Notes under the pieces: generated by a model
Told to the model about the DNA's origin: nothing
What the model saw: only the letters and a program-made list of their open reading frames with translations
Database searches by the model: none
Assembly (NCBI GenBank): GCA_938003835.1
Contig: CALKXJ010000012.1
Location: forward strand, 124,001-188,000
Direction of reading: 5' to 3'
DNA from: an uncultured Bryobacteraceae bacterium
GTDB taxonomy: Bacteria > Acidobacteriota > Terriglobia > Bryobacterales > Bryobacteraceae
DNA: 64,000 nucleotides
Made by a program: the position numbers and the translations under genes
Shown here: positions 1 through 64,000 of the stretch, in pieces
Layout of the letters: the number at the start of each line of letters is the position of its first letter
Numbering within the stretch: position 1 is the first letter of the stretch

Positions 1-1
1 A

Positions 2-517
2 GTGGCGGAGAAGGCGCCGGAGCCCGCTGCTCCGCAGGTGACCCTGGAGCAGCGTCCGGCGGCAATTTCGCCGGCGCCGCCGGCCGGCGCAACTCCCGGC
101 GGCGCGGCAATGCCCGCGCTGAAACCCGCCACCGCTCCGAACACAGGCCGCCTGATCTGGACGGGCGCGCTGGGTCCGGGACGGGTTCTGACGATCAGCG
201 GTCGCCAGGCCTCGCTCGGCAGCTTCACGGGCCAGCTTCCCGGCGTCCCCGTCCGAATTCAGGTTTTTCCGGCAGAGCTATCGAGCGCCGGGCTCATCAT
301 CTACACCTCGAATCCCAAACACGCCGGCGCAGGTCTTGCCGAGCCGCCCGGTCCGGCAAACGCCTGGACGCGGACCTTGTACCGCTACGCGCCGGAGCGC
401 GCCGACAGCCTCCAGGTGCTGCAAGCGCCGGCCGCCTCGAACGGGTGGCTGGCGGTCACGCTCCGCGCCAACGCGAATACGACCGCTATCGTTGTCGACT
501 GGGAAACTCTGCGCTAG
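2..517 (+). CDS. hypothetical protein, 3' part of a gene entering from the left edge
   Basis: An open frame runs from the first bases of the window to a TAG stop, so the gene probably begins upstream; the GTG at position 2 need not be the start. The visible 171 residues begin with a Pro/Ala-rich linker (about residues 5-50). A compact domain follows, rich in Gly, Leu and beta-branched residues and starting near GRLIWTGALGPGR. No catalytic motif or family is recognised. A low-complexity linker before a C-terminal beta-rich domain would suit a secreted or membrane-anchored protein or the tail of a signalling protein, but this is a guess. The next gene has its own putative promoter. Confidence 0.6.
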   Translation: MAEKAPEPAAPQVTLEQRPAAISPAPPAGATPGGAAMPALKPATAPNTGRLIWTGALGPGRVLTISGRQASLGSFTGQLPGVPVRIQVFPAELSSAGLIIYTSNPKHAGAGLAEPPGPANAWTRTLYRYAPERADSLQVLQAPAASNGWLAVTLRANANTTAIVVDWETLR

Positions 518-538
518 AACCGGTCCTTCGTGGCCGCA

Positions 539-566
539 CCTGACTTTCCGGCCCGTCTGTTATAGT
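539..566 (+). promoter_or_regulatory. putative promoter of mqnD
   Basis: A -10-like hexamer TATAGT (561-566) lies 14 nt before the mqnD ATG. A weak -35-like CCTGAC (539-544) sits 16 nt upstream of it. Assigned by eye from the sigma-70 consensus. Confidence 0.4.
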
Positions 567-580
567 GAAATACTCCTGTT

Positions 581-1426
581 ATGGCATCGGAAAAGCTGCG
601 GCAGATTGTTTGCGCGCACAGCCCGGATTCCGATGACGCTTTCATGTTTTATGCGCTCGCCACGCGGAAGATCCGGTCGAATTTGGTGCAGTTCCATCAT
701 GTCCTCGAGGACATCGAATCGCTGAACCGCAAGGCGCTCGAGGGCGCCTACGAGCTGACCGCGATCTCCTTCCACGCCTACCCCTACGTCTCGGAGCACT
801 ATGTGCTGCTGGCCAGCGGCTCGAGCGTCGGCGACGGCTACGGTCCGGTGGTGATCGCCGCCTCGCCGATGGAGCCGGGCGAACTCAAGGGCAAACGGAT
901 CGGGGTGCCCGGCAGGATGACCACGGCCTATCTGGCGCTGCGGCTCCGCGAGCCGGACTTCGAGGCGGTGGTGTTGCCCTTCGACCGGATACCGGATCTG
1001 GTGCGGGAACGTGTCGTCGACGCCGGTTTGGTGATTCACGAGGCGCAGTTGACCTACGCCAAAGGCGGATTCCACCATGTCCTGGATCTCGGCCGCTGGT
1101 GGAAAGATAAATACGGCCTGCCGCTGCCGCTGGGGGCCAACGGGCTGCGGAGGTCCTTGCCGGCCGAGGTGCAGCAGGAGTGCGCGCGTCTGATGCGGGC
1201 GAGCATCCTCTACGCCTTCGAGCACCAGGAGGAGGCGCTCAATTACGCGATGCAGTTCGCCCGCGACATGGAGCCCGCCCTGGCCGAGAAGTTCGTGGGC
1301 ATGTACGTGAATCACTACACGCTCGATTGCGGCGAGCTGGTGCCGGCCGCCGCGCAGAAGCTGCTCGACTTGGGCTACGAAGCCGGCCTCATCCCCAGGC
1401 GCGTCTCGATCGAGTTCCTGCGCTAG
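581..1426 (+). CDS. mqnD: 1,4-dihydroxy-6-naphthoate synthase MqnD (futalosine menaquinone pathway)
   Basis: The 281-residue product matches the MqnD family, which converts cyclic dehypoxanthine futalosine to 1,4-dihydroxy-6-naphthoate in the alternative menaquinone pathway. Visible hallmarks are the N-terminal HSPDSDDAFMF segment (residues 13-23), the substrate-loop GRMTTAYLAL (111-120), GLVIHEAQLTY (149-159) with a His at 153 that corresponds to the conserved family histidine, and LPLGAN (182-187). Length is normal for the family. The related MqnA lacks the SPDSDD signature, so MqnD is preferred. No other mqn gene is nearby, so the pathway is dispersed. The product is expected to be cytoplasmic, and its presence implies that menaquinone is the respiratory quinone. 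Confidence 0.9.
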   Translation: MASEKLRQIVCAHSPDSDDAFMFYALATRKIRSNLVQFHHVLEDIESLNRKALEGAYELTAISFHAYPYVSEHYVLLASGSSVGDGYGPVVIAASPMEPGELKGKRIGVPGRMTTAYLALRLREPDFEAVVLPFDRIPDLVRERVVDAGLVIHEAQLTYAKGGFHHVLDLGRWWKDKYGLPLPLGANGLRRSLPAEVQQECARLMRASILYAFEHQEEALNYAMQFARDMEPALAEKFVGMYVNHYTLDCGELVPAAAQKLLDLGYEAGLIPRRVSIEFLR

Positions 1427-1484
1427 AACGGCGAGCGGGCCGGCTGCGAAGTGGCGCTTCCGGCCGCGTGGGCATAATGGAGGT

Positions 1485-2771
1485 ATGCGAGTCCGGCTCT
1501 TGTTCCTCCTTGTCATCGCCTCCGCTGCTCTGTTTGGCCAGGATCCCTCGAGCGAGGATGCGCGGGAACGCGCCCGCGCCGCAAAGGCGCTGGCCGACCG
1601 GGGGCCCTCGGCGCTCCCCGAGTTGCGAAAACTGCTCCAGGACCCGGTCTACGACGTGCGGCTCGAGGCGGTGAAGTCCATCGTCCAGATCGGCACCCGG
1701 GACAGCCTGGATGCGTTGATCGAGGCCACGCGGGACCCCGATCCCGAAATTCAGATCCGCGCCACGGACGGCCTGGTCGATTTCTATCTGCCGGGCTACG
1801 TCCGCACGGGATTGACGGCGACCTTGCGCAAGGTGGGAAAAACCATCAAGGGCCGGTTCACCGATGTAAACGATCAGGTCATTCCGCTGCACATCGAGGT
1901 GCGGCCCGACGTCATCGAGGCGCTGGGGAAACTGGCCAGCGGCGGCTCGACCATGGACGTGCGCGCCAACGCCGCCCGGGCGGTGGGCGTGTTGCGCGGC
2001 CGCGCGGCGGTTCCGTACCTGCTCGAGGCCGTCCGGTCGAAGAACTCACAGGTCATCTACGAATCCCTGATCGCGCTCCAGAAGATCCAGGATCCGAGCG
2101 CCGCGCCGGGGATCTCCTTCCTGCTGCGCGACCTCGACGACCGGGTGCAGATCGCGGCCATCGAGACGACGGGATTGCTCGGCAACAAGCAGGCACTCCC
2201 GCAGCTTTATGACGTCCTCAAGACGGCGCGCAACGCGCGCGTTCGCCGGGCGGCGCTGACGGCCATCGCGATGCTGCCGGACGAGGCCAGCCGGCCTTTC
2301 TATAACCAGTACATCAACGACAAGGATGAGCTGATGCGGGCGGCGGCGGCCGAGGGCTTCGGGCGGCTGCGGAACCCGGCCGATGTGGAGATGCTCGAGC
2401 GCGCCTTCGAGGCCGAAAAGAGGATGAACCCCCGGCTGTCGATGGCCTTCGCGCTGGTGCTGCTGGGCAAGACCGAGCTGAGCGAGTTCAGCCCGCTCCG
2501 CTATCTGGTCAACGCGCTCAATTCGGCCTCCTACCATGGCGTGGCGACGCCGTTCCTGGTGGAGGCGGCGCGCGATACGGCGGTGCGGCGCCAGCTCGAG
2601 GTGGCGCTCAAGGGCGGGAGCAAGCTCGAAAAGATTCGCCTGGCGGGGGTGCTGGCGCGCAGCGGCGATGCCCAGAGCATTGCTCATCTAGAGGAACTCA
2701 CCAGGGATCCGGACGCCGAGGTCGGCACCGAAGCCGCCGCCGCGCTGCGCGTGCTGCGGCAGCGGCTGTAA
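1485..2771 (+). CDS. secreted HEAT-repeat protein
   Basis: A 428-residue protein with a Sec signal peptide (residues 1-19, cleavage after a small-residue stretch ending in FGQ). The rest is a solenoid of HEAT/PBS-lyase-like repeats; units such as PELRKLLQDPVYDVRLEAV, DALIEATRDPDPEIQIRA and YDVLKTARNARVRRAALTA recur about every 30-35 residues, and the last repeat ends at the C-terminus. Such solenoids are protein-interaction scaffolds; no enzymatic motif is present. The ATG is preceded by GGAGG with close spacing and by a -10-like CATAAT. It is convergent with the ThuA-like gene, leaving only 10 nt between the stops. The partner is unknown. Confidence 0.8.
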   Translation: MRVRLLFLLVIASAALFGQDPSSEDARERARAAKALADRGPSALPELRKLLQDPVYDVRLEAVKSIVQIGTRDSLDALIEATRDPDPEIQIRATDGLVDFYLPGYVRTGLTATLRKVGKTIKGRFTDVNDQVIPLHIEVRPDVIEALGKLASGGSTMDVRANAARAVGVLRGRAAVPYLLEAVRSKNSQVIYESLIALQKIQDPSAAPGISFLLRDLDDRVQIAAIETTGLLGNKQALPQLYDVLKTARNARVRRAALTAIAMLPDEASRPFYNQYINDKDELMRAAAAEGFGRLRNPADVEMLERAFEAEKRMNPRLSMAFALVLLGKTELSEFSPLRYLVNALNSASYHGVATPFLVEAARDTAVRRQLEVALKGGSKLEKIRLAGVLARSGDAQSIAHLEELTRDPDAEVGTEAAAALRVLRQRL

Positions 2772-2781
2772 CCGGCGGCGC

Positions 2782-3591
2782 TCAGCGCGCCAGCTCCGGC
2801 GGAACCGGAAGCGTCACCTCTCCCGTAGCGGCCCATTCGGCGCCCCGGGCGAAGGTCACCTGAAAGCCCGGATTCTCCAAGTTCGCGGGGGCGTGTCCAA
2901 GAGCCGTGGCGAAGACGCGGCCCTGGCCGTAGCGCACCGTCCAGAGCATCGGCTGGTGTAGGCCGGGACCGGGTGTGGGCTGCCGGGGGTTCTTGTACAG
3001 GGAGTGGTCGTCCCAGGCCGTCGCCAGCACGTGGTAGCTGCCGGCGGGCTGCCATTTCAAATTGGCGTAGAGCTCGTCGTTTTTGACGGCGAAGGAGCTT
3101 TTCAGCCCGCGGGTGATCGGATGATCCGGATCCCTGATCTCGACGGTGAAATCGTGCGGCGGCGAATGGTGACCCTGGTTGGGCCGCCAGTTGCCGCCGG
3201 AGAGCTTCTCATATTCTTCCCAGCCGTCGAAAGCGGCCACCGAGAAGTGGTACATCACCAGGCCCTTGCCGCGGCGCAGCCAGCTCAGCAAGGCAGCCTC
3301 GGCCCGGGCGCCCCACCAAAGATCGGGCCGGCGCCGCTCGAAGTAGTTGAGCACCACCAAGTCGTACGGGGCCAGCGTCTCGTCGCCGGCGCCGCGAAAC
3401 TCCTCGGTGACGCGGACTTCGAAGCGCCCAGTGTCTTCGAGGATCTTGCGCAGCAACGGCGTCGTGCCACGCCAGTCGTGGCCGTTCTGCCCGGTGATGA
3501 TGAGCGTCTGGATCTTCTGCGGCGCGGGCGCCTGGGCCGCCGCCGGTAGGATGCCAAGGACTGAGACCAAGAGCGCGAGATGCCTTTTCAC
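2782..3591 (-). CDS. secreted ThuA-like domain protein
   Basis: A 269-residue protein with a signal peptide ending near AAAQA (residues 16-20). A ThuA/glutamine-amidotransferase-like fold follows: the strand QTLIITGQNGHDWRGTTPLLRKIL, the DLVVLNYFER segment, GKGLVMYHFSVAAF, and the C-terminal YGQGRVFATALGHAP typical of ThuA-like proteins. ThuA-like proteins occur in sugar-utilisation loci and are often exported in acidobacteria and planctomycetes; their biochemical role is poorly defined. A class I amidotransferase Cys nucleophile is not evident, so amidotransferase activity is unlikely. It lies downstream of, and may be co-transcribed with, the SDR gene on the same strand (about 50 nt gap). 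Confidence 0.8.
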   Translation of the reverse strand: MKRHLALLVSVLGILPAAAQAPAPQKIQTLIITGQNGHDWRGTTPLLRKILEDTGRFEVRVTEEFRGAGDETLAPYDLVVLNYFERRRPDLWWGARAEAALLSWLRRGKGLVMYHFSVAAFDGWEEYEKLSGGNWRPNQGHHSPPHDFTVEIRDPDHPITRGLKSSFAVKNDELYANLKWQPAGSYHVLATAWDDHSLYKNPRQPTPGPGLHQPMLWTVRYGQGRVFATALGHAPANLENPGFQVTFARGAEWAATGEVTLPVPPELAR

Positions 3592-3639
3592 GTGCCGACC
3601 TCCTTGAATCTCCCGATTTTCGCACGTCCCGGGGCGCCG

Positions 3640-4413
3640 CTAGTAGCACTTGGCGGTCAAACCGCCGTCGATGACCAGCGCGGTTCCGGTGATGAACGAG
3701 GAAGCGTCGCTCGCCAGATAGAGCGCCGCCTCGGCGATCTCGCGCGGCTCGGCGATGCGCCGCAGCGCGTACTTCGAGGAGATTTCCCGCCGCAGCGCCT
3801 CCGGGTTCGGATCCTTGTTGAAATAGTCGCGGACCATGGGCGTGTCCACGTCCCCTGGGCAGACGGCATTGACGCGGATTCCCAGGGGGCCGTAGGCGAG
3901 CGCGGCCGCCCTGGTCAGGGCGAGCACACCCCCTTTGGCGGCGCAGTAGGCCGCCAGGTCCGGGTCGCCCACCAGAGCCAGCACCGAGGCGATGTTGACA
4001 ATCGAGCCGCCGCCGGTGCGCAGCATTTCGGGAATGGCATATTTCGAACAGAGAAAGACGCCCTTGAGGTTGACGCTCTGGATGCGGTCCCAGTCCTCTT
4101 CGCTCGTCTCGGCCAGCCGGCCGAGGATCTGGATCGCGGCGTTGTTGACCAGGATATCCAGGCGCCCGAACTCGGCCACGCTCCGGCGCACCATTGCCTC
4201 GACCTCCGGCGCGCGGGAGACGTCCGTCGGGATGAACAGGGCGCGGCCGCCGCGGGCGCGGATGTCAGCCTCCACGCGCGCGCCGGCGGCGTGGTTGCAC
4301 TCCGCGATGACGACGGCGGCGTTCTCCTCGGCGAACCGGCGGGCGATCGCTTCGCCTATGCCGGAGCCCGCCCCGGTGACGATGGCGACATTTCCGTCAA
4401 TTCTGGCGGCCAT
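3640..4413 (-). CDS. short-chain dehydrogenase/reductase (SDR)
   Basis: A 257-residue classical SDR. The NAD(P)-binding motif TGAGSGIG is at residues 13-20 and the NNAA motif near 90-93. The catalytic Ser-Tyr-Lys triad is S143, Y156 and K160 (NIAS and YCAAK). The C-terminal FITGTALVIDGGL motif is intact. The start at 4413 is chosen because GGAGG lies just upstream and MAARIDGNVAIVTGAG is the expected SDR N-terminus; longer in-frame extensions lack family similarity. The substrate cannot be deduced; similarity is to the broad FabG/glucose-dehydrogenase-like group. It precedes the ThuA-like gene on the same strand. Confidence 0.88.
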   Translation of the reverse strand: MAARIDGNVAIVTGAGSGIGEAIARRFAEENAAVVIAECNHAAGARVEADIRARGGRALFIPTDVSRAPEVEAMVRRSVAEFGRLDILVNNAAIQILGRLAETSEEDWDRIQSVNLKGVFLCSKYAIPEMLRTGGGSIVNIASVLALVGDPDLAAYCAAKGGVLALTRAAALAYGPLGIRVNAVCPGDVDTPMVRDYFNKDPNPEALRREISSKYALRRIAEPREIAEAALYLASDASSFITGTALVIDGGLTAKCY

Positions 4414-4565
4414 ATCGAACCTCCACCAAATTCTACTGAAGCGCGCCGCCTGCGGCCGGCCGACTGGCAATTTCGCCCGCCTCTTTGTAACCTGTTGGAA
4501 GAACGGCACGCCATTCCAGTTGAAGCCGTTTGAGGTTGCTGAATGGTGCCGGACGTGAAACCTCC

Positions 4566-5153
4566 GTGCGGATCGATCCGGAGACTATCGAACAGGCCCG
4601 CAACGGCGACGACGCTGCCTTCAGCGCCATCGTCCAAGCTTACCGGAAACGGATTCTCGGCGCGATCGCAAGGATCATCGGACGGCCTGAGGATGTCGAG
4701 GACGTGGCTCAGGAGGTTTTTGTCCGGCTATACTTCTCGCTGGACCAGCTCCGGACGCCGGAGGTGTTCGAGCCGTGGCTGTACCGGCTCACGGTGAATG
4801 CGGCCTATGATTACCTGCGGAAGCAGCGCCGCCGGGGGGAGTCCCGGATGGCGGACCTCTCGGAGCAGCAGATCGTCGTGGCGGACGCAGCCGCCGGCAG
4901 TCGGGCCGAACAGGAGGAAAAGCGCCGGATTCAGTACCGGGAAATGGTCCAGGCGCTGTTGGGAGAGGTCTCGGAGCAGGATCGGATTCTGCTGATCCTC
5001 AAGGAAGTAGAAGGGCTGTCGTTGAAGGAGCTCGAACAGATCTATAAGGTCAACGAGAACGCCCTCAAGGTGAGGCTGTTTCGGGCCCGGCAGCGGGTGC
5101 TCCGCGCCTTCGAAAAATCCAAGGCGGCGCGCACCGCGGGAACGGCGGCGTGA
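4566..5153 (+). CDS. RNA polymerase ECF-type sigma factor
   Basis: About 195 residues with the two domains of an extracytoplasmic-function sigma-70 factor. Region 2 includes EDVEDVAQEVFVRLYFSLD and EPWLYRLTVNAAYDYLRKQ. Region 4 includes LLGEVSEQDRILLILKEVEGLSLKELEQIY, ending with KVRLFRARQRVLRAF, the DNA-recognition helix. The start is uncertain: GTG at 4566 gives a typical short N-terminus (RIDPETIEQARNGDDAAF), while TTG at 4530 would add 12 residues; neither has a strong Shine-Dalgarno. It is followed by a small single-pass membrane protein and a Spy/CpxP-like protein, suggesting an envelope-stress regulon. Confidence 0.88.
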   Translation: MRIDPETIEQARNGDDAAFSAIVQAYRKRILGAIARIIGRPEDVEDVAQEVFVRLYFSLDQLRTPEVFEPWLYRLTVNAAYDYLRKQRRRGESRMADLSEQQIVVADAAAGSRAEQEEKRRIQYREMVQALLGEVSEQDRILLILKEVEGLSLKELEQIYKVNENALKVRLFRARQRVLRAFEKSKAARTAGTAA

Positions 5154-5191
5154 TAGGGTAGCAAGTAAGGGGATCGTTTTGAGGTGCGGCG

Positions 5192-5524
5192 ATGAGCGAA
5201 GAGGAGAGGCTGGCGGAGCTGTTTCGGAGCTACCGGGAGGCCTGCCCGGACCCGGAGCCTGGCGCCGCCTTTATGCCAGGCCTGTGGGCGAAGATTGAGG
5301 GGCGGCGCCGCTCGCTTCTCACCCTCCGGCGCTGGACCGGGGCCTTTGTAGCAGCGGCGATGGCGTTGTCTCTGTTGACGATAGTTCAGACGTTGCGGCA
5401 GGCGGACCCCGGCTTGCATCCGTTCAGCTACGTGGAGACCTTGGGGACTGACGAGCCGTTCGAGACCTTCGCCTACGGGGATGTCGCGTACCTGGAGGTC
5501 CCTGAGAGTCCGGGGTTGCGATGA
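5192..5524 (+). CDS. small single-pass membrane protein, candidate anti-sigma partner
   Basis: A 110-residue protein with an N-terminal cytoplasmic segment (residues 1-45, beginning MSEEERLAELFRSYREACPD), one transmembrane helix (about 49-67) and a short outer segment. Size, topology and position directly after the ECF sigma gene fit an anti-sigma factor. It lacks the HxxxCxxC zinc-binding anti-sigma motif; the only Cys is in ACPDPEP. The function is therefore inferred from context. Its TGA overlaps the next ATG (ATGA), so translation is probably coupled to the Spy-like gene. Confidence 0.7.
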   Translation: MSEEERLAELFRSYREACPDPEPGAAFMPGLWAKIEGRRRSLLTLRRWTGAFVAAAMALSLLTIVQTLRQADPGLHPFSYVETLGTDEPFETFAYGDVAYLEVPESPGLR

Positions 5525-5937
5525 AACGCTCGGCACTCATCGTTGCGCTCGCGCTCGTCTTCCTGAGCGGTGTGGCCGTAGGGGCCATCGGTTATCGCCT
5601 GCTGGTGGCCAAGCCGGCGGCTGCCGTCGAACGCCGACTGACACCGGAGGAGCACCGCCAGCGGTACGTCGAGATGATGAAGACGCGCCTGAAGCTCAGC
5701 GAAGAGCAACTGGCGCAGCTCAACGAAATCCTGGACGAGACGCGCCGGCGCTACGAGGAGTACGAGAAAAAATCCAGCGCCGAGAAGCAGGCGATCCGGC
5801 AGCAGCACGCCGACCGCATCAACGCGATGCTCACCGAAGAGCAGCGAATCGAGTACGCCAAGATCCGCAAGGAGCGCGAGGAGCGGCGCAAGCAGATGGA
5901 AAAGGAAGGGCGGCTGCCCCTGCCACCCGGCCGCTGA
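5521..5937 (+). CDS. Spy/CpxP-like periplasmic protein
   Basis: A 138-residue protein with an uncleaved or long signal segment (residues 5-25). A very charged, all-helical domain follows, containing LTPEEHRQRYVEMMKTRL and MLTEEQRIEYAKIRKE, the paired LT-x-EQ elements seen in Spy/CpxP/zinc-resistance-type periplasmic chaperones. The helix from about 50 to 125 is likely coiled-coil. Family members sense or buffer envelope stress or metal stress. It overlaps the preceding putative anti-sigma gene by 4 nt and ends 2 nt before the next gene, so all four are likely one operon. Confidence 0.72.
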   Translation: MKRSALIVALALVFLSGVAVGAIGYRLLVAKPAAAVERRLTPEEHRQRYVEMMKTRLKLSEEQLAQLNEILDETRRRYEEYEKKSSAEKQAIRQQHADRINAMLTEEQRIEYAKIRKEREERRKQMEKEGRLPLPPGR

Positions 5938-5939
5938 CC

Positions 5940-6968
5940 GTGGGTTTTCCCGCCGGCAAACTTCCCGCCGCAGAACTCAAACGTTTTCTGGCAATCCTCG
6001 AGCCGCGCGATCCCGCCGTTCTGGTCGGCGGCGCGGTGGGGGAAGACGCCGCCGTCCTCGATCTCGGCGCCGAAGACCTGCTGGTCGCCAAGACCGATCC
6101 CATCACGTTTGCCACCGAGGACGCCGGCCGCTATCTGGTGGCGGTGAATTCCAACGATCTGGCGACGACGGGCGCCGAACCCCGCTGGCTGCTGGTAACC
6201 GCTTTGCTCCCCGAGGGCGCCTCGGCGGAGCTGGTGGCCGGCGTTTTCGAGAGCCTCCGGGTTGCCTGCGATGAGGCCGGCATCTCGCTGGTGGGCGGCC
6301 ACACGGAGATGACGGTGCATCTGGACCGGCCGGTGCTGGTCGGCTGCCTTCTGGGAACGGTTCCGCGCCACCGGCTGCTGCGCACCTCGGGGGCGCGCCC
6401 CGGCGATGCGGTGCTGCTCGCCGGCGGGGTGGCGATCGAGGGCACGGCGATCCTGGCGCGCGAGCACGCGGCGCTGCTTCGCCAGCGGGGCGTGGATGAG
6501 GAAACCATCGCACGGGCGGCCGGCTGGCTGCGGCAGCCCGGCATCTCGGTGCTTCCGGCAGCGCGCCTGCTGCGCTCGCTCGCGGGAATCCATGCCATGC
6601 ACGACCCCACCGAAGGGGGCGTCGTGACGGCGCTCGAAGAGATCGCCGAGGCGGCCAACTGCGGTCTGCGCATCGATCTCGACGCCATCCCCGTGCTCGA
6701 GGAATGCCGTCAAATCGCGCAGGCGGTCGAGCTCGACCCGCTCGGTCTGTTGGCCTCCGGCGCCTTGCTGGCGACGCTGGCGCCCGAGGCGGTCGAAGAG
6801 GCGCTCCGGCGCCTGGCCGCAGCCGGCATACCGGCTGCTGTCATCGGCCAGGTGGTGCCGCCGGGCGAAGGCACCGCCCTGCCCCGCTTTGCCCGCGACG
6901 AGCTGGCCCGTTTCCTTTCCTCCTTGCCGGCCGAGGTTGCGAGCGGGAGCGCACAAACGATAGAGTAA
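5940..6968 (+). CDS. AIR synthase-related protein (PurM/HypE/ThiL-like fold)
   Basis: A 342-residue protein starting at GTG 5940, 2 nt after the preceding stop. It has the two-domain PurM-like architecture: an N-terminal ATP-binding half with VGEDAAVLDLG and LVAKTDPITFATEDAGRY, NDLATTGAEPRWLLVT and GISLVGGHTEMT, then a C-terminal half with MHDPTEGGVVTALEEIAEA. This order is shared by HypE, SelD and ThiL. The C-terminal Cys-containing tail that accepts the carbamoyl group in HypE is absent, and no Sec/Cys-rich SelD loop is present, so neither function is assigned. It is best described as an AIR-synthase family protein of unknown substrate; coupling to the sigma/Spy genes is probably transcriptional. 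Confidence 0.82.
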   Translation: MGFPAGKLPAAELKRFLAILEPRDPAVLVGGAVGEDAAVLDLGAEDLLVAKTDPITFATEDAGRYLVAVNSNDLATTGAEPRWLLVTALLPEGASAELVAGVFESLRVACDEAGISLVGGHTEMTVHLDRPVLVGCLLGTVPRHRLLRTSGARPGDAVLLAGGVAIEGTAILAREHAALLRQRGVDEETIARAAGWLRQPGISVLPAARLLRSLAGIHAMHDPTEGGVVTALEEIAEAANCGLRIDLDAIPVLEECRQIAQAVELDPLGLLASGALLATLAPEAVEEALRRLAAAGIPAAVIGQVVPPGEGTALPRFARDELARFLSSLPAEVASGSAQTIE

Positions 6969-6993
6969 GCCCTACCGGGAGGTGTTGATCGCC

Positions 6994-8229
6994 ATGATGG
7001 AAGAGCCGGCCACGCGCCGATCGATCTTGCAGCGAGCCTTTGCCGTTCTGGGCCTTGGCGCTTATCAGAAGGTGGAGGCCGCGGCAGCCCAAGTGAAGAA
7101 CCCGCCGATTTCCCCCAAAGACGGCCTGAAGATCACCAAGCTCGAAACCTTCCTCGTCAAGCCCCGCTGGCTGTTCCTGAAGGTTTACACCAACGCGGGG
7201 ATCGTGGGACTGGGCGAGCCAATCCTTGAAGGGCGAGCGTTAACGTGCCAAGCGGCGGTCAAAGAGATCGAGCCCTACCTGGTGGGCAAGGACCCCCGCC
7301 AGGTGGTCCACCACTGGCAGGCCATCTACCGGCACGCCTTCTACCGCGGCGGCCCGATCCTTACGAGCGCCCTCAGCGGGATCGATCAGGCGCTGTGGGA
7401 CATCAAGGGCAAGGCGCTCGGCGTACCGGTCTATGAGCTGCTTGGCGGGCCGACGCGCAACCGGGTGCGCGTCTACGCTCATGCTCGTACGCCGGATCAG
7501 ATTCAGCAGCGCCTCAAAGAGGGCTTCACCGCCTTCAAGACGGGCCCGGCCAAGCGCCGGCCCTCTCGTTACGTCGAGACCCCCGCCCAGGTGCAGTATG
7601 CGGCGGAACGCTTCGCCGAACTCCGGAAGCTGGTGGGCGATGACGTAGACATCGGCTGTGATTTTCACGGGGCGATCAGCCCGGCCACGGCCAAGTTGCT
7701 GATCAAGGCCCTGGAGCCCTATCACCCCATGTTCATCGAGGAGCCGATCAACGCCCAGAATCACGACGTGATGGCAGAGATCGCCCGGGGCACGCATCTG
7801 CCGATCGCCACTGGCGAGCGAGTCTTCACGAAGTGGGGGTTTCGCGAAGTTCTCGAAAAGAAAGCCGCGACGATTCTTCAGCCCGACCTTTGCCACGCCG
7901 GAGGCATCACCGAGTGCCGGCTGATTGCGGGCATGGCAGAGGCCTACTACGCCGCGATCGCGCCGCACAATCCGCTGGGGCCGATTTCGCTGGCGGCCGG
8001 CGTGCAACTGGCGGCCTCGATTCCGAACTTCCTCATCCAGGAGCAGGTCTCCCTCGGCGAGGGATATCTCAAGCAGCCCTTCCAGGTGCGCGACGGCTAC
8101 CTCGATCTGCCGACGGGCCCGGGGCTGGGCATCGAACTCGACGAAAATGCCCTGGCCGACAAGATCGGTCACGACTGGCGCAATCCGGAGACCTACGATC
8201 CTGACGACGGCAGCGTGGTGGATTGGTAG
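6994..8229 (+). CDS. mandelate racemase/enolase-family dehydratase, galactonate dehydratase-like, with a twin-arginine-like N-terminus
   Basis: A 411-residue enolase-superfamily protein closest to D-galactonate dehydratase (DgoD), which makes 2-keto-3-deoxygalactonate. Metal ligands are seen as D223 (GCDFH), E249 (FIEEP) and E275 (TGER). H225 and H325 (APHNPLGP) match the DgoD acid/base histidines. The N-terminus has TRRSIL followed by a hydrophobic AFAVLGLGAY segment and AAAAQ, resembling a Tat signal, which is unusual for this normally cytosolic enzyme. ATG 6994 is preferred over GTG 6982 because GGAGGT lies 10 nt upstream. It is convergent with the TPR gene; no other galactonate gene is adjacent. 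Confidence 0.82.
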   Translation: MMEEPATRRSILQRAFAVLGLGAYQKVEAAAAQVKNPPISPKDGLKITKLETFLVKPRWLFLKVYTNAGIVGLGEPILEGRALTCQAAVKEIEPYLVGKDPRQVVHHWQAIYRHAFYRGGPILTSALSGIDQALWDIKGKALGVPVYELLGGPTRNRVRVYAHARTPDQIQQRLKEGFTAFKTGPAKRRPSRYVETPAQVQYAAERFAELRKLVGDDVDIGCDFHGAISPATAKLLIKALEPYHPMFIEEPINAQNHDVMAEIARGTHLPIATGERVFTKWGFREVLEKKAATILQPDLCHAGGITECRLIAGMAEAYYAAIAPHNPLGPISLAAGVQLAASIPNFLIQEQVSLGEGYLKQPFQVRDGYLDLPTGPGLGIELDENALADKIGHDWRNPETYDPDDGSVVDW

Positions 8230-8390
8230 GCCGTTTTATTCGACGGCGGACCTCCGGAGGGTGCCCACGAAGCGGCAGCCGAGCCAGTTTTGAAGAGGAC
8301 CGCGACGTCGCGGGCACAGTACGGGCGACCCCTCGGCCTGCCTGGCGACGCCAGGATCTCTCCAGCCGAGTTTCGGGTGAAGCACCTCGC

Positions 8391-9464
8391 TCACTTTCCG
8401 GGGAGCCCGGAGGAGCGTCCCGCGCGGATGCGCCGCCAGCGCTCGAGCTCTCGATCGGCCTCTTCCGTCTTCCGCTGCCGGCGCAGGATTTGGGAAAGCT
8501 GAAACGCCGCGGATTCGGCCAGGCGAGAACTGGATTCGAGCTCGAGAACCCGCCGCAGGCGCGCTTCAGCCTCCGGCAAGCGCCGGGCCAGGGTCAGGGC
8601 GCGGGCGAGCTCAAACAGCGTCTCGGCCATGTCCGGGCGCAGGCGGTCGGCCCGCTCGAGCCACTCGAGCGCCTCCTCCAGCCGGCCGAGCGCCAGCAGC
8701 ACCGCCCCGAGCTTGAAAGCCGCCCGGGCGTCGCCCGGCCGCGCCTGAGCTTCAATCCGGTATTCCTGTTCGGCTCGAGCATAGTCGCCGGCACTCTCGT
8801 ACAGCTCGCCCAGCATCACATGCACCTCCGGGAGGCTGCTGCGGCGATCGAGCGCGGCGCGCAGCTCCTTCTCGGCCTGTTCGCGGTTGCCGCCCGCCTG
8901 GTGCGCCTCGCCCAACAGTTGGTGCGCCCGAGCCGAGTCCGGATGCGCCTCGAGCAGCCGATCGAAAAGCTGGCGAGAAAGCTGGCTGTGCGCACGACCG
9001 AGATAGTACAGCAGGTCGGGATCGTCGGGCCGCTCGCTCAGCAGCCTCTCGAACGCCGTGATGGCCTCGGCGAAGCGGCCGGACTCGACCAGCGCCACGC
9101 CGAGCAGATCCCAGCGCTGTGCCTTTTCGAGGTGCGGAATTGCCTCGGCAGCGTAGCCCTGCGTCAACAGAGCCGTGCCCAGCAGGGCGTGGGCGCCGGG
9201 GAGGCCGGGATCGAGCGCCAGCGCCCGCCGCAACGAAGCGGCGGCCTTTTCATATTGCTTGGCTTCAAGCAAAGCTGCTCCGAGATTCACGTGCGCCGCC
9301 GCCAACTCCGGCGCCAGCGCCGCCACTTGCCCGAAGGCGCGGATGGCCGCCTCGAGGTCCCCGGCTTGTTTGGCCTTCAAACCCGCTTCGGCCAGCTCGC
9401 GCAAGCTCGGCTGCGGCGCCTGGCTGGCGAGAGCGAAGGTCAGGGCGATGGCACATCCGATCAC
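8391..9464 (-). CDS. exported tetratricopeptide-repeat protein
   Basis: A 357-residue protein from GTG 9464, whose GTG overlaps the TGA of the CRTAC1 gene upstream (GTGA), indicating translational coupling. A short hydrophobic signal segment (residues 3-15) is followed by about nine TPR units, for example AIRAFGQVAALAPELAAAHVN, AAASLRRALALDPGLPGAH and ALEWLERADRLRPDMAET. TPR solenoids mediate protein-protein contact. A TPR protein paired with CRTAC1 next to a TonB-dependent receptor is a common acidobacterial layout, possibly an outer-envelope uptake complex; the function is inferred from context only. Confidence 0.82.
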   Translation of the reverse strand: MIGCAIALTFALASQAPQPSLRELAEAGLKAKQAGDLEAAIRAFGQVAALAPELAAAHVNLGAALLEAKQYEKAAASLRRALALDPGLPGAHALLGTALLTQGYAAEAIPHLEKAQRWDLLGVALVESGRFAEAITAFERLLSERPDDPDLLYYLGRAHSQLSRQLFDRLLEAHPDSARAHQLLGEAHQAGGNREQAEKELRAALDRRSSLPEVHVMLGELYESAGDYARAEQEYRIEAQARPGDARAAFKLGAVLLALGRLEEALEWLERADRLRPDMAETLFELARALTLARRLPEAEARLRRVLELESSSRLAESAAFQLSQILRRQRKTEEADRELERWRRIRAGRSSGLPGK

Positions 9465-11056
9465 GGCTCGCGCACCTCGAGAATCTGATCGGCTCGAACG
9501 CCGGCAAGGTGTTGGCGGCGGCCGCTCGGCCATTCGATCTCGACGTCGACGCGCATGCGCGCGCCGAGTCCGAAGTGCACGCGGGCATCGCTCGAGGAGA
9601 GGTAGCTGCCGGCCCTCCAGGCCTCGGCCCACTGATCGCCGACGCGCACCTTCGCCCCGAGCCCGTCGCGGTTGCTCCGAGTGCCCACGAGCCGCAGCGT
9701 CAGCCAGTGGTTGCCTCCGCGCCGGTTCAGGAAGACCTGCGGGCGCTCGCCCAGCACTGCCACCACGACGTCGATCGCCCCGTCGTTGTTCAAGTCACCG
9801 AACGCCGCTCCACGCCCGGCCACGGCGGGCGCGCCTTCGAGCTTTGCGAGCTCGAACCGCCCGTTGCGGTTCCACAGCAGCGCGGCCGGCTCTTTATATC
9901 GCAGCCCGGAGTGGATCCTTTCGACGTTGTCGAGGACGTGGCTGCGAGCGACGAACAGATCCTTCCATCCGTCATTGTCAAAGTCGTACAGGCCGGCGCC
10001 CCATCCCGAGCTTGAGGCGCTGGCGGCCGCCAGGCGCGACTCCTGAGTGGCGTAACGGAAAACGCCGCCGCCTTCATTACGGTACAAGGCCCAGTGCTCG
10101 AGCGCCAGATTGGTGACGAGAACATCCGGCCATCCGTCGTTGTCGTAGTCGCCGGTCGCCACTGCCATACCCGCGTAGGTCCGCCCGTCATCGCTCAAAG
10201 CGACGCCTGCTTCAAAGGCGCTCTCCTTGAACCGCCCGTTGCCCAGGTTCCGATAGAGGAATTGCTCCATGCCGTCATTGGAGACGAAGATGTCCGGGAA
10301 GCCGTCGCGGTCATAATCGAGAAAAGCTACGCCCATTGCTTTGCCCACAGGCTTGGCGATGCCCGCCTTCTCGCTGACATCCTCGAATCGCCCGTTGCCC
10401 AGGTTCCGGTACAGCAGGTTCGGGACCCCTTCGTAGCGGTCCGGCCGGCAATAGGCCCAGAACGGGGTTCCGCAGTGGAGATTCCGGGTAAAGTCCCAGT
10501 CCAGATACCGGCTCACAAACAGATCCAGCCACCCATCGCGGTCGTAATCAAGGAAACCGGCCGAGACCGACCAACCTCCGGCCGCGACGCCCGCCTCGGC
10601 CGTCACGTCGGTGAAGGTGCCGTCGCCGTTGTTGCGGTAGAGCTGATTTTGGCCGAAATTAGTAATATACAGGTCCGGATACCCGTCATTGTCGTAATCG
10701 CCGACGGCGGCCCCCATGCCGTAGTTGGATTCACCCGCGCGCGCCAATCCGGCTTTTACGGTGACGTCGGCAAAGCTTCCGTCGGCCTGCTGGCGGTAGA
10801 GCCGGTTCCAGTAGGCGGGCTCATGGCGCGCGAGCCGCACCGGCGGTTTCACGGGGTCGTCCAGCTTGCCGCCGTTGACTAGAAAGATGTCCAACCGCCC
10901 GTCCGCATCGTAGTCCAGTAGCGCCACGCCGCCGGTCATCGTCTCGACAATATATTTTTGCGATGTCGGCGAGTGCCGCAGAATGAAGTCCAGGCCCGGG
11001 GGACAGACCAACTCCATCGCGCCGAGCAAGATCGCCGTGCAGGCCGCCAGCAGCAT
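9461..11056 (-). CDS. CRTAC1-type FG-GAP repeat protein with ASPIC/UnbV domain
   Basis: A 531-residue secreted protein. After a signal peptide (about 1-14) come repeated FG-GAP/VCBS calcium-binding units such as DYDNDGYPDLYITNFG, DYDRDGFPDIFVSND, DYDNDGWPDVLVTN and DFDNDGWKDLFVARS, forming an integrin-alpha-like beta-propeller. The C-terminal about 90 residues (NHWLTLRLVGTRSNRDGLGA to the end) are the ASPIC/UnbV domain. Such proteins are probable carbohydrate- or adhesion-related surface proteins. It is divergent from the TonB-dependent receptor, with 56 nt between the starts, and co-transcribed with the TPR gene downstream. Confidence 0.9.
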   Translation of the reverse strand: MLLAACTAILLGAMELVCPPGLDFILRHSPTSQKYIVETMTGGVALLDYDADGRLDIFLVNGGKLDDPVKPPVRLARHEPAYWNRLYRQQADGSFADVTVKAGLARAGESNYGMGAAVGDYDNDGYPDLYITNFGQNQLYRNNGDGTFTDVTAEAGVAAGGWSVSAGFLDYDRDGWLDLFVSRYLDWDFTRNLHCGTPFWAYCRPDRYEGVPNLLYRNLGNGRFEDVSEKAGIAKPVGKAMGVAFLDYDRDGFPDIFVSNDGMEQFLYRNLGNGRFKESAFEAGVALSDDGRTYAGMAVATGDYDNDGWPDVLVTNLALEHWALYRNEGGGVFRYATQESRLAAASASSSGWGAGLYDFDNDGWKDLFVARSHVLDNVERIHSGLRYKEPAALLWNRNGRFELAKLEGAPAVAGRGAAFGDLNNDGAIDVVVAVLGERPQVFLNRRGGNHWLTLRLVGTRSNRDGLGAKVRVGDQWAEAWRAGSYLSSSDARVHFGLGARMRVDVEIEWPSGRRQHLAGVRADQILEVREP

Positions 11057-11082
11057 GACAAACTTGTTGACTTTAACCTCTC

Positions 11083-11090
11083 CCTATGAT
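11083..11090 (+). promoter_or_regulatory. putative -10 element of the TonB-dependent receptor gene
   Basis: TATGAT at 11085-11090 lies in the 56-nt divergent interval, 22 nt before the chosen ATG. A convincing -35 is not visible (TTGACT at 11067 is only 12 nt away), so this is tentative. Confidence 0.25.
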
Positions 11091-11112
11091 ACCGTCGGCC
11101 GGAGGGTTGTTT

Positions 11113-14100
11113 ATGAAATCGATCTTTGACGCATGGCCGGTTCGCCTTCTGTTCGCGCTCGCAATGCTTTATGGTTCGCCGGCAATCTGCGCGGCGCAGA
11201 CCTTCTACGGCTCCGTGGTCGGCACGGTCACGGACGCCACCGGAGCGGTGGTGCCGGACGTGAACGTAGCGTTGACCAACATCGGTACGGCCGAGCGGAG
11301 AACGATGAAAACCGACGCCCAAGGCAACTACCTCTTCGTCAATTTGGTCCCCGGCCGGTACCGACTGGAGATGCAAAAGGACGGCTTCAAGCGCTTCGCG
11401 CGCGAGCCGATCACCGTCGAGGTACAGGCGGCGGTGAGGATCGACGTGACGCTCGAGGTGGGCGAGGTGACGCAGACCGTCGAGGTATCGGCCGAAACCC
11501 CGCTGATGCAGACCGAAAACGCCTCGCTCGGCCAGGTGGTCGAGGCGCGCAAGGTCCTCGAGATGCCGCTCAACGGCCGCAACGTTCTGAATCTGGTCAC
11601 CCTGGTGCCGGGCGTTGTGCCCCAGGGCCAGTCCATGCAGAACCCGACGGGTACGAATCCGTTCGCCTGGGGCAACTACCAGATCGGCGGCGGTCAGGCG
11701 AACCAGAGCGCCGCCTATCTGGACGGCGGCCCGGTCAACGTCAGCTACATCAACCTCACCGCGCTGGTGCCGACGCAGGATTCGATCCAGGAATTCCGCG
11801 TCCAGACGAATAACCTGGGCGCGGAGTTCGGCCGTTTCGCCGGCGGCGTGATCAACCTGACGACCAAGTCCGGCACCAACAACTTTCACGGCACCGCGTA
11901 CGAATTCCTGCGCAACAAGGTGCTGAACGCGAATACATTTTTTAACAATCGCGCCGGCATCGAGCGACCCGCCTTCACGCAGAACCAGTTCGGCGCCAAT
12001 CTGGGCGGCCCGATCGTACGCGATAAGTTGTTCTTTTTCGGCTCCTACGAAGGCTTCCGCCTCCGGCAGGGTCAATCCTTTACTTACACCGTGCCTACGG
12101 AGGCGATGCGGCGAGGCGACTTTTCGAACGTGCGCACCGCAGCCGGCGCACTCGTGCCGATCCACGATCCGCTGACCACCTGCGGCCGGCTGGGCAATCC
12201 ACCCTGCGCCGTCGACGCCGGCGGCCGCGAAATCATCACCCGGCAGCCTTTCCCGAACAACATCATTCCGAACAACCGAATCGACCGGGCCGCCCGGGCC
12301 ATGATCCCTCTCTGGGCCCTGCCGAACGGTCCCGGCCTGCCGTTCACGGCGGTGAACAATTACACCGCCAATGCGAGCGTGGGCGGCAACAACGATCAAG
12401 GGACCGGCCGGATCGACTGGACGGCGAGCGACAAACAGCGCCTCTTCGGCCGCTTTACGCGCTGGAGCAACCTGAACCTGCCGATCGATCCGTACCGGAC
12501 CAAAACCTGCGTCGACCGGTGCACGGAAACCTTCATTACCGACCAAGTCGTTCTGGCTGACACTTACACGATGAGCCCGACGACGGTTCTGGACGTCCGC
12601 CTGGCTTTTCTCCGCTTCTCCTACGACCGGACGCCGGAGACGCTGGGCTACGATTTGACGCAACTGGGCTGGCCCGCCGAGTTCAACAACCTCGTTGCCT
12701 TCCGCGTGCAGCCGATTCCGCGCGTGCAGGGTTACAATGACGTTTTCGCCACCAACGGCACGGGCAGCCGAATTATCGCCCGCAACGACAGCTACTCGAT
12801 CGTCCCGTCGCTTACTAAGATTGTCGGGCGGCATACTTGGAAATTCGGCGCCGAGTGGCGGCGATTGACTCATAACTATTACCAAGAAAACAACCCCAGC
12901 GGGGCCTTCGATTTCGACTCGCTGTTTACGGCCCTGACGCCGTTCACCGCCTCGGGCGGCAACGGCTTCGCCTCCTTCCTGCTCGGCTACGGCACGGGCG
13001 GCGGTTTGCGCCAGGCGGCGCTCGTCGCCGGCCAGCAGATCTATCGCTCTGTCTACGCCAGCGACACCATCCAACTCACCAGTCGGCTGACGCTGAACCT
13101 CGGACTGCGCTACGAGGGGCCGGGGCCCTGGTCGGAGCGGTTCGACCGCATGACCGTGCTGCTGCCGCGGGCCCCGAGTCCCATCGTCGGGCGCGATGGC
13201 AAGCCGCTGCTCGGCCGTCTGGCGCTGGTGAACTCAGCCGACCGCCCAAGCCGCAACAATACGGACATGCATCACCTGCTGGCGCCCCGTGCGGGCCTCG
13301 CCTGGCGTGCCTTCAGCAAGACCGTGATCCGCGCCGGCTACGGTCTGTTCTTTGTGGGCAACGATGTTGTGTTCGCCACCAGCCCCAACAACGACCTGGT
13401 CAACGGCTTCACCAACCCGTTCGTCGGCACGCTCGACGGCTCGCTCACCCCCGCCAACGTCCTCAGCAATCCCTTCCCAACGGGACTGCTCCCCGCGCCG
13501 GGGCGCAGCCAGGATGTCGGCAAGTTCTTCGCCGGCCAAGGCATTCAGGCTCCGCTGCCCGGCGATCCTTATGCGACCGTGCAGCAGTGGAACTTCAGCA
13601 TTCAGCGCGAAGTCCCTTCCGGCACGGTGGTCGAGGCGGCATACGCCGGCTCGAAGGGCACGCATCTTCCCGCTTACTCGCAGCAGATCAATCAGTTGCC
13701 CGATCAGTTCCTGAGCCTCGGCGCCGAGTTGCAGCGCCAGGTGGAGAATCCCTTCTTCGGCCAGATCACCACGGGGAGCCTGGCGGCGCGCACGGTGGCG
13801 CAGGGCCAGTTGCTGCGGCCCTTCCCGCACTACACCAGCGTGGCGATCGCCGCGCCGGGCAATCGGAACTCGATCTATCACTCTTTGCAAGTCAAAAGTG
13901 AAAAGCGCTTCAGTCAGGGCGGCAGCGTCTTGCTGGCCTACACCTGGGCAAAGCTGATCACTGATACGGACACGCTCACGGGGTGGCTGGAACCCGGTGG
14001 GGGGTTCGCCCCGCAGAACAACAACAACCTCCGGCTCGAGCGGGCGCTTGCCAACTACGACGTTCGCCACCGGCTGGTGATCAGCTACGTGCTCGATCTG

Positions 14101-14619
14101 CCGTTCGGCAAGGGCCAGCGCTTCGCCGGCAATGTTACTGGCGCGGCCGACAAGCTCATCTCCGGCTGGGGTGTCAACGGCGTTACGACCTTTCAGACGG
14201 GGTTTCCGCTGGGCATGACGATGGCGGTGAACCGAACGAACTCTTTCGGCGGCGGCTCGCGCCCGAACAGCACGGGCCAGAGTGCGCGGCTTACCGGACC
14301 GGCCCAGCAGCGACTCAACCGGTGGTTCGACACTTCGCAGTTTGTCGCGCCGCCCGCCTTCACCTTCGGCAACCTCAGCCGCACGGTCCCGGATGTAACT
14401 TCGCACGGCATCAACAACTTTGACTTCGCCGTGTTCAAGAACACGCAGCTATTGGCCGAGCGGTTGGGATTGCAGTTCCGGGCGGAAATCTTCGATCTCT
14501 TTAACCGCGTTCAGTTCGGCTATCCGGGCCGCGCTTTGGGTAACCCGAATTTCGGCGTCATCAGCGGCCAATACAACAACCCGCGCCTGGTGCAGCTCGG
14601 ACTGCGCCTGCTGTTCTGA
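11113..14619 (+). CDS. TonB-dependent receptor, Oar-like, with carboxypeptidase-regulatory-like domain
   Basis: A 1168-residue outer-membrane receptor. Signal peptide about 1-29 (ending ICAAQ). Residues about 30-110 form a carboxypeptidase-regulatory-like domain (GTVTDATGAVVPDVNVALTN and GRYRLEMQKDGFKRF). A plug follows, with LEMPLNGRNVLNLVTLVPGV and NNLGAEFGRFAGGVINLTTK. The remainder is a 22-strand-type beta-barrel ending in an aromatic C-terminus (GLRLLF), the barrel-assembly signal. The start at 11113 is chosen for GGAGG upstream and a proper signal peptide. These very long receptors are highly expanded in Acidobacteriota and are thought to import polymeric or oligomeric substrates; the ligand is not predictable. 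Confidence 0.93.
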   Translation: MKSIFDAWPVRLLFALAMLYGSPAICAAQTFYGSVVGTVTDATGAVVPDVNVALTNIGTAERRTMKTDAQGNYLFVNLVPGRYRLEMQKDGFKRFAREPITVEVQAAVRIDVTLEVGEVTQTVEVSAETPLMQTENASLGQVVEARKVLEMPLNGRNVLNLVTLVPGVVPQGQSMQNPTGTNPFAWGNYQIGGGQANQSAAYLDGGPVNVSYINLTALVPTQDSIQEFRVQTNNLGAEFGRFAGGVINLTTKSGTNNFHGTAYEFLRNKVLNANTFFNNRAGIERPAFTQNQFGANLGGPIVRDKLFFFGSYEGFRLRQGQSFTYTVPTEAMRRGDFSNVRTAAGALVPIHDPLTTCGRLGNPPCAVDAGGREIITRQPFPNNIIPNNRIDRAARAMIPLWALPNGPGLPFTAVNNYTANASVGGNNDQGTGRIDWTASDKQRLFGRFTRWSNLNLPIDPYRTKTCVDRCTETFITDQVVLADTYTMSPTTVLDVRLAFLRFSYDRTPETLGYDLTQLGWPAEFNNLVAFRVQPIPRVQGYNDVFATNGTGSRIIARNDSYSIVPSLTKIVGRHTWKFGAEWRRLTHNYYQENNPSGAFDFDSLFTALTPFTASGGNGFASFLLGYGTGGGLRQAALVAGQQIYRSVYASDTIQLTSRLTLNLGLRYEGPGPWSERFDRMTVLLPRAPSPIVGRDGKPLLGRLALVNSADRPSRNNTDMHHLLAPRAGLAWRAFSKTVIRAGYGLFFVGNDVVFATSPNNDLVNGFTNPFVGTLDGSLTPANVLSNPFPTGLLPAPGRSQDVGKFFAGQGIQAPLPGDPYATVQQWNFSIQREVPSGTVVEAAYAGSKGTHLPAYSQQINQLPDQFLSLGAELQRQVENPFFGQITTGSLAARTVAQGQLLRPFPHYTSVAIAAPGNRNSIYHSLQVKSEKRFSQGGSVLLAYTWAKLITDTDTLTGWLEPGGGFAPQNNNNLRLERALANYDVRHRLVISYVLDLPFGKGQRFAGNVTGAADKLISGWGVNGVTTFQTGFPLGMTMAVNRTNSFGGGSRPNSTGQSARLTGPAQQRLNRWFDTSQFVAPPAFTFGNLSRTVPDVTSHGINNFDFAVFKNTQLLAERLGLQFRAEIFDLFNRVQFGYPGRALGNPNFGVISGQYNNPRLVQLGLRLLF

Positions 14620-14742
14620 CTTTCCTTGGTTCGGCCCCCGGATCGCCGTCAGACGGGGCGGACGAGCCGCGTGGACAGCGGATCGCTCTTTCTGGCTCGA
14701 GTTATGGTGGCCTCGACAGTCCCGGAGGGGGAGCTCAGGGGG

Positions 14743-14775
14743 GATGGGAGTCGCCCACCTCTTGTGCTTCCCATC
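14743..14775. repeat. imperfect inverted repeat between convergent genes
   Basis: GATGGGA (14743-14749) and TCCCATC (14769-14775) can form a 7-bp stem around a 19-nt loop in the 204-nt space between the convergent receptor and GT9 genes. There is no T-run, so intrinsic termination is doubtful. Nothing else is recognised in this interval. Confidence 0.25.
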
Positions 14776-14823
14776 TCCGTCAATCCTGCCTGCGAAGGAG
14801 TGAGCGGCCAATCAACGTCTCAT

Positions 14824-15651
14824 TCAGAGCAGGGCTAGCGCCGCCTCGGCGACCGCCTCGACGGGAATGCATTCCATGGTCTTGCCGGGCCGGTCGGCGG
14901 CAACAACGCGGACGCGCTCACCACGCGGGGCCCAGATGCGCGGGTCGGTCGGACCGAACACAGCGACCACCGGAGCGCCGACCGCTGCCGCCAGGTGCGT
15001 GATACCGCTATCGTTGCCCAGATACAGGCGTGCCCCGGCAAGCCAGCAGGCCAGCTCATAAAGATCCTCGAAGCGGCGCGCCCCGTCGAGTTCCTCCTCG
15101 GGGCCCGCACACCAGACCACAGGCAAGAGCTCTTCCAGTCGGCGCGCCACCTCGCGGAACCGCTCGAGCGGCCAGTTCTTCCGGCGACTGCCGGAGAACG
15201 GATGAATTACGGCGAAATTGCCGGGCGTGGCGGGGCACCGAAGGCGGGGCACGGCCGGGACCTCTCGCAGCGCCAGCGGCCGAACTTGCTCCAGATAGAA
15301 GTCCACCGCATGTCGGCCTGGACTATCAGGCAGAGCGGCAAGGAAATGGAAGGGCAGACCCAAGCCGGCGATTACGCTCCGGAACTCCCCTCGAGCCGCT
15401 CCGTACCAGGAAACGATGAGATCGAAGCCGGCGAGGCGGTCGACCAGGGAAGCGCACCGTTCCGGCCCTTCGATTTCGAGCAGGTCCAGACCGGTAGAGG
15501 CGATTGAGCGAACCGCGTCGGCAAAGCGGACCAGCGGGACGTTCTGCGCCGCCACCCAAACTTCCGTGTAGTCGGCGGCGAGTGCCTCGAGCGCCGGAAG
15601 CGACAGGATACAATCACCGATCGCGCCGGGACGGATCAGCAACCGGCGCAT
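14824..15651 (-). CDS. glycosyltransferase family 9 (heptosyltransferase-like)
   Basis: A 275-residue protein of the ADP-heptose:LPS heptosyltransferase fold. The N-terminal Rossmann domain starts LLIRPGAIGDCILSLPALEAL, the GT9 signature. The C-terminal domain has FAVIHPFSGSRRKNWPLERF (activated-sugar binding) and GNDSGITHLAAAVGAPVVAVFGPTDP, the most conserved GT9 motif. It is shorter than typical WaaF/WaaC (about 330-350), so the exact acceptor is uncertain. Expected on the cytoplasmic face in LPS core or surface glycan assembly. It lies just upstream (minus strand) of the receptor stop and is followed by no gene on its strand. Confidence 0.87.
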   Translation of the reverse strand: MRRLLIRPGAIGDCILSLPALEALAADYTEVWVAAQNVPLVRFADAVRSIASTGLDLLEIEGPERCASLVDRLAGFDLIVSWYGAARGEFRSVIAGLGLPFHFLAALPDSPGRHAVDFYLEQVRPLALREVPAVPRLRCPATPGNFAVIHPFSGSRRKNWPLERFREVARRLEELLPVVWCAGPEEELDGARRFEDLYELACWLAGARLYLGNDSGITHLAAAVGAPVVAVFGPTDPRIWAPRGERVRVVAADRPGKTMECIPVEAVAEAALALL

Positions 15652-15666
15652 GAGGACGCCAGGGAC

Positions 15667-16272
15667 TTACTGGCTGGCGCCGGCGAGCGCCGTTTTCCGC
15701 CGGTAGTCGCGCCGGCTCTCGGACGCGCTTCCGAGCAGTGCTTCAATCGATTTCTGGTAATCGGACTTGGGAACCAGCCCGACATGGACGGCGGCGATCA
15801 GACCCTCACGGTCGATCAGGAAGGACGTCGGCAGGGCCTCCACCGAACCGTACTTTAAGGCTACCTCCTCGTCGCCGATGACGACGCGATAATTGACTTT
15901 GGCGCGCCGCAGGTACGGCTTGACGTCGTCCCAGCCCCCTTCGTCCATGGAAACGCCGATCACCGCGAATCCCTGATCCTTATACTTGGACTCAAACTCG
16001 ACAAACCAGGGGATTTCGATCTTGCACGGGCCGCACCAAGTCGCCCAGAAATTGAGCAGCACCACCTTGCCCCGGTAGTCCGACAAACGCACGGTCGCGC
16101 CGTTTTCGTCTTTGAGGGCGAAATCGGGCGCCGGGCGGCGTTCCTTGGCCGGTTTGACGGAGGCGCGGGGTGTAGTTTGGGAAGCTTCGAAAGAAGGCGA
16201 GCAGGCGACCAGCGCCGCGAGGATCAGCAGGACAGACACAGAGGGCCTCGGCACACGGAAGGGCAAATTCAC
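15667..16272 (-). CDS. TlpA/ResA-like thioredoxin-fold lipoprotein
   Basis: A 201-residue protein with an N-terminal lipobox (LVAC, Cys24). A TlpA-like thioredoxin domain follows: APDFALKDENGATVRLSDYRGKVVLLNFWATWCGPCK with the redox pair C80/C83, and the cis-Pro loop VEALPTSFLIDREG. It is a periplasmic membrane-anchored disulfide reductase of the type used in cytochrome c maturation or protein repair. The GTG start at 16272 directly follows an AGGGAAGGA purine tract, and a TATAGT box lies at 16295-16290 in the tail of the upstream gene. The genes around it do not reveal its client. Confidence 0.87.
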   Translation of the reverse strand: MNLPFRVPRPSVSVLLILAALVACSPSFEASQTTPRASVKPAKERRPAPDFALKDENGATVRLSDYRGKVVLLNFWATWCGPCKIEIPWFVEFESKYKDQGFAVIGVSMDEGGWDDVKPYLRRAKVNYRVVIGDEEVALKYGSVEALPTSFLIDREGLIAAVHVGLVPKSDYQKSIEALLGSASESRRDYRRKTALAGASQ

Positions 16273-16290
16273 TCCTTCCCTAACATTTTA

Positions 16291-16830
16291 CTATACGGGG
16301 ATCGTTTCCCTGGCCTCGATCGAGGCAGCCCACCAGCGGCGGCGCGCCAGGCGGAAGCGGTGTTTCAACGTAAACTCCTCGTGCGCCCTCAGCCCGGAGT
16401 ACAGCCACGCCGCAGTGTCGCAAAAGCTCTCGCAAGCATAATCGCGCCAGCGGCGGCTGCGCCGGGCGGCGTCCCCGGCATCCAGTCTGGCCTTGCGCAA
16501 CTCCGCGGACCAGCCCAGCTCGCCCCGTGCCCGGAAGGCCAGTTCCCGGCGCAACAACTCTTCATAGCTCAAGCGCAGCGCGTGGGGGATGCGCAACCAG
16601 ACGAAATGAAACAGCTCGTGGATCAGGATCCGCTTCAGCTCGCCGGGCCGGTCCAGCAGAGCCCGGTCCAGCACGACGAGGCGTTTGCGAAGCTGGGAGC
16701 CGGCGTGGACCTCCTCACCCCGCCGGGATCCGGAGACGAGACGGCCGCGCCAGGCGCGCAGGTCCGGGCGAAAACTGAGACGGATCGGGCGGCCCTCCAA
16801 AGGGGGCAGGCACCCGCAGACCTCTGCCAC
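16291..16830 (-). CDS. small HExxH metallopeptidase-like protein, start uncertain (possible frameshift)
   Basis: The frame encodes about 179 residues from a GTG at 16830. It contains IHELFHFVWLRIP, an HExxH zinc-peptidase-type motif, then a conserved-looking DYACESFCDTAAWLYSG segment that could supply a further ligand. No known family is recognised. Codon use and amino-acid quality remain gene-like upstream of the GTG, up to about 16887, where no start codon exists in this frame. An ATG at 16897, immediately after the ppiC stop (TAGATG), is one base out of frame and meets a stop after four codons; removing one C near 16887 would join them. It is therefore a disrupted gene, a sequence error, or a gene with an unusual start. 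Confidence 0.6.
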   Translation of the reverse strand: MAEVCGCLPPLEGRPIRLSFRPDLRAWRGRLVSGSRRGEEVHAGSQLRKRLVVLDRALLDRPGELKRILIHELFHFVWLRIPHALRLSYEELLRRELAFRARGELGWSAELRKARLDAGDAARRSRRWRDYACESFCDTAAWLYSGLRAHEEFTLKHRFRLARRRWWAASIEARETIPV

Positions 16831-16897
16831 GCGCCGACGGACACCCGCCTCCGCGTCGCCCGCCAGCCGGAAGACGCCGCCCTCAAGGCGCGGACAT

Positions 16898-18160
16898 CTA
16901 TCTGGTCTCGGCCGGGCGGAAGTATCCTTCGTTTTCGTAGGTGACGGCCACCGACTTGCGGATCCCGTCGAACCAGCCCTGGAACTTGGCGGACTGGGCC
17001 TCGCGGTTGACCTCGTCGCGTACCTCATCGAGCGTCTTCGTCCTGATCTCCTCCACCCGGAACAGATAGAAACCGTTGGGCTGGCGCACCACCTCGCTCA
17101 CCTGGCCCGGTTTGAGCGCGAAAATGGCTTCCTTGATGTGGTCCGGCACCTGATCTTTGCGGCGGATGACGCCGAGTTCGCCGTCCTTGGCGCGCGAATC
17201 GGCATCCTCGGAGTGCTTCTTCACCAGATCGGTGAAATCCGCCCCGTCCTGGATCTGCTTGCGCAACGATTCCATGAGCGCCCGGGCCTCCTCCTCGCTC
17301 CGGTACTTGCGGCCGTCGGCGGACTTTGCCTTGGGATCGGCCGCGAAAGAGAGGTAGATCACCCTGACCCGGGCTTCGGTGAAATCGTCGCGGTGGCTTT
17401 CGTAGTACTGTTTTTCCTCCTCGGCCGAGACCGGATTCCTCAGATTGAAATCATTAAGAATCGCCTGCGACAAGAGGTCGGAGCGCACCCAGTCCAGTTG
17501 CTCGCGGTACGGGCTTCGCTCCGGGAGTCCTTCCTTTTCCGCGTATCCGACAAGGGCGTTCATCCGGGCCAGCTCGACGAGGAACTGTCTGGGGTTGGCG
17601 CGCAGGTTCTGCTGGATCTGGGGCGACGCGCCGCGCAGCAGGGCAAGCAGCTCGCCCGCGGTCAGGCGCCGGCCGCGTACCACGGCGACCACTTCCGCCT
17701 CCGGGGTCTTCTCCAGGTTCACCAGCGCCTGCTCGTTTTCCACGGTGACGGCGGCCTCCCGGTTGATCTGGTTCAGCCACTCCTTCAGGCGGACTTCCGC
17801 CTCCGCCTCACTGGTTCCCTGGCGGAACTTCTGGTAGCGGTCGCTGATGGCGGCCTGCATGAGCACCTGGGCCCGCATCCAGGCGAGCTGCTCGCGGTAG
17901 GGGCTACGCTCCGGCAGTCCCTCTTTTTCGGCCGCGGCCGCCAAGGTGCTCACCAGCGCGTAGTTGTCGACGAACAGTTTCCGGTTCTGCCGCAGGTTCT
18001 CCCGCAGCGCCGGCGGGGCGCCGAGCAGAATCCGGTCGAGATCTGCTGCCGTGAACTTGCGGCCATTGATCGTAGCCACGACCGTCTCCGGGGTGACGGC
18101 CTCCGCAGCCTGAGCCAGGGCCGGCAGCAAGAGGATGAAAAGAGGACACAGGGCGTACAC
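16898..18160 (-). CDS. SurA/PpiC-like peptidyl-prolyl isomerase with duplicated N-terminal chaperone domain
   Basis: A 420-residue exported protein: signal peptide 1-19, two tandem SurA-N-like modules (about 27-108 and 157-238), and a C-terminal parvulin PpiC domain (about 255-365, with FTDLVKKHSEDADSRAKDGELG and FALKPGQVSEVVRQPNGFYLFRVEE). The two modules share the identical 15-mer EKEGLPERSPYREQL, 130 residues apart, so the duplication is probably recent. It would catalyse prolyl isomerisation and chaperone outer-membrane proteins in the periplasm, fitting the large receptors in the window. GTG 18160 follows TGGAGGA. Its stop abuts the downstream HExxH gene. Confidence 0.88.
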   Translation of the reverse strand: MYALCPLFILLLPALAQAAEAVTPETVVATINGRKFTAADLDRILLGAPPALRENLRQNRKLFVDNYALVSTLAAAAEKEGLPERSPYREQLAWMRAQVLMQAAISDRYQKFRQGTSEAEAEVRLKEWLNQINREAAVTVENEQALVNLEKTPEAEVVAVVRGRRLTAGELLALLRGASPQIQQNLRANPRQFLVELARMNALVGYAEKEGLPERSPYREQLDWVRSDLLSQAILNDFNLRNPVSAEEEKQYYESHRDDFTEARVRVIYLSFAADPKAKSADGRKYRSEEEARALMESLRKQIQDGADFTDLVKKHSEDADSRAKDGELGVIRRKDQVPDHIKEAIFALKPGQVSEVVRQPNGFYLFRVEEIRTKTLDEVRDEVNREAQSAKFQGWFDGIRKSVAVTYENEGYFRPAETR

Positions 18161-18250
18161 GAATCTGGGATCCTCCAGCTTACTCGGCTCGATTCTAGCA
18201 CGCCGGGGGCCAGACCCCGAGCAGACCCGGTTGCAGGCCTTCCATGGGGG

Positions 18251-19510
18251 CTAGCCGGCGCGCACCTCCCGCCGCTGGGGGTCCCAGATCTGGCGCCGGC
18301 CGGTGATGAGGGCTTCGTCCGCCATGATGACCGCGACGCCGTGGGCGTAGCCGGCATCGATTGGCGCCACCGGCTCCTCGCCCGAACGGATGGCGTCGAT
18401 CCAGTTTTTCAGGTGATGCACGCGCGGCGGCAGCGGTAGGTCGATCGCTTCCGTCAGGCGGTCCGGCTCACCTGAACCCTCGCCGCTCACCGTCCAGGGC
18501 TCGCGGTTGGAGAGGTTCTTGGCGTCGAGCGTTCCCCGGGTGCCGTACCAGCGGGCGCACCGGCCCGCGCTGTTGCCGAAGACCGTCGTGTAGCGGACCA
18601 GGAAGTCCTCCGGATAGTCCAGCACCACTTCCACCGAATCGGGCGCCGTGTAGTCACCCTTCCAGCGGTAAGTGCCGCCCAGCGCCACCACGCGGCGGGG
18701 AATGCTGGCCGGCGTGACGTAGTGCACCAGGTCGAGGAAGTGCACCATCAGGTTGGTGTGCGGGCCGCGCGAGAATTCGCGATAGCCGTACCAGCCCAGA
18801 TACTGCTGCGCGCTGAAGGGCCGCCTGGGCCGGTCGCCGAGAAACAGGTTCCAGGCGACGTCCTCCTCGACCGGCACGTCTTCGAAAAACTTCGGGCCGC
18901 CGTAGCTCTGCCAGTATGGCTCGTAGCCGTTACGCGCCTGCTCGACCTTGAGGATCTTACCCAGCCGCCCCGAGGCGATGAACTCCCTGGCCGCAAGCGA
19001 CTGCGGGTAGCTGCGCATCTGGGTGCCCACTTGCACGACGACCTTGTGCTTCTTGACGGCATCGTAGGCCTCGTTCAGCTCTTTCATGTTCATCGCGATC
19101 GGCTTTTCCACGTAGACGTGCTTGCCGGCCCGCGCCGCTTCCGCGAGCATCCGGGCGTGGAGATGGTCCGGCGTGCCGATGATGACGGCGTCGATGTCCC
19201 GCATGGCCAAAAGATCACGGAAGTCGGTCACCTGGAGCGGTTCCTCGCCGGTGAACTCCTTGACCTGCTCGGCGGCGCGGCGGCGCTTGAGCCCCCAGGT
19301 GTCGCAGACGGCCCGGATCGCGATGTTGGCCTCCAGGCGAATGTCGATCGCCTCTTTGAGCAGGTTCCGCCGGCCGCAGCCGACGTTGGCCACCGCAATC
19401 CGGTCGTTGGCGCCGAGGACGCGCCGCCGGGAGGCGGTGCCGAGCGCGGCCGCCGCGAGTGTCCGGCCGAGAAACTCCCGCCGGCTTCGATCCACTTTCT
19501 CCGAATTCAT
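18251..19510 (-). CDS. Tat-exported Gfo/Idh/MocA-family oxidoreductase
   Basis: A 419-residue NAD(P)-dependent sugar oxidoreductase family protein. The N-terminus SRREFLGRTLAAAALG (residues 9-24) is a twin-arginine signal. The Rossmann part begins IAVANVGCGRRN. The signature VEKPIAMNM, with the catalytic Lys of the EKP motif, and the C-terminal dimerisation domain are present. Start ATG 19510 has GAGG upstream. Family members oxidise or reduce sugars and cyclitols, often with tightly bound NAD(P) when exported. It lies 11 nt downstream of the tandem-DUF1080 gene in the same operon, suggesting joint action on a (3-keto-)sugar. Confidence 0.87.
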   Translation of the reverse strand: MNSEKVDRSRREFLGRTLAAAALGTASRRRVLGANDRIAVANVGCGRRNLLKEAIDIRLEANIAIRAVCDTWGLKRRRAAEQVKEFTGEEPLQVTDFRDLLAMRDIDAVIIGTPDHLHARMLAEAARAGKHVYVEKPIAMNMKELNEAYDAVKKHKVVVQVGTQMRSYPQSLAAREFIASGRLGKILKVEQARNGYEPYWQSYGGPKFFEDVPVEEDVAWNLFLGDRPRRPFSAQQYLGWYGYREFSRGPHTNLMVHFLDLVHYVTPASIPRRVVALGGTYRWKGDYTAPDSVEVVLDYPEDFLVRYTTVFGNSAGRCARWYGTRGTLDAKNLSNREPWTVSGEGSGEPDRLTEAIDLPLPPRVHHLKNWIDAIRSGEEPVAPIDAGYAHGVAVIMADEALITGRRQIWDPQRREVRAG

Positions 19511-19521
19511 CGCTTGCTCCT

Positions 19522-20649
19522 CTAGAGACGCTTGATGCGCACCCGTTTGAACTCGGTCCACTTGCCCGGCCGGTGCGCCTGCAACTCGATATGACCCGCC
19601 TCCAGATTCTCCAGCCGGTCGTAGTCCAGCACCGTCTCGCCGTTGATGCGGACCAGGCAGTCGGGACCTTTGACCCACAACTGCATCAGGAACCATTCGA
19701 ACTCCCGGATCTGGGGATAGCGGGCGCGCTGGTAGGAGTAGAGCGAGCCGGTGGGATAGTGCGCCTCCGGGACGTTGTGCAACTGGATCTCGTAACGTTT
19801 GCCCTTGAGCCCCTCACCGGAAGAGCGGAACAGGACGCCGCTATTGTGGAACTGGTCGGCCCGGATGTAGAGCTGGAGCTCGAAGTCGCGGAACTTCTCT
19901 TTCGTGGCGATGTGGCCGGAGCCGTCGGCGTAGAGCACCTCGCCCAGCGCCTCGAACTTCGGGTCGCCCTCGGAGACGAACCACTTGGAAAAGTCCTCCG
20001 GGCGCTCGTAGAGCACCTCCCACTTCTCCTTGGGGGCGAGCGGGCGGATGCGCAGATTGCGGAAGCGCACCGGGTAGGAGAGCGACTCCAGGCCGATGTA
20101 GCCGCTGCGCAGCCGATGGCGGAGCTCGGGGTGGGTCTCGACGTCAAGGTCCTGGACGAGCTCCTCGTTCACCCAGACGCGCAGCAGCGGCCAGTCCATC
20201 AGCACCCGCATCGTGTTCCATTCGCCCTGGTTCCGCACGTTCACCAGCCGCGGGGCGACGATGGGGAAGATCGAGCCCATCGACTCCGGCTTGGGCATCT
20301 GATCCCGCTGGTGGAAGATGTTGATCTTGAATCCGGTCGAGGAGGGCGGCCCGTGCTCCGGCGCGTGGATATAGAGGCCGGAGTCGGACCAGCCTTGGAG
20401 AAAGAACTCCAGACGCAGGTCGAAATTCTCGAAGGTCCGGGTGGTGGAAAGCCAGGTCGGGTAGTTCGAGCTACGGTGGACGACGATGGCGCCGTCCTCG
20501 ACGTAGAAGGCCGAGGAAGGGCCCTCGCGGACCTGCCAGCCCGCCAGCGTCCGGCCGTCGAACAGTGGTTCGAAGCCGGCCTCGGCCTGGGCGCCGAGCA
20601 GCGGGGCCACCAGCGGCGAGGCGAGCAGCAGACGGCGGCGTGAGATCAT
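19522..20649 (-). CDS. secreted protein with two DUF1080 (3-keto-disaccharide hydrolase-like) domains
   Basis: A 375-residue protein with an N-terminal RRRLLLASPLVAPLLGAQA signal. Two concanavalin-like DUF1080 domains follow. The first (about 25-205) has FEPLFDGRTLAGWQVREG, FDLRLEFFLQGWSDSGLYIH and FRNLRIRPL. The second (about 208-375) is shortened at its front and has FRDFELQLYIRADQFHNSGVLFRS and ending FKRVRIKRL. DUF1080 proteins hydrolyse 3-keto-glycosides, so a partner that oxidises the sugar is expected; the adjacent Tat-exported Gfo/Idh/MocA protein fits this. It is divergent from the DegT aminotransferase gene, with about 170 nt between starts. Confidence 0.85.
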   Translation of the reverse strand: MISRRRLLLASPLVAPLLGAQAEAGFEPLFDGRTLAGWQVREGPSSAFYVEDGAIVVHRSSNYPTWLSTTRTFENFDLRLEFFLQGWSDSGLYIHAPEHGPPSSTGFKINIFHQRDQMPKPESMGSIFPIVAPRLVNVRNQGEWNTMRVLMDWPLLRVWVNEELVQDLDVETHPELRHRLRSGYIGLESLSYPVRFRNLRIRPLAPKEKWEVLYERPEDFSKWFVSEGDPKFEALGEVLYADGSGHIATKEKFRDFELQLYIRADQFHNSGVLFRSSGEGLKGKRYEIQLHNVPEAHYPTGSLYSYQRARYPQIREFEWFLMQLWVKGPDCLVRINGETVLDYDRLENLEAGHIELQAHRPGKWTEFKRVRIKRL

Positions 20650-20818
20650 CGCTCTCCAGCTTACGCAAGCGCGGGGCGGCGTGACAAGATCGGAGCCGGA
20701 TTTTCGGCTGAGAATCTGGAATTCCGCGATGAAAATTCGCGCGCCCGCCGCGCATGATATGATGCCTAGCGGCGGAGCGCGCCCCGCACGGGATTTGATT
20801 GGAGATTACGGAGGCATC

Positions 20819-22096
20819 ATGGAGAAACTGGCAATCCACGGTGGCCCCAAGGCGGTCACCAACAAGCTCGTCTACTGGCCCCAGTTCGACGAAGAGACCA
20901 TCCAGGCGGTCGCCGACGTGCTGCGGTCCGGCAAGGTGAACTACTGGACCGGGCCCAGGGGAATGGAGTTCGAAAAGAGGTTCGCCGAATGGCAGGGCAG
21001 CAAGTACGCCATCAGCACCTCTTCGGGCACGTCCGCACTACACGTGGCGCTGACCGCGCTCGGCATCGGTCCGGGCGACGAGGTCATCGTGCCCAGCTAC
21101 ACCTTCATCGCCTCGAGCTTCTCCATCGTCCAGGCCGGGGCGATCCCCCGCTTTGCCGACGTGAATCTGGAGGACCACTGCATCAGCGTCGAATCGGCGG
21201 AGAGGCTGGTCAACGAGCGCACCCGGGCGATCATGGTGGTGCACCTGTACGGCAACGTGGCTGACATGGACAAGGTGCTCGAGTTCGCCCGCAAGTACAA
21301 CCTCTTCGTCATCGAGGACAACGCCGAGGCCTTCGGAGGCGCTTACAAGGGCAAGAAGACGGGCACGCTCGGTCACATCGCCGCTTGCAGCTTCTGCCAG
21401 AACAAGACGTTCACCACCGGGGGCGAGGGCGGCATGGTGACCACCGACGACGAGGAACTGGCCTGGACTGCCCGTTCGTTCCGCGATCACGGCTACGACG
21501 TCCAGCAGCGGCTGAGCCTGCTCGAACTCGAGCAGAAGCTGCCATACATCCACAACATGGTGGGCTGGAACTACCGGATGACCGAAATGCAGTCGGTGAT
21601 CGGGCTGAAGGCGCTCGAGAAGATGGACTCCTGGAACATGCCCACCCGCAGGAGGAACGCGCGGATTCTCATGGACGCGCTCAAGGACCGGCCCGAGGTC
21701 AAGTTCATGCCGATTGACACGCCGGAGCGGCAGAACGGCTGGTACGTGACCGCCTTTTCGCTGGACATCGAGAACATGAACTGCAACATTCGCGAGTTCG
21801 TCGAGGCCGCCGTGGCCGAGGGGGCGCCCTGCTGGAAGGTCTTCTGGCCGCAGTGCCACACCGAGCGCGCCTTCCAGGAGCACCGGGCCTTCGGGCGTTC
21901 CGGCTTCCCGTTCAAGTCCCGGGAGTACACCAATCCCGCGAGCGTCGATTACACCAAGGTGGAGGTGCCCAATGCCCGCTGGCACGAAGAGCACACCTTC
22001 ACCTGCTTCGCCTATCCGACCTTTACCGAGGAGGACATGCACCAGATCGCGCACGCGCTGGTGAAGGTGATCGACCATTACACGAAACTGAAGTAG
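20819..22096 (+). CDS. DegT/DnrJ/EryC1-family PLP-dependent sugar aminotransferase
   Basis: A 425-residue aminotransferase of the DegT/DnrJ/EryC1 family. The PLP site is visible as SFCQNKTFTTGGEGG, with the internal-aldimine Lys at about 196, and VIEDNAEAFGG, with D167 pairing with the pyridine nitrogen. STSSGTSALHVAL binds the phosphate and VPSYTFIASS is the usual next motif. ATG 20819 is preceded by a perfect GGAGG (TTACGGAGGCATC). These enzymes transfer an amino group to keto-sugars, usually nucleotide-linked. It is the first gene of an operon with a Gfo/Idh/MocA oxidoreductase and a NagB-like protein, so the substrate may be a keto-sugar made by its neighbour. Confidence 0.9.
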   Translation: MEKLAIHGGPKAVTNKLVYWPQFDEETIQAVADVLRSGKVNYWTGPRGMEFEKRFAEWQGSKYAISTSSGTSALHVALTALGIGPGDEVIVPSYTFIASSFSIVQAGAIPRFADVNLEDHCISVESAERLVNERTRAIMVVHLYGNVADMDKVLEFARKYNLFVIEDNAEAFGGAYKGKKTGTLGHIAACSFCQNKTFTTGGEGGMVTTDDEELAWTARSFRDHGYDVQQRLSLLELEQKLPYIHNMVGWNYRMTEMQSVIGLKALEKMDSWNMPTRRRNARILMDALKDRPEVKFMPIDTPERQNGWYVTAFSLDIENMNCNIREFVEAAVAEGAPCWKVFWPQCHTERAFQEHRAFGRSGFPFKSREYTNPASVDYTKVEVPNARWHEEHTFTCFAYPTFTEEDMHQIAHALVKVIDHYTKLK

Positions 22097-22119
22097 CGGC
22101 AGCCGCCAGGAGGAGTTCC

Positions 22120-23166
22120 ATGCCTGAGAAACTGCGTTGGGGCGTGATCGGTTCCGGCGGAATCGCGCTGCGGCGAACCATTCCGGAGGGAATCGTCCCG
22201 GCGGCGAACGCCGAGCTGGTCGCCGTCTATGACATCAACCAGGAAGTGAACCGGCAAGTGGCGGAGCGCTTCGGCGCGCGGCCCGCCGCCGGCCTCGAGG
22301 AGCTGCTCGAGGCGCCCGTCGATGCCGTCTACATCGCCACGCCGGTGAACGTGCACCGCGCGCAGACGCTGAAGGCGGCCGCCGCGGGCAAACACGTGCT
22401 GTGCGAGAAGCCGCTGGGCCTGGACGTGGCCGAGGCGGAGGAGATGATCGAAGCTTGCCGGCGCGCGGGCGTCCAGCTTGGCGTCGGCTTGATGATGCGG
22501 TTTCACTCGCAGCATCAGGCTGCGCTCGAAATGGTGCGCCAGGGCCGACTCGGGAAACTGGTCTACGGCCGGGCGCAGCTCTCCTGCTGGTACCCGCCGA
22601 TCCCGGGCGCCTGGCGGCAGGATCCGGCGCAAGGAGGCGGCGGTTCGCTGATGGACATGGGCGGCCACACGATCGACCTGCTCGAGATGTTCTTCGGGCC
22701 GGCCGTCCAGGTGGCCTGCTTTACCGGGAATCTGGTCCACGCGTATACCCCCGAAGACAGCGCCGCCGCTTTGCTGCGATTCGCAAACGGCGCCCTCGCC
22801 ACCGTCGATGCGTTCTTTGCGATTCCGGACGCCTCCAGCAAGAACCGACTCGAGCTCTATGGCACGCGCGGCTCGATCCTGGCCGAGGGGACCATCGGGC
22901 AGGGCGAGCGCGGCCAGATGACGGCGTTCCTCGAGGAGGCCGAAGCGGCTTACGAAGCGCAGCAGCGCGAGCGGACGCTCGAAGGGGGCCTGGTGATCGC
23001 ACCGGAGCCGGTGAATATGTATCGCGCCGAGATCGAAGCCTTCAGCGCGGCGGTGCTCGCGGGCCGGCCGGTCCCGGTGGATGGAGAGATCGGCCTGCGG
23101 AGCCAGAAGGTGCTAGCCGCCTGCTACGAGTCGGCCCGAATGGGTAAGATCGTGGAGATCGCCTGA
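22120..23166 (+). CDS. Gfo/Idh/MocA-family oxidoreductase (cytoplasmic)
   Basis: A 348-residue protein without a signal peptide. The Rossmann motif GVIGSGGIA is at 8-16, the EKP motif ([10 protein letters not shown]) at 94-103, and the C-terminal domain has [18 protein letters not shown], carrying the usual acid/base Asp and His of this family. Strong AGGAGG precedes ATG 22120. It is placed between the aminotransferase and NagB-like genes with short spacers (23 and 16 nt), so the three are almost certainly co-transcribed. It probably generates or consumes a keto-sugar used by the aminotransferase; the substrate is not determined. Confidence 0.88.
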
Positions 23167-23182
23167 ACCAGAGGAGCTCGAG

Positions 23183-24139
23183 ATGGCCATCAACCTGATC
23201 AGCACGCTCAAAGATTCCCTGCTCGAGGGGTTCTTCCCCGCCGGCTGGGATCTCGCTAAGATCGACGCCTGCGCTTCCAACCCGCCGGAGGCCGTGCTCG
23301 AAAGGCAGCCCTGGTGGCACCCGGAGTTCGAGCCCGTCCCGTGCGAGAGCCTCTCGGACTTCGACACGATGATGGGCCATGAGATCGCCAAGCAGATCCG
23401 GCGCACCCGCGAAGCCGGACGAAAGCTCGCTCTGATCCTGCCGGTGGGGCCGATGGGCATGTACCGCTGGGCGGTCTGGTTCTTGAAGGAGTGGGGCGTG
23501 GCCTGCGACCACGTCTGGGGCTTCAACATGGACGAGTGGAGCGATGCCGAGGGCAACACGCTGCCGCCGGACAACCCGGGCGCCTTCCGCTACGCCATGG
23601 AGGACGCCTTCTACGGGCCGCTGGGTGCGCTGACCGTGCCAGCCAATCAGCGGTACTTCGCCACGCGAGAGCTGCTTCCGAGCTACCCGGAGCGCATCGG
23701 CGCGCTCAAGGCCGAGGGCGCCGAGCTCATCGTGATCTTCGGCATCGGCAGGGTCTTCCACATCGCGTTCTGGGAGCCCCATTTTGCAGCCGAGTACGCA
23801 AGCGATGAGGAGTGGAAGCAGGCCACCTACCGGCTGGGCGCCAGGCTCCATCCGCTCACCATCGAGCAGAACGCCATCACCAGCTTCAAGAGCCGAACGA
23901 CGCTGGTGCCGGCGCGCGCCAACACGATCGGCCCGGGGCTGTTTCTCCAGGCCGATCGCATCATCGGGGGCGCCGACGGGGCGCTGGGACGGGGCATGCA
24001 GTGGCAGGGCGTCAGCCTCTGGGTGACGCTGCGCTATGGCCCAGACCGCTGGGTGCCTTCGAGCTACATGCCGACGCTGCCCGGGCGGCTGTTCTTCCTG
24101 AAAGAGCTGGCCGGGCCGCTGGTGGCGGAGTGTAACTGA
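23183..24139 (+). CDS. glucosamine-6-phosphate deaminase-like (NagB fold) protein
   Basis: A 318-residue protein with the NagB/phosphosugar-isomerase fold: [18 protein letters not shown] (phosphate loop region), [11 protein letters not shown] matching the NagB NMDEY motif (D117, E118), and [16 protein letters not shown] matching GxGxDGHIAFNEP. In the latter, His193 and Glu198 are kept but the catalytic Asp position is Val191. It is longer than NagB (about 266) because of an N-terminal extension of about 60 residues. The altered motif argues against ordinary glucosamine-6-phosphate deaminase; an isomerase or deaminase on another amino-sugar is suggested by the upstream sugar aminotransferase. 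Start ATG 23183 follows an AGAGGAG. Confidence 0.78.
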
Positions 24140-24148
24140 GGGACCGCT

Positions 24149-24556
24149 TCAGCGGGGTTCCGAGCGCCGCACTTGGACCCGGCGCGGCTCGCTGCGGACG
24201 CGGCTGGAGGCCTGCTGGCGGGCCTGCCGGCTGACCTGGATCCGATTGTCCACCCGCCGTGCGCCGGCCAGGCGCGCCAGCCGCGTGGCGGTGCCTTTAT
24301 GCTGGGGGACGTCGGTTCGGCCCTCGAGAATGGCGACCCCGTTGCGCACCCGCACCTTGAAACCGTTGGCGCCGATCTTGGACTGCTCGAAGCGGTGCTG
24401 GATGGCCGATTCGAGCTCCGCGTCGCTCAAGGTTCGGGTCTTGACGGGCGGCGCTGCCGGAGGAGCCGCCGGCAACTGCCCCAATAGCAGCGCCGCCAGA
24501 AACGTCAAGAGTCCGACTGCGTACGGAACAGACAGACTCGCGCGAGCAAGGAGCAT
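24149..24556 (-). CDS. exported BON-domain protein
   Basis: A 135-residue protein with a hydrophobic N-terminal segment (about 8-26), a Pro/Ala linker, and one BON domain (about 40-105: LSDAELESAIQHRFEQSKIG, KVRVRNGVAILEGRTDVPQHKGTATRLA, RRVDNRIQVSR). The tail is Arg-rich. BON domains bind lipid or membranes in the periplasm. ATG 24556 is chosen as the start because it leads directly into the signal segment; a farther ATG at 24595 would overlap the divergent gene. It is convergent with the NagB-like gene. Confidence 0.7.
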   Translation of the reverse strand: MLLARASLSVPYAVGLLTFLAALLLGQLPAAPPAAPPVKTRTLSDAELESAIQHRFEQSKIGANGFKVRVRNGVAILEGRTDVPQHKGTATRLARLAGARRVDNRIQVSRQARQQASSRVRSEPRRVQVRRSEPR

Positions 24557-24581
24557 CTGTGAAGTTAGTGCGCCGAGGTTG

Positions 24582-24587
24582 TATAAT
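24582..24587 (+). promoter_or_regulatory. -10 box TATAAT, probable leaderless start of the next gene
   Basis: A perfect TATAAT ends only 6 nt before the ATG at 24594, and no Shine-Dalgarno is present. Transcription would begin at or within a few bases of the ATG, so the mRNA is probably leaderless. A -35 is not convincing. Confidence 0.5.
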
Positions 24588-24593
24588 TCGCAC

Positions 24594-25808
24594 ATGTCTT
24601 TCGGGGAGTTCAATCGCCGCCAGCTTTTCCGTGGCGGCTTGAAGGCCGCCGCGGGCTTTACGGCCGCCTCGTATTCGCGAATTCTCGGTGCCAATGACCG
24701 GATTCTGCTGGGTGTCATCGGAACGGGCGAGCGCGGCCGTCACGTCATGAGCCTGTTCCAGAAAGACAGTCGCGTCCAGGTCACCGCCCTGTGCGACATC
24801 TACGCCGCAATGCTCGATCGGGCGCTCCAGACGGCGCCCGGCGCCAAGACCTTCACCGATCACCGTAAGTTTCTCGAATATAGAGAATTAGATATCGTCC
24901 TCAACGCCACGCCGGACCACTGGCACGCCCAGACCACGATCGACGCCCTCAACGCCGGCAAGGACGTCTATGTGGAAAAGCCCCTGACGCTCACCATCGA
25001 GGAGGGGCCGGAGATCGTCAAGGCCGCCCGCGTCAACGAACGTGTCTGCCAGGTGGGCATGCAGCAGCGCTCGGGCCCTCATTACCTGCGGGCAAAAGAG
25101 GAGTATTTCGACACCGGGCGACTGGGAAAGGTGACGCTGGCGCGGACTTGGTGGCACGGCAACACCTACCACCTCCGGCGCGCTCCGGACTATTTGCGCC
25201 AGCAGCCGTCGAACCTGGACTGGGCTCGGTTCCTCGGCCCGCTCAAATGGCGCGACTGGGACCCGCAGCAATACTGGAACTGGCGGGCGTATCTGGATTT
25301 CGGCGGCGGGCAGGTGACCGACCTGTTCACGCACTGGATCGACGTGGTGCACATGTTCCTCGGGCAGGAGATCCCGGTCTCGGCGGTGGCCGCCGGCGGG
25401 GTTTATTACTACAAAGACGGGCGCACCGCCCCGGACACCATCAACGTCCTGCTCGAGTATCCGGGCGAGTTCACCGCGACGTTCGAGGCGACGCTCGCCC
25501 CCGGCGTACGCGGCGCGGCGGTGGAGATCTGCGGCACCCAGGGCCGCCTCTGGATCAGCCGCGAGCGCTACGAGTTTCATCCGGCGGAGAAGGGCGCCAA
25601 GCCCGTGGTGGTCGAGGCGGAGCCGTACGATTTCACGCTGGACCACGTCAAGGACTTCCTCGAGTGCGTGCGGACGCGGCAGCGGCCGCGGGGCGACGTG
25701 CTGATCGGGCACCGTTCGGCCCAGGCCTCGCACCTGGGCAACATCGCCTACGTCCAGAAGCGGAGGCTGAACTTCGACCCGGTGCGCGAGGAGATTCTGC
25801 CGCTGTAG
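24594..25808 (+). CDS. Tat-exported Gfo/Idh/MocA-family oxidoreductase
   Basis: A 404-residue protein. NRRQLFRGGLKAAAGF near the N-terminus is a twin-arginine signal, although the motif is a weak variant. Rossmann motif GVIGTGERGR, the EKP motif VEKPLTLTIEEG, and a C-terminal domain with GGGQVTDLFTHWIDVVHMFLG follow; this last segment carries the Asp and His typical of catalysis. It belongs to the same superfamily as the protein at 18251-19510 but is clearly divergent. ATG 24594 lacks an SD and sits 6 nt after TATAAT, indicating leaderless transcription. Transcribed alone, divergent from the BON gene and convergent with recA. Confidence 0.86.
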   Translation: MSFGEFNRRQLFRGGLKAAAGFTAASYSRILGANDRILLGVIGTGERGRHVMSLFQKDSRVQVTALCDIYAAMLDRALQTAPGAKTFTDHRKFLEYRELDIVLNATPDHWHAQTTIDALNAGKDVYVEKPLTLTIEEGPEIVKAARVNERVCQVGMQQRSGPHYLRAKEEYFDTGRLGKVTLARTWWHGNTYHLRRAPDYLRQQPSNLDWARFLGPLKWRDWDPQQYWNWRAYLDFGGGQVTDLFTHWIDVVHMFLGQEIPVSAVAAGGVYYYKDGRTAPDTINVLLEYPGEFTATFEATLAPGVRGAAVEICGTQGRLWISRERYEFHPAEKGAKPVVVEAEPYDFTLDHVKDFLECVRTRQRPRGDVLIGHRSAQASHLGNIAYVQKRRLNFDPVREEILPL

Positions 25809-25820
25809 GGGGCGGGAGCG

Positions 25821-26885
25821 CTACCGGCCCTTGGAAGCGGCGGCCGGTGCCGAAACCGGAGCGGGCGGCGCCGGCCCGGCGGCTTGCGGAACCGGCAGCC
25901 CGAGGAGCTTCCGCAGCTCGAGATCGAGCTTGTCGCGAATCTCCGGGTGGGCCTTGAGGAACTGCTTGGCGTTCTCCCTGCCCTGGCCGATGCGCTCGCC
26001 GCCATAGCTGTACCAGGCCCCGCTCTTTTCGATCAGCCGGTGAGCCACGCCGAGGTCGATCAGGTCTCCTTCGCGGGAGATGCCCTCACCGTAGAGGATG
26101 TCAAACTCGGCCTCACGGAACGGCGGGGCGACCTTGTTCTTGACCACCTTGACCCGCGTGCGGTTGCCGATGACCGTTTCGCCGTCCTTGATGGCGGCCA
26201 CGCGGCGGATGTCCAGCCGGATCGAGGCGTAGAACTTGAGCGCCCGCCCGCCGGTGGTGGTCTCCGGGCTGCCGAACATGACGCCGATCTTCTCGCGGAT
26301 CTGGTTGATGAAGATCAGGCAGGTCTTCGATTTCGAGACCACGCCGGTGAGCTTGCGCATGGCCTGCGACATCAGGCGGGCCTGGACGCCAACGAAGCTG
26401 TCGCCCATTTCGCCGTCGAGCTCGGCCTTGGGCACGAGCGCGGCCACCGAGTCGACCACCAGCACGTCGATCGAGCCGGAGTTGATCAGCGCCGAGGTGA
26501 TCTCGAGCGCCTGCTCGGCATAATCGGGCTGCGAGACGAGCAGGTTGTCCACATCGACGCCGAGCAGGCGGGCGTAGTTGGGGTCGAGCGCGTGCTCGAC
26601 GTCGATGAAAGCGGCCATGCCGCCCATCTTCTGCGCCTCGGCGATCACCTGTAGCGCCACGGTGGTCTTGCCGGAGGACTCCGGTCCGAAGATCTCGCTG
26701 ATGCGTCCCCGCGGGAAGCCGCCGACGCCCAGGGCCGCGTCCAGCGAGATGGAGCCGCTCGAGATCACCGGGACGGAAACCACGGCTTCCCTGGCGCCGA
26801 GCCGGAGGATCGAGCCCTTGCCGAACTGCTTTTCGATCTGGCTCAGCGTCAGCTCCAGAATGCGGCTTCGCTCTTTTTCATCCAT
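25821..26885 (-). CDS. recA: recombinase RecA
   Basis: A 354-residue RecA. The Walker A GPESSGKT is at about 67-74. [10 protein letters not shown] (Walker B), the [20 protein letters not shown] loop and the C-terminal domain are all in place. It catalyses ATP-dependent strand exchange and promotes LexA self-cleavage. The C-terminus carries an unusual Pro/Ala-rich tail (about residues 330-350) in place of the usual acidic tail. A purine-rich SD (AAGGACGGGA) precedes ATG 26885. No SOS operator could be recognised by eye. Confidence 0.97.
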
Positions 26886-26928
26886 GACTGATCCCGTCCT
26901 TCGGGGGAGGCGCGCAGCGGACCTTACG

Positions 26929-26934
26929 ATTATA
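26929..26934 (-). promoter_or_regulatory. -10 box of recA
   Basis: TATAAT on the minus strand (26934-26929), giving a leader of about 40 nt before the recA ATG. No good -35 hexamer is seen at 17 nt. Confidence 0.45.
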
Positions 26935-26951
26935 CAATCCGGCCGCGCGGC

Positions 26952-27902
26952 CTACAGCATCGGCGCATAGTAACCTTTGCGGGCGCGCACCACCAGGTTC
27001 CGCTGATTCTTTACGCGGATGCTGACCGGCTGGTAGCGCCCGTCGGTGAAGAGCGGATCGGGCCGGTAGAGGATGTTGTACTGGTGGCGCAGCTCGTTGG
27101 CGATGTTCTCGAACGACTGAGCCAGATCCTCGACCTTGAAGGGGAAGAAGACCAACCCGCCGGTCTCCTCGGCGAAGTAGCGCAGCACCCTGTCGCCGGG
27201 CGTCTGCACGCGGCTGATATTAGTGGAAATCGTGTAGATGACCGCGTCGGCGCGGTGCGCCATCTCGAGCGCCTGATCGCGCGTATAGCGGCTCTGGTTG
27301 TCTTCGCCGTCGCTCAGCACCACCATGGCGCGCCGGAACTTGTGCAGCGGCTGGTCCTGCATCAGCTTGTCGCGGCAGGCGAAAAAGATGGCGTCGTAGA
27401 GCGCGGTGCCGCCGCCGGGCCGCAACTCGCGTATGGCTTCCGCTAGTCTCTCAACGTCGCCGGTAAGTTCGGCCGCCACGTTGATGGCGGTGTCGAAGCT
27501 GACGATGACGGCCTTGTCGACCGCGGGCCGCATGACGCTGTTGATGAACTCGATGGCGGCCTCCTGCTGGAAGCGGAAGCGGTCACGCACACTGTTAGAG
27601 GTATCGATGAGAATCGCCAGGCGCAAGGGCAAGTCGCTCTCGGCGGTGAACTCGAGGATATTCTGCCTTTGTTTGCTCTCGATCACCTCGAAATCGTCCT
27701 TGGTCAGGTTGGTGACGAAGCGCCCCTTGCGGTCGGAAACGGTAAACAGGATGTTGACGCGCGTAACGTCGAGCGTAAACCGGGTCTTCTCGTCCAGTTC
27801 CACGCCTGCCGGCTCGGGTCCGGCCAGGCGAGGCCTGGCGGGTTGCGCCCACGCGGCGAGAGCCATCGCGAAGAACAGCAGGAAGCGCGACGCCCGGTTC
27901 AT
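26952..27902 (-). CDS. secreted VWFA-domain protein, acidobacterial type
   Basis: A 316-residue protein with a signal peptide (1-20, MALAAWAQ) and one von Willebrand A domain. The MIDAS motif DTSNS is at 100-104, with later SDGED and the conserved TALYDAIF. The segment before the domain (NILFTVSDRKGRFVTNLTKDDFEVIE) is characteristic of the acidobacterial VWFA family (TIGR03436-type). The domain binds divalent metal and mediates protein contact outside the cytoplasm; the partner is unknown. Start ATG 27902 is chosen for the AGGGA upstream and the immediate signal sequence. It is followed by recA on the same strand. Confidence 0.88.
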   Translation of the reverse strand: MNRASRFLLFFAMALAAWAQPARPRLAGPEPAGVELDEKTRFTLDVTRVNILFTVSDRKGRFVTNLTKDDFEVIESKQRQNILEFTAESDLPLRLAILIDTSNSVRDRFRFQQEAAIEFINSVMRPAVDKAVIVSFDTAINVAAELTGDVERLAEAIRELRPGGGTALYDAIFFACRDKLMQDQPLHKFRRAMVVLSDGEDNQSRYTRDQALEMAHRADAVIYTISTNISRVQTPGDRVLRYFAEETGGLVFFPFKVEDLAQSFENIANELRHQYNILYRPDPLFTDGRYQPVSIRVKNQRNLVVRARKGYYAPML

Positions 27903-27933
27903 GGCAATCCCTGATTTCATTATAGGGTGCGGC

Positions 27934-28854
27934 TCAACCCGCAGCCCTCTCCACGGCTTCGAGGAAGGCCTCGAGTTCGGCGGCCAGCGGCGCCTCGATG
28001 GTGAGCGGCCGGCCGGTCGAGGGGCTGCGGAAACTGATCCGGTGCGCGTGCAGGAAGAAACGCCCCAGCGGCGGCAGCCCTGGGATGCGCGCGGGGGCGC
28101 CGTAGAGGCGATCGCCCACCACGGGATGGCCGATGGCGGCCAGGTGGGTGCGGATCTGATGGGTCCGCCCGGTGTGGATGCGCACTTCCAGATAGCTGAA
28201 GGCCGGCCAGCGGCGCAGGACGCGGTAACTGGTGGAGGCCGCGCGCCCGGCGCCCAGCCGGGTGGTCATGCGAGTTCGCCGCTGGGGGTCGCGCGCGATC
28301 GGTTTGTCGATGCGGCCGGTTTCGGCCGCGAGGCGCCCGTGGACGAGCGCCAGGTAGACCTTCTCGACTTCGCGGCCGGCGAACTGTGCGGCCAGCGCCC
28401 GGTGGGCGGCGTCGGTTCGCGCGATCAGGATGACGCCGCTGGTGAAGCGATCGAGCCGGTGGACGATGCCCGGGCGCAGCTCGCCGCCCAGGGTGGACAG
28501 GGTCTGGAAGCGATGAAGCAGCGCGTTGACGAGCGTGCCCGTGTGATTCCCCGCCCCGGCATGCACCACCATGCCGGCCGGTTTGTTGACCGCCACCAGA
28601 TCCTCGTCCTCGTACAGGATCTCGAGCGGAATGGCTTCCGGCACGGCTTTGAGCGGAGGGAGCTCGGCCGGCTCGACCTCGACGGTCTCGGCGCTTTTGA
28701 GCACCAGCGAGGGCCTGACCGGCCGGCCGCCGACGCGGACGCGTCCCTGGCGGATCCAGTCCTGGAGGCGCGAGCGGCTGTACTGGGGCAGCCGCCGGTG
28801 GAGGAACAGGTCCAGGCGGAGGCCCGCCTCGGCAGCTTCGACTTCGAGGATCAC
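27934..28854 (-). CDS. rluD: RluA-family 23S rRNA pseudouridine synthase (RluD-like)
   Basis: A 306-residue protein with an N-terminal S4 RNA-binding domain (LPQYSRSRLQDWIRQGRVRV) and the RluA-type catalytic domain. The catalytic Asp is D135 in VHRLDRFTSGV, followed by FAGREVEKVYLALVHG and HTGRTHQIRTHLAAIGHPVVGD. It converts U to pseudouridine in 23S rRNA; the S4 domain and length match RluD. Divergent from galU, which is 34 nt away. Given as rluD by architecture; RluC-type specificity cannot be excluded. Confidence 0.88.
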   Translation of the reverse strand: MILEVEAAEAGLRLDLFLHRRLPQYSRSRLQDWIRQGRVRVGGRPVRPSLVLKSAETVEVEPAELPPLKAVPEAIPLEILYEDEDLVAVNKPAGMVVHAGAGNHTGTLVNALLHRFQTLSTLGGELRPGIVHRLDRFTSGVILIARTDAAHRALAAQFAGREVEKVYLALVHGRLAAETGRIDKPIARDPQRRTRMTTRLGAGRAASTSYRVLRRWPAFSYLEVRIHTGRTHQIRTHLAAIGHPVVGDRLYGAPARIPGLPPLGRFFLHAHRISFRSPSTGRPLTIEAPLAAELEAFLEAVERAAG

Positions 28855-28875
28855 GGGGCGCCAACCTCGCCGTTA

Positions 28876-28881
28876 TATAGT
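28876..28881 (+). promoter_or_regulatory. -10 box TATAGT of galU, probable leaderless start
   Basis: TATAGT ends 7 nt before the GTG start at 28889. No separate Shine-Dalgarno is present, so the transcript may begin at the start codon. No clear -35. Confidence 0.45.
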
Positions 28882-28888
28882 TTAGAGA

Positions 28889-29773
28889 GTGATCCGACGC
28901 GCGATTGTTCCGGTGGCGGGCCACGGAATGAGGCTGTTGCCGGCCACCAAGTCCCAGCCCAAAGAGATGCTCCCGGTGGCCCGCAAACCGATCGTCCAAT
29001 ATGTGGTCGAGGAGCTGGTGGCCAACGGCATCGGCGAGATCCTGTTCATTACCGGGCGCAAGAAGGCCTCCATCGAGAATCATTTCGACAGCGATCCGGA
29101 CCTGGCGCGCGCCATTCACACCTCCGGCCGCGAGGGGCTGCTCAAGGAGATCGAGTTCGAGGATCTGGGCGCGCACCTCTACTACACGCGGCAGCGCGTG
29201 CAGCGAGGCCTGGGAGATGCCGTGCTGTGCGGGGAAAGCTTCGCCGGCGAGCAGCCGTTCGTGGTCGCGCTCGGCGACTCGATCCTGGGCCTGCATGCGA
29301 ACTCGCGTTGCGTCGCCCGGATGGTCGAGCTCTTTGACGAACGGCGGGCAAGCTGCGTGATCGCCGTCGAGGAAGTACCGCGGGAGCAGACCGCGCAGTA
29401 CGGCATCATCGAGCCGGGGCCTGGCGAAAACGCCTGGTGCCGGGTGGTCCGGCTGGTGGAGAAGCCTGCGCCCCGGGATGCCCCCAGCAACCTGGCGATC
29501 GCCGGCCGGTACATCTTCTCCCCGGTGATCTTCGACATGATCCGGCAGGTGGAGCCGGACGAACGGGGCGAGATTCAGCTCACCGACGCGATTCAGCGGC
29601 TGTGCGAAGAGGGCGGGCGGGTGCTCGCGGTCCGGTTGCCGCCTTCGGAGCGGCGCTACGACATCGGCAACTTTCCGAGCTATTTCGAGACCTTCGTCGA
29701 ATTCGCCCTCGCTGACCCGGATTACGGCCCGGCGTTGCGGGCGGCGATCGAGAGGCTGCTCCGGACGAGCTGA
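28889..29773 (+). CDS. galU: UTP-glucose-1-phosphate uridylyltransferase GalU
   Basis: A 294-residue enzyme from a GTG start. The nucleotide-binding loop is IVPVAGHGMRLLPATKSQPKEMLPV, where the usual family motif is AGxGTR and here His replaces the residue before Gly-Met-Arg. FITGRKKASIENHFD, GLGDAVLCGESF and EIQLTDAIQRL are also conserved. It makes UDP-glucose for surface polysaccharide and is consistent with the exopolysaccharide cluster elsewhere in the window. The stop is immediately followed by the ATG of the glycosyltransferase gene, forming an operon. Confidence 0.93.
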   Translation: MIRRAIVPVAGHGMRLLPATKSQPKEMLPVARKPIVQYVVEELVANGIGEILFITGRKKASIENHFDSDPDLARAIHTSGREGLLKEIEFEDLGAHLYYTRQRVQRGLGDAVLCGESFAGEQPFVVALGDSILGLHANSRCVARMVELFDERRASCVIAVEEVPREQTAQYGIIEPGPGENAWCRVVRLVEKPAPRDAPSNLAIAGRYIFSPVIFDMIRQVEPDERGEIQLTDAIQRLCEEGGRVLAVRLPPSERRYDIGNFPSYFETFVEFALADPDYGPALRAAIERLLRTS

Positions 29774-31192
29774 ATGCGGCGCCCGCTCGTCTGGGGGCTT
29801 CTTCTCGGCGGAGCGCTGGCGGGGCGCCTTTGCCATCTCGAGCTCCTCTGGGTGGAGGAGTGCTACCCGGCGGCCGCAGCCATCCAGATCCTACACGGCA
29901 AGATCCCCTATCGGGACTTCTGGTTCGACAAGCCGCCGCTGGCCCCGCTGGTTTATCTGCTGTGGGGCGCTTACGGCGGCTGGCCGCTGCGGCTGGCTGG
30001 CGCCCTCTACGTGACGGCCGCCGCCTGGTTGCTTTACCGTTTCGCGTCGACCAAATGGGGCGAACGGGAGGGCATGCTCGCCGCCGGGCTGTGCGTTTTC
30101 TTCTTGACCTTCGGCGTGCCGTCGGCCGTGATGGCGCTGGCGCCGGACCTGCTGATGCTTGCACCCCATGTGGCGGCGGTCTACTTTGGCTGGCGCCGGC
30201 GGCCGCTCGCGGCCGGCCTGGCTGCGGGCGTGGCCGTGCTGTTAAATACTAAGGGGCTGTTCGTGCTGGCCGCGTGCCTCGTTTTCGCCGGAGGAGCCTG
30301 GAAGCGGGTCGCGATTGGCTTCGCGCTCCCGAATCTCGTCATGCTCGCCGGCCTGGGCGCAACGGGGGCGCTTGCCGGATATTTTGAACAGGTGTGGCGT
30401 TGGGGCTGGCTTTACTCGCGGGATAGCTTTGTCGCGTCGCCGATCTTCGAGGGGTTGAAGCGGACGGCGAACTGGGCGGGCTTCCACGCCGTGCTGGTTG
30501 TCGGGGCGGTGGTGTACTTCCGGCGGGGACAGGATCCGGAGGCGCGCCGGTTCGCCCTGTGGATGCTGATCGCGCTGGCGGCCGTCGCCGCCGGCTGGCG
30601 TTTCTTCCCGCGCTACTACTTTCACCTTCTGCCGGTGATGATTCTCATCGGGGTGCGAGGGCTGGCGCTGCTTGGCAGGCGGGCCGCCCTGGCGGCGCTC
30701 CTTGTCCTGCTCGTTCCCCTGGTGCGGTTCGGGCCGCGCTACGTGATGCTGGCCTCGGACATGATCGCCGGGCGGGAGCACGCCTGGAGGGACGCGGCGA
30801 TGTACCAGTCCAGCCGGCGTGCTGCGCGCATGATTCGGGCGTACGCCCGGCCCACGGACACGCTGCTTGTCTGGGGCTACCGGCCGGACATCTTCGTCGA
30901 GACGCGGCTGGCGGCGGGCGCGCCGTTTCTCGACTCCCAGCCGCTCACCGGCGTGATCGCCGACCGCCACCTGGTTGACGCCCGCCCGTCAGCTCCCGAT
31001 CTGGCGCGGGCCAACCTCCTTCGCCTGACGGCGACGGCGCCGACGTTCGTCGTGGACGGGCTGGGGCCGTATAACCCAACGTTGGCGATTACTCGATACC
31101 CGGAGCTCAGCTTGTGGCTTGAGCGTTACGAGGAGCTGGCGCGCGCGCCCGGGGCTGTGATTTATCGCCTGAAGACCTCAGAAGATCAGTGA
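29774..31192 (+). CDS. polytopic glycosyltransferase (GT39/ArnT-like)
   Basis: A 472-residue integral membrane protein with about ten hydrophobic helices. The first loop contains LLWVEECYPAAAAIQILHGKIPYRDFWFDKPPLAPLVY: the acidic EE pair and DKPPL segment match the catalytic loop of dolichyl-phosphate-mannose/ArnT-type lipid-linked sugar transferases. A soluble C-terminal domain begins near residue 330. It probably moves a sugar from a polyprenyl-phosphate donor to a cell-envelope acceptor on the periplasmic side. It starts directly after the galU stop and its TGA overlaps the following GTG. Confidence 0.78.
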   Translation: MRRPLVWGLLLGGALAGRLCHLELLWVEECYPAAAAIQILHGKIPYRDFWFDKPPLAPLVYLLWGAYGGWPLRLAGALYVTAAAWLLYRFASTKWGEREGMLAAGLCVFFLTFGVPSAVMALAPDLLMLAPHVAAVYFGWRRRPLAAGLAAGVAVLLNTKGLFVLAACLVFAGGAWKRVAIGFALPNLVMLAGLGATGALAGYFEQVWRWGWLYSRDSFVASPIFEGLKRTANWAGFHAVLVVGAVVYFRRGQDPEARRFALWMLIALAAVAAGWRFFPRYYFHLLPVMILIGVRGLALLGRRAALAALLVLLVPLVRFGPRYVMLASDMIAGREHAWRDAAMYQSSRRAARMIRAYARPTDTLLVWGYRPDIFVETRLAAGAPFLDSQPLTGVIADRHLVDARPSAPDLARANLLRLTATAPTFVVDGLGPYNPTLAITRYPELSLWLERYEELARAPGAVIYRLKTSEDQ

Positions 31193-31653
31193 CCGGGCCG
31201 GTCCGCATCTCGCGCTTCCGCCTTGCAGACATGAGGGATGTGCTCGCCCTCGAGGAGGTCTGCTTCCCGGGGGAGGCGTTCGACAAGGCGCTCTTTGAAC
31301 GGTTTGCGGCGAAGTGCCCCGAGCTGTTCCTGGTGGCGCGGCGCGGCGGGCGTTTGATCGGCTACAGCCTGGCGGAGATCGACGGGGAGGAGGCCGAGCT
31401 CGTTTCGATCGCCGTGGCGCCCGGTGAGCGGCGGCGCGGGGTCGGTGAGGCTCTGCTCCGGGCGATGCTCCGGCGCCTGCGCCGGGCCGGTCTCGCCTCC
31501 TGTCGCCTCTCGGTCCGCACTACCAACACCGGCGCCATCCGCCTGTACGAGAAGCTGGGTTTCCAGCCGGTTCGCCGCATACGGAACTACTATCCGGACG
31601 GCGGCGAGGCGCTCCGGATGAAAAAGCACCTCGCGCCGCCGGTGCGCGGCTGA
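31189..31653 (+). CDS. GNAT-family N-acetyltransferase, RimI-like
   Basis: A 154-residue GNAT protein starting at a GTG that overlaps the preceding TGA (GTGA). The acetyl-CoA pocket VSIAVAPGERRRGVGEALLRAML (motif A) and RTTNTGAIRLYEKLGFQPVRRIRNYYPDGGEALRM (motif B) match ribosomal-protein S18-alanine N-acetyltransferase RimI. The tail with Y-Y-x-D-G-x-E-A-x-x-M is the RimI signature. Likely cytoplasmic N-terminal acetylation; the substrate protein is not certain. Third gene of the galU operon. Confidence 0.85.
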   Translation: MTGPVRISRFRLADMRDVLALEEVCFPGEAFDKALFERFAAKCPELFLVARRGGRLIGYSLAEIDGEEAELVSIAVAPGERRRGVGEALLRAMLRRLRRAGLASCRLSVRTTNTGAIRLYEKLGFQPVRRIRNYYPDGGEALRMKKHLAPPVRG

Positions 31654-31658
31654 AGTGC

Positions 31659-31664
31659 TAGGAT
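31659..31664 (+). promoter_or_regulatory. -10-like TAGGAT, probable leaderless start
   Basis: TAGGAT ends 7 nt before ATG 31672, with no SD in between. The hexamer keeps the most important -10 positions (TA...T). Tentative. Confidence 0.35.
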
Positions 31665-31671
31665 CGAACCC

Positions 31672-32496
31672 ATGAACCAGTTACCTTCCCGCCGCGGTTT
31701 CCTCGTGTGCGCCGCCGCGCTGCGGTTGCCCGCCGCCGGCGCGGTGAACCGCCTGACCGCCGAGGAGAAGGCCGCCGGCTGGCGGCTGCTTTTCGACGGC
31801 AAGACGATGCGCGGCTGGGAGGACCCGGCGCGGGAACGTCCGCCGGGTGACGCCTGGGTGATCGAGAGCGGGTGCCTGAAGGCGGTCGCGCACCCGCGGA
31901 TCCGCGAGGATCTCCTCACCACGGAAAGCTTCGGCGATTTCGAGCTGGTCTTCGACTGGAAGATTTCTCCGCGGGGCAACAGCGGCGTCAAGTACCGAAT
32001 CCAGGATCGGGCCGTGCTGCTGCGCAATCGCCCCAGCCCGGCGGGCAGGAAGTTCGAAGATATGGTCAACTACGAGCTCACGCACCGGCTGGCGGATCGC
32101 GGCAGGATCGCCCCTGACGAGGAGGTCGAAGAGTATCTGGTGGCCTTCGAGTATCAGGTGATCGATCCGGCTGTGGCTTCCGATGCGCGGAGCGGTCCGG
32201 GCTCGCTCTACGACCTGGCCGGGGAGCCGCACCAGGCAGCGCGGCCGGTGGGGGAGTTCAACCAGGGGCGGATCAGGCTGCGGGGCAACCACGTCGAGCA
32301 CTGGGTCAACGGGGTGAAGGTAGTCGACGTGGATCTGGACGCGCCCGCGGTGCTCGAGCGGCTGGCGCGGCGCTGGGGCAAGGGCTCGCCGGTCTATGAG
32401 CGGCTGGCGCGGCAGGAGCGACGCCGCACGCCGATCGCCCTCCAGCATCACAACGACGAGGCCTGGTTCCGCAACATCAAGCTGCGCCCGCTCTAG
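31672..32496 (+). CDS. secreted DUF1080 (3-keto-disaccharide hydrolase-like) protein
   Basis: A 274-residue single-domain DUF1080 protein. The N-terminus SRRGFLVCAAALRLPAAGA resembles a Tat or Sec signal. The domain shows WRLLFDGKTMRGWEDPA, FELVFDWKISPRGNSGVKYRIQD, YLVAFEYQVIDPA, GRIRLRGNHVEHWVNGVKV and WFRNIKLRPL. Such proteins hydrolyse 3-keto-glycosides or bind carbohydrates. It is larger than the domains of the 19522-20649 protein because of an insertion around 105-130. Stands as a single gene between the galU operon and dinG. Confidence 0.86.
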   Translation: MNQLPSRRGFLVCAAALRLPAAGAVNRLTAEEKAAGWRLLFDGKTMRGWEDPARERPPGDAWVIESGCLKAVAHPRIREDLLTTESFGDFELVFDWKISPRGNSGVKYRIQDRAVLLRNRPSPAGRKFEDMVNYELTHRLADRGRIAPDEEVEEYLVAFEYQVIDPAVASDARSGPGSLYDLAGEPHQAARPVGEFNQGRIRLRGNHVEHWVNGVKVVDVDLDAPAVLERLARRWGKGSPVYERLARQERRRTPIALQHHNDEAWFRNIKLRPL

Positions 32497-32532
32497 CTCG
32501 GAACGGCCCGGCCCTGCTGCGCAAAGGGCTCT

Positions 32533-32538
32533 TATACT
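32533..32538 (+). promoter_or_regulatory. -10 box TATACT upstream of the dinG-like gene
   Basis: TATACT ends 10 nt before ATG 32549; GCTGAGG between them is a poor or overlapping SD. Short or absent 5' leader likely. Confidence 0.35.
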
Positions 32539-32548
32539 GAAGCTGAGG

Positions 32549-34483
32549 ATGGGGCGCAGGCTCGAGGCGCAGGCGTCGCGCGCGCGGCAGTTTTTCGCGC
32601 CGCGCGGGATTCTCTCGCGCTGGCACCCCAACTACGAGTTCCGGCCCGGCCAGCTCGAGATGGCCGAAGCGGTCGAGGCGGCTTTGACCGAGGGGCATCA
32701 CCTGATCGTCGAGGCGGGCACGGGAACGGGCAAGACGCTGGCCTATCTCGTCCCGGCCATTCTCTCCGGCCGGCGGGTCGTGGTTTCCACCGGCACGAAG
32801 AACCTCCAGGAGCAGCTCTTTTTCAAAGACATCCCGTTTCTCGAGCGGCATTTCGAGCGCCCGCTCAGGGCCTGCTACATGAAGGGCCGCAACAACTATG
32901 CCTGCCGGCAGAAGATCTACGACGCCGAGAAGGAGCCGGTGTTGAGCGGGCTCGAAGAGGTGGCCGACTTCCAGATCATACGCGCCTGGGAGAAGACCAC
33001 CGAGACGGGCGACCGCGCCGAGATCCGGCAACTTCCCGATGCGAGCACCGCCTGGGCGAAGATCGACGCCCGCCGCGAGCGGTGCGCGGGCCAGCAATGC
33101 CCGCAGTTCGAGCGCTGCTTCATCACCCGCATGCAGCAGCGGGCGCGCGAAAGCGACATCATCATCGTCAACCACCACCTGTTCTTTGCCGACCTGGCGG
33201 TGAAGGATGAGGACTTCGGCGGCATCATCCCGGACTACGCCGCGGTGATCTTCGACGAGGCGCACGAGATCGAGGATGTGGCCGGGCAGTACTTCGGCGT
33301 CTCCATATCGAACCACCAGATCCAGGAACTGAAGCGGGACGTGGCGGCGCTGGCGCGGCGCAAGGGATTCGGCTCCCAGGAGCTCGACCGAACGCTCGAG
33401 GCGCTCGAGGACTGCTCGGAGCGGTTCTTTACGCTGTTCGGCGAAGGCGAGGGCCGCGAGGCCTTCGGCCACCGGGCGGAGTTTCGCGCGCAGCACGAGC
33501 GTGAGTACCGGGACCTCGTGAGCGCGCTCGAGCTCGTTGCGGCGCAACTCGAGCTCATCAAGAGCGCCCCGGAAGAGCTCGTGCCGCTGCTGCGGCGCGC
33601 CGTGGAGCTCGCCGAGAAGCTCCGTTTTCTGATCGAAGCCGAAGACCGCTCCTTCGTCTTCTGGCTGGAGCGCCGCGGCCGCGGCTGCTACTTGCAGGCG
33701 ACGCCGATCGATGTCTCGCCGATTCTGGCCGAGCGGCTGTTCGAGCGCCTGGATACGGTGGTGCTGACCTCGGCGACGCTGGCCGTCGGCGGCAGCTTCG
33801 ACTACATCGAACGCCGGCTCGGCCTGCACGGGGCGCGCACGCTGATCGTCAGCGGAACCTTCGATTACGCCGAGCAGGCGCTGCTTTACGTGCCGGAACA
33901 CCTGCCCGATCCGCGCGAGACGGCCTTCGTCGCGGCCGCCGCCGAGGAGATCCTGCGGCTGCTCCGCGCCAGCCGCGGCCGGGCGTTCGTGCTGTTCACC
34001 AGCTATCAGCAGATGCAGGCCATCCACGATCGCGTTTCGCTCGAGCTCGACTATCCGGCGCTCGTGCAGGGCACGGGACCGCGCCATGCCCTGCTCGAGG
34101 AGTTCCGCAACACGCCCCACTCGGTGCTGTTCGCCACGAGCTCGTTCTGGCAGGGCGTGGACGTGCCGGGCGAGCAACTGAGTTGCGTTATCATCGATAA
34201 GTTGCCGTTCGCCGTTCCGAGCGACCCGGTGGTGGCGGCGCGCATCCGCGCGGTGAGAGAGGAGGGGGGCAACCCTTTCTATGACTACCAGGTTCCGCAG
34301 GCGGCGCTGTTTTTGAAGCAAGGCTTTGGCCGCCTGATCCGCAGCCGGTCCGACCGCGGGGTGCTGGCGCTGCTCGATCACCGGATTCTCCGGCAGCGTT
34401 ACGGTCGCGTCTTCCTCGAGAGTCTGCCGCCCTACCGGCTGACCACGCGTTTCGAGGACGTCGAGAGGTTCTTTCATGTTTGA
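32549..34483 (+). CDS. dinG: DinG-like superfamily 2 ATP-dependent DNA helicase
   Basis: A 644-residue XPD/DinG-type helicase. Motif I AGTGTGKT at about 56-63 and a DEAH box (AAVIFDEAHEIED). Four candidate [4Fe-4S] cysteines lie between: NYAC, ERC, QQC and ERC, the arrangement of XPD-like iron-sulfur domains. Motifs V/VI are FATSSFWQGVDVPG and QGFGRLIRS. Expected 5'-3' unwinding in repair or R-loop removal. It lacks the N-terminal exonuclease found in some Gram-positive DinG. The 3' end overlaps queD by 8 nt, so the genes are translationally linked. Confidence 0.92.
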   Translation: MGRRLEAQASRARQFFAPRGILSRWHPNYEFRPGQLEMAEAVEAALTEGHHLIVEAGTGTGKTLAYLVPAILSGRRVVVSTGTKNLQEQLFFKDIPFLERHFERPLRACYMKGRNNYACRQKIYDAEKEPVLSGLEEVADFQIIRAWEKTTETGDRAEIRQLPDASTAWAKIDARRERCAGQQCPQFERCFITRMQQRARESDIIIVNHHLFFADLAVKDEDFGGIIPDYAAVIFDEAHEIEDVAGQYFGVSISNHQIQELKRDVAALARRKGFGSQELDRTLEALEDCSERFFTLFGEGEGREAFGHRAEFRAQHEREYRDLVSALELVAAQLELIKSAPEELVPLLRRAVELAEKLRFLIEAEDRSFVFWLERRGRGCYLQATPIDVSPILAERLFERLDTVVLTSATLAVGGSFDYIERRLGLHGARTLIVSGTFDYAEQALLYVPEHLPDPRETAFVAAAAEEILRLLRASRGRAFVLFTSYQQMQAIHDRVSLELDYPALVQGTGPRHALLEEFRNTPHSVLFATSSFWQGVDVPGEQLSCVIIDKLPFAVPSDPVVAARIRAVREEGGNPFYDYQVPQAALFLKQGFGRLIRSRSDRGVLALLDHRILRQRYGRVFLESLPPYRLTTRFEDVERFFHV

Positions 34484-34853
34484 GATCGCCGTCGAGCAGA
34501 CCTTCGCCGCCGCCCACGCCCTGCGCGGCTATCAGGGCAAGTGCGAACACATTCACGGCCACAACTACCGCGTGAGGGTCACGCTCGAGGGCGAGCGGGT
34601 GGACACGAGCGGGCTGCTCGTCGACTTTGTCGACCTCAAACGGCTGCTGCGGCGCTCGATCGAGTACCTGGACCATCGCTTCGTTAACGAGCTGCCGCCG
34701 TTCGATCAGCTCAACCCGACGGCGGAGAACATGGCGCGGTATTTCTTCGACGAGCTCGAACGCGCCCTGGGAGAAGAGGGTTTCAGCGGGGTTCGCCTCA
34801 AGGAGGTGACCGTCTGGGAGACGGACACCTCGCTGGCAACCTACCGGCGATAG
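34476..34853 (+). CDS. queD: 6-carboxy-5,6,7,8-tetrahydropterin synthase QueD
   Basis: A 125-residue protein of the PTPS/QueD family. Zn ligands His14 (AAHAL), His27 and His29 (CEHIHGHNY) and the catalytic Cys23 in GKCEHIHGH are present, as is the VDLKRLLRRSIEYLDHRFVN motif and the late TVWETDTSLATY with the conserved Glu. The CxxxHGH arrangement indicates QueD (queuosine/preQ0 pathway) rather than eukaryotic-type PTPS. It overlaps the helicase gene by 8 nt. No other queuosine gene is adjacent. Confidence 0.93.
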   Translation: MFEIAVEQTFAAAHALRGYQGKCEHIHGHNYRVRVTLEGERVDTSGLLVDFVDLKRLLRRSIEYLDHRFVNELPPFDQLNPTAENMARYFFDELERALGEEGFSGVRLKEVTVWETDTSLATYRR

Positions 34854-34874
34854 GCGTCCCGGCGGGGGTCCGGC

Positions 34875-35135
34875 TCAGCGCCGGTAGTAGGCGGCGTTGC
34901 GCTCGGCGAAGTGGGCCCACTTCTCCGGCAGCTCGTCGAGAACGAAGATGGCCGAAACCGGGCAGACCGGCACGCAGGCGCCGCAGTCGATGCACTCCTC
35001 CGGGTGGATGTAGAGCATCTCCTCCTTCTCAAAATCGGGCTCGTCCTTGCGGGGATGGATGCAGTCGACCGGACAGGCATCGACGCAGGCGGTGTCCTTG
35101 GTGTTGATGCACGGCTCGGCAATCACGTAGGCCAT
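34875..35135 (-). CDS. ferredoxin with two cluster sites (7Fe/8Fe type)
   Basis: An 86-residue ferredoxin with two cysteine clusters: CINTKDTACVDACPVDC (residues 9-25) and CIDCGACVPVC (48-58). In the first the usual second Cys is Thr (CINT), as in ferredoxins carrying [3Fe-4S] plus [4Fe-4S], while the second cluster is a standard CxxCxxC plus distal CP. The C-terminal WAHFAERNAAYYR tail fits the FdxA-like group. It is a cytoplasmic low-potential electron carrier. Transcribed divergently from queD's end; a TATAAT (minus strand, near 35173) lies about 35 nt upstream of the start. Confidence 0.92.
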   Translation of the reverse strand: MAYVIAEPCINTKDTACVDACPVDCIHPRKDEPDFEKEEMLYIHPEECIDCGACVPVCPVSAIFVLDELPEKWAHFAERNAAYYRR

Positions 35136-35206
35136 ACGGTGTTCTCCCAGAAAAGGCGGAACAGCCCATTATACGGGGCCGGAGTCCGCCGGAGCGAGGT
35201 CCCGAC

Positions 35207-36931
35207 TCAAATTTCGAAAACCGCGCCCGTGTCCGCACTGGTGACGTGGAGCAGGTAGCGAGCCAGCCAGCCGCGCTTGACCTTCGGTTCGAAGGGAGGA
35301 AGCGCCTCCAGGCGCGCGGCGATCTCCTCGTCACTCAGGCGCACCTCGAGCCGGCGGGCTCGGACGTCGATGGCGATGCGGTCGCCCGGCTGGAGGGCGG
35401 CGATGGGCCCGCGCGCGGCGGCTTCCGGAGAAACGTGGCCGATGCACAGGCCGCGGGTGCCTCCGGAGAAGCGGCCGTCGGTGATGAGCGCCGCCTTGAC
35501 GCCCGCACCGGCCAGGGCGGCGGTGGGCGCCAGCATCTCCTGCATGCCCGGGCCGCCCCGCGGCCCCTCGTAACGGATTACCACCACATCGCCGTCGCGC
35601 ACCTCGCCGCGCAGGATGCCCTCGAGCGCCTCCTCCTGCGACTCGTAGATGCGCGCCGGGCCCTCGAAGCTCATCATCTCCTCAGCGACGCCGGCCACCT
35701 TTACCACGGCGCCCTTGGGCGCGAGATTTCCGAAAAGCACGGCCAGGCCCCCGTCGCGCGAATACGGGTCGGCGGCGCTGCGGATGACGTTGCCGTCCGG
35801 GGCAGGCTTGCCTTCGATGAGATCGCGCAGCCGGCCGTAGACGGTCGGGACATCGAGATCGAGGCCCGTGTCGGCGTTGAGAGCGATCTCGCGGAGGATG
35901 GCGCCGACGCCGCCGGCGCGGTCGACGTCCTCGATGTGAACGTCGGGGCGGCTGGGGGAGACCTTGCAGATGTTCGGCGTCCGGGCCGAGAGCCGGTTCA
36001 GCCGGTCCAGATCGTAGCGGATGCCGGCGGAATGGGCGAGCGCCAGGCCGTGCAAGACCGTGTTGGTGGAGCCGCCCATGGCCATGTCCAGGATGAAGGC
36101 GTTGTCGAGCGCCTGTTCGGTGACGATGTCGAGCGGGCGGAGGTTGCGTTCGAGGCACTGCTTGAGCACGCTTGCGGCGCGGCGCGCCAGCGCCAGGCGA
36201 TCCGGGTTGAGCTCGACGGCCGCGCCGCCGTTGACCCAGCGGGCGGCGGGAACAGTGCCGTTGCCGGGAAGGGCCAGGCCGATCACTTCCGCCAGACAGT
36301 TCATCGAGTTGGCGGTGAACATTCCCGAGCAGCTCCCGCAGCTCGGGCAGGCCTTCTCGGCCAGCGCCACCAGCTCGTCGTGGCGGAGGCGGCCCGCGCT
36401 GTAGCGTCCCACACCCTCGAAGACGGAGATCAGGTCCGTGTTGTCGCGGCCCGTGAGCATCGGGCCGCCGCTCACGTAGACCGCGGGAATGTTGATGCGC
36501 ACCATGGCGTTGAGCATCGCCGGCACGATCTTGTCGCAGTTGCCGATGCCGATCCAGGCGTCGCAGGGATGGGCGCCGATGATCGTCTCGATCTGATCGG
36601 CGATCAGCTCGCGCGAGGCCAGCGAATACTTCATGCCGAAGTGGCCCATGGCGATGCCGTCGCAGATGGCGCCGCCCACATTGGTGTACCAGACGTTGAA
36701 GCCGAGCCTCTCGAGTTCCTCTTTGACGACGGCGCCGAGCCGGTCCAGGTGGGCGTGACCGGGAATTTGCGTCGTGTAGGAGTTGACGATGGTGACAAAG
36801 GGCCTGGCCAGATCCTGAACGGAGCGGATCACTCCCTCGGCCATCATCAGGGAGGCGGCGGGCAGCATGTGCACACCCTCGGTGAGGATGCGGCTTCCCT
36901 TGCGGCGAACGGCTTCAATTCCGGGATTCAT
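35207..36931 (-). CDS. ilvD: dihydroxy-acid dehydratase IlvD
   Basis: A 574-residue IlvD/Edd-family dehydratase of normal length. Fe-S ligand regions are GNCDKIVPAML, CGSCSGMFTANSMNCLAE and the C-terminal half GRFSGGTRGLCIGHVSPEAA, which binds Mg. It converts dihydroxyacids to 2-keto acids in branched-chain amino-acid synthesis. The sequence VALAEKACPSCGSCSGMF preserves all the expected Cys. Adjacent to hslV but divergent, with 55 nt between them; no other ilv gene is near. Confidence 0.95.
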   Translation of the reverse strand: MNPGIEAVRRKGSRILTEGVHMLPAASLMMAEGVIRSVQDLARPFVTIVNSYTTQIPGHAHLDRLGAVVKEELERLGFNVWYTNVGGAICDGIAMGHFGMKYSLASRELIADQIETIIGAHPCDAWIGIGNCDKIVPAMLNAMVRINIPAVYVSGGPMLTGRDNTDLISVFEGVGRYSAGRLRHDELVALAEKACPSCGSCSGMFTANSMNCLAEVIGLALPGNGTVPAARWVNGGAAVELNPDRLALARRAASVLKQCLERNLRPLDIVTEQALDNAFILDMAMGGSTNTVLHGLALAHSAGIRYDLDRLNRLSARTPNICKVSPSRPDVHIEDVDRAGGVGAILREIALNADTGLDLDVPTVYGRLRDLIEGKPAPDGNVIRSAADPYSRDGGLAVLFGNLAPKGAVVKVAGVAEEMMSFEGPARIYESQEEALEGILRGEVRDGDVVVIRYEGPRGGPGMQEMLAPTAALAGAGVKAALITDGRFSGGTRGLCIGHVSPEAAARGPIAALQPGDRIAIDVRARRLEVRLSDEEIAARLEALPPFEPKVKRGWLARYLLHVTSADTGAVFEI

Positions 36932-36986
36932 CGAGAGGTTATTCTCTCATGCGTCAGGGCGGCTGCGCTAGAATGAAGTGTCCCCG

Positions 36987-37526
36987 ATGAACAAGCGAAT
37001 TCGCTCGACGACGATCCTGTGCGTGCGCCGGGCGGGCAAGGTCGTCATGGCGGGCGACGGGCAGGTGACGCTGGGCCAGGAGGTGCTCAAGGCCGGGGCG
37101 AACAAACTCCGCCGCCTGTATCACGACAAGATCGTCGCCGGTTTCGCCGGGTCGACCGCGGATGCGTTTTCGCTGTTCGCGCGCTTTGAATCCAAGCTCG
37201 AATCCCACGGCGGCAATCTCGCCCGGAGCGTGGTGGAGCTGGCCAAGGAGTGGCGCACCGACCGGGTGCTGCGGCATCTGGAGGCACTGCTGTTGGTGGC
37301 CGACAGCGAGAAGATGTATATCGTCAGCGGCTCGGGCGACGTGATCGAACCGGACGAGGACGTGGCCGCGATCGGCTCCGGGGGGCCGTTCGCCAAGGCG
37401 GCGGCGACGGCGCTGCTCGAGAATACAAACCTGAGCGCGCGGGAGATCGCCGAGAAGGCCATGGCGATCGCGGCCCGGATCTGCATCTACACCAACGAGC
37501 ACATCACTTACCAGGAGCTGGGGTAA
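36987..37526 (+). CDS. hslV: ATP-dependent protease peptidase subunit HslV
   Basis: A 179-residue threonine protease. The catalytic Thr is the first of [11 protein letters not shown] at residue 8, so a propeptide MNKRIRS must be removed to expose it. [35 protein letters not shown] and [18 protein letters not shown] are family hallmarks. ATG 36987 is preferred over GTG 36978 because of HslV N-terminal length in relatives. It is followed after 3 nt by hslU; together they form the two-component HslVU (ClpQY) protease. Confidence 0.94.
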
Positions 37527-37529
37527 CTT

Positions 37530-38891
37530 ATGGTGATTTATCTGCCGAGCCAGGCCACCGAGGCCGGGCCCCTGCTCGACGAACTTACTCCGCGGGAAAT
37601 CGTCCGGGAACTCGACAAGTATGTCATCGGCCAGGCCGAGGCCAAGAAGGCCGTGGCGATCGCCCTTCGCAACCGCATTCGCCGGCAGAAGCTCGACCCG
37701 GAGATGGCCGAGGAGGTCTATCCGAAGAACATCCTGATGATCGGCCCCACGGGCGTGGGCAAGACCGAGATCGCGCGGCGGCTGGCCAAACTGGCCAACT
37801 CGCCGTTCCTCAAGGTCGAGGCGAGCAAGTTCACCGAGGTGGGCTATGTCGGTCGCGACGTCGACTCGATGATCCGGGATCTGGTGGAGATCGCCATCGA
37901 CATGGTGCGCGAGGAGCGGCTCGAGGAGGTGGCCGACCGGGCCGAACGCAACGCCGAGGAGCGGCTGCTCGACCTGCTGATGCCGCCGCAGCCGGAGCCG
38001 GGAGAGACCACGGCCGAGAAGACGCGCGAGAAGCTCCGCGAGCGGCTCCGCGCCGGCCGGCTGGACGACCGCATCGTCGAAGTGGACGTACGCGAGCGCG
38101 GCCCCACCTTCGAGATCGCCACCAACATGGGCGTCGAGGAGATGGATATCAGCCTGAAAGACGTCCTGCCGGGTATTTTCGGAACGCGGACCAAGAAGCG
38201 GAAGATGCGCGTGGCCGAGGCGCTCGAGTACCTGATTCAAGAGGAGGAGCAGAAGCTCATCGATATGGACCAGGTCACGCGCGTCGCCATCGAGCGGGTG
38301 GAGCGCAGCGGCATCATCTTCCTCGACGAGATCGACAAGATCGCCGGCCGCGAAACCGGTCACGGGCCCGATGTGAGCCGCGAGGGGGTGCAGCGCGACA
38401 TTCTGCCGATCATCGAGGGCACCACGGTCAACACCCGCTACGGATTCGTCCGCACCGATCACATCCTGTTCATCGCCGCCGGAGCGTTCCACGTCTCCAA
38501 ACCGAGCGACCTGATCCCGGAGCTTCAGGGACGCTTCCCGATCCGCGTCGAGCTGAAGTCGCTCACCGAGGAGGACTTCATCCGGATCCTCAAGGAGCCC
38601 AAGAACGCGCTGGTCAAGCAGTACACCGCGCTGCTCGAAACCGAGGGGATTACGCTCAAGTTCACCGACGACGCGCTCGAGGAGATCGCGCGCATGGCGG
38701 CGCGCGTCAACGAATCGGCCGAGAACATCGGCGCCCGGCGCCTCCATACCATCATGGAGAAGGTTCTCGAAGAGATCTCCTTCGAGGGGCCGGACCTGCG
38801 GAAGAAGTTCGTCCGCATCGACGGCGAGTATGTGCGCAGGGCGCTGGCCGACATCGTCAAGGACCAGGACCTGAGCCGCTACATCCTGTGA
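37530..38891 (+). CDS. hslU: ATP-dependent protease ATPase subunit HslU
   Basis: A 453-residue AAA+ unfoldase. [15 protein letters not shown] gives the Walker A (72-79), FLDEIDKIA the Walker B and the sensor/second region [12 protein letters not shown] follows. A long insertion (about 140-215), the I-domain, is present as in all HslU. The C-terminus DLSRYIL is the docking tail that activates HslV. It lies 3 nt after hslV and its TGA overlaps the next gene's GTG. Confidence 0.96.
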
Positions 38892-39898
38892 GCTCGCCGA
38901 TGCGGGGGCGTTTGAGGCAGCTCACGGGGCTGGTGGCGCTCGGGTTGGCCGGATGCGGTTATGTGGGCGACCCCCTTCCGCCTTCGCTCAAGATTCCCCG
39001 GCCGGTCGCCGATCTATCCGTGCTCCAGCGCGGCGAAAAGATCCTGATCGAATTCACCCTGCCGGTGCTCTCGACCGACGGCGTGGGGCTGAATCGTCTG
39101 GGAGAGATCGATCTGCGCATCGGAGCCGAGGGCGTCGCGCCGTGGCATCGGGAGACTTGGGAGGCGCGCGCCTCCGCCATTCCGGTCCCCGGCGGAGCGC
39201 CCGGGGAAAGGCTCCGCGCCGAGACGCCTGCCTCCGCCTGGGCGGGCCGGGAGGTCATCGTGGCGGCGCGCGTCGCCGGGCCGAGCGGCCGCTTCTCGGA
39301 CTGGTCCGACTTCCGCGCCCTCCACGTGGTGCGCCCGCTGCCTCCGCCGGCCGATCTCGCCGCCGAAAACCGGCCCGAGGGAATTCGCCTGTCCTGGAGG
39401 TGGCCGGACGAGCGCCCGGCACGCTTCCGCCTGCTGCGGCGGCCGGGAGCGCAGCAGGCAGCGGTGATCCTGGCCGAAACGGACCGCCAGGAGTGGACCG
39501 ACGCCGGGGTCGACTATGGCGTCGAGTATCTCTACCAGGTGCAGGCGCTCGTGCGAACCGGCGACGACGTGGCGGAAAGCGAGGCGAGTCCGCCGGTCGC
39601 CATCACGCCCGAGGACCGCTTCCCTCCCCCGGTCCCCTCCGGGTTGACGGCGGCGCCGGCCCCGGAGAGCGTCGAGCTGAGCTGGGAGCGAAGCTCCGAG
39701 GAGCCGGGGCTCACCTACCGGCTCTGGCGCGCCGTCGAGGGCGGTCCGGAGGAGCTCGTCGCGGAGGGCCTCACCGCTCCCGGCTACAGCGACCGCACCG
39801 TGGCCGGCGGCAAGCGATATACTTATGCGGTTTCGGCCGTGGATCGCCTGGGCAACGAGAGCGAGAAATCGCCTCCCGTGGAGGTGGTCCTGCCTTGA
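38888..39898 (+). CDS. lipoprotein with fibronectin type III domains
   Basis: A 336-residue protein (332 if ATG 38900 is used). Lipobox LAGC is near residue 23 of the GTG-start form. Two FN3-like modules follow (about 115-220, [21 protein letters not shown]; and about 225-330, [22 protein letters not shown]). Each module ends with the FN3-style [10 protein letters not shown] or [15 protein letters not shown]. No enzyme motif. It is anchored in the envelope and probably binds carbohydrates or proteins. The GTG overlaps the hslU TGA, which favours it; both starts lack a strong SD. Confidence 0.75.
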
Positions 39899-39911
39899 AC
39901 GAAAACGAGCT

Positions 39912-40706
39912 ATGACCCGACACGTCCGCTTCAGCCTGGACCTCGGCGCCCCGGGAAATCTGCCGGATGCCGACCCGAGCGTTCGCTACGGAGTTCTCGA
40001 CGGCGAGCTGGTCTTCGAGACGGCGCGCCTGGGGACCCGGCCGCTGGGACCGACCTGGCGGGTGGATGAGGTGCGCCTGTTGCCGCCCTGCTGGCCTTCG
40101 AAGATCGTCTGCGTCGGCCGCAACTATGTCGATCACGCCAGGGAGCTGGGCAATCCCGTGCCTGAGGAGCCGTTGATCTTCCTGAAGCCGCCCTCCTCGC
40201 TGGCGGCGCACGGTGATCCGATCGTTTATCCGGCGCTTTCGGCCGCGGTGAGCTATGAGGCCGAGCTCGCCCTTGTGGTCGGCCGCCGGGCGCGGCGCCT
40301 AAAGCGCGACGAGGCGCTCGGGATCCTCTTCGGCTACACCTGCCTGAACGACGTCACGGCGCGCGATCTTCAGAAAAAAGACAATCAGTGGACGCGAGCC
40401 AAGGGCTTCGACACCTTCTGCCCGGTCGGGCCGTGGATCGTGCCGCGCGCGGAGGTGGACCTGGAGGCGGTGCGGGTGCGCAGCTATGTCGACGGCCTCA
40501 AGCGCCAGGATGCTCCGGTAAGCGAGATGATCTTCCCGGTCGATGCTATAATCGCCTTCGTCACTGAGTTCCTGACGCTGGAGCCGGGGGATCTGATCGC
40601 CACCGGCACGCCGCCCGGCGTGGGGCTGGTCGAACCGGGGGCGCGCATCCGGGTTGAAGTCGAGGGCGTCGGCGCTCTGGAAAATCCGATCATCCGGGAG
40701 GGCTGA
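39912..40706 (+). CDS. fumarylacetoacetate hydrolase (FAH) family protein
   Basis: A 264-residue FAH-fold protein. The metal-binding acidic triad is in VSYEAELALVVGRRAR (Glu-x-Glu) and GYTCLNDVTARDLQ (Asp). KIVCVGRNYVDHARELG and the C-terminal LEPGDLIATGTPPGVG motif are typical. The short N-terminal extension (1-60) matches 2-hydroxyhepta-2,4-diene-1,7-dioate isomerase/5-oxopent-3-ene-1,2,5-tricarboxylate decarboxylase-type members. Such enzymes cleave or tautomerise C-C-linked oxo-acids. Specific substrate is not predictable. It ends 3 nt before the transaldolase ATG. Confidence 0.88.
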   Translation: MTRHVRFSLDLGAPGNLPDADPSVRYGVLDGELVFETARLGTRPLGPTWRVDEVRLLPPCWPSKIVCVGRNYVDHARELGNPVPEEPLIFLKPPSSLAAHGDPIVYPALSAAVSYEAELALVVGRRARRLKRDEALGILFGYTCLNDVTARDLQKKDNQWTRAKGFDTFCPVGPWIVPRAEVDLEAVRVRSYVDGLKRQDAPVSEMIFPVDAIIAFVTEFLTLEPGDLIATGTPPGVGLVEPGARIRVEVEGVGALENPIIREG

Positions 40707-40709
40707 ACG

Positions 40710-41372
<663 letters not shown>

Positions 41373-41376
41373 CGCC

Positions 41377-41793
41377 ATGCCCATTGAGATAACCCTCATT
41401 GCGCTGGCGGTTGCCGCAGTGGCCGTCTCCGCCGCGGGCGTGGGGATCCTGATGCGCTCTCGGCTCGGAGCGGCGGAGCGGGAACGCCGCCGGCGGCTCG
41501 AAGTGGGACGGCGCGGGCGGATGAGCAACGGCGTCGTCACCGATGTGATCGGGCAAACGGCCTTCTTCTCCTACTCAGTGATGGGGGTCGAATACACGGC
41601 GTCGCAGGACCTCAGCCCATTGCGCCAACGGCTGCCTGAAGACCTGACGACGCTGATCGGGCCGGTGACCTTGAAGTATCTGGCCGCGAACCCGGCCAAC
41701 TCGATCATCGCCAGCGAGGAGTGGTGCGGGTTTCATGCTCGCAATGCTAACTTGAACAGGATGAATTCCACTGAGGAGCTTCAGTCGATATGA
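41377..41793 (+). CDS. small single-pass membrane protein of unknown function
   Basis: A 138-residue protein with one N-terminal transmembrane helix (about 5-25: ITLIALAVAAVAVSAAGVGIL). A basic stretch (RERRRRLEVGRRGR) follows, and the remaining domain VEYTASQDLSPLRQRLPEDLTTLIGPV has no recognised motif. An N-out/C-in topology follows the positive-inside rule. The stop ATGA overlaps the next gene by 4 nt, so translation is coupled to the Dabb-domain gene. Confidence 0.55.
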   Translation: MPIEITLIALAVAAVAVSAAGVGILMRSRLGAAERERRRRLEVGRRGRMSNGVVTDVIGQTAFFSYSVMGVEYTASQDLSPLRQRLPEDLTTLIGPVTLKYLAANPANSIIASEEWCGFHARNANLNRMNSTEELQSI

Positions 41794-42173
41794 ACCGGAT
41801 GAAACAGTTTCGCCTCGCGATTGCGCTTGTCACGTTGCTGGCGGTCTTCCCCGCCGGGACGCTTCTGGCGGCCGCCGGAAAACCCACGACGGTCATCCAC
41901 GTGGTGACGGTGAAGTGGAAGGAAGGCACCACGCCCGAGCAGATCCGCACCGCCCTGGACGGCGTTCACAAGATGAGCGAGAAGTTCCCGGGGATCAAGA
42001 ACGTCTGGCTGCGGACCATCAAGGCACAGGGCGCCATGACGCACGCGATCGTCATGGAGTTCGAAAGCGAGCAGGCGCTCAAGGACTATGCCGGCAGCGC
42101 GGCGCAGAAGGAGTGGTACAAGGTCTACATTCCGATCCGCGAGCAGAGCATCACCTTCGACATCACCAACTAG
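41790..42173 (+). CDS. exported Dabb (stress-responsive A/B barrel)-domain protein
   Basis: A 127-residue protein. The signal peptide is 1-28 (ending LLAAAG). The domain shows VIHVVTVKWKEGTTPEQIRTALDGVHKMSEKFPGI and HAIVMEFESEQALKDYAGSAAQKEW, typical of Dabb-type dimeric ferredoxin-like folds, which are normally cytosolic. Export is therefore unusual. No catalytic residues can be assigned. It overlaps the preceding membrane-protein gene and converges with the aldo/keto reductase 3 nt away. Confidence 0.75.
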   Translation: MNRMKQFRLAIALVTLLAVFPAGTLLAAAGKPTTVIHVVTVKWKEGTTPEQIRTALDGVHKMSEKFPGIKNVWLRTIKAQGAMTHAIVMEFESEQALKDYAGSAAQKEWYKVYIPIREQSITFDITN

Positions 42174-42176
42174 CCC

Positions 42177-43160
42177 TCAGGAGTGGCCGAGCACCGGATG
42201 GGGCTCGTAGGGCTCGGCAAGCGAGGCAAGCTCCTCGTTCTCGAGCCTGAGGCTCAGCGCGGCGACGGCGTCCTCCAGATGGTGCATCTTGCTCGCGCCG
42301 ATGATGGGCGCCGTCACGCCCGGCTGGGCCAGCAGCCACGCCAGCGCGATCTGCGCATTCGAGACACCGCGGCGGCGGGCGAGCTCGCCGACGCGCTCGA
42401 CGACGGTGAAGTCCGACGGGCGGTAATAGAGCTTGTGGGCGTAATCGTCCGTCTTGGCTCGCAGGGTGTCTCCATAGTCTTCCGGGCGGCGGTTGCCGGC
42501 AAGGAAACCCCGCGCCAGGGGACTCCAGGGCAGCACGGCGATGCCTTCGGCCCGGCACAGCGGAATCATCTCTCGCTCCTCTTCCCGGTAGACGAGGTTG
42601 TAGTGGTTCTGCATGCTCACAAAGCGGGCCAGCCCGAGCTGGTCCGCCCGGTAAAGCATGCGGGCGAACTGCCAGGCGTACATGGAAGAGGCGCCGAGAT
42701 AGAGCGCCTTGCCCGACCGGACGACATCATCGAGCGCCTCCAGAGTTTCCTCGACCGGCGTCGCGTAGTCGAAGCGGTGAATCTGGTAAAGGTCGACGTA
42801 GTCGAGACCCAGGCGCCGGAGGCTGGCCTCGATGGCGTGCACGATGTGCTTGCGGGAGAGGCCCCGTTGGTTGGGATCGTCGCCTGTCGGAAAGAAGACC
42901 TTGGTGGCGATGACCACCCGTTCGCGCGAGACGCCGAAATCCTTGAGCGCGCGGCCGAGAATCTCTTCGCTCACCCCGTTCGAGTACATGTCAGCGGTAT
43001 CGAAGAAGTTGATGCCAAGCTCGAGGGCGCGGCGGATGAAGGGCCGGCCTTCCTCCTCCTCGAGCACCCAAGGCCGCCAGGCCTTCGAGCCGTAGGTCAT
43101 CATGCCGAGGCAAATGCGGGAAACCTTGAGTCCGGTCAGTCCAAGGTTGACGTACTCCAT
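42177..43160 (-). CDS. aldo/keto reductase
   Basis: A 327-residue AKR. The catalytic tetrad is intact: D54 and Y59 (FFDTADMYS), K87 (IATKVFF) and H128 (YQIHRFD). The NADP-binding segment near the C-terminus includes APIIGASKMHHLEDAV. It belongs to the large YghZ-like/auxin-induced AKR group that reduces aldehydes and methylglyoxal-like carbonyls. The substrate is not defined by sequence. It converges with the Dabb gene and its start faces the 253-nt interval before the Cys-rich cassette. Confidence 0.9.
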   Translation of the reverse strand: MEYVNLGLTGLKVSRICLGMMTYGSKAWRPWVLEEEEGRPFIRRALELGINFFDTADMYSNGVSEEILGRALKDFGVSRERVVIATKVFFPTGDDPNQRGLSRKHIVHAIEASLRRLGLDYVDLYQIHRFDYATPVEETLEALDDVVRSGKALYLGASSMYAWQFARMLYRADQLGLARFVSMQNHYNLVYREEEREMIPLCRAEGIAVLPWSPLARGFLAGNRRPEDYGDTLRAKTDDYAHKLYYRPSDFTVVERVGELARRRGVSNAQIALAWLLAQPGVTAPIIGASKMHHLEDAVAALSLRLENEELASLAEPYEPHPVLGHS

Positions 43161-43373
43161 AAGCCGCGCGGGTCCTTCGGGCCCGAACTGTCGAGTTTAG
43201 CTGAGGGCGGGCCGATCTCGCCAGCGAGCGGGCCTCGCAATCGCATGTTTCCCGAGCGTTTACAAGCCGGCCGGAGGATCGACGGCGATCCAGGTTAGTC
43301 ACCTGAAAACCAAACCCTTGCCGATGGAGACGGATGTGCTCGGCTGCGCGAGTTTCGCTTGGCGCTTTGCCGC

Positions 43374-43403
43374 TTGACACCGTCGGGCCCTCGATGCTAG
43401 GTT
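43374..43403 (+). promoter_or_regulatory. putative promoter for the Cys-rich cassette
   Basis: A perfect -35 TTGACA (43374-43379), an 18-nt spacer and a -10-like TAGGTT (43398-43403), preceded by TG as in an extended -10. It ends 10 nt before ATG 43414, so the leader would be short or absent. Nothing else is recognised in the 253-nt gap before it. Confidence 0.45.
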
Positions 43404-43413
43404 TTGAGAAGGC

Positions 43414-43689
43414 ATGGCCGGTCGCCAACAGTTGCGGGTGCGACGGGACGTCTTGCTCGGAATTGCTCTTCTCGCCGCGATCGCTCTCGCTGCTCCAAGT
43501 CACGAAGCCTCGCATCACGATGCCGGCTGCTCGCTGTGCACCATCGCCGCCGCGGGCTTCGTCGCAGCCGCGCCGAGCGAGGTGGCCGCTCACTGGACCG
43601 AGCTCGAGCGGCTGACCCCGGCCGATGAGAAACTCGCCTTTAGCGACCGCGCCCAACGTCAAGGCGCACGCGCCCCACCCCTGCAATAG
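43414..43689 (+). CDS. small His/Cys protein, possible exported metal-binding protein
   Basis: A 91-residue product. A hydrophobic segment (13-27) resembles a signal. Then SHEASHHDAGCSLCTIAAAG (residues 29-48) clusters three His (30, 34, 35) and two Cys (39, 42) in an HxxxHHxxxCxxC arrangement, suited to a metal site. The rest is Ala/Glu-rich. Similar short HHxxxC proteins precede copper or iron receptors in other bacteria. AGAAGG before ATG 43414 could be an SD. It is the first of four plus-strand genes rich in Cys; whether it belongs to their unit is inferred. No family name is claimed. Confidence 0.5.
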   Translation: MAGRQQLRVRRDVLLGIALLAAIALAAPSHEASHHDAGCSLCTIAAAGFVAAAPSEVAAHWTELERLTPADEKLAFSDRAQRQGARAPPLQ

Positions 43690-43829
43690 TTCCCCGGCGC
43701 AGATCGGCGGCGAGTCGCCCTCGTCGTCTGGCCCAGGCAGGGAAGCTCCTGCATTTTTGCAACTGCCCCGGCGGCAAGCCGCGCCCGCTGAAATGCGCAC
43801 GCGTCCGGCGGGGCCCTGAGATCAATCTC

Positions 43830-43839
43830 AAAAGGAGAG
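43830..43839 (+). promoter_or_regulatory. strong ribosome-binding site of the IscU-like gene
   Basis: AAAGGAGAGG, with about 11 nt to the GTG at 43851, decides the start of the IscU-like gene. The 160-nt spacer before it contains no recognised gene. Confidence 0.7.
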
Positions 43840-43850
43840 GTGTTCCCCGC

Positions 43851-44231
43851 GTGAGTTGTTGCTGTAGTCTGTGCGGTAATAGCCTTCAAGAGCTGTTCGA
43901 GGCTGCTTTGCGGAGGCGGCATTGGAAAGGTCCGGCCCACCGTAAGGGTGTGGCGCATGATCCGGACGAAGACCTCACCGTTGTTCTGTACCTGGATATC
44001 CAGGATTGGACAATTATTCGGATCGACTACCAGGCCACCACCTGCGCCACCCTTCTGGCGTATTGCGAGTTATTAGTGAATCTGGCGGCCGGCAAGTCGC
44101 CGCAAGAGGCGCTGGCGCTGACCGATTCGGACCTGGCGGAACGGGTGCGGGGCGTTCCGCTCCAACGCCGTTCGCGGGCTGCTTTGCCGATCGCCGCGCT
44201 TCGCGCAGCCTTAGATTCGCCTCAAAGCTGA
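43851..44231 (+). CDS. degenerate IscU/NifU-like scaffold protein with a Cys-rich N-terminus
   Basis: A 126-residue protein. MSCCCSLCGN opens with four Cys at residues 3, 4, 5 and 8. The rest resembles an IscU/NifU fold: the strand pair VVLYLDIQDWTIIRIDYQATTC (C65) in place of the usual xxTxGC, then ATLLAYCELLVNLAAGKSPQEALAL (C72), matching the ASSSxxxxxxxGKxxxEA helix. In normal IscU a third Cys follows (HC); here the equivalent region is QRRSRAALPIAALRAAL with no Cys. It may thus bind a cluster or sulfur differently. GTG start with a strong SD (AAAGGAGAGG). The next gene is a DsrE-like protein. Confidence 0.7.
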   Translation: MSCCCSLCGNSLQELFEAALRRRHWKGPAHRKGVAHDPDEDLTVVLYLDIQDWTIIRIDYQATTCATLLAYCELLVNLAAGKSPQEALALTDSDLAERVRGVPLQRRSRAALPIAALRAALDSPQS

Positions 44232-44280
44232 CTCATGTCGCAAGGGCAGATGAGTGAAGCAGGAAAATCAGGAGAAAGCC

Positions 44281-44619
44281 ATGAAAGTTGCATATATTTT
44301 TGCCACCACGGGACACAATGTGTCCTACAAGTTAGGCCGGATGATTCTTCCCCAGCTGGAGGAAAACCGCCACGGGGCCGAAGTCGTAGGGATGTTTTTC
44401 TTCGAGGATAATACTTACATTATGCGTAAGGGGGATCCCATCGGCGAAAGACTGGTAAAGGTCGCCCGGGAGAAGAATATACTTTTAATGTGCTGCGATC
44501 AGTGCTGTTACGAGCGCGACATCGCCGACAAATTGTTTGATGGCGTCGGCATCGGTTGCTTCCCGGATTTGTACCGGGCATTGAGCACGAATCCGCCGGA
44601 CCAGGTGATCACCCTCTAG
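44281..44619 (+). CDS. DsrE-like small protein with paired Cys motif (possible SaoD-type)
   Basis: A 112-residue DsrE/TusD-fold protein. The N-terminal strand is KVAYIFATTGHNVSYKLG. FFFEDNTYIMRKGDPIGERL precedes CCDQCCYER (C71, C72, C75, C76), then GIGCFPDLYRALSTNPPDQVITL (C93). From memory this end resembles the DsrE-related SaoD proteins of the selenocysteine-assisted organometallic cassette; I cannot verify that, and the transporter and selenoprotein partners are not seen. Codons are AT-richer than neighbours (ATA, TTA, AAT), which suggests transfer. ATG 44281 is chosen for CAGGAGAAAGCC just upstream. DsrE-like proteins act as sulfur carriers. Confidence 0.72.
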   Translation: MKVAYIFATTGHNVSYKLGRMILPQLEENRHGAEVVGMFFFEDNTYIMRKGDPIGERLVKVAREKNILLMCCDQCCYERDIADKLFDGVGIGCFPDLYRALSTNPPDQVITL

Positions 44620-44655
44620 CCGATTGCCCCCGCCCAGGCACAAGATCGTCCAGAA

Positions 44656-45192
44656 ATGCAACTGCCCGAAGCGCTGGCGGAACGCGGAGCGCGCCTGCTC
44701 CACCAGCAGTGCTGGTGCTGGGGATACGATATTCGGCGCCCGGAGGGCAATCTGCTGATCGATTTTGGCTTCGTGCGGGAACGCCCCACTGCGCCGGCAA
44801 CGGGCAGCTCGCATTACCGGAAGCGGATGGGTGAAATTCAGGTTCACCTTTGGGGCTTTGGCGTCGTCTGGGAGGAGCGCAGGGGCGCTTGTTATGTCAA
44901 TCGCTACTACTTTAGGCCAACGCCGGTGGATTTGGCCTGTCTGGAAAGACCGATCTGGAGTCCAGAAAGTCTGCTGCTCCTGCCGGCAGGGGCTGTTCCC
45001 CGGACTCAGTTAGTCGAGCAGCTCGCCGCCATCTGCTGTTTCGCCGCCTGCTACGAGGATTGGATCGTGCGCCGGCTCGGGCTTGCTTATCGCGAGGCCG
45101 CGCTAAGGGGTTGGGACCAGACGGCGGCGGAGGCGCCGCGGTTGTCGGCGGCGTGGAGGAAAATCGCCGGGCAGATTCTCGACCTGCTTTGA
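44656..45192 (+). CDS. unrecognised Cys-rich protein in the DsrE/IscU cassette
   Basis: A 178-residue cytoplasmic-looking protein with seven Cys. QQCWCWGYDIRR (C19, C21) opens it. GACYVNRYYF and VDLACLERPIW follow, and QLAAICCFAACYEDWIVRRLG has three more. Two Cys pairs and a single-residue spacing (CWC) suggest redox or metal chemistry. Aromatic residues are abundant. I recognise no family. It starts 36 nt after the DsrE gene with only a weak SD. It ends before a 177-nt GC-rich gap preceding the LytTR gene, in which no gene is recognised. Confidence 0.55.
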   Translation: MQLPEALAERGARLLHQQCWCWGYDIRRPEGNLLIDFGFVRERPTAPATGSSHYRKRMGEIQVHLWGFGVVWEERRGACYVNRYYFRPTPVDLACLERPIWSPESLLLLPAGAVPRTQLVEQLAAICCFAACYEDWIVRRLGLAYREAALRGWDQTAAEAPRLSAAWRKIAGQILDLL

Positions 45193-45369
45193 GGCTTCGG
45201 CGAAATTCGGGCGGCAAAGCCTTCCCTCGCGCCACGCCCTGGGGCGTGCGATCCGGGCGGACGACAGACGATCCTCGCGCCGGAGCGATCGAGGCGGCGT
45301 GAGGCGCCGGCCCGGCGAGTCGCCGGGGCGGGACACTCCGGCTGCCGGCTGCACCCGGGCGTGATGCCC

Positions 45370-46146
45370 TCAAAGCTTCAGTAAACTGCGCAGGCGTTTG
45401 GTCTGCACGCGACTGACCGGGATCTCGGTCTGATTGCGGTCGTCCATGCGCAACTGGTAGCTGGACTTAAACCAGGGGATCACTTCCTTGATCCGGTTGA
45501 TGTTCACCAGGTAGGAGCGGTGCACGCGCCAGAAAATCTCCGGGTCCAGATTGGCTTGCAGCTCCTCGATGGTGCGGTAGTTGGACTGGCCTTCGATACG
45601 GGTGGAGACCACGGTGATGACGCCGTCCTGGATGGTGGCGTAGATGACGTCGTTGGCGTCGACGATGAAGTTGCGATTGTTGGCCCGGATCAGCAGCTTC
45701 GTGCGTTGAGCCGGCGGCCGCGCCGGCGGCGGCTCGGCCATCGCGGCCTTCGTTTTGCCGAAGATGGCGCGCCGCGCGCGCTCGAGCGTCAGCGCCAGCC
45801 GGTCGCGCTCAACCGGCTTGAGCAGATAGTCGAGCGCCTCGTGCTGGAAGGCCTCGACCGCGTAATGGTCGTAGGCGGTCACGAGCACAAAGCGCGGCAG
45901 TGGCACGCCCCGCTCGCGCAGCTTGCGGATGACGCCGAGTCCATTCAGGCCCGGCATCTGCACGTCGAGAAAGACAAGGTCCGCCTCCACCGTCTCGAGC
46001 AGCTCGACTGCCTCCAGACCGTTCCGCGCGGTTCCCACCACCTCGACGTCGGGAAACTCGCGCAGCATGTAAGCCAGCTCGTCGGAGGCGAGCCGTTCGT
46101 CATCGACCAGGACTGCCCGCAACGTTGCCGTCTCGCGCCCTGCCAT
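45370..46146 (-). CDS. LytTR-family response regulator
   Basis: A 258-residue response regulator. Receiver domain 10-125: acidic pocket VDDE (14-17), phospho-Asp D61 (FLDVQMPG) and K in LLKPVE. A linker rich in Pro/Ala (about 136-148) separates the LytTR DNA-binding domain (about 150-258; FIVDANDVIYATIQDGVI, FWRVHRSYLVNINRI, IPVSRVQTKRLRSLL). LytTR proteins bind tandem repeats as dimers. No histidine kinase lies nearby. A TATACT (46161-46156, minus) ends 9 nt before ATG 46146, so the transcript may be leaderless. Confidence 0.93.
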   Translation of the reverse strand: MAGRETATLRAVLVDDERLASDELAYMLREFPDVEVVGTARNGLEAVELLETVEADLVFLDVQMPGLNGLGVIRKLRERGVPLPRFVLVTAYDHYAVEAFQHEALDYLLKPVERDRLALTLERARRAIFGKTKAAMAEPPPARPPAQRTKLLIRANNRNFIVDANDVIYATIQDGVITVVSTRIEGQSNYRTIEELQANLDPEIFWRVHRSYLVNINRIKEVIPWFKSSYQLRMDDRNQTEIPVSRVQTKRLRSLLKL

Positions 46147-46155
46147 CGGAATGTT

Positions 46156-46161
46156 AGTATA
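46156..46161 (-). promoter_or_regulatory. -10 box TATACT upstream of the LytTR gene
   Basis: TATACT on the minus strand, 9 nt from the start codon; no SD between. No good -35 at 17 nt. Confidence 0.4.
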
Positions 46162-46173
46162 GCAGCTTGCGAT

Positions 46174-46190
46174 CCTGAGACACCCTCAGG
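46174..46190. repeat. short palindrome in the LytTR / inositol-phosphate synthase divergent region
   Basis: CCTGAG (46174-46179) and CTCAGG (46185-46190) form a perfect 6-bp inverted repeat around 5 nt, between divergent genes. It could be an operator for either gene; it is short enough to occur by chance. Confidence 0.3.
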
Positions 46191-46216
46191 TCATTCGGTC
46201 GAAAGGAGTTGTTCGC

Positions 46217-47536
46217 TTGCCTACACAGGAACCCGTGAAAATCGCCCCGGCCGAAGGCCGCCTCGGCGTCCTCATTCCCGGCCTGGGCGCCGTAGGGACA
46301 ACGTTCATCGCCGGGGTGGAGGCGGTGCGGCGAGGTTTGGGGAAACCCTTCGGTTCGCTGACCCAGATGGCGACGATCCGGCTCGGCAAACGCACCGAAG
46401 GACGAACCCCGCTGATCCGCGACTTTGTGCCTTTGGCGCGCCTCGAGGACTTGGTCTTTGCCGGCTGGGATATCTTCGAGGACAATGCCTACGAGTCGGC
46501 CGTCAAAGCCGGCGTGCTCGAGCGGACCCTGCTCGATCAGCTCCGAGTGTCGCTCGAGGCGATCCGGCCGATGAAGGCCGTCTACGACCCGAATTACCTG
46601 CACAACCTGACCGGTCCGAACATCAAGGAAGGTGGCTCGCTCATGGAGAAGGCCGAGGCCCTCATGGAGGACATCGAAAGTTTCCGGCGCAACTCCGGCG
46701 CGGCGCGGCTGGTGATGATCTGGTGCGGCTCCACGGAGGTCTATCACAAGCCGGCGCCGGTGCATCAGACGCTGGCTGCCTTCGAGAAGGGGCTTGCCGC
46801 CAATGATCCGGAGATCGCCCCCAGCCAGGTCTATGCCTACGCGGCGCTCCGGTGCGGCGTGCCGTTCGCCAACGGCGCTCCGAACCTGACCAACGACGTT
46901 CCGGCGCTGGTAGAACTGGCGCGCGAGCGTCAGGTGCCGCACTGCGGCAAGGACTTCAAGACCGGCCAGACGCTGATGAAGACGATCATCGCTCCGGGAC
47001 TCAAGGCGCGCATGCTCGGTGTCACCGGCTGGTACTCCACCAACATCCTGGGCAACCGGGATGGAGAGGTTCTGGACGATCCGGCCGCCTTCAAAACCAA
47101 GGAAGAGACCAAGCTGTCGGTGCTGGACTACATTCTCCAGCCGCAGCTTTACCCGGACCTTTACAAAGACATCTTCCACCTTGTCCGCATCAACTACTAC
47201 CCGCCGCGCGGCGACGCCAAGGAGGGCTGGGACAACATCGACATCTTCGGCTGGCTCGGCTACCCGATGCAGATCAAGGTGAACTTCTTGTGCCGCGATT
47301 CGATTCTGGCGGCGCCGCTCGTGCTCGACCTCGTGCTGTTTCTCGATCTGGCGCAGCGCGCCGGCATGAAGGGCATCCAGGAGTGGCTTTCGTTCTATTT
47401 CAAGGCCCCGCTGACGGCCCCGGGCCTGTATCCCGAGCATGACCTCTTCATCCAGCTCATGAAGCTCAAGAACACGCTGCGGTGGATGCGCGGGGAAGAT
47501 CTGATCACCCACCTGGGTCTTGAATACTACGATTAG
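46217..47536 (+). CDS. inositol-3-phosphate synthase (myo-inositol-1-phosphate synthase)
   Basis: A 439-residue enzyme of the Ino1 family, which isomerises glucose 6-phosphate to inositol 3-phosphate with bound NAD. Visible motifs are GVLIPGLGAVGTTFIAGVE (dinucleotide binding), MIWCGSTEVYHKPAPVH, APNLTNDVPALVEL, HCGKDFKTGQTLMKT (the conserved Lys-containing SGDDxKSGQT-like segment) and TGWYSTNILGNRDGEVL. The TTG start is chosen because GAAAGGAG lies 9 nt upstream. Inositol supports phosphatidylinositol or inositol-containing solutes. Divergent from the LytTR gene and followed by an extended SDR. Confidence 0.9.
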   Translation: MPTQEPVKIAPAEGRLGVLIPGLGAVGTTFIAGVEAVRRGLGKPFGSLTQMATIRLGKRTEGRTPLIRDFVPLARLEDLVFAGWDIFEDNAYESAVKAGVLERTLLDQLRVSLEAIRPMKAVYDPNYLHNLTGPNIKEGGSLMEKAEALMEDIESFRRNSGAARLVMIWCGSTEVYHKPAPVHQTLAAFEKGLAANDPEIAPSQVYAYAALRCGVPFANGAPNLTNDVPALVELARERQVPHCGKDFKTGQTLMKTIIAPGLKARMLGVTGWYSTNILGNRDGEVLDDPAAFKTKEETKLSVLDYILQPQLYPDLYKDIFHLVRINYYPPRGDAKEGWDNIDIFGWLGYPMQIKVNFLCRDSILAAPLVLDLVLFLDLAQRAGMKGIQEWLSFYFKAPLTAPGLYPEHDLFIQLMKLKNTLRWMRGEDLITHLGLEYYD

Positions 47537-47543
47537 GGCGCCG

Positions 47544-48521
47544 ATGCGGGTGCTCGTCATCGGCGGGACACTGTTCATCGGGCGCCGTCTGGTCGAACGC
47601 CTGCTCGAACAGGGCCACGCGGTTACCGTCCTACATCGCCGGCACGGGCGCGCTTTGCCCGCGGGGGTGGAGGGCCTCGTGGCAGACCGCAACGACGCCG
47701 GGGCGGTTCGGCGGGCGCTGGCCGGCCGGCAGTTCGACATCGTCTTTGACAACGTTTATGACTGGGAGCGGGGCACCACCGCCGAGCAGGTCCAGGCGAC
47801 GGCGCTCGCCTGCGCGGAGGGCCTTCGCCGATACATCTTTATGTCGAGCGTGGCCGCCTACGGCGAGGGGCTGGATCACACCGAAGAGGATCCTCTGGCG
47901 CCCGAAGACCATCCCATTGCCTATGTGCGGCATAAAGCCTCGAGCGAGCGCGCTCTCTTCCGGCTCCACCGCGAACGCGGTCTTCCCGTGGTAACCCTCC
48001 GGCCGCCGTTCGTCTACGGCCCGGGCAACCCCTTCTATCGCGAGGCCTTCTTCTGGGACCGGATCGAAGACGGGCGCCCGATAATCGTGCCGGGGGACGG
48101 CGCGCGGCTGATGCAGTTTGTCTACGTCGAAGACCTCGTCTGGTGCTGTCTGAGGGCCGCCGAGGAGCCGGCGGCCGTGGGCCAAGCCTTCAACGTGGCG
48201 CATGAGCGGCCCATCACCCAGACGGAGCTGGTCCTGGCGCTGGCGCGCGCCGCCGGCAAGACGCCCAGGCTCGTTTCCGTGAGCCGGGAAAGGATCGAAG
48301 CGGCGGGCGGCAGCGTGATGGGGCCGGAGAAACTTTACTTCGGGGTCTACTTCGACGTCCCTCCTATCACCCTCCGCATCGACAAGGCCAAGCGCCTGCT
48401 TGGCTTCAGGCCATCGGATTTCGACAGCGCTCTTCGGCGGACCTATGACTGGTACAAGTCGCACCACCGCCGGCAACCGCAGGATTACCGGTTCGAAGAT
48501 GCGCTGCTCGGCTCGGTCTGA
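47544..48521 (+). CDS. NAD-dependent epimerase/dehydratase-like extended SDR
   Basis: A 325-residue extended SDR. VLVIGGTLFIGRRLVERLLEQGH is the N-terminal NAD-binding loop (GGTxFIG). The middle holds the SSVAAYGEG (Ser), PIAYVRHKASSE (Tyr-x3-Lys) catalytic elements and LRPPFVYGPGNPFY. The C-terminal domain has FVYVEDLVWCCLRAAEE. It resembles CSP41-like or NDP-sugar epimerases. ATG 47544 lies 5 nt after the upstream stop, so it is probably co-transcribed with the inositol-phosphate synthase. Specific sugar is unknown. Confidence 0.88.
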   Translation: MRVLVIGGTLFIGRRLVERLLEQGHAVTVLHRRHGRALPAGVEGLVADRNDAGAVRRALAGRQFDIVFDNVYDWERGTTAEQVQATALACAEGLRRYIFMSSVAAYGEGLDHTEEDPLAPEDHPIAYVRHKASSERALFRLHRERGLPVVTLRPPFVYGPGNPFYREAFFWDRIEDGRPIIVPGDGARLMQFVYVEDLVWCCLRAAEEPAAVGQAFNVAHERPITQTELVLALARAAGKTPRLVSVSRERIEAAGGSVMGPEKLYFGVYFDVPPITLRIDKAKRLLGFRPSDFDSALRRTYDWYKSHHRRQPQDYRFEDALLGSV

Positions 48522-48595
48522 AACCCCGGCCGTGGCTTCCTCGTCGTAAACCGAAGAGGAAGAACACCACTCTGTACATTGAGTGGAGGCGTCAA

Positions 48596-49534
48596 ATGCG
48601 CAAGCGGTTCTCGGTTCTGTTCTTTCTCAGCGGCTCCCTTGTTGCGGCCCAGATCCCGGTTCCGGAGGCGGCCTGTCTCATCGAGGGCGCCACGGCCGCC
48701 CGAGACCGCCTGTGGCTGGTCTGCGAGGAGGGGATGGTGCTCGCGGGCTCCCCCCTGCGGAGCGGATGGACCCAAATCGCGTTGCCGGTGCAGTCGACGC
48801 CGCGCGACGTCGCCTTCCTCGACGACAAGCGCGGTTTCATCGTGGGCGATCGCGGGATGATCCTCGCCACGGAGGACGGCGGCAACACCTGGCGGCAAAT
48901 CGAGGTCCCGACCCGAGAGAATCTGACCGCGGTCTTTTTCCGCGGCGAGCGGGGATGGATCACGGGCTGGAGCGGCGTCATTCTCCACAGCGCCGACGGC
49001 GGGCGGAGCTGGCAGCTCCAGAAAACGGGCATCTCGCACGGCCTTGAGGGAATCTATTTCCTTGACGACGCGCGCGGTTGGGCGGTCGGTTGGGTGGGGA
49101 CAATCCTGCGAACCACTGACGGCGGCCAGACCTGGAAGCAGGTGAGCGCACCGGACGCCAGGTGGTCGCTCCATGCGGTCTACTTTCGCGACGCCGACAA
49201 CGGCTGGATCGTCGGTTTCGGCGGTCAGATTCTTCGAAGCCGGGATGGTGGTCAAAGCTGGGAGGCGCTGGCGAGTCCGGTGACCAGTTCGTTAACCTCG
49301 GTCGCCTTCGACTCCGCCGGGCGCGGCTGGATCACCACCGTCGACGGATTCCTGGTGAGCGAGGACGGCGGCCAAAGCTGGACGCATCGCCGCCTGGGTA
49401 ACTGGCTCTTCCTCAACGGAACGCTGTCTGTCGACGGCTCGGTCTGGGCTTACGGCGCGCGCGGAATCCTGCGCCCCGAGGGTAGCGCATTCCGGCTGGA
49501 CCGGATCGAACAACTGGTGGCGCGCGCGAGCTGA
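48596..49534 (+). CDS. secreted Ycf48-like beta-propeller protein
   Basis: A 312-residue protein with a signal peptide (1-18). Seven Ycf48/BNR-like blades are visible; recurring ATEDGGNTWRQIEVPT, HSADGGRSWQLQ, RTTDGGQTWKQVS, RSRDGGQSWEAL and VSEDGGQSWTHR are spaced by 40-45 residues. DGGxxW is an Asp-box motif. In cyanobacteria Ycf48 assists photosystem II assembly; in acidobacteria it is a general secreted propeller. ATG 48596 has GTGGAGG before it. The next gene starts 24 nt downstream. Confidence 0.87.
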   Translation: MRKRFSVLFFLSGSLVAAQIPVPEAACLIEGATAARDRLWLVCEEGMVLAGSPLRSGWTQIALPVQSTPRDVAFLDDKRGFIVGDRGMILATEDGGNTWRQIEVPTRENLTAVFFRGERGWITGWSGVILHSADGGRSWQLQKTGISHGLEGIYFLDDARGWAVGWVGTILRTTDGGQTWKQVSAPDARWSLHAVYFRDADNGWIVGFGGQILRSRDGGQSWEALASPVTSSLTSVAFDSAGRGWITTVDGFLVSEDGGQSWTHRRLGNWLFLNGTLSVDGSVWAYGARGILRPEGSAFRLDRIEQLVARAS

Positions 49535-49558
49535 GTTTCGCGGAACGGAGGCGAAGAC

Positions 49559-52500
49559 ATGCATCGACGACGGGCGGGATTGGCGTTTCTTCTCTTCCTG
49601 GTGGCGGCGCCTTCGCCGGCGCAGTATTTCGGACAGAACAAGGTCCGCTACGAAACACTCGACTGGGAGGTGCTCAAGACCGACCGGTTCGAGATCCACT
49701 TTGCGAGCAGGCAGCGCGGCGCGGCGGAGGAGTTCGGCCGCATGGCCGAGCGCTGGTACGAGCGCCTCTCGAAAGTCCTCGAACACCATTTGCCGCCCGG
49801 CCAGCCGCTGATCCTTTACGACTCGCACACGGCTTTCCGCGGCACCACGGTCATTCCCGGATTCATCAGTGAAACGACCGGCGGTGTCACCGAGGGGCTG
49901 CGACGGCGCATCGTGATGCCGATGGCGGGTCCGCTGGCCGAGACCGATCATGTCCTCGGTCACGAACTGGTGCACGCCTTCCAGTACGACATCACCACGC
50001 CGCGCGACACCAAGGGCATGGCGGTCGGCACCCCCGGGGCGGTGGCGCTGCCGCTGTGGTTCATCGAGGGCATGGCCGAGTATCTTTCCCTCGGCCCGGA
50101 AGACCCGCACACGGCCATGTGGATGCGCGACGCCATCGCCCGGGAGGAGTTCCCCTCGCTCAAGCAACTGGATAGCCCGAAGTATTTCCCGTACCGCTTC
50201 GGCCACGCCTTCTGGGCCTACGTGGCGGGCAACTACGGTGATGAGGTCGTCGGGAGGATGCTCAAGGTGGCGGGCCAGAGCCGGAGCGTCGAGGCGGCCA
50301 TTCGGAGCGTGCTCCAGGTCTCGCCGGAGGAACTTGGGCAGGCCTGGCGGGACGCCCTGCGCGAGCGTTTCCGGCCCGTGCTCGAAGCCACCCAGCCGCC
50401 GGCGAAGCAGGCGCGGCTGCTGATCTCGCGCCGGGGCCCCGGCGGGCGGCTCAACTTGAGCCCCGTGCTGAGCCCCGACGGCCGCCTGATGCTCTTCTAC
50501 TCGGAGCGGGACCTGCTTTCCGTCGATCTGTTCCTATACGACGTGGAGCGCGGCGCCGTCCGCGCCAGGCTGACCAACACGGCGGTCGACCCCCATCTGG
50601 ACAGCCTGCAATTCGTCAATTCGGCCGGGGCGTGGAGTCCGGACGGCCGCCGGGTTGCCTTCGCCTCGATTCAGGCGGGAAAGCCCGAGGTTCACATCTG
50701 GGACGTCGCGGGCCGGCGCACGGTGAAACGGATCCGCTTGCGCGATCTCGCTGAAGTCCAACACTTGAGCTTTGCCCCGGACGGCCGCCGGCTCGCCTTA
50801 TCGGCGCTCGTCGCCGGGCTCACGGACCTGTATGTGCTGGACATCGAAACCGGTGAGCTGAGACGCCTCACCGAGGACGCCTACGCCGATCTCCAGCCCG
50901 CCTGGTCGCCGGACGGCGCCACGATCGCTTTCGTGACCGATCGGTTCACCAGCGATCTCAACCAGCTCTCTTTTGGGGACTACCGTTTGGGGCTCTACCG
51001 GCTGGCCGACGGCCGGATCGATCCCGGGCCAAGCCTGGGGGCGGGCAAACATATCAATCCAAACTGGTCGGGCGATGGCGGCGGCCTCTATTTCATCTCC
51101 GACCACTCGGGCGTGAGTAACGTCTACCGCGCCGAGCTCGGCTCGGGCGAGATCCGGCAGGTGACCAACCTGCGCACGGGCGCGAGCGGCATCGGCGCGC
51201 TCAGCCCGGCGATGAGCATCGCGGCCTCCGCCCCGCGCCTTGCCTTCACCGCCTTCGAGAACGACAGCTACGACATCTACCTGATCGATTCGCCGGAGCA
51301 GCTCGCCGGCTTTCCGGTGAAACAGGCCTGGGAAGGACGCCTGGCCGGCATCCTGCCGCCGCACCGCGACGCCGCGGGCGCCGTCGCCGAGTTTCTCGCG
51401 CGGCCGGATCTCGGCCTGGCTGCGGCGGACAACTTTCAGGTTTCCCCCTACCGGCCCCGCCTCTCGCTCGACTACGTCGCCCCGCCGAGCATCGGCGTGG
51501 GCTTCGGCAGCTTCGGACCGGTGGTGGGCGGCGGCACGGCCTTCTACTGGAGCGACCTGCTCGGCCAGCACCTGCTGATGGCCACCGTGCAGAGCACGAG
51601 CTTCACCAGCGGCGGGCTTTTAAACAACCTGGGCGGCATGGCGGGCTACCAGAACCAGCGCCGGCGCTGGAACTGGGGCTTTCTGGGCGGCCAGCTTCCC
51701 TATCTGAGCGGGGGCTACAGGAGCACGATTGCATTCGTGGGCGGGCGCCCGTCGCTAGTGGAAGAGTCGATCCTTTTCTGGCAGATCAACCGAGAAGCGG
51801 CAGCACTGCTGAGCTATCCTTTCAACCGAGCCAAGCGCATCGAATTCACCGGCGGCTACCGCAACATCGCTTTCAGCGCCAAAAGCGAGACGGCCATCTT
51901 CGACCTCGCCACGGGCAGCCTGACAGGGTTCAGCCGGCGGGATCTACCCATGCCGCCAGGCCTGCATCTGGGCACGGGCAGCGCCGCGTTCGTGCACGAT
52001 ACCTCGGTGTTCGGCGGTACCAGCCCGATCATGGGCCGGCGCTACCGCCTGGAGTACGGGGCGGCGGCGGGCACCGTCTCGCACACCCATGCGCTCATCG
52101 ATTACCGCGAATACGTCCGCCTGGCCCGCCCGCTCACGCTCGCCGGACGCCTCCTGCACTACGGCCGCTACGGCGGCGGCGCCGAGGACTACCGCTTCCA
52201 GGACATCTTTCTCGGCTACCCGAGCCTGGTGCGCGGCTACAGCGCAGGCTCGTTCCGCGCCCAGGAGTGCGGCGACAATACCGGCCAGTGCCCGGTCTTC
52301 GACCAGCTCTTCGGCAGCCGGATGGCGGTGGCGAATGCCGAGTTGCGAATCCCGCTGTTCGGAGCGCTGGGCCTGGTGCGCAGCCCGGGCGTGCCTCCGG
52401 TGGAGTTCGCACCTTTTTACGATGCCGGCATCGCCTGGTACAGCCGGGAAAACCTCTCCGTGCTCCGCGGCGCGCGCAAACCGGTTACCAGCTTCGGCGC

Positions 52501-52615
52501 GTCGCTGCGGATCAACCTGCTCGGCTTTGCGATCGCCCAGATCAGCTACGTGCAGCCGCAGGACCGGCCGCTCAAGAGCTGGCACTGGGAGTTCGCTCTG
52601 ATTCCCGGGTTCTGA
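49559..52615 (+). CDS. secreted metallopeptidase / TolB-like propeller / outer-membrane barrel fusion
   Basis: A 1018-residue protein. Signal peptide 1-21. Residues about 40-250 are a gluzincin-type (peptidase MA-like) domain: HELVH (H135, E136, H139) and FIEGMAEYLSLG, where the second Glu can be the third zinc ligand. Residues about 280-600 hold a WD40/TolB-like propeller (LSPDGRLMLFYSERD, WSPDGRRVAFAS, WSPDGATIAFVTD). The rest to the C-terminus is beta-barrel-like, ending in the aromatic FALIPGF. It appears to be an outer-membrane-anchored protease with a propeller linker. Follows the Ycf48-like gene. Confidence 0.85.
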   Translation: MHRRRAGLAFLLFLVAAPSPAQYFGQNKVRYETLDWEVLKTDRFEIHFASRQRGAAEEFGRMAERWYERLSKVLEHHLPPGQPLILYDSHTAFRGTTVIPGFISETTGGVTEGLRRRIVMPMAGPLAETDHVLGHELVHAFQYDITTPRDTKGMAVGTPGAVALPLWFIEGMAEYLSLGPEDPHTAMWMRDAIAREEFPSLKQLDSPKYFPYRFGHAFWAYVAGNYGDEVVGRMLKVAGQSRSVEAAIRSVLQVSPEELGQAWRDALRERFRPVLEATQPPAKQARLLISRRGPGGRLNLSPVLSPDGRLMLFYSERDLLSVDLFLYDVERGAVRARLTNTAVDPHLDSLQFVNSAGAWSPDGRRVAFASIQAGKPEVHIWDVAGRRTVKRIRLRDLAEVQHLSFAPDGRRLALSALVAGLTDLYVLDIETGELRRLTEDAYADLQPAWSPDGATIAFVTDRFTSDLNQLSFGDYRLGLYRLADGRIDPGPSLGAGKHINPNWSGDGGGLYFISDHSGVSNVYRAELGSGEIRQVTNLRTGASGIGALSPAMSIAASAPRLAFTAFENDSYDIYLIDSPEQLAGFPVKQAWEGRLAGILPPHRDAAGAVAEFLARPDLGLAAADNFQVSPYRPRLSLDYVAPPSIGVGFGSFGPVVGGGTAFYWSDLLGQHLLMATVQSTSFTSGGLLNNLGGMAGYQNQRRRWNWGFLGGQLPYLSGGYRSTIAFVGGRPSLVEESILFWQINREAAALLSYPFNRAKRIEFTGGYRNIAFSAKSETAIFDLATGSLTGFSRRDLPMPPGLHLGTGSAAFVHDTSVFGGTSPIMGRRYRLEYGAAAGTVSHTHALIDYREYVRLARPLTLAGRLLHYGRYGGGAEDYRFQDIFLGYPSLVRGYSAGSFRAQECGDNTGQCPVFDQLFGSRMAVANAELRIPLFGALGLVRSPGVPPVEFAPFYDAGIAWYSRENLSVLRGARKPVTSFGASLRINLLGFAIAQISYVQPQDRPLKSWHWEFALIPGF

Positions 52616-52627
52616 ACCGGCCTCGAG

Positions 52628-53977
52628 TCAGGCTCTTGCGAAGGGCCACTCCCGCTGTTTCCTGGCCGCAGCCAGATAGACGACCACGCCCAGGCCGAGC
52701 GTGGCCAGACCGAAGAGGATGAAGCGCAAACCGAGCGAGGCGAACACGTAAAGATAGCCGGCCAGCGAGACCAGGGGCGGCAAAGGGTAAAGCCAGACGC
52801 GGAACGGCCGCTCGATGTCCGGCCGGCGCAGGCGGATCAGGAACAGCGCGATGACCTGCGCGTTGAACTGAATCAGGATTCGTGCCGCCATCAGGCCCAG
52901 AATGACGTCCTGAAGCGTGAAGAAGCTGGCGATGATGGCGCCGATACCCACCAGCAGCAGCGAGCGATGGGGGAACTCCTTGGTGGGATGCAACTGGCCA
53001 AACCAGCGCAAGAAGACGCCGTCCTGCGCCGCGGCGTACGGCACGCGCGAGTAGCCGAGCAGCAGGGCGAAAATCGATGCGAACGCCGTCACCACGATGA
53101 GCCCGGCGAGCACCTGACCGGCCCAGGGACCGTAGACCCGCGCCATGAAGTCCGATCCGATGGACTCCGAGGCCATCCCCTCGCGCCAGGGCACGACGCC
53201 GATGAAGCCGAACGAAAGCGCCACGTCGATCAGCGTCACCCCGAGGATCGAGTAGACGACGGCGCGCGGAATCGTACGGCCCGGCTCGCGGATCTCGGCG
53301 CCGAGATAGCAGACCTGGTAGTAGCCGAGGAACAGGTACAGAACGTTGGCGGTGCCCTGACCCAGGCCCTGCATGAAACTCAGATCGAAGCGCCAGGCGC
53401 CGGGCGGAACGTCGAAGGCAAGCGCCGGATCGAATCGCGCAATGCTGGTCAGGATCACCCAGCCGGTGGTGACGATCATGGTAATCCAGAGCCCGAGCAT
53501 GATCTTGGCGATGTCGGTGATCTTGCGATAGAGCGTGAAGATCAGGAAGACGCCGACGCCGGCTGCGGTGAGCTTCATTTGAAAGTCGGTCATCCAGGGC
53601 CAGAAGACCTTCAGATACTGCACCAGGCCGATGTTGCCGCTGGCGATCTCCAGCGGCCCGGCAAACAGCAACTGCCAGACGAACAGGAAGGCGAGCATCC
53701 GGCCCCAGGTGCGCGGCCCGAAGCCCTCACGGAGAAAGACGTAGGTGCCGCCGGCGGCCGGCAGCGCCGCGCCGAGCTCGGCCACCACCAGCCCGTCGCA
53801 GAGTGCGATCAGCACCCCGACCAACCACGCCAGGTAGGACTGCGGCCCTTCGAGCGTCCGCAAGATGAGCGGTATCGCAATGAAGGGGCCGATGCCCACC
53901 ATGTTGGACATGTTGATCGAGGTGGCATTCAACACCCCAAGACGGCGGTGCAGCGTGGGTTGAGCAGCCTCCGGCAT
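52628..53977 (-). CDS. APC-superfamily amino-acid permease
   Basis: A 449-residue transporter with about twelve transmembrane helices. The first helix contains SINMSNMVGIGPFIAIPLIL, the APC Gly-rich unwound region. Helix 6 region LYLFLGYYQVCYLGAEIREPGRTIPRAV matches the APC consensus (EVKNPxRxIPRA). Substrate probably an amino acid or polyamine; not resolvable. It converges with the barrel-protein gene (13 nt) and diverges from a small zinc-ribbon gene. Confidence 0.9.
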   Translation of the reverse strand: MPEAAQPTLHRRLGVLNATSINMSNMVGIGPFIAIPLILRTLEGPQSYLAWLVGVLIALCDGLVVAELGAALPAAGGTYVFLREGFGPRTWGRMLAFLFVWQLLFAGPLEIASGNIGLVQYLKVFWPWMTDFQMKLTAAGVGVFLIFTLYRKITDIAKIMLGLWITMIVTTGWVILTSIARFDPALAFDVPPGAWRFDLSFMQGLGQGTANVLYLFLGYYQVCYLGAEIREPGRTIPRAVVYSILGVTLIDVALSFGFIGVVPWREGMASESIGSDFMARVYGPWAGQVLAGLIVVTAFASIFALLLGYSRVPYAAAQDGVFLRWFGQLHPTKEFPHRSLLLVGIGAIIASFFTLQDVILGLMAARILIQFNAQVIALFLIRLRRPDIERPFRVWLYPLPPLVSLAGYLYVFASLGLRFILFGLATLGLGVVVYLAAARKQREWPFARA

Positions 53978-54034
53978 GACCCATGCAGACTATCACATCG
54001 CACTGGCGGGCCGGATCGGCTAGCTTAGAAGGTG

Positions 54035-54259
54035 ATGGATCTGGTCAACCGGCGGCGTCCGCCCGGAGATTTCCAAGACTTTGAGGTCAGCCGAATTTAT
54101 TGCCCGAACTGCCGACTGGCCATGCCCGTTCGCAAACGGCTCACGCTGGTGCTGCTCGACCGGGAGATCTACCACTACGTCTGTGCCCGTTGCGGGACCT
54201 CGGTCGGGCGAAAAGAAGAGGCGCCGGCGGGCGCTTCCGGCGGGTTGCTTCTGGTCTGA
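54035..54259 (+). CDS. small zinc-ribbon-like protein
   Basis: A 74-residue protein with two CxxC pairs (YCPNCRL and VCARCGT), 27 residues apart, forming a likely zinc ribbon. The N-terminus is basic and the C-terminus Gly/Ala-rich. Function is unknown; such ribbons bind nucleic acids or proteins. ATG 54035 follows AGAAGG; GTG 54032 is an alternative. It converges with the LamG-like gene. Confidence 0.65.
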   Translation: MDLVNRRRPPGDFQDFEVSRIYCPNCRLAMPVRKRLTLVLLDREIYHYVCARCGTSVGRKEEAPAGASGGLLLV

Positions 54260-54272
54260 GGCGAGGTCCGGC

Positions 54273-54905
54273 TCAGGGCGCCGGTACACCCTCGATCCGA
54301 ACGCGGCGGAAGGAGCCGAGATCGAAGAAGCTGCCCAATCCCACCTTGCCCTGACGGAGACTGAGATCGACCGCCTCGAGAGCCGGCAGGGCCTTGCCAT
54401 TCACCAGGACTCTCACGCGGCCACTCGGGCCGTCATGTTCGAGGCGCACCCGGTGCCAGTCCTCGGAGGTGAGCGCGGGCGGTCCTTCCGCCGGACTGAT
54501 GCGCACCCTCTCGCCGCCGTAGACATGGAAGATACCGTTGTGTACGGGCACTTGTTCGGCGGAATCGACTGACAGGTGGGCGTAATTGAAATGGGCTTCG
54601 TCGCGCCAGGCGTAAACCAAGATTAGCGACGTGCGCCGCCCGCGCTCGGAGGCCGCCTCGTTGCGCACCTCGGCCTCCAGAGTCACGCGGGAGAAATCGG
54701 GCGTCTCGGCCAGGGCGTATTGGATCGGGCGGCGAGGCTGAAGCTGCGGCCGCGGCACGAGCAGGCGCAGCGTCTCGACGCCTTCTTCGGTCGCTACGCT
54801 CCAGTCTCCGGCGACGGAGACGCGCCAGCGGTAGCCGAAGGCCTCGATCCAGTCGGCGGCCGGGGCGGCCAGCGCGGCAGCGACCAGCAGCAGGAGCGGG
54901 CGCAT
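54273..54905 (-). CDS. secreted concanavalin-like (DUF1080-type) protein
   Basis: A 210-residue protein with a signal peptide (1-16, ending LAAPAA). It is a beta-sandwich: TLEAEVRNEAASERGRRTSLILVY, NGIFHVYGGERVRISPAEGPP, WHRVRLEHDGPSGRVRVLVNG and GKVGLGSFFDLGSFRRVRIEGV, the last resembling DUF1080 C-termini. Carbohydrate binding or 3-keto-glycoside-related. ATG 54905 has no strong SD. The stop of the upstream hypothetical gene (54911) is only 5 nt away, so they form an operon. Confidence 0.72.
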   Translation of the reverse strand: MRPLLLLVAAALAAPAADWIEAFGYRWRVSVAGDWSVATEEGVETLRLLVPRPQLQPRRPIQYALAETPDFSRVTLEAEVRNEAASERGRRTSLILVYAWRDEAHFNYAHLSVDSAEQVPVHNGIFHVYGGERVRISPAEGPPALTSEDWHRVRLEHDGPSGRVRVLVNGKALPALEAVDLSLRQGKVGLGSFFDLGSFRRVRIEGVPAP

Positions 54906-54910
54906 CGGGC

Positions 54911-55291
54911 TCACTCCGCCTTCAGGCGCGTGGCGGTAAAGGTACCCGAGTGCTGGTCGAACTGCCACTCCCCACTGATCTTGTCGCCTTCGAGCGCTCC
55001 CTGGATCTTGACGACGCTCTTGTAGCCGGCGTCGGCTGAATAATATTCGAATTCGAGCGTGAGCCTGCCGCCGGAAAAGGTGCCCTTGACCTCCGTGGAA
55101 ACCTCCTCGGAGCTGATCTCGTAAACCTTCCCCCTTACCTCTTGACCTTTCACCTCGAGCGCCATGTTCGCCTCGCGGACACCGGCCTCGGTGTCGAAGA
55201 CGAAGTGCCAGCGCCCGCCCACGTCAGCGGCCTGTAACGCGGCCAGAACGCTAACTGCCAAAAGAACAGATCGTAGGATCGTCCTGCGCAT
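54911..55291 (-). CDS. secreted beta-rich protein of unknown function
   Basis: A 126-residue protein. Signal peptide about 1-21 (ending ALQAAD). The rest alternates beta strands: GRWHFVFDTEAGVREANMALEV, GKVYEISSEEVSTEVKGTFSGG and LEGDKISGEWQFDQHSGTFTATR. The repeating xxGxW/F pattern is common in acidobacterial secreted proteins of unknown role. ATG 55291 preceded by GGGGGAC. Divergent from the YdcF-like gene (69 nt). Confidence 0.65.
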   Translation of the reverse strand: MRRTILRSVLLAVSVLAALQAADVGGRWHFVFDTEAGVREANMALEVKGQEVRGKVYEISSEEVSTEVKGTFSGGRLTLEFEYYSADAGYKSVVKIQGALEGDKISGEWQFDQHSGTFTATRLKAE

Positions 55292-55344
55292 AGGTCCCCC
55301 GCGGCAGCATAGCATACCGCAGCCGCGAGTCCGGGCGGCCGTCG

Positions 55345-55350
55345 TATACT
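55345..55350 (+). promoter_or_regulatory. -10 box TATACT upstream of the YdcF-like gene
   Basis: TATACT ends 10 nt before ATG 55361, with no SD between. Likely leaderless or very short leader. Confidence 0.4.
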
Positions 55351-55360
55351 GCGAAATCCG

Positions 55361-56113
55361 ATGACCTACGTCCAGCCCGGCCTTCTGGTGGTGCTCGCGG
55401 CTCTCGCCTTCGGTTTGCTGGCGCGAGGCTCGCAGCGCACGCAGCGCGCGGGCGCCCGGGCGCTGTGGATCGGTTTCCTTGCCCTCCTCGTCTGGTCGAG
55501 CCCACCGGTGGCCCGGCTGGCCGCCTGGACGCTCGAGCGAGGCTATGCGCCGCTCGATGCTCCTGCCGGCGGGGCCGAGGCCATCGTCGTCTTCGCCGGG
55601 GGCGCCGATCTGCCCTATCCGGGCCAGCCGCAGCCGGTGGCGAGCGAGTCGACCTACCGCCGCGCCCTGCACGCCGCCTGGCTGTACCGGAACTGGCGGC
55701 CCGTGCCCATCATCGTAAGCGGCGGGCCCGCCTCGGAGGTCTCGCCCGAGATCACCATCGCCGACGTGGCCCTCCGCATCCTCCTGAGCGCCGGCGTACC
55801 GGCCGAACAGATTACGCCCGAGCGCCGTTCGCGCTCCACCGCCGAAAACGCCGTCTACGCCGGCGAGATCTTGCGCGCGCGGGGGATCCGGCGTGTGGCG
55901 CTGGTCACTGACGGCTTTCACATGAGGCGCTCCGAGATCCTGCTGCGCAAGCAGGGTGTCGACGTGCTTCCCGCTCCGTGCTCGCTGCGCAGCAGGCGCC
56001 CGTTCCTGCACTGGCGGGAGTACTTGCCGAGCGGCGAAGCGATTCTGGCCAATGAGGACTGCCTGCACGAGTGGGGGGCGCTGGTCTGGTACCGGCTGCG
56101 GGGCCGGCTCTGA
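55361..56113 (+). CDS. YdcF/DUF218-family membrane-associated protein
   Basis: A 250-residue protein with two N-terminal transmembrane helices (about 6-22 and 34-52). The DUF218 domain follows: AEAIVVFAGGADLPY, RNWRPVPIIVSGGPASE, ERRSRSTAENAVYAGEIL (the conserved STxENA) and RRVALVTDGFHMRRSE. YdcF-like (SanA/ElyC) proteins act in envelope and polysaccharide precursor biology. It stands before the exopolysaccharide cluster and its stop is 40 nt from the cluster promoter, so it may be a separate unit. Confidence 0.86.
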   Translation: MTYVQPGLLVVLAALAFGLLARGSQRTQRAGARALWIGFLALLVWSSPPVARLAAWTLERGYAPLDAPAGGAEAIVVFAGGADLPYPGQPQPVASESTYRRALHAAWLYRNWRPVPIIVSGGPASEVSPEITIADVALRILLSAGVPAEQITPERRSRSTAENAVYAGEILRARGIRRVALVTDGFHMRRSEILLRKQGVDVLPAPCSLRSRRPFLHWREYLPSGEAILANEDCLHEWGALVWYRLRGRL

Positions 56114-56152
56114 GAGCGCTCGGTTTCCGAGGGGATGGGAAAATATTTCCTC

Positions 56153-56181
56153 TTGACAAGAGACGGGGCCTGATGTATTAC
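56153..56181 (+). promoter_or_regulatory. sigma-70-type promoter of the exopolysaccharide operon
   Basis: A perfect -35 TTGACA (56153-56158), a 17-nt spacer and TATTAC (56176-56181) as -10. A second, extended -10 TGTTATACA is at 56186-56193. This is the best promoter in the window. The leader before the first start is about 75 nt. Confidence 0.7.
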
Positions 56182-56194
56182 ACTTGTTATACAT
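56173..56194. promoter_or_regulatory. near-perfect 22-bp palindrome over the -10 region, candidate operator
   Basis: ATGTAT (56173-56178) and ATACAT (56189-56194) form perfect outer arms; the inner ACA (56180-56182) and TGT (56185-56187) also pair, giving 9 of 11 matched pairs. It overlaps both candidate -10 boxes, so a bound protein would block transcription. The first gene of the operon encodes a ribbon-helix-helix-like domain, a class that binds such dyads. The link is inferred. Confidence 0.5.
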
Positions 56195-56228
56195 TCTCTT
56201 CGGTCCGCCCGCGCGGTTGGGACTGACG

Positions 56229-56249
56229 GGGCGGTAGCTTGCGCCGCCC
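56229..56249 (+). other. leader hairpin of the exopolysaccharide operon
   Basis: GGGCGG (56229-56234) and CCGCCC (56244-56249) can form a 6-bp G/C stem with a 9-nt loop in the 5' leader. No T-run. May influence translation initiation; too short to match a known riboswitch. Confidence 0.3.
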
Positions 56250-56264
56250 GGGCTCACCGCCAGC

Positions 56265-57488
56265 ATGCCCCCTATGGGAGTGTTTAAGCGTCGCGATCGC
56301 CTCGTCGTTTTCCGCGTCACGCAGGAGGAGTACCGCCGCCTGGAAAAGGCCAGCTCCGCCAGCGGGGCGCGCAGCATTTCTGACTTCACCCGCCGGGAGC
56401 TGCTCGGCCGGTCCGCAACGGTACGCGCCGACGGGCTCGAGCAGCGCCTGTCGGCCTTCGACAAGCGCTTGAGCGAGCTCCATACCGGACTGCGCCAGGT
56501 GCTGCGAGTTCTCAAGGAGATTGCCGGTCCCAACGGGACGCGCCTGATGAAGCAGACTCTGGTGGCGCTCTGGCTCGCCCCGGCGCTGGCCACCGCCCAG
56601 GCTCCGGCGCCGATGGAGCCCTCGATAACGGCAAACCTGCCCGTTCAGGCAATCGGCCCGGATGATCTGCTTTTGATTTCCGTGTACCGTTCACCGGAGC
56701 TGACGCGCACGGTGCGCGTGGAGGCGACCGGCCAGATCACGCTGCCGCTGCTCGGCGAACCGGTGCGGGCGGCGGGCCTGTTGCCGTATGAACTCGAGCG
56801 ACAGATCGCTGCCGCCCTTCAGCGCGAAGGCATCCTGGTGAATCCTGTCGTGAAGGTCACCGTGGCCGAATATGCCAGTCGCCCCATCCGCGTTGTCGGC
56901 GCAGTGAAGCGTCCGATGACCTTTCAGGCCGTGGGCCGCGTCACGTTGCTGGACGCGCTGGCGCGCGCCGAGGGGCTGGCGCCGGAGGCGGCCCAGGAGA
57001 TCCTGGTGACGCTGCCGCGCGGCGGGCCGGACGGCGGGCCGCTGGTGCGCCGCATCGCGGTGAAGCGCCTGATCGACGCGGCCGATCCGGAGGTCAATCT
57101 CACGCTCGAAGGCGGAGAGGAGATTCGGGTCCCGGAGGCCGGGCGAGTCTTCGTGGTGGGCAACGTGCGCAAGCCCGGCGCCTACGCCGTACCGGATCCG
57201 AAAGACGCGAGCGTGCTACGGCTGCTGGCGCTGGCCGAGGGCCTGGCGCCATATGCTCAGAAGGTCGCCTTCATCTACCGCGAGGATCCGGCGACCGGCC
57301 GGCGGCGCGAGATTCCGGTCGAGCTGGCGAAGATCCTGAAGCGCCAGGCGCCGGACATGCCGCTCGAGATCAACGACATTCTCTATGTTCCGGACAACAC
57401 CGGCAAGCGCGCCACAGTCAACGTCATCGACCGCGCCGCCGGCTTCGGCGCCGGCACGCTGTCGGGAATCCTGATCTGGAGGCGATAG
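56265..57488 (+). CDS. ribbon-helix-helix-like domain fused to Wza-type polysaccharide export protein
   Basis: A continuous 407-residue frame. Residues 12-48 (VVFRVTQEEYRRLEKASSAS then ARSISDFTRRELL) look like a ribbon-helix-helix/MobC-type DNA-binding domain, followed by a short coiled coil (57-86). At Met95 (ATG 56547) a signal peptide (LWLAPALATAQA) begins a Wza-type export protein: IGPDDLLLISVYRSPEL (Poly_export), SLBB-like repeats (RPIRVVGAVKRPMTF, GRVFVVGNVRKPGAYAV) and the end GTLSGILIWRR. No stop separates the parts, so the internal ATG may give the export protein and the full frame the regulator. Next gene starts 4 nt later. Confidence 0.8.
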   Translation: MPPMGVFKRRDRLVVFRVTQEEYRRLEKASSASGARSISDFTRRELLGRSATVRADGLEQRLSAFDKRLSELHTGLRQVLRVLKEIAGPNGTRLMKQTLVALWLAPALATAQAPAPMEPSITANLPVQAIGPDDLLLISVYRSPELTRTVRVEATGQITLPLLGEPVRAAGLLPYELERQIAAALQREGILVNPVVKVTVAEYASRPIRVVGAVKRPMTFQAVGRVTLLDALARAEGLAPEAAQEILVTLPRGGPDGGPLVRRIAVKRLIDAADPEVNLTLEGGEEIRVPEAGRVFVVGNVRKPGAYAVPDPKDASVLRLLALAEGLAPYAQKVAFIYREDPATGRRREIPVELAKILKRQAPDMPLEINDILYVPDNTGKRATVNVIDRAAGFGAGTLSGILIWRR

Positions 57489-57492
57489 CCGG

Positions 57493-59661
57493 ATGCAGAC
57501 GCCCGCCACCACCCCGGCCGCTACCACCTCGCGGGAGGGACGCTACTGGCCCGCGCCGGCGTGGTGGGACGCGCAGCCGCCCGAGCCGGCCGTTCCGCTG
57601 GCCCACTACCTGTTCGTCTTCCGGCGCTACTTCTGGAAGATGGCTGCCTTCGTGGGCGCGACGAGTCTGCTCACACTAATTATCTGCTATCGCCTTACAC
57701 CGATCTACGAGTCGACGGCGACGGTGGACATCGACCGCTCGGCACCACCCGGCATTCTCGGCCAGGAGGCGCTCCAGCCGACGATTCAGGACGCCGAGCA
57801 ATACTTGGCAACCCAGGTGGATCTCATCCAGTCGGACTCGGTGCTGCGGCCGGTGGTGATGAAGTTTCGCCTGTTCGAGCGCGAGGGCGAGATGGAGGAG
57901 GCCGGCGGGCGGCAGGCCTTCGATCCGTCGGCCCCGGTCCGGCTGAAGAACCTGCGCGTGCGTCGGCCGCCGAACACCTACCTGCTCAAGATCAGCTATC
58001 GCTCCCGTGACCGGCAACTGGCCGCCGACGTGGCCAATGCCATCGCGCAATCCTATCTCGAGCATACCTACCGGATCCGCTACCAGGCCGCCGCCGGGCT
58101 TGCTTCCTTCATGGAGCGGCAGATCGAGGAGCTGCGGGCGAAGATGGAGCGCTCCGGCGACGCGCTGGCTCGTTTCGAGCGCGAGCTCAACATCATCAAT
58201 CCCGAGGAGAAGACCAACATTCTGTCGGCGCGCCTGCTCGAGCTGAACACTGAGTACACGCGCGCTCAGGCCGACCGGGTGATAAAGGAAGCGGCCTGGA
58301 AGGCGCTGGCGGCGGCTTCGCCGGAGGCGGCGCACACCTTCTCGCAGCGGGAGGCGCTCGAGCGGCTGACCGCCGATTTGAACGCCGCCGAGCAGCGCTT
58401 TGCCGAGGTCAAGGCGCACTACGGCCCGAACCACCCGGAGCACCAGGTGGCGGCGGCCAAACTCGCCGAGGTGCGGCGCCAAATCGAGGCCACCAGCCGG
58501 TCGATCGCCGAGCGCGCCGAGATCGAGTACCGCACGGCGCTCGATCGCGAGCGGATGTTCGAGCAGGAACTGAAATTGGCCAAGGCGGAGCTCGACAAGC
58601 TGAACGCGCGCTCGTTCGAATACCAGGCCCTCAAACGCGAGGCTGAGGGCGACAAACGACTCTACGAGGAACTGCTGCGCAAAATCAAGGAAGCGACGAT
58701 CAACGCCAGTTTCCAGAACACCGGTGCGCGCATCGCCGATCCGGCTCTGCCGGGCAAGAAACCTGTCTTCCCGCGGAAGGGCTTAAGCGTGCTAGTTGCT
58801 TTTGTCCTCGCCGCCCTGCTGGCAGTTGGCGGGGCAGTGACCATGGACCATCTGGACAACACGGTGCGCGATCCCGAGCAGGTGGAGCGCACGATGAATA
58901 CCCACGTGCTGGGAACGCTGCCGAGGGTGAAAAGCTGGAAGGGACGGCTGGCGCCGGCCACCGGCGGCAACGGCCAGAACGGCGATGTGGGCCTGGCCAG
59001 TTACGGCGAGGCGATCCGCACTCTGCGGAACGCGATCCTGCTCGCCGATTTCGAACGCGGCATCCGCTCGCTGCTGGTCACCAGCGCCACGCCGGGCGAG
59101 GGCAAGTCCACGACGGCGTTTTTCCTCGCGCTGGCCCATGCCGCGCAGGGCCATCGCACGTTACTCATCGACGGGGATCTGCGGCGGCCGAGCTTGCACC
59201 GCAGGCTGGACCTGCCCGGTCTGCGCGGGCTGGCGCATGTGCTGGCAGGCGAGCTCACCTGGAACGAGGCGACGGTTGCCGCACCGGCTCAGCCGAATCT
59301 GGACATCCTGCCGGCCGGGCACGCCCCGCATCGCGCCGCGGACATGGTGGGCCGGCGGCTGGCCCAGGTGATCGAAGAGGCCGCCCGCTCTTACGATCTG
59401 GTGATCCTCGACGGGCCGCCGCTGCTCGGCTTTGCCGAGCCGCTCCAGATGGCGACGGCGGTCGACGGCGTGCTGATCGTGACACGGGCGGGCGACACGA
59501 GCCGCAAAGCGGTAGCGACAGTCATCGCCACGCTGGAGCGGTTGCGCGCCCGCGTCGTGGGGCTGGTCTTGAACGAAGTTCACCGGCAGACGGGCGACGG
59601 CTATTACTACTACGGTTACTACCGGAAATACTACCGTTACCGGGACGCGCAGCAAGCTTGA
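57493..59661 (+). CDS. polysaccharide biosynthesis tyrosine autokinase (Wzc-like)
   Basis: A 722-residue protein. Wzz-like domain at the N-terminus with TM1 (about 50-72) and TM2 (about 430-452), flanking a periplasmic coiled-coil (about 205-400). The BY-kinase domain follows, with Walker A TSATPGEGKST near 534, Walker A' LIDGDLRRPSLH near 557, and Walker B VILDGPPLL near 636. The C-terminus has a Tyr cluster (GYYYYGYYRKYYRYRD, nine Tyr) for autophosphorylation. It controls chain length and export with the Wza partner upstream (4 nt). Its TGA overlaps the next TTG start. Confidence 0.93.
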   Translation: MQTPATTPAATTSREGRYWPAPAWWDAQPPEPAVPLAHYLFVFRRYFWKMAAFVGATSLLTLIICYRLTPIYESTATVDIDRSAPPGILGQEALQPTIQDAEQYLATQVDLIQSDSVLRPVVMKFRLFEREGEMEEAGGRQAFDPSAPVRLKNLRVRRPPNTYLLKISYRSRDRQLAADVANAIAQSYLEHTYRIRYQAAAGLASFMERQIEELRAKMERSGDALARFERELNIINPEEKTNILSARLLELNTEYTRAQADRVIKEAAWKALAAASPEAAHTFSQREALERLTADLNAAEQRFAEVKAHYGPNHPEHQVAAAKLAEVRRQIEATSRSIAERAEIEYRTALDRERMFEQELKLAKAELDKLNARSFEYQALKREAEGDKRLYEELLRKIKEATINASFQNTGARIADPALPGKKPVFPRKGLSVLVAFVLAALLAVGGAVTMDHLDNTVRDPEQVERTMNTHVLGTLPRVKSWKGRLAPATGGNGQNGDVGLASYGEAIRTLRNAILLADFERGIRSLLVTSATPGEGKSTTAFFLALAHAAQGHRTLLIDGDLRRPSLHRRLDLPGLRGLAHVLAGELTWNEATVAAPAQPNLDILPAGHAPHRAADMVGRRLAQVIEEAARSYDLVILDGPPLLGFAEPLQMATAVDGVLIVTRAGDTSRKAVATVIATLERLRARVVGLVLNEVHRQTGDGYYYYGYYRKYYRYRDAQQA

Positions 59662-60548
59662 TCCATTTCCGCCACCCGATCTCACGGCAGCGTGCACCCG
59701 CTGCCGGCCTGGCTGAGAGGTGGAACTGGTTGCGAAGCCAGCCGGCGTTCCAGCGGCAGCCGGTCCTGGTGCTGGCGCGCCTGGCGGCGTGGCGCGCCTG
59801 GTGCCTCGCGGGACGCGAAGCCGAGGTGGAGCTTTGCCAGAACCAGGTGCGCCTGCGCGTGCCGCCCGAATGGCGCGGCGTCGCGAAACTCATTTACGCC
59901 TTTCGCGACGATTACGAGCCGGAGCTCGCCTTTCTCCGGCAGTACCTGCGCCCGGGCATGGTGATGGTGGACGCCGGCGCCTGCTACGGCATCTATTCGC
60001 TGGTTGCCGCGAGCCGGGTCGGGCGCAGCGGCCTGGTTCTGGCGATCGAACCGGCCGCGAATTCCTACGAGCGGCTCGCCGGAAATGTCCGGCTAAATCG
60101 GCTCGTCAACGTGCGCCCTCTCCGGTTTGCCCTGTGGGATCGGCAGGGAGACGCCTTCCTTCGGCACGCCGCCGACCCCGGGAGGAACTCGCTGGGAGAA
60201 GTCGAGTCGGCGCGCACGAGCGGCGAGACCGTGAGCCTCCGAAAACTGGACGATGTCCTCGACGAGCAGCAGGTCCGCCGTGTCGACGTGATCAAGCTGG
60301 ATATCGAGGGCGCGGAAGCACCGGCCCTGCGCGGCGCGATCCGCACTCTGCGGGCGCAGCGGCCCGTGGTCATCTTCGAAGAGAACGCCCGGGCCGCGGC
60401 GGCTTTAGGGCTGGGGGCATCCGAAGCGGCCGGGATTCTGCGCTCGCTCGGTTACGCGGTCTACCAGACCCACCCATCAGGGACGCTTCGAGCATGCGCC
60501 GAGAGCGCGGGGGGAAACCTCGTTGCGTTGCCGGGTAGGGCGCCGTGA
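59658..60548 (+). CDS. FkbM-family methyltransferase
   Basis: A 296-residue protein from a TTG that overlaps the kinase TGA. The SAM-binding motif is MVMVDAGACYGIYSLVAASRVGRSG, followed by VLAIEPAANSYERLAGNVRLN (motif II) and VDVIKLDIEGAEAPALRGA, the FkbM-type conserved motif. It probably O-methylates a sugar of the polymer. The N-terminal 90 residues are a less conserved extension. Its TGA overlaps the GTG of the next gene, showing coupling along the cluster. Confidence 0.87.
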   Translation: MIHFRHPISRQRAPAAGLAERWNWLRSQPAFQRQPVLVLARLAAWRAWCLAGREAEVELCQNQVRLRVPPEWRGVAKLIYAFRDDYEPELAFLRQYLRPGMVMVDAGACYGIYSLVAASRVGRSGLVLAIEPAANSYERLAGNVRLNRLVNVRPLRFALWDRQGDAFLRHAADPGRNSLGEVESARTSGETVSLRKLDDVLDEQQVRRVDVIKLDIEGAEAPALRGAIRTLRAQRPVVIFEENARAAAALGLGASEAAGILRSLGYAVYQTHPSGTLRACAESAGGNLVALPGRAP

Positions 60549-61810
60549 AGATTCTCATCGTCGCGTACGCTTGCGCCCCCGGAGAGGGCTCGGAACCGAG
60601 CGTTGGCTGGAACGTCGCGGCAATCGCCGCCCGCCGGCATCAGGTGTGGGTTCTGCTTGACGGGCACAACCGCGCCTGGGTGGAGCGGGACGCTGAAGCC
60701 GCGCGGAGGCTTGGCGCCGAGCTCGTTTACCTCACCCTTCCGTGGCCCTTCTCTCGCCTTTTCAGCATACGCTGGCGCGGCTATCTTTATTACGCGCTCT
60801 GGCAGGCCGCTGCGTTCTTGAAAGCGCGCCGGCTCCACCGGCGGATCGGCTTCGATCTGATCCACCACGTCACGTACCAGAATTCGTGGGTTCCTGTCTT
60901 GACGGGATGGGTCGGCCCGCCGCTGGTTTGGAACGGTGGCCGCCGCGACGTCGTCCCGCTAAGGCTGGCGCGGTGGCTGGGCTGGCGCGGGGCGCTCGCC
61001 GAAATGGCTCGTGCCGCGGTAATGAGCCTCTTTCGCCTCGTAACGGACTGCGTCGTGGTGCGGCGCGCCGCCGCGATTTTGTCCCTTGCCCCCGCTCGAT
61101 GCTGGCCGGGGATTCGGCGCGTGGAGGCAGTCGCCTGTGGTGGCCTCTCGGAAGAAGAAGTGATGCGGCTGAGCCGGATTCGGCACCGGCGTTCCTCCCC
61201 GTTCCGGATGGCCTCGATTGGCCGGCTGTTCGCTCTGAAGGGGACCGCTTTCGCGCTGAAGGCCTTCGCACGCCTGCGCGCGGAGATTCCCGAGGCCGAG
61301 TACTGGATCATCGGTGAAGGGCCTGAGCGGCGCCGCCTCGAACAGCTCGCGCTGCGTTTGGGATGCGCGGATTCGGTGCGATTTCTCGGCTGGAAACCGC
61401 GCGACCAGTTGTTCGCTCTGCTCGAGGAGATCGACGTGCTCGTCCATCTGAGTCTGCGGGACGCCTTCGGCTATGTCGTGGTGGAGGCGATGGCGGCAGG
61501 ACGCCCGGTAGTCTGCCTGAATCTTGGAGGCCCCGCTGCAATCGTCGGTAGCGAGGGGGGTGCGGTCATTCCCTCGGCAAATCCGGAGCGAATCGTCGAA
61601 CAGCTCGCGGAGACGCTTCGGATCTGGGCCCGCCATGCGGACCTCCGCGAATCGATCGGGCGGCGCGCGCGCACCGTGGCGCTGGAGCGATTTCGATGGT
61701 CGCGCCAGGAGAAAGCGCTCGATCGGATCTACCAGCTCGCAGCCGGATTTGGGGTATCGGGCGAAGACTCACGCCCCCAACGGGCAGTCGCGGAAGCCAC
61801 AGGACACTGA
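60545..61810 (+). CDS. glycosyltransferase family 4 (GT-B)
   Basis: A 421-residue GT4. The N-terminal domain begins LIVAYACAPGEGSEPSVGWNVAA, typical of GT4 with the GEGSE loop. The C-terminal domain has SIGRLFALKGTAFALKAFA (GxxxxxKG) and the E-x7-E motif VHLSLRDAFGYVVVEAMAAGRPVVCLNLGGPAAIV. It adds a sugar to the growing lipid-linked repeat. GTG start overlaps the preceding stop. Confidence 0.9.
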   Translation: MKILIVAYACAPGEGSEPSVGWNVAAIAARRHQVWVLLDGHNRAWVERDAEAARRLGAELVYLTLPWPFSRLFSIRWRGYLYYALWQAAAFLKARRLHRRIGFDLIHHVTYQNSWVPVLTGWVGPPLVWNGGRRDVVPLRLARWLGWRGALAEMARAAVMSLFRLVTDCVVVRRAAAILSLAPARCWPGIRRVEAVACGGLSEEEVMRLSRIRHRRSSPFRMASIGRLFALKGTAFALKAFARLRAEIPEAEYWIIGEGPERRRLEQLALRLGCADSVRFLGWKPRDQLFALLEEIDVLVHLSLRDAFGYVVVEAMAAGRPVVCLNLGGPAAIVGSEGGAVIPSANPERIVEQLAETLRIWARHADLRESIGRRARTVALERFRWSRQEKALDRIYQLAAGFGVSGEDSRPQRAVAEATGH

Positions 61811-61812
61811 CG

Positions 61813-63324
61813 GTGGAACCGCAACGCGGCCTGGCTCGTTTCGAACGGTGGTCGCGACCGGCGGCGACGGGGCCGGTCTGGGTGCTAGCGGGCGCCGCGC
61901 TCACCACGCTCGCGCTTTCGGCTGCGGCCGCATGGAATCCCGCCGCAGCGGCCACCGCCTGCCTGGCTCTCGTGGGACTCAGCCTCGCCTTGCAGCCCGG
62001 GCTGGCGCCGGCGCGCATCGTCTTGATCCTTGTCGGCGCCTTATTGACCGGATATGCTTTCTTCGGACGCGGTTTCGCCTACCTGGGCGTGCCGCCGGTC
62101 TTTGTCGGCGAAATCGTGCTCTTCGCCGTATGCCTCCTGTCGATCCGGACAGGGAGCGCCCGCCGCCGGCTGCACCCGTCGGCACTCATCCTCGTCGCCT
62201 TTCTGGCTTGGTGTGCCGCCGGCACCCTTCCGGGGATCTTCCAGTACGGCCTGGACGCGCTGCGTGACGCCGCCCTCTGGGGATACGCAGCATTCGCCCT
62301 GGCTGTCGCGGTTGCGTTGTGGCGCGTCGGAGACGTTCGCCCGGTTCTTCGTTGGTATTGCGCCCTGCTAACTCCGCTGCTGGTCTGGTTCTTCCTACTG
62401 GGCCTGGCGCGCGCCTCTCAGCCGAACCTGCAATTTCCCGAGGGTCCGGCCGGGGTGCCGCTGGTGATTGTCAAATCCGGGGACGTGGCGGTACACCTGG
62501 CCGGCGTGGCGGCCTTTCTGGCTCTCGGCCTGCACCGATCCCGGCTAGCGAGCCCAGCCCACACCTTGAGGCGCGAGTGGCAACTGTGGCTCCTCTGGGT
62601 TGGCTGTTTCCTTTTCTACGGTTCGCAGAATCGTGGAGGGCTGCTGGGCCTGACCGTCTCGTTGCTGTTCCTGGCCGTCGTGCTGCGCCGGGGTCGATGG
62701 GCCAAAGCGGTCGTCCTTGGGCTGTTGTTGGTCACCGCCTTTGCCGCGATGAACCTGGAGATCGATTTCGGCTATGAGCGAAAGGCCACGCCCCGGCAGA
62801 TCGTGGAAAACCTTCAGAGCGTCGTCGGCTCCGACAACCCTCGCCTGGAGGGCACGCGCCGCTGGCGGCTGGAGTGGTGGCGGAAAATCGTCGGGTACAC
62901 GGTTCACGGACCGTTTTTCTGGTCGGGAAAGGGATTTGGACCGAATCTTGCCGACGAAGACGGCTTTCAGGTGACGCGCGACCGCAGCCTGCGTAGCCCT
63001 CACAACGGGCACCTGACGATTCTGGCGCGCACGGGCGTGCCGGGCTTCGTCCTCTGGACCGCGTTCCTGCTGGCCCACGGATGGGGTCTCGTCCGCCTGG
63101 CGCGCCGTGCAAGGCTCGCCGGTGACGCCCGGACGTCCCATGTGCTCCTGTGGCTGTTCACCTACTGGCTGGCCGCAACGATCAACGGCGCCTCCGACGT
63201 ATATCTGGAAGGACCTCAGGGAGGCATCTGGTTCTGGTGTCTGGTGGGCGCAGGGCAAAGCCTGATGGCGCTTCCCCGGTGCTCAGGTCCCGGCACCGCC
63301 CCGCTCGTCCCTTCCTCTGCATGA
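61813..63324 (+). CDS. O-antigen ligase/polymerase-like membrane protein
   Basis: A 503-residue polytopic protein with about twelve transmembrane segments. The large periplasmic loop (about 310-415) includes FWSGKGFGPNLADEDGF and LRSPHNGHLTILARTGVPG, matching the Wzy_C/O-antigen ligase signature (RxPHNxxLxxLxxxGxxG). It probably polymerises or ligates repeat units. GTG 61813 is chosen because it leads into the first helix; it lies 2 nt after the preceding stop. Its TGA overlaps the next ATG. Confidence 0.85.
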   Translation: MEPQRGLARFERWSRPAATGPVWVLAGAALTTLALSAAAAWNPAAAATACLALVGLSLALQPGLAPARIVLILVGALLTGYAFFGRGFAYLGVPPVFVGEIVLFAVCLLSIRTGSARRRLHPSALILVAFLAWCAAGTLPGIFQYGLDALRDAALWGYAAFALAVAVALWRVGDVRPVLRWYCALLTPLLVWFFLLGLARASQPNLQFPEGPAGVPLVIVKSGDVAVHLAGVAAFLALGLHRSRLASPAHTLRREWQLWLLWVGCFLFYGSQNRGGLLGLTVSLLFLAVVLRRGRWAKAVVLGLLLVTAFAAMNLEIDFGYERKATPRQIVENLQSVVGSDNPRLEGTRRWRLEWWRKIVGYTVHGPFFWSGKGFGPNLADEDGFQVTRDRSLRSPHNGHLTILARTGVPGFVLWTAFLLAHGWGLVRLARRARLAGDARTSHVLLWLFTYWLAATINGASDVYLEGPQGGIWFWCLVGAGQSLMALPRCSGPGTAPLVPSSA

Positions 63325-64000
63325 AAGCGCTTTCCGACCCTTGTAAGCCGGCTTCGGAGTGCCCGGTCACGGCGGCTCGGCAGTTCGAGACCGTGGGGGT
63401 CTGCATTTTGAGCTGGAACACGCGAGCCAGCCTGATGCGCTGCGTCGGAGAGCTCATCCATCACGCCGGCTTCGCGCCGCGCCAGCTCGTCGTCGTGGAC
63501 AACGCCTCGCGCGACAGCTCCCTCCAAGCGCTGCGAGAGCGCTTCCCCGAAGTGCCCGTCATTGCGAACCGGAAGAATCTCGGCTATTCGCGGGGCAACA
63601 ATCTGGGCGCCGCTCACCTGATGGCGAGGGGATTTCGCTGGTTGTTGTTCGTGAATCCGGACGTGTTGCTGGGGCCCACCGCCGTGGCCGCGATGCTCGA
63701 TGTGCTCATCGCCGACCCCACGGTCGGTTGCGTCGGCGGCGTGCCCATCCGCCCCGGCCGCAGCTCGTCCGAGCGGGCTGGGCGCAACCGACCCGCACTG
63801 ATCGACAAGCTCATCTTGTACGGGCCGCTGGCTCAGCTTTGCGGCCGTTGGCTTGAAACCGGACACATCTTGCGCGCCCGTGAGATCCGCGACGGACAGA
63901 GCGTATACGCGATCTACGGGGCGGCCTGTATGTTCCCCGCGGCGGCATTCGCCGCCATAGGCGGCTTTGACGAAGAGTTCTTCCTGTACGAGGAGGAGTT
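63321..64000 (+). CDS. glycosyltransferase family 2, 5' part (runs off the right edge)
   Basis: An open frame from ATG 63321, overlapping the previous TGA, to the window end (about 226 residues seen). GT-A features are VGVCILSWNTRASLMRCVGE, LVVVDNASRDSSLQAL (DNAS), ANRKNLGYSRGNNLGA and LFVNPDVLLGP (DxD-like NPD), then GAACMFPAAAFAAIGGFDEEFF, the rhamnosyltransferase-type GGFDExFF motif. Acts in repeat-unit assembly. Truncated by the window. Confidence 0.9.
   Translation, partial: MKALSDPCKPASECPVTAARQFETVGVCILSWNTRASLMRCVGELIHHAGFAPRQLVVVDNASRDSSLQALRERFPEVPVIANRKNLGYSRGNNLGAAHLMARGFRWLLFVNPDVLLGPTAVAAMLDVLIADPTVGCVGGVPIRPGRSSSERAGRNRPALIDKLILYGPLAQLCGRWLETGHILRAREIRDGQSVYAIYGAACMFPAAAFAAIGGFDEEFFLYEEE

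Follow-up and report, generated by a model that had tools for sequence, protein, structure and literature searches.

The locus examined here raises the question of whether a run of four consecutive genes in an uncultured Bryobacteraceae bacterium encodes one system, and what such a system would handle. The window, meaning the whole 64,000-nucleotide stretch that was analysed, covers positions 124001-188000 of contig C12 in a host genome of 5.0 Mb (labelled G000). A preliminary description had placed four plus-strand genes unusually rich in Cys at 43414-45192, had called their products an HHxxxC protein, an IscU-like protein, a DsrE-like protein and an unrecognised 178-residue protein, and had raised the possibility that they form a sulfur- or metal-handling system whose layout has not been described. 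The four ORFs were found at that place and on that strand (Table 1). Among the 57 window genes selected with a basic criterion on ORFs and GC3, P2, P3 and P4 rank first to third in Cys content (4.8%, 4.1% and 3.9%, respectively; median 0.85%), and P1, with 2 Cys (2.2%), ranks sixth; the unusual Cys richness is thus a property of the last three genes and not of P1. The intergenic gaps are 161 bases for P1-P2, 49 for P2-P3 (counted to the ATG of P3) and 36 for P3-P4. A literature search, with most subscription papers outside its coverage, returned no paper on the P2-P3-P4 layout.

Table 1. Positions of the four genes in the window
Gene	Position	Strand	Description
P1	43414-43689	+	ORF, 91 aa
P2	43851-44231	+	ORF, 126 aa, GTG start
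P3	44281-44619	+	ORF, 112 aa from ATG; alternative GTG at 44254 gives 121 aa
P4	44656-45192	+	ORF, 178 aa

P1 is probably a separate gene outside the P2-P3-P4 unit. Its hydrophobic N-terminus is followed by HHxxxCxxC (SHHDAGCSLC), which bears out the motif described earlier, and it scores 18.2 bits against Pfam DUF2946, under the cut-off of 23.7. No match to P1 was found beside the other two P2-P3-P4 trios (L017 and L206, described below), and on that ground P1 was rejected as a member of the cassette. With an ad hoc motif, small P1-like proteins were counted at 5 of 21 P4 loci outside the trios and at 0 of 80 P3 loci (the best 80 of 149), counts that are only a hint because the two sets of loci differ in taxa. 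A P1-like ORF also lies elsewhere in the same genome, on contig C12 at about 30.8-31.1 kb (L149:3805-4116); it is 39% identical to P1 over 51 aa (E 1.5e-5) and has a hydrophobic N-terminus and the pattern H..H.....CxxC.

The label IscU-like holds for P2, which scores 29.7 bits against Pfam NifU_N (cut-off 22) and whose family profile retrieves IscU/NifU chains from the PDB with E values down to 1.1e-15. An AlphaFold2 model built from 30 rows has a mean pLDDT of 92.2. Its best 20 PDB matches in Foldseek have TMq values of 0.71-0.80, and 19 of these 20 (TMq >= 0.71) are to IscU-type proteins as listed, SufU included. When P2 is aligned with the genome's own IscU (L001), C65, which is invariant in 30 of 30 aligned rows, is the sole ligand Cys common to both, and the CGD and HC sites are replaced in P2; these three positions are the cluster-ligand Cys sites of IscU. 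As judged from alignment and predicted structure, P2 is an IscU-fold protein that retains one of the three cluster-ligand Cys. It shares the fold and C65 with the IscU, NifU N-terminal and SufU scaffolds; unlike them, it has lost the CGD and HC ligand sites and gained a Cys-rich N-terminus. No match to P2 was found on plasmids.

P3 belongs to a family already named by NCBI, a point on which the preliminary description needs correction: it scores 181.6 bits against NCBIfam NF040913, 'SaoD/DsrE family protein', above the cut-off of 152. Its score against Pfam DsrE is 18.8 bits, under the cut-off of 22.7. Against the SaoD model NF040732, P3 reaches 143.3 bits (cut-off 169). C72xxC75 and C93 were aligned in 8 members of the family, and all three Cys are invariant; no relative of P3 was found among PDB sequences at E <= 0.1. 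The nearest named relatives are Bryobacteraceae (Acidobacteriota). On plasmids, P3 matched 32 records, 29 of them from Thermus, whose long-form P3 has no telling neighbour. In Thermomicrobium, a Fur-type repressor gene and a metal ABC transporter are followed by a long-form P3, which favours a role in metal handling. In two haloarchaeal plasmids (L153 and L156), long-form P3 adjoins rhodanese and YeeE/YedE genes.

One scan of genome contigs with three short forms of P3 gave 149 relatives, the best 80 of which were kept for locus counts. P2 is encoded directly upstream of P3 in 29 of these best 80 of 149 loci (tblastn, worst E 2e-7), and a profile built from the linked P2s adds a partial P2 in L117. 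The two genes overlap by 1-38 bases in 22 of the 29 loci, are separated by 8-11 bases in 5, and by 49 and 113 bases in the other 2. In the P3 tree, which has few columns and a bootstrap that had not settled, one well-supported set of 33 rows contains all 31 P2-linked rows (those of the window and of G892 included), the two remaining rows being L046 and L117. The labels of the P2-linked rows name five phyla (Acidobacteriota, Pseudomonadota, Chloroflexota, Spirochaetota and Zixibacteriota), of which single ones may be wrong because most of the rows are MAG contigs; named strains among the carriers are Aquisalimonas lutea and Halomonas ramblicola. Gene order thus identifies P2-P3 as a conserved pair, in which a protein with the predicted IscU fold minus two of three cluster Cys nevertheless has a DsrE-like protein as its partner across loci whose labels span five phyla.

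The pair is joined by an importer in some bacteria. Genes for a binding protein, an ATPase and a permease lie upstream in 13 of the 29 P2-P3 loci, all 13 from Pseudomonadota; a binding protein plus permease was found upstream in 0 of the 51 P3 loci without P2 (both sets from the best 80 of 149), 7 of which have less than 3 kb upstream, too short to show a whole importer. Eight of the 13 binding proteins were aligned, and they have in common a CC near the N-terminus and the motif CSQxLC. L082:3013-5561 is one example of such an importer, with 12 similar loci. Aquisalimonas lutea CECT 8326 and Halomonas ramblicola CECT 7896 each have all five genes, the three of the importer and the P2-P3 pair. 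The best model for the L082 permease is SaoP, at 97.8 bits against a cut-off of 295, and TauC is close at 93.6 bits. SAO is the selenocysteine-assisted organometal system (PMC13188914); the parts that the accessible portion of this review names include neither P2 nor P4. Membership of the cassette in SAO was rejected, given the scores under the SaoD and SaoP cut-offs. In the window, no such ABC importer adjoins the cassette.

The gene order P2-P3-P4 is common to three Bryobacteraceae genera, represented by the window, G016 (locus L017) and G892 (locus L206). Five flanking proteins from the window have no match in L017 or L206 at E <= 0.001; in G016, about 330 bases at most separate P4 from the downstream end of the contig. 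P3 of the window shares 90 and 93% identity with its two counterparts, P2 and P4 47-52%. The P4 model that detected the gene in a search of 396 genomes of the phylum was also applied to the 29 other genomes with P2-P3 (the partial P2 of L117 counted) and found P4 in none of them; this absence makes the trio narrow and P4 no general partner of the pair. The co-occurrence across genomes that had been proposed as a check is therefore seen for P2 and P3 and, in three genera, for the trio, and it fails for P4 in the 29 other genomes with the pair that were searched. L044, a near relative by P3, has P2-P3 without P4 anywhere in its genome. A Fur-family gene precedes the pair there (L044:5078-5467), which favours metal handling; its best NCBIfam match is PerR, under the cut-off.

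P4 had been described as unrecognised, and the profile searches agree: it represents an unnamed family that neither Pfam nor NCBIfam covers with a model, none of 10 members having a Pfam match better than E 0.047 or any NCBIfam match. The family carries the motifs QCWxWGxDI and GNLL. In 12 divergent rows, no variation is seen at Q18, W20, W22, G23, D25, N32, L33 and L34, and hardly any at C19; since C19 is the only Cys that approaches invariance, most P4 Cys are particular to the lineage of the window. With the window genome counted, searches for P4 gave 10 positives among 61 relatives, 15 among 160 genomes of the order and 8 among 396 of the phylum; the phylum of Aquisalimonas gave none among 398 genomes, at most 8 candidates per genome being scored in the two phylum searches. 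P4 had no match among PDB sequences at E <= 1, in viral contigs or on plasmids. A structural model built from two rows (window and L045) is of poor quality, with a mean pLDDT of 54.6, and Foldseek gave no match for it at E <= 0.001; P4 is accordingly assigned no fold.

Outside the trios, the neighbourhood of the P4 family is, by gene annotation, a strong metal context. A CobW/COG0523 gene is present in the fetched stretch at 14 of 21 non-trio P4 loci, which speaks for metal handling; a FeoB-like gene lies directly upstream of P4 in 8, the order CobW-WD40-P4 occurs in 7, and a P-type ATPase like that of L023 in 3. COG0523 and zinc are the subject of PMC2770081. The L023 CobW protein scores 557.8 bits against ZigA, a model named 'zinc metallochaperone GTPase' with a cut-off of 600; a P-type ATPase encoded in that locus passes the cut-offs of the models for the heavy-metal and cadmium families. 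In L024, a second type of CobW lies near P4; its best match is another GTPase model and not ZigA, which argues against zinc. Among the remaining loci, L145 has an ArsP_1 permease and a Fur gene, L146 has a Gate protein and a flavoprotein on the opposite strand, and L148 has none of the reference genes; a contig end is near P4 in L143, L144 and L211.

The same association was seen at the level of whole genomes. A strong PF02492 match (E < 1e-40) was found in 16 of 20 non-trio P4 genomes, in 4 of 32 P4-negative genomes (those with no P4 match in the searches of 61 relatives or 160 genomes of the order) and in 0 of 3 trio genomes, one of which, G016, is 62% complete. Fisher values of 1.4e-6 and 0.02 serve only as a guide, because the 55 genomes were chosen from those already seen and kinship was uncontrolled. 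A strong COG0523 match is also missing in 28 of the 32 P4-negative genomes. In the window genome, the best PF02492 match has an E value of 3.4e-21 and falls on an ORF that is HypB-like by eye, so the type of COG0523 gene associated with P4 was not found there. Zinc chaperone loci of the ZigA type thus host members of the P4 family in other Acidobacteriota, placing an unnamed family beside putative zinc chaperones; the loci of the window, G016 and G892 differ in that P4 adjoins P2-P3 there and their genomes give no strong match to COG0523.

The idea of a sulfur or metal handling system survives for P2-P3-P4, because the pair is conserved, the trio recurs and P4 elsewhere has a metal context; it does not extend to P1. 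Our tentative reading, which we regard as possible and hold with less than even confidence, is that P2-P3-P4 is one unit and acts in the cytosol to carry a thiophilic metal, zinc being the likeliest, by means of thiols. A metal, or a metal together with a thiol ligand, would be passed between Cys of P3 and P2; the ligand would be zinc, and P4 would receive the metal or dock a client. P4 may play the same role beside COG0523 GTPases in most other carrier genomes, and P2-P3 would then stand in for COG0523. In this form, P2-P3 would be a GTPase-free metal delivery device that replaces COG0523 as the partner of P4; in Proteobacteria the pair would make up the innermost part of a dedicated ABC importer whose binding protein carries Cys. 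We consider this further step unlikely, the more so because most P4-negative genomes also have no strong COG0523 match. If the replacement did occur, it would offer a second system to compare when asking what the cargo of COG0523 GTPases is and which proteins receive it. Part of the regulatory evidence speaks against zinc: only one of 80 loci (best 80 of 149) has a Fur-family gene near P3, and no shared palindrome resembling a Zur box was recognised by eye in 15 upstream stretches. For the Fur proteins of L044 and L147, the best scores, under the cut-offs, are with PerR or Fur models and not with a zinc regulator.

Three other explanations were weighed against this metal carrier. In a sulfur relay, P3 would take up a persulfide and give it to C65 of P2, a single-Cys acceptor with the IscU fold, and P4 would be a client or helper. 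DsrE/TusD proteins accept persulfide and SufU-type proteins are sulfur acceptors, so that a DsrE-like P3 and a P2 with SufU among its matches suit such a relay, and the rhodanese and YeeE/YedE genes adjoining the haloarchaeal long-form P3 are the reason this reading keeps weight. The surroundings of the cassette point the other way: none of the five window neighbours tested with Pfam (an aldo/keto reductase, a Dabb protein, a LytTR regulator, an inositol phosphate synthase and a transaldolase) is a sulfur gene, and the neighbours of P4 elsewhere are metal genes. The Tus/Dsr relay consists of a DsrE-DsrF-DsrH set with TusA. The cassette shares with it a DsrE-like protein; unlike that relay, it has a single DsrE-like gene and no DsrF, DsrH or TusA among the neighbours tested, and P1, P2, P4 and the five neighbours gave no Pfam match to the DsrE family or to the TusA/sulfur-carrier family. 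We judge a sulfur relay unlikely.

Import of a thiophilic or organometallic compound in the manner of SAO, with the importer of Proteobacteria feeding P2-P3 and the Bryobacteraceae keeping P2-P3 without an importer, would explain why the importer is found upstream of P2-P3 and at none of the P2-less loci, why its binding proteins carry CC and CSQxLC, and why SaoP and SaoD are among the matches of the L082 permease and of P3. We think it quite unlikely, as both scores are under the cut-offs, TauC fits the permease nearly as well as SaoP, the 13 importer loci are confined to Pseudomonadota and the window cassette has no importer alongside. It is more improbable still that there is no joint system at all, with P2-P3 forming a module whose function is unrelated, next to which P4 and P1 lie by chance or descent. 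The absence of P4 from the other P2-P3 genomes, L044 among them, the origin of the other two trios in the same family and the failure of P1 to be kept beside them would all fit; against it stands the same gene order in three genera with no common flanks, despite a divergence of P2 and P4 to 47-52% identity. The metal carrier remains the reading we prefer.

Some minor features of these loci may be recorded. The protein between CobW and P4 in L022 (L022:7006-8303) is a 348-aa WD40-like protein, and six other P4 loci carry one in this position; an 84-aa protein lies between it and P4 in L022, and neither protein has an NCBIfam match. The protein upstream of P4 in L023 (L023:4446-6074) has 542 aa with FeoB_N and Gate domains and scores 95.6 bits against the feoB model, whose cut-off is 315.65. 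In the window, a terminator-like hairpin lies between P1 and P2, in a region with 4 such sites compared with 2.3 (sd 1.5) in shuffles. At 0.65-0.73, the GC3 of P1-P4 falls below the values of most of the 57 window genes, as if the stretch had been acquired.
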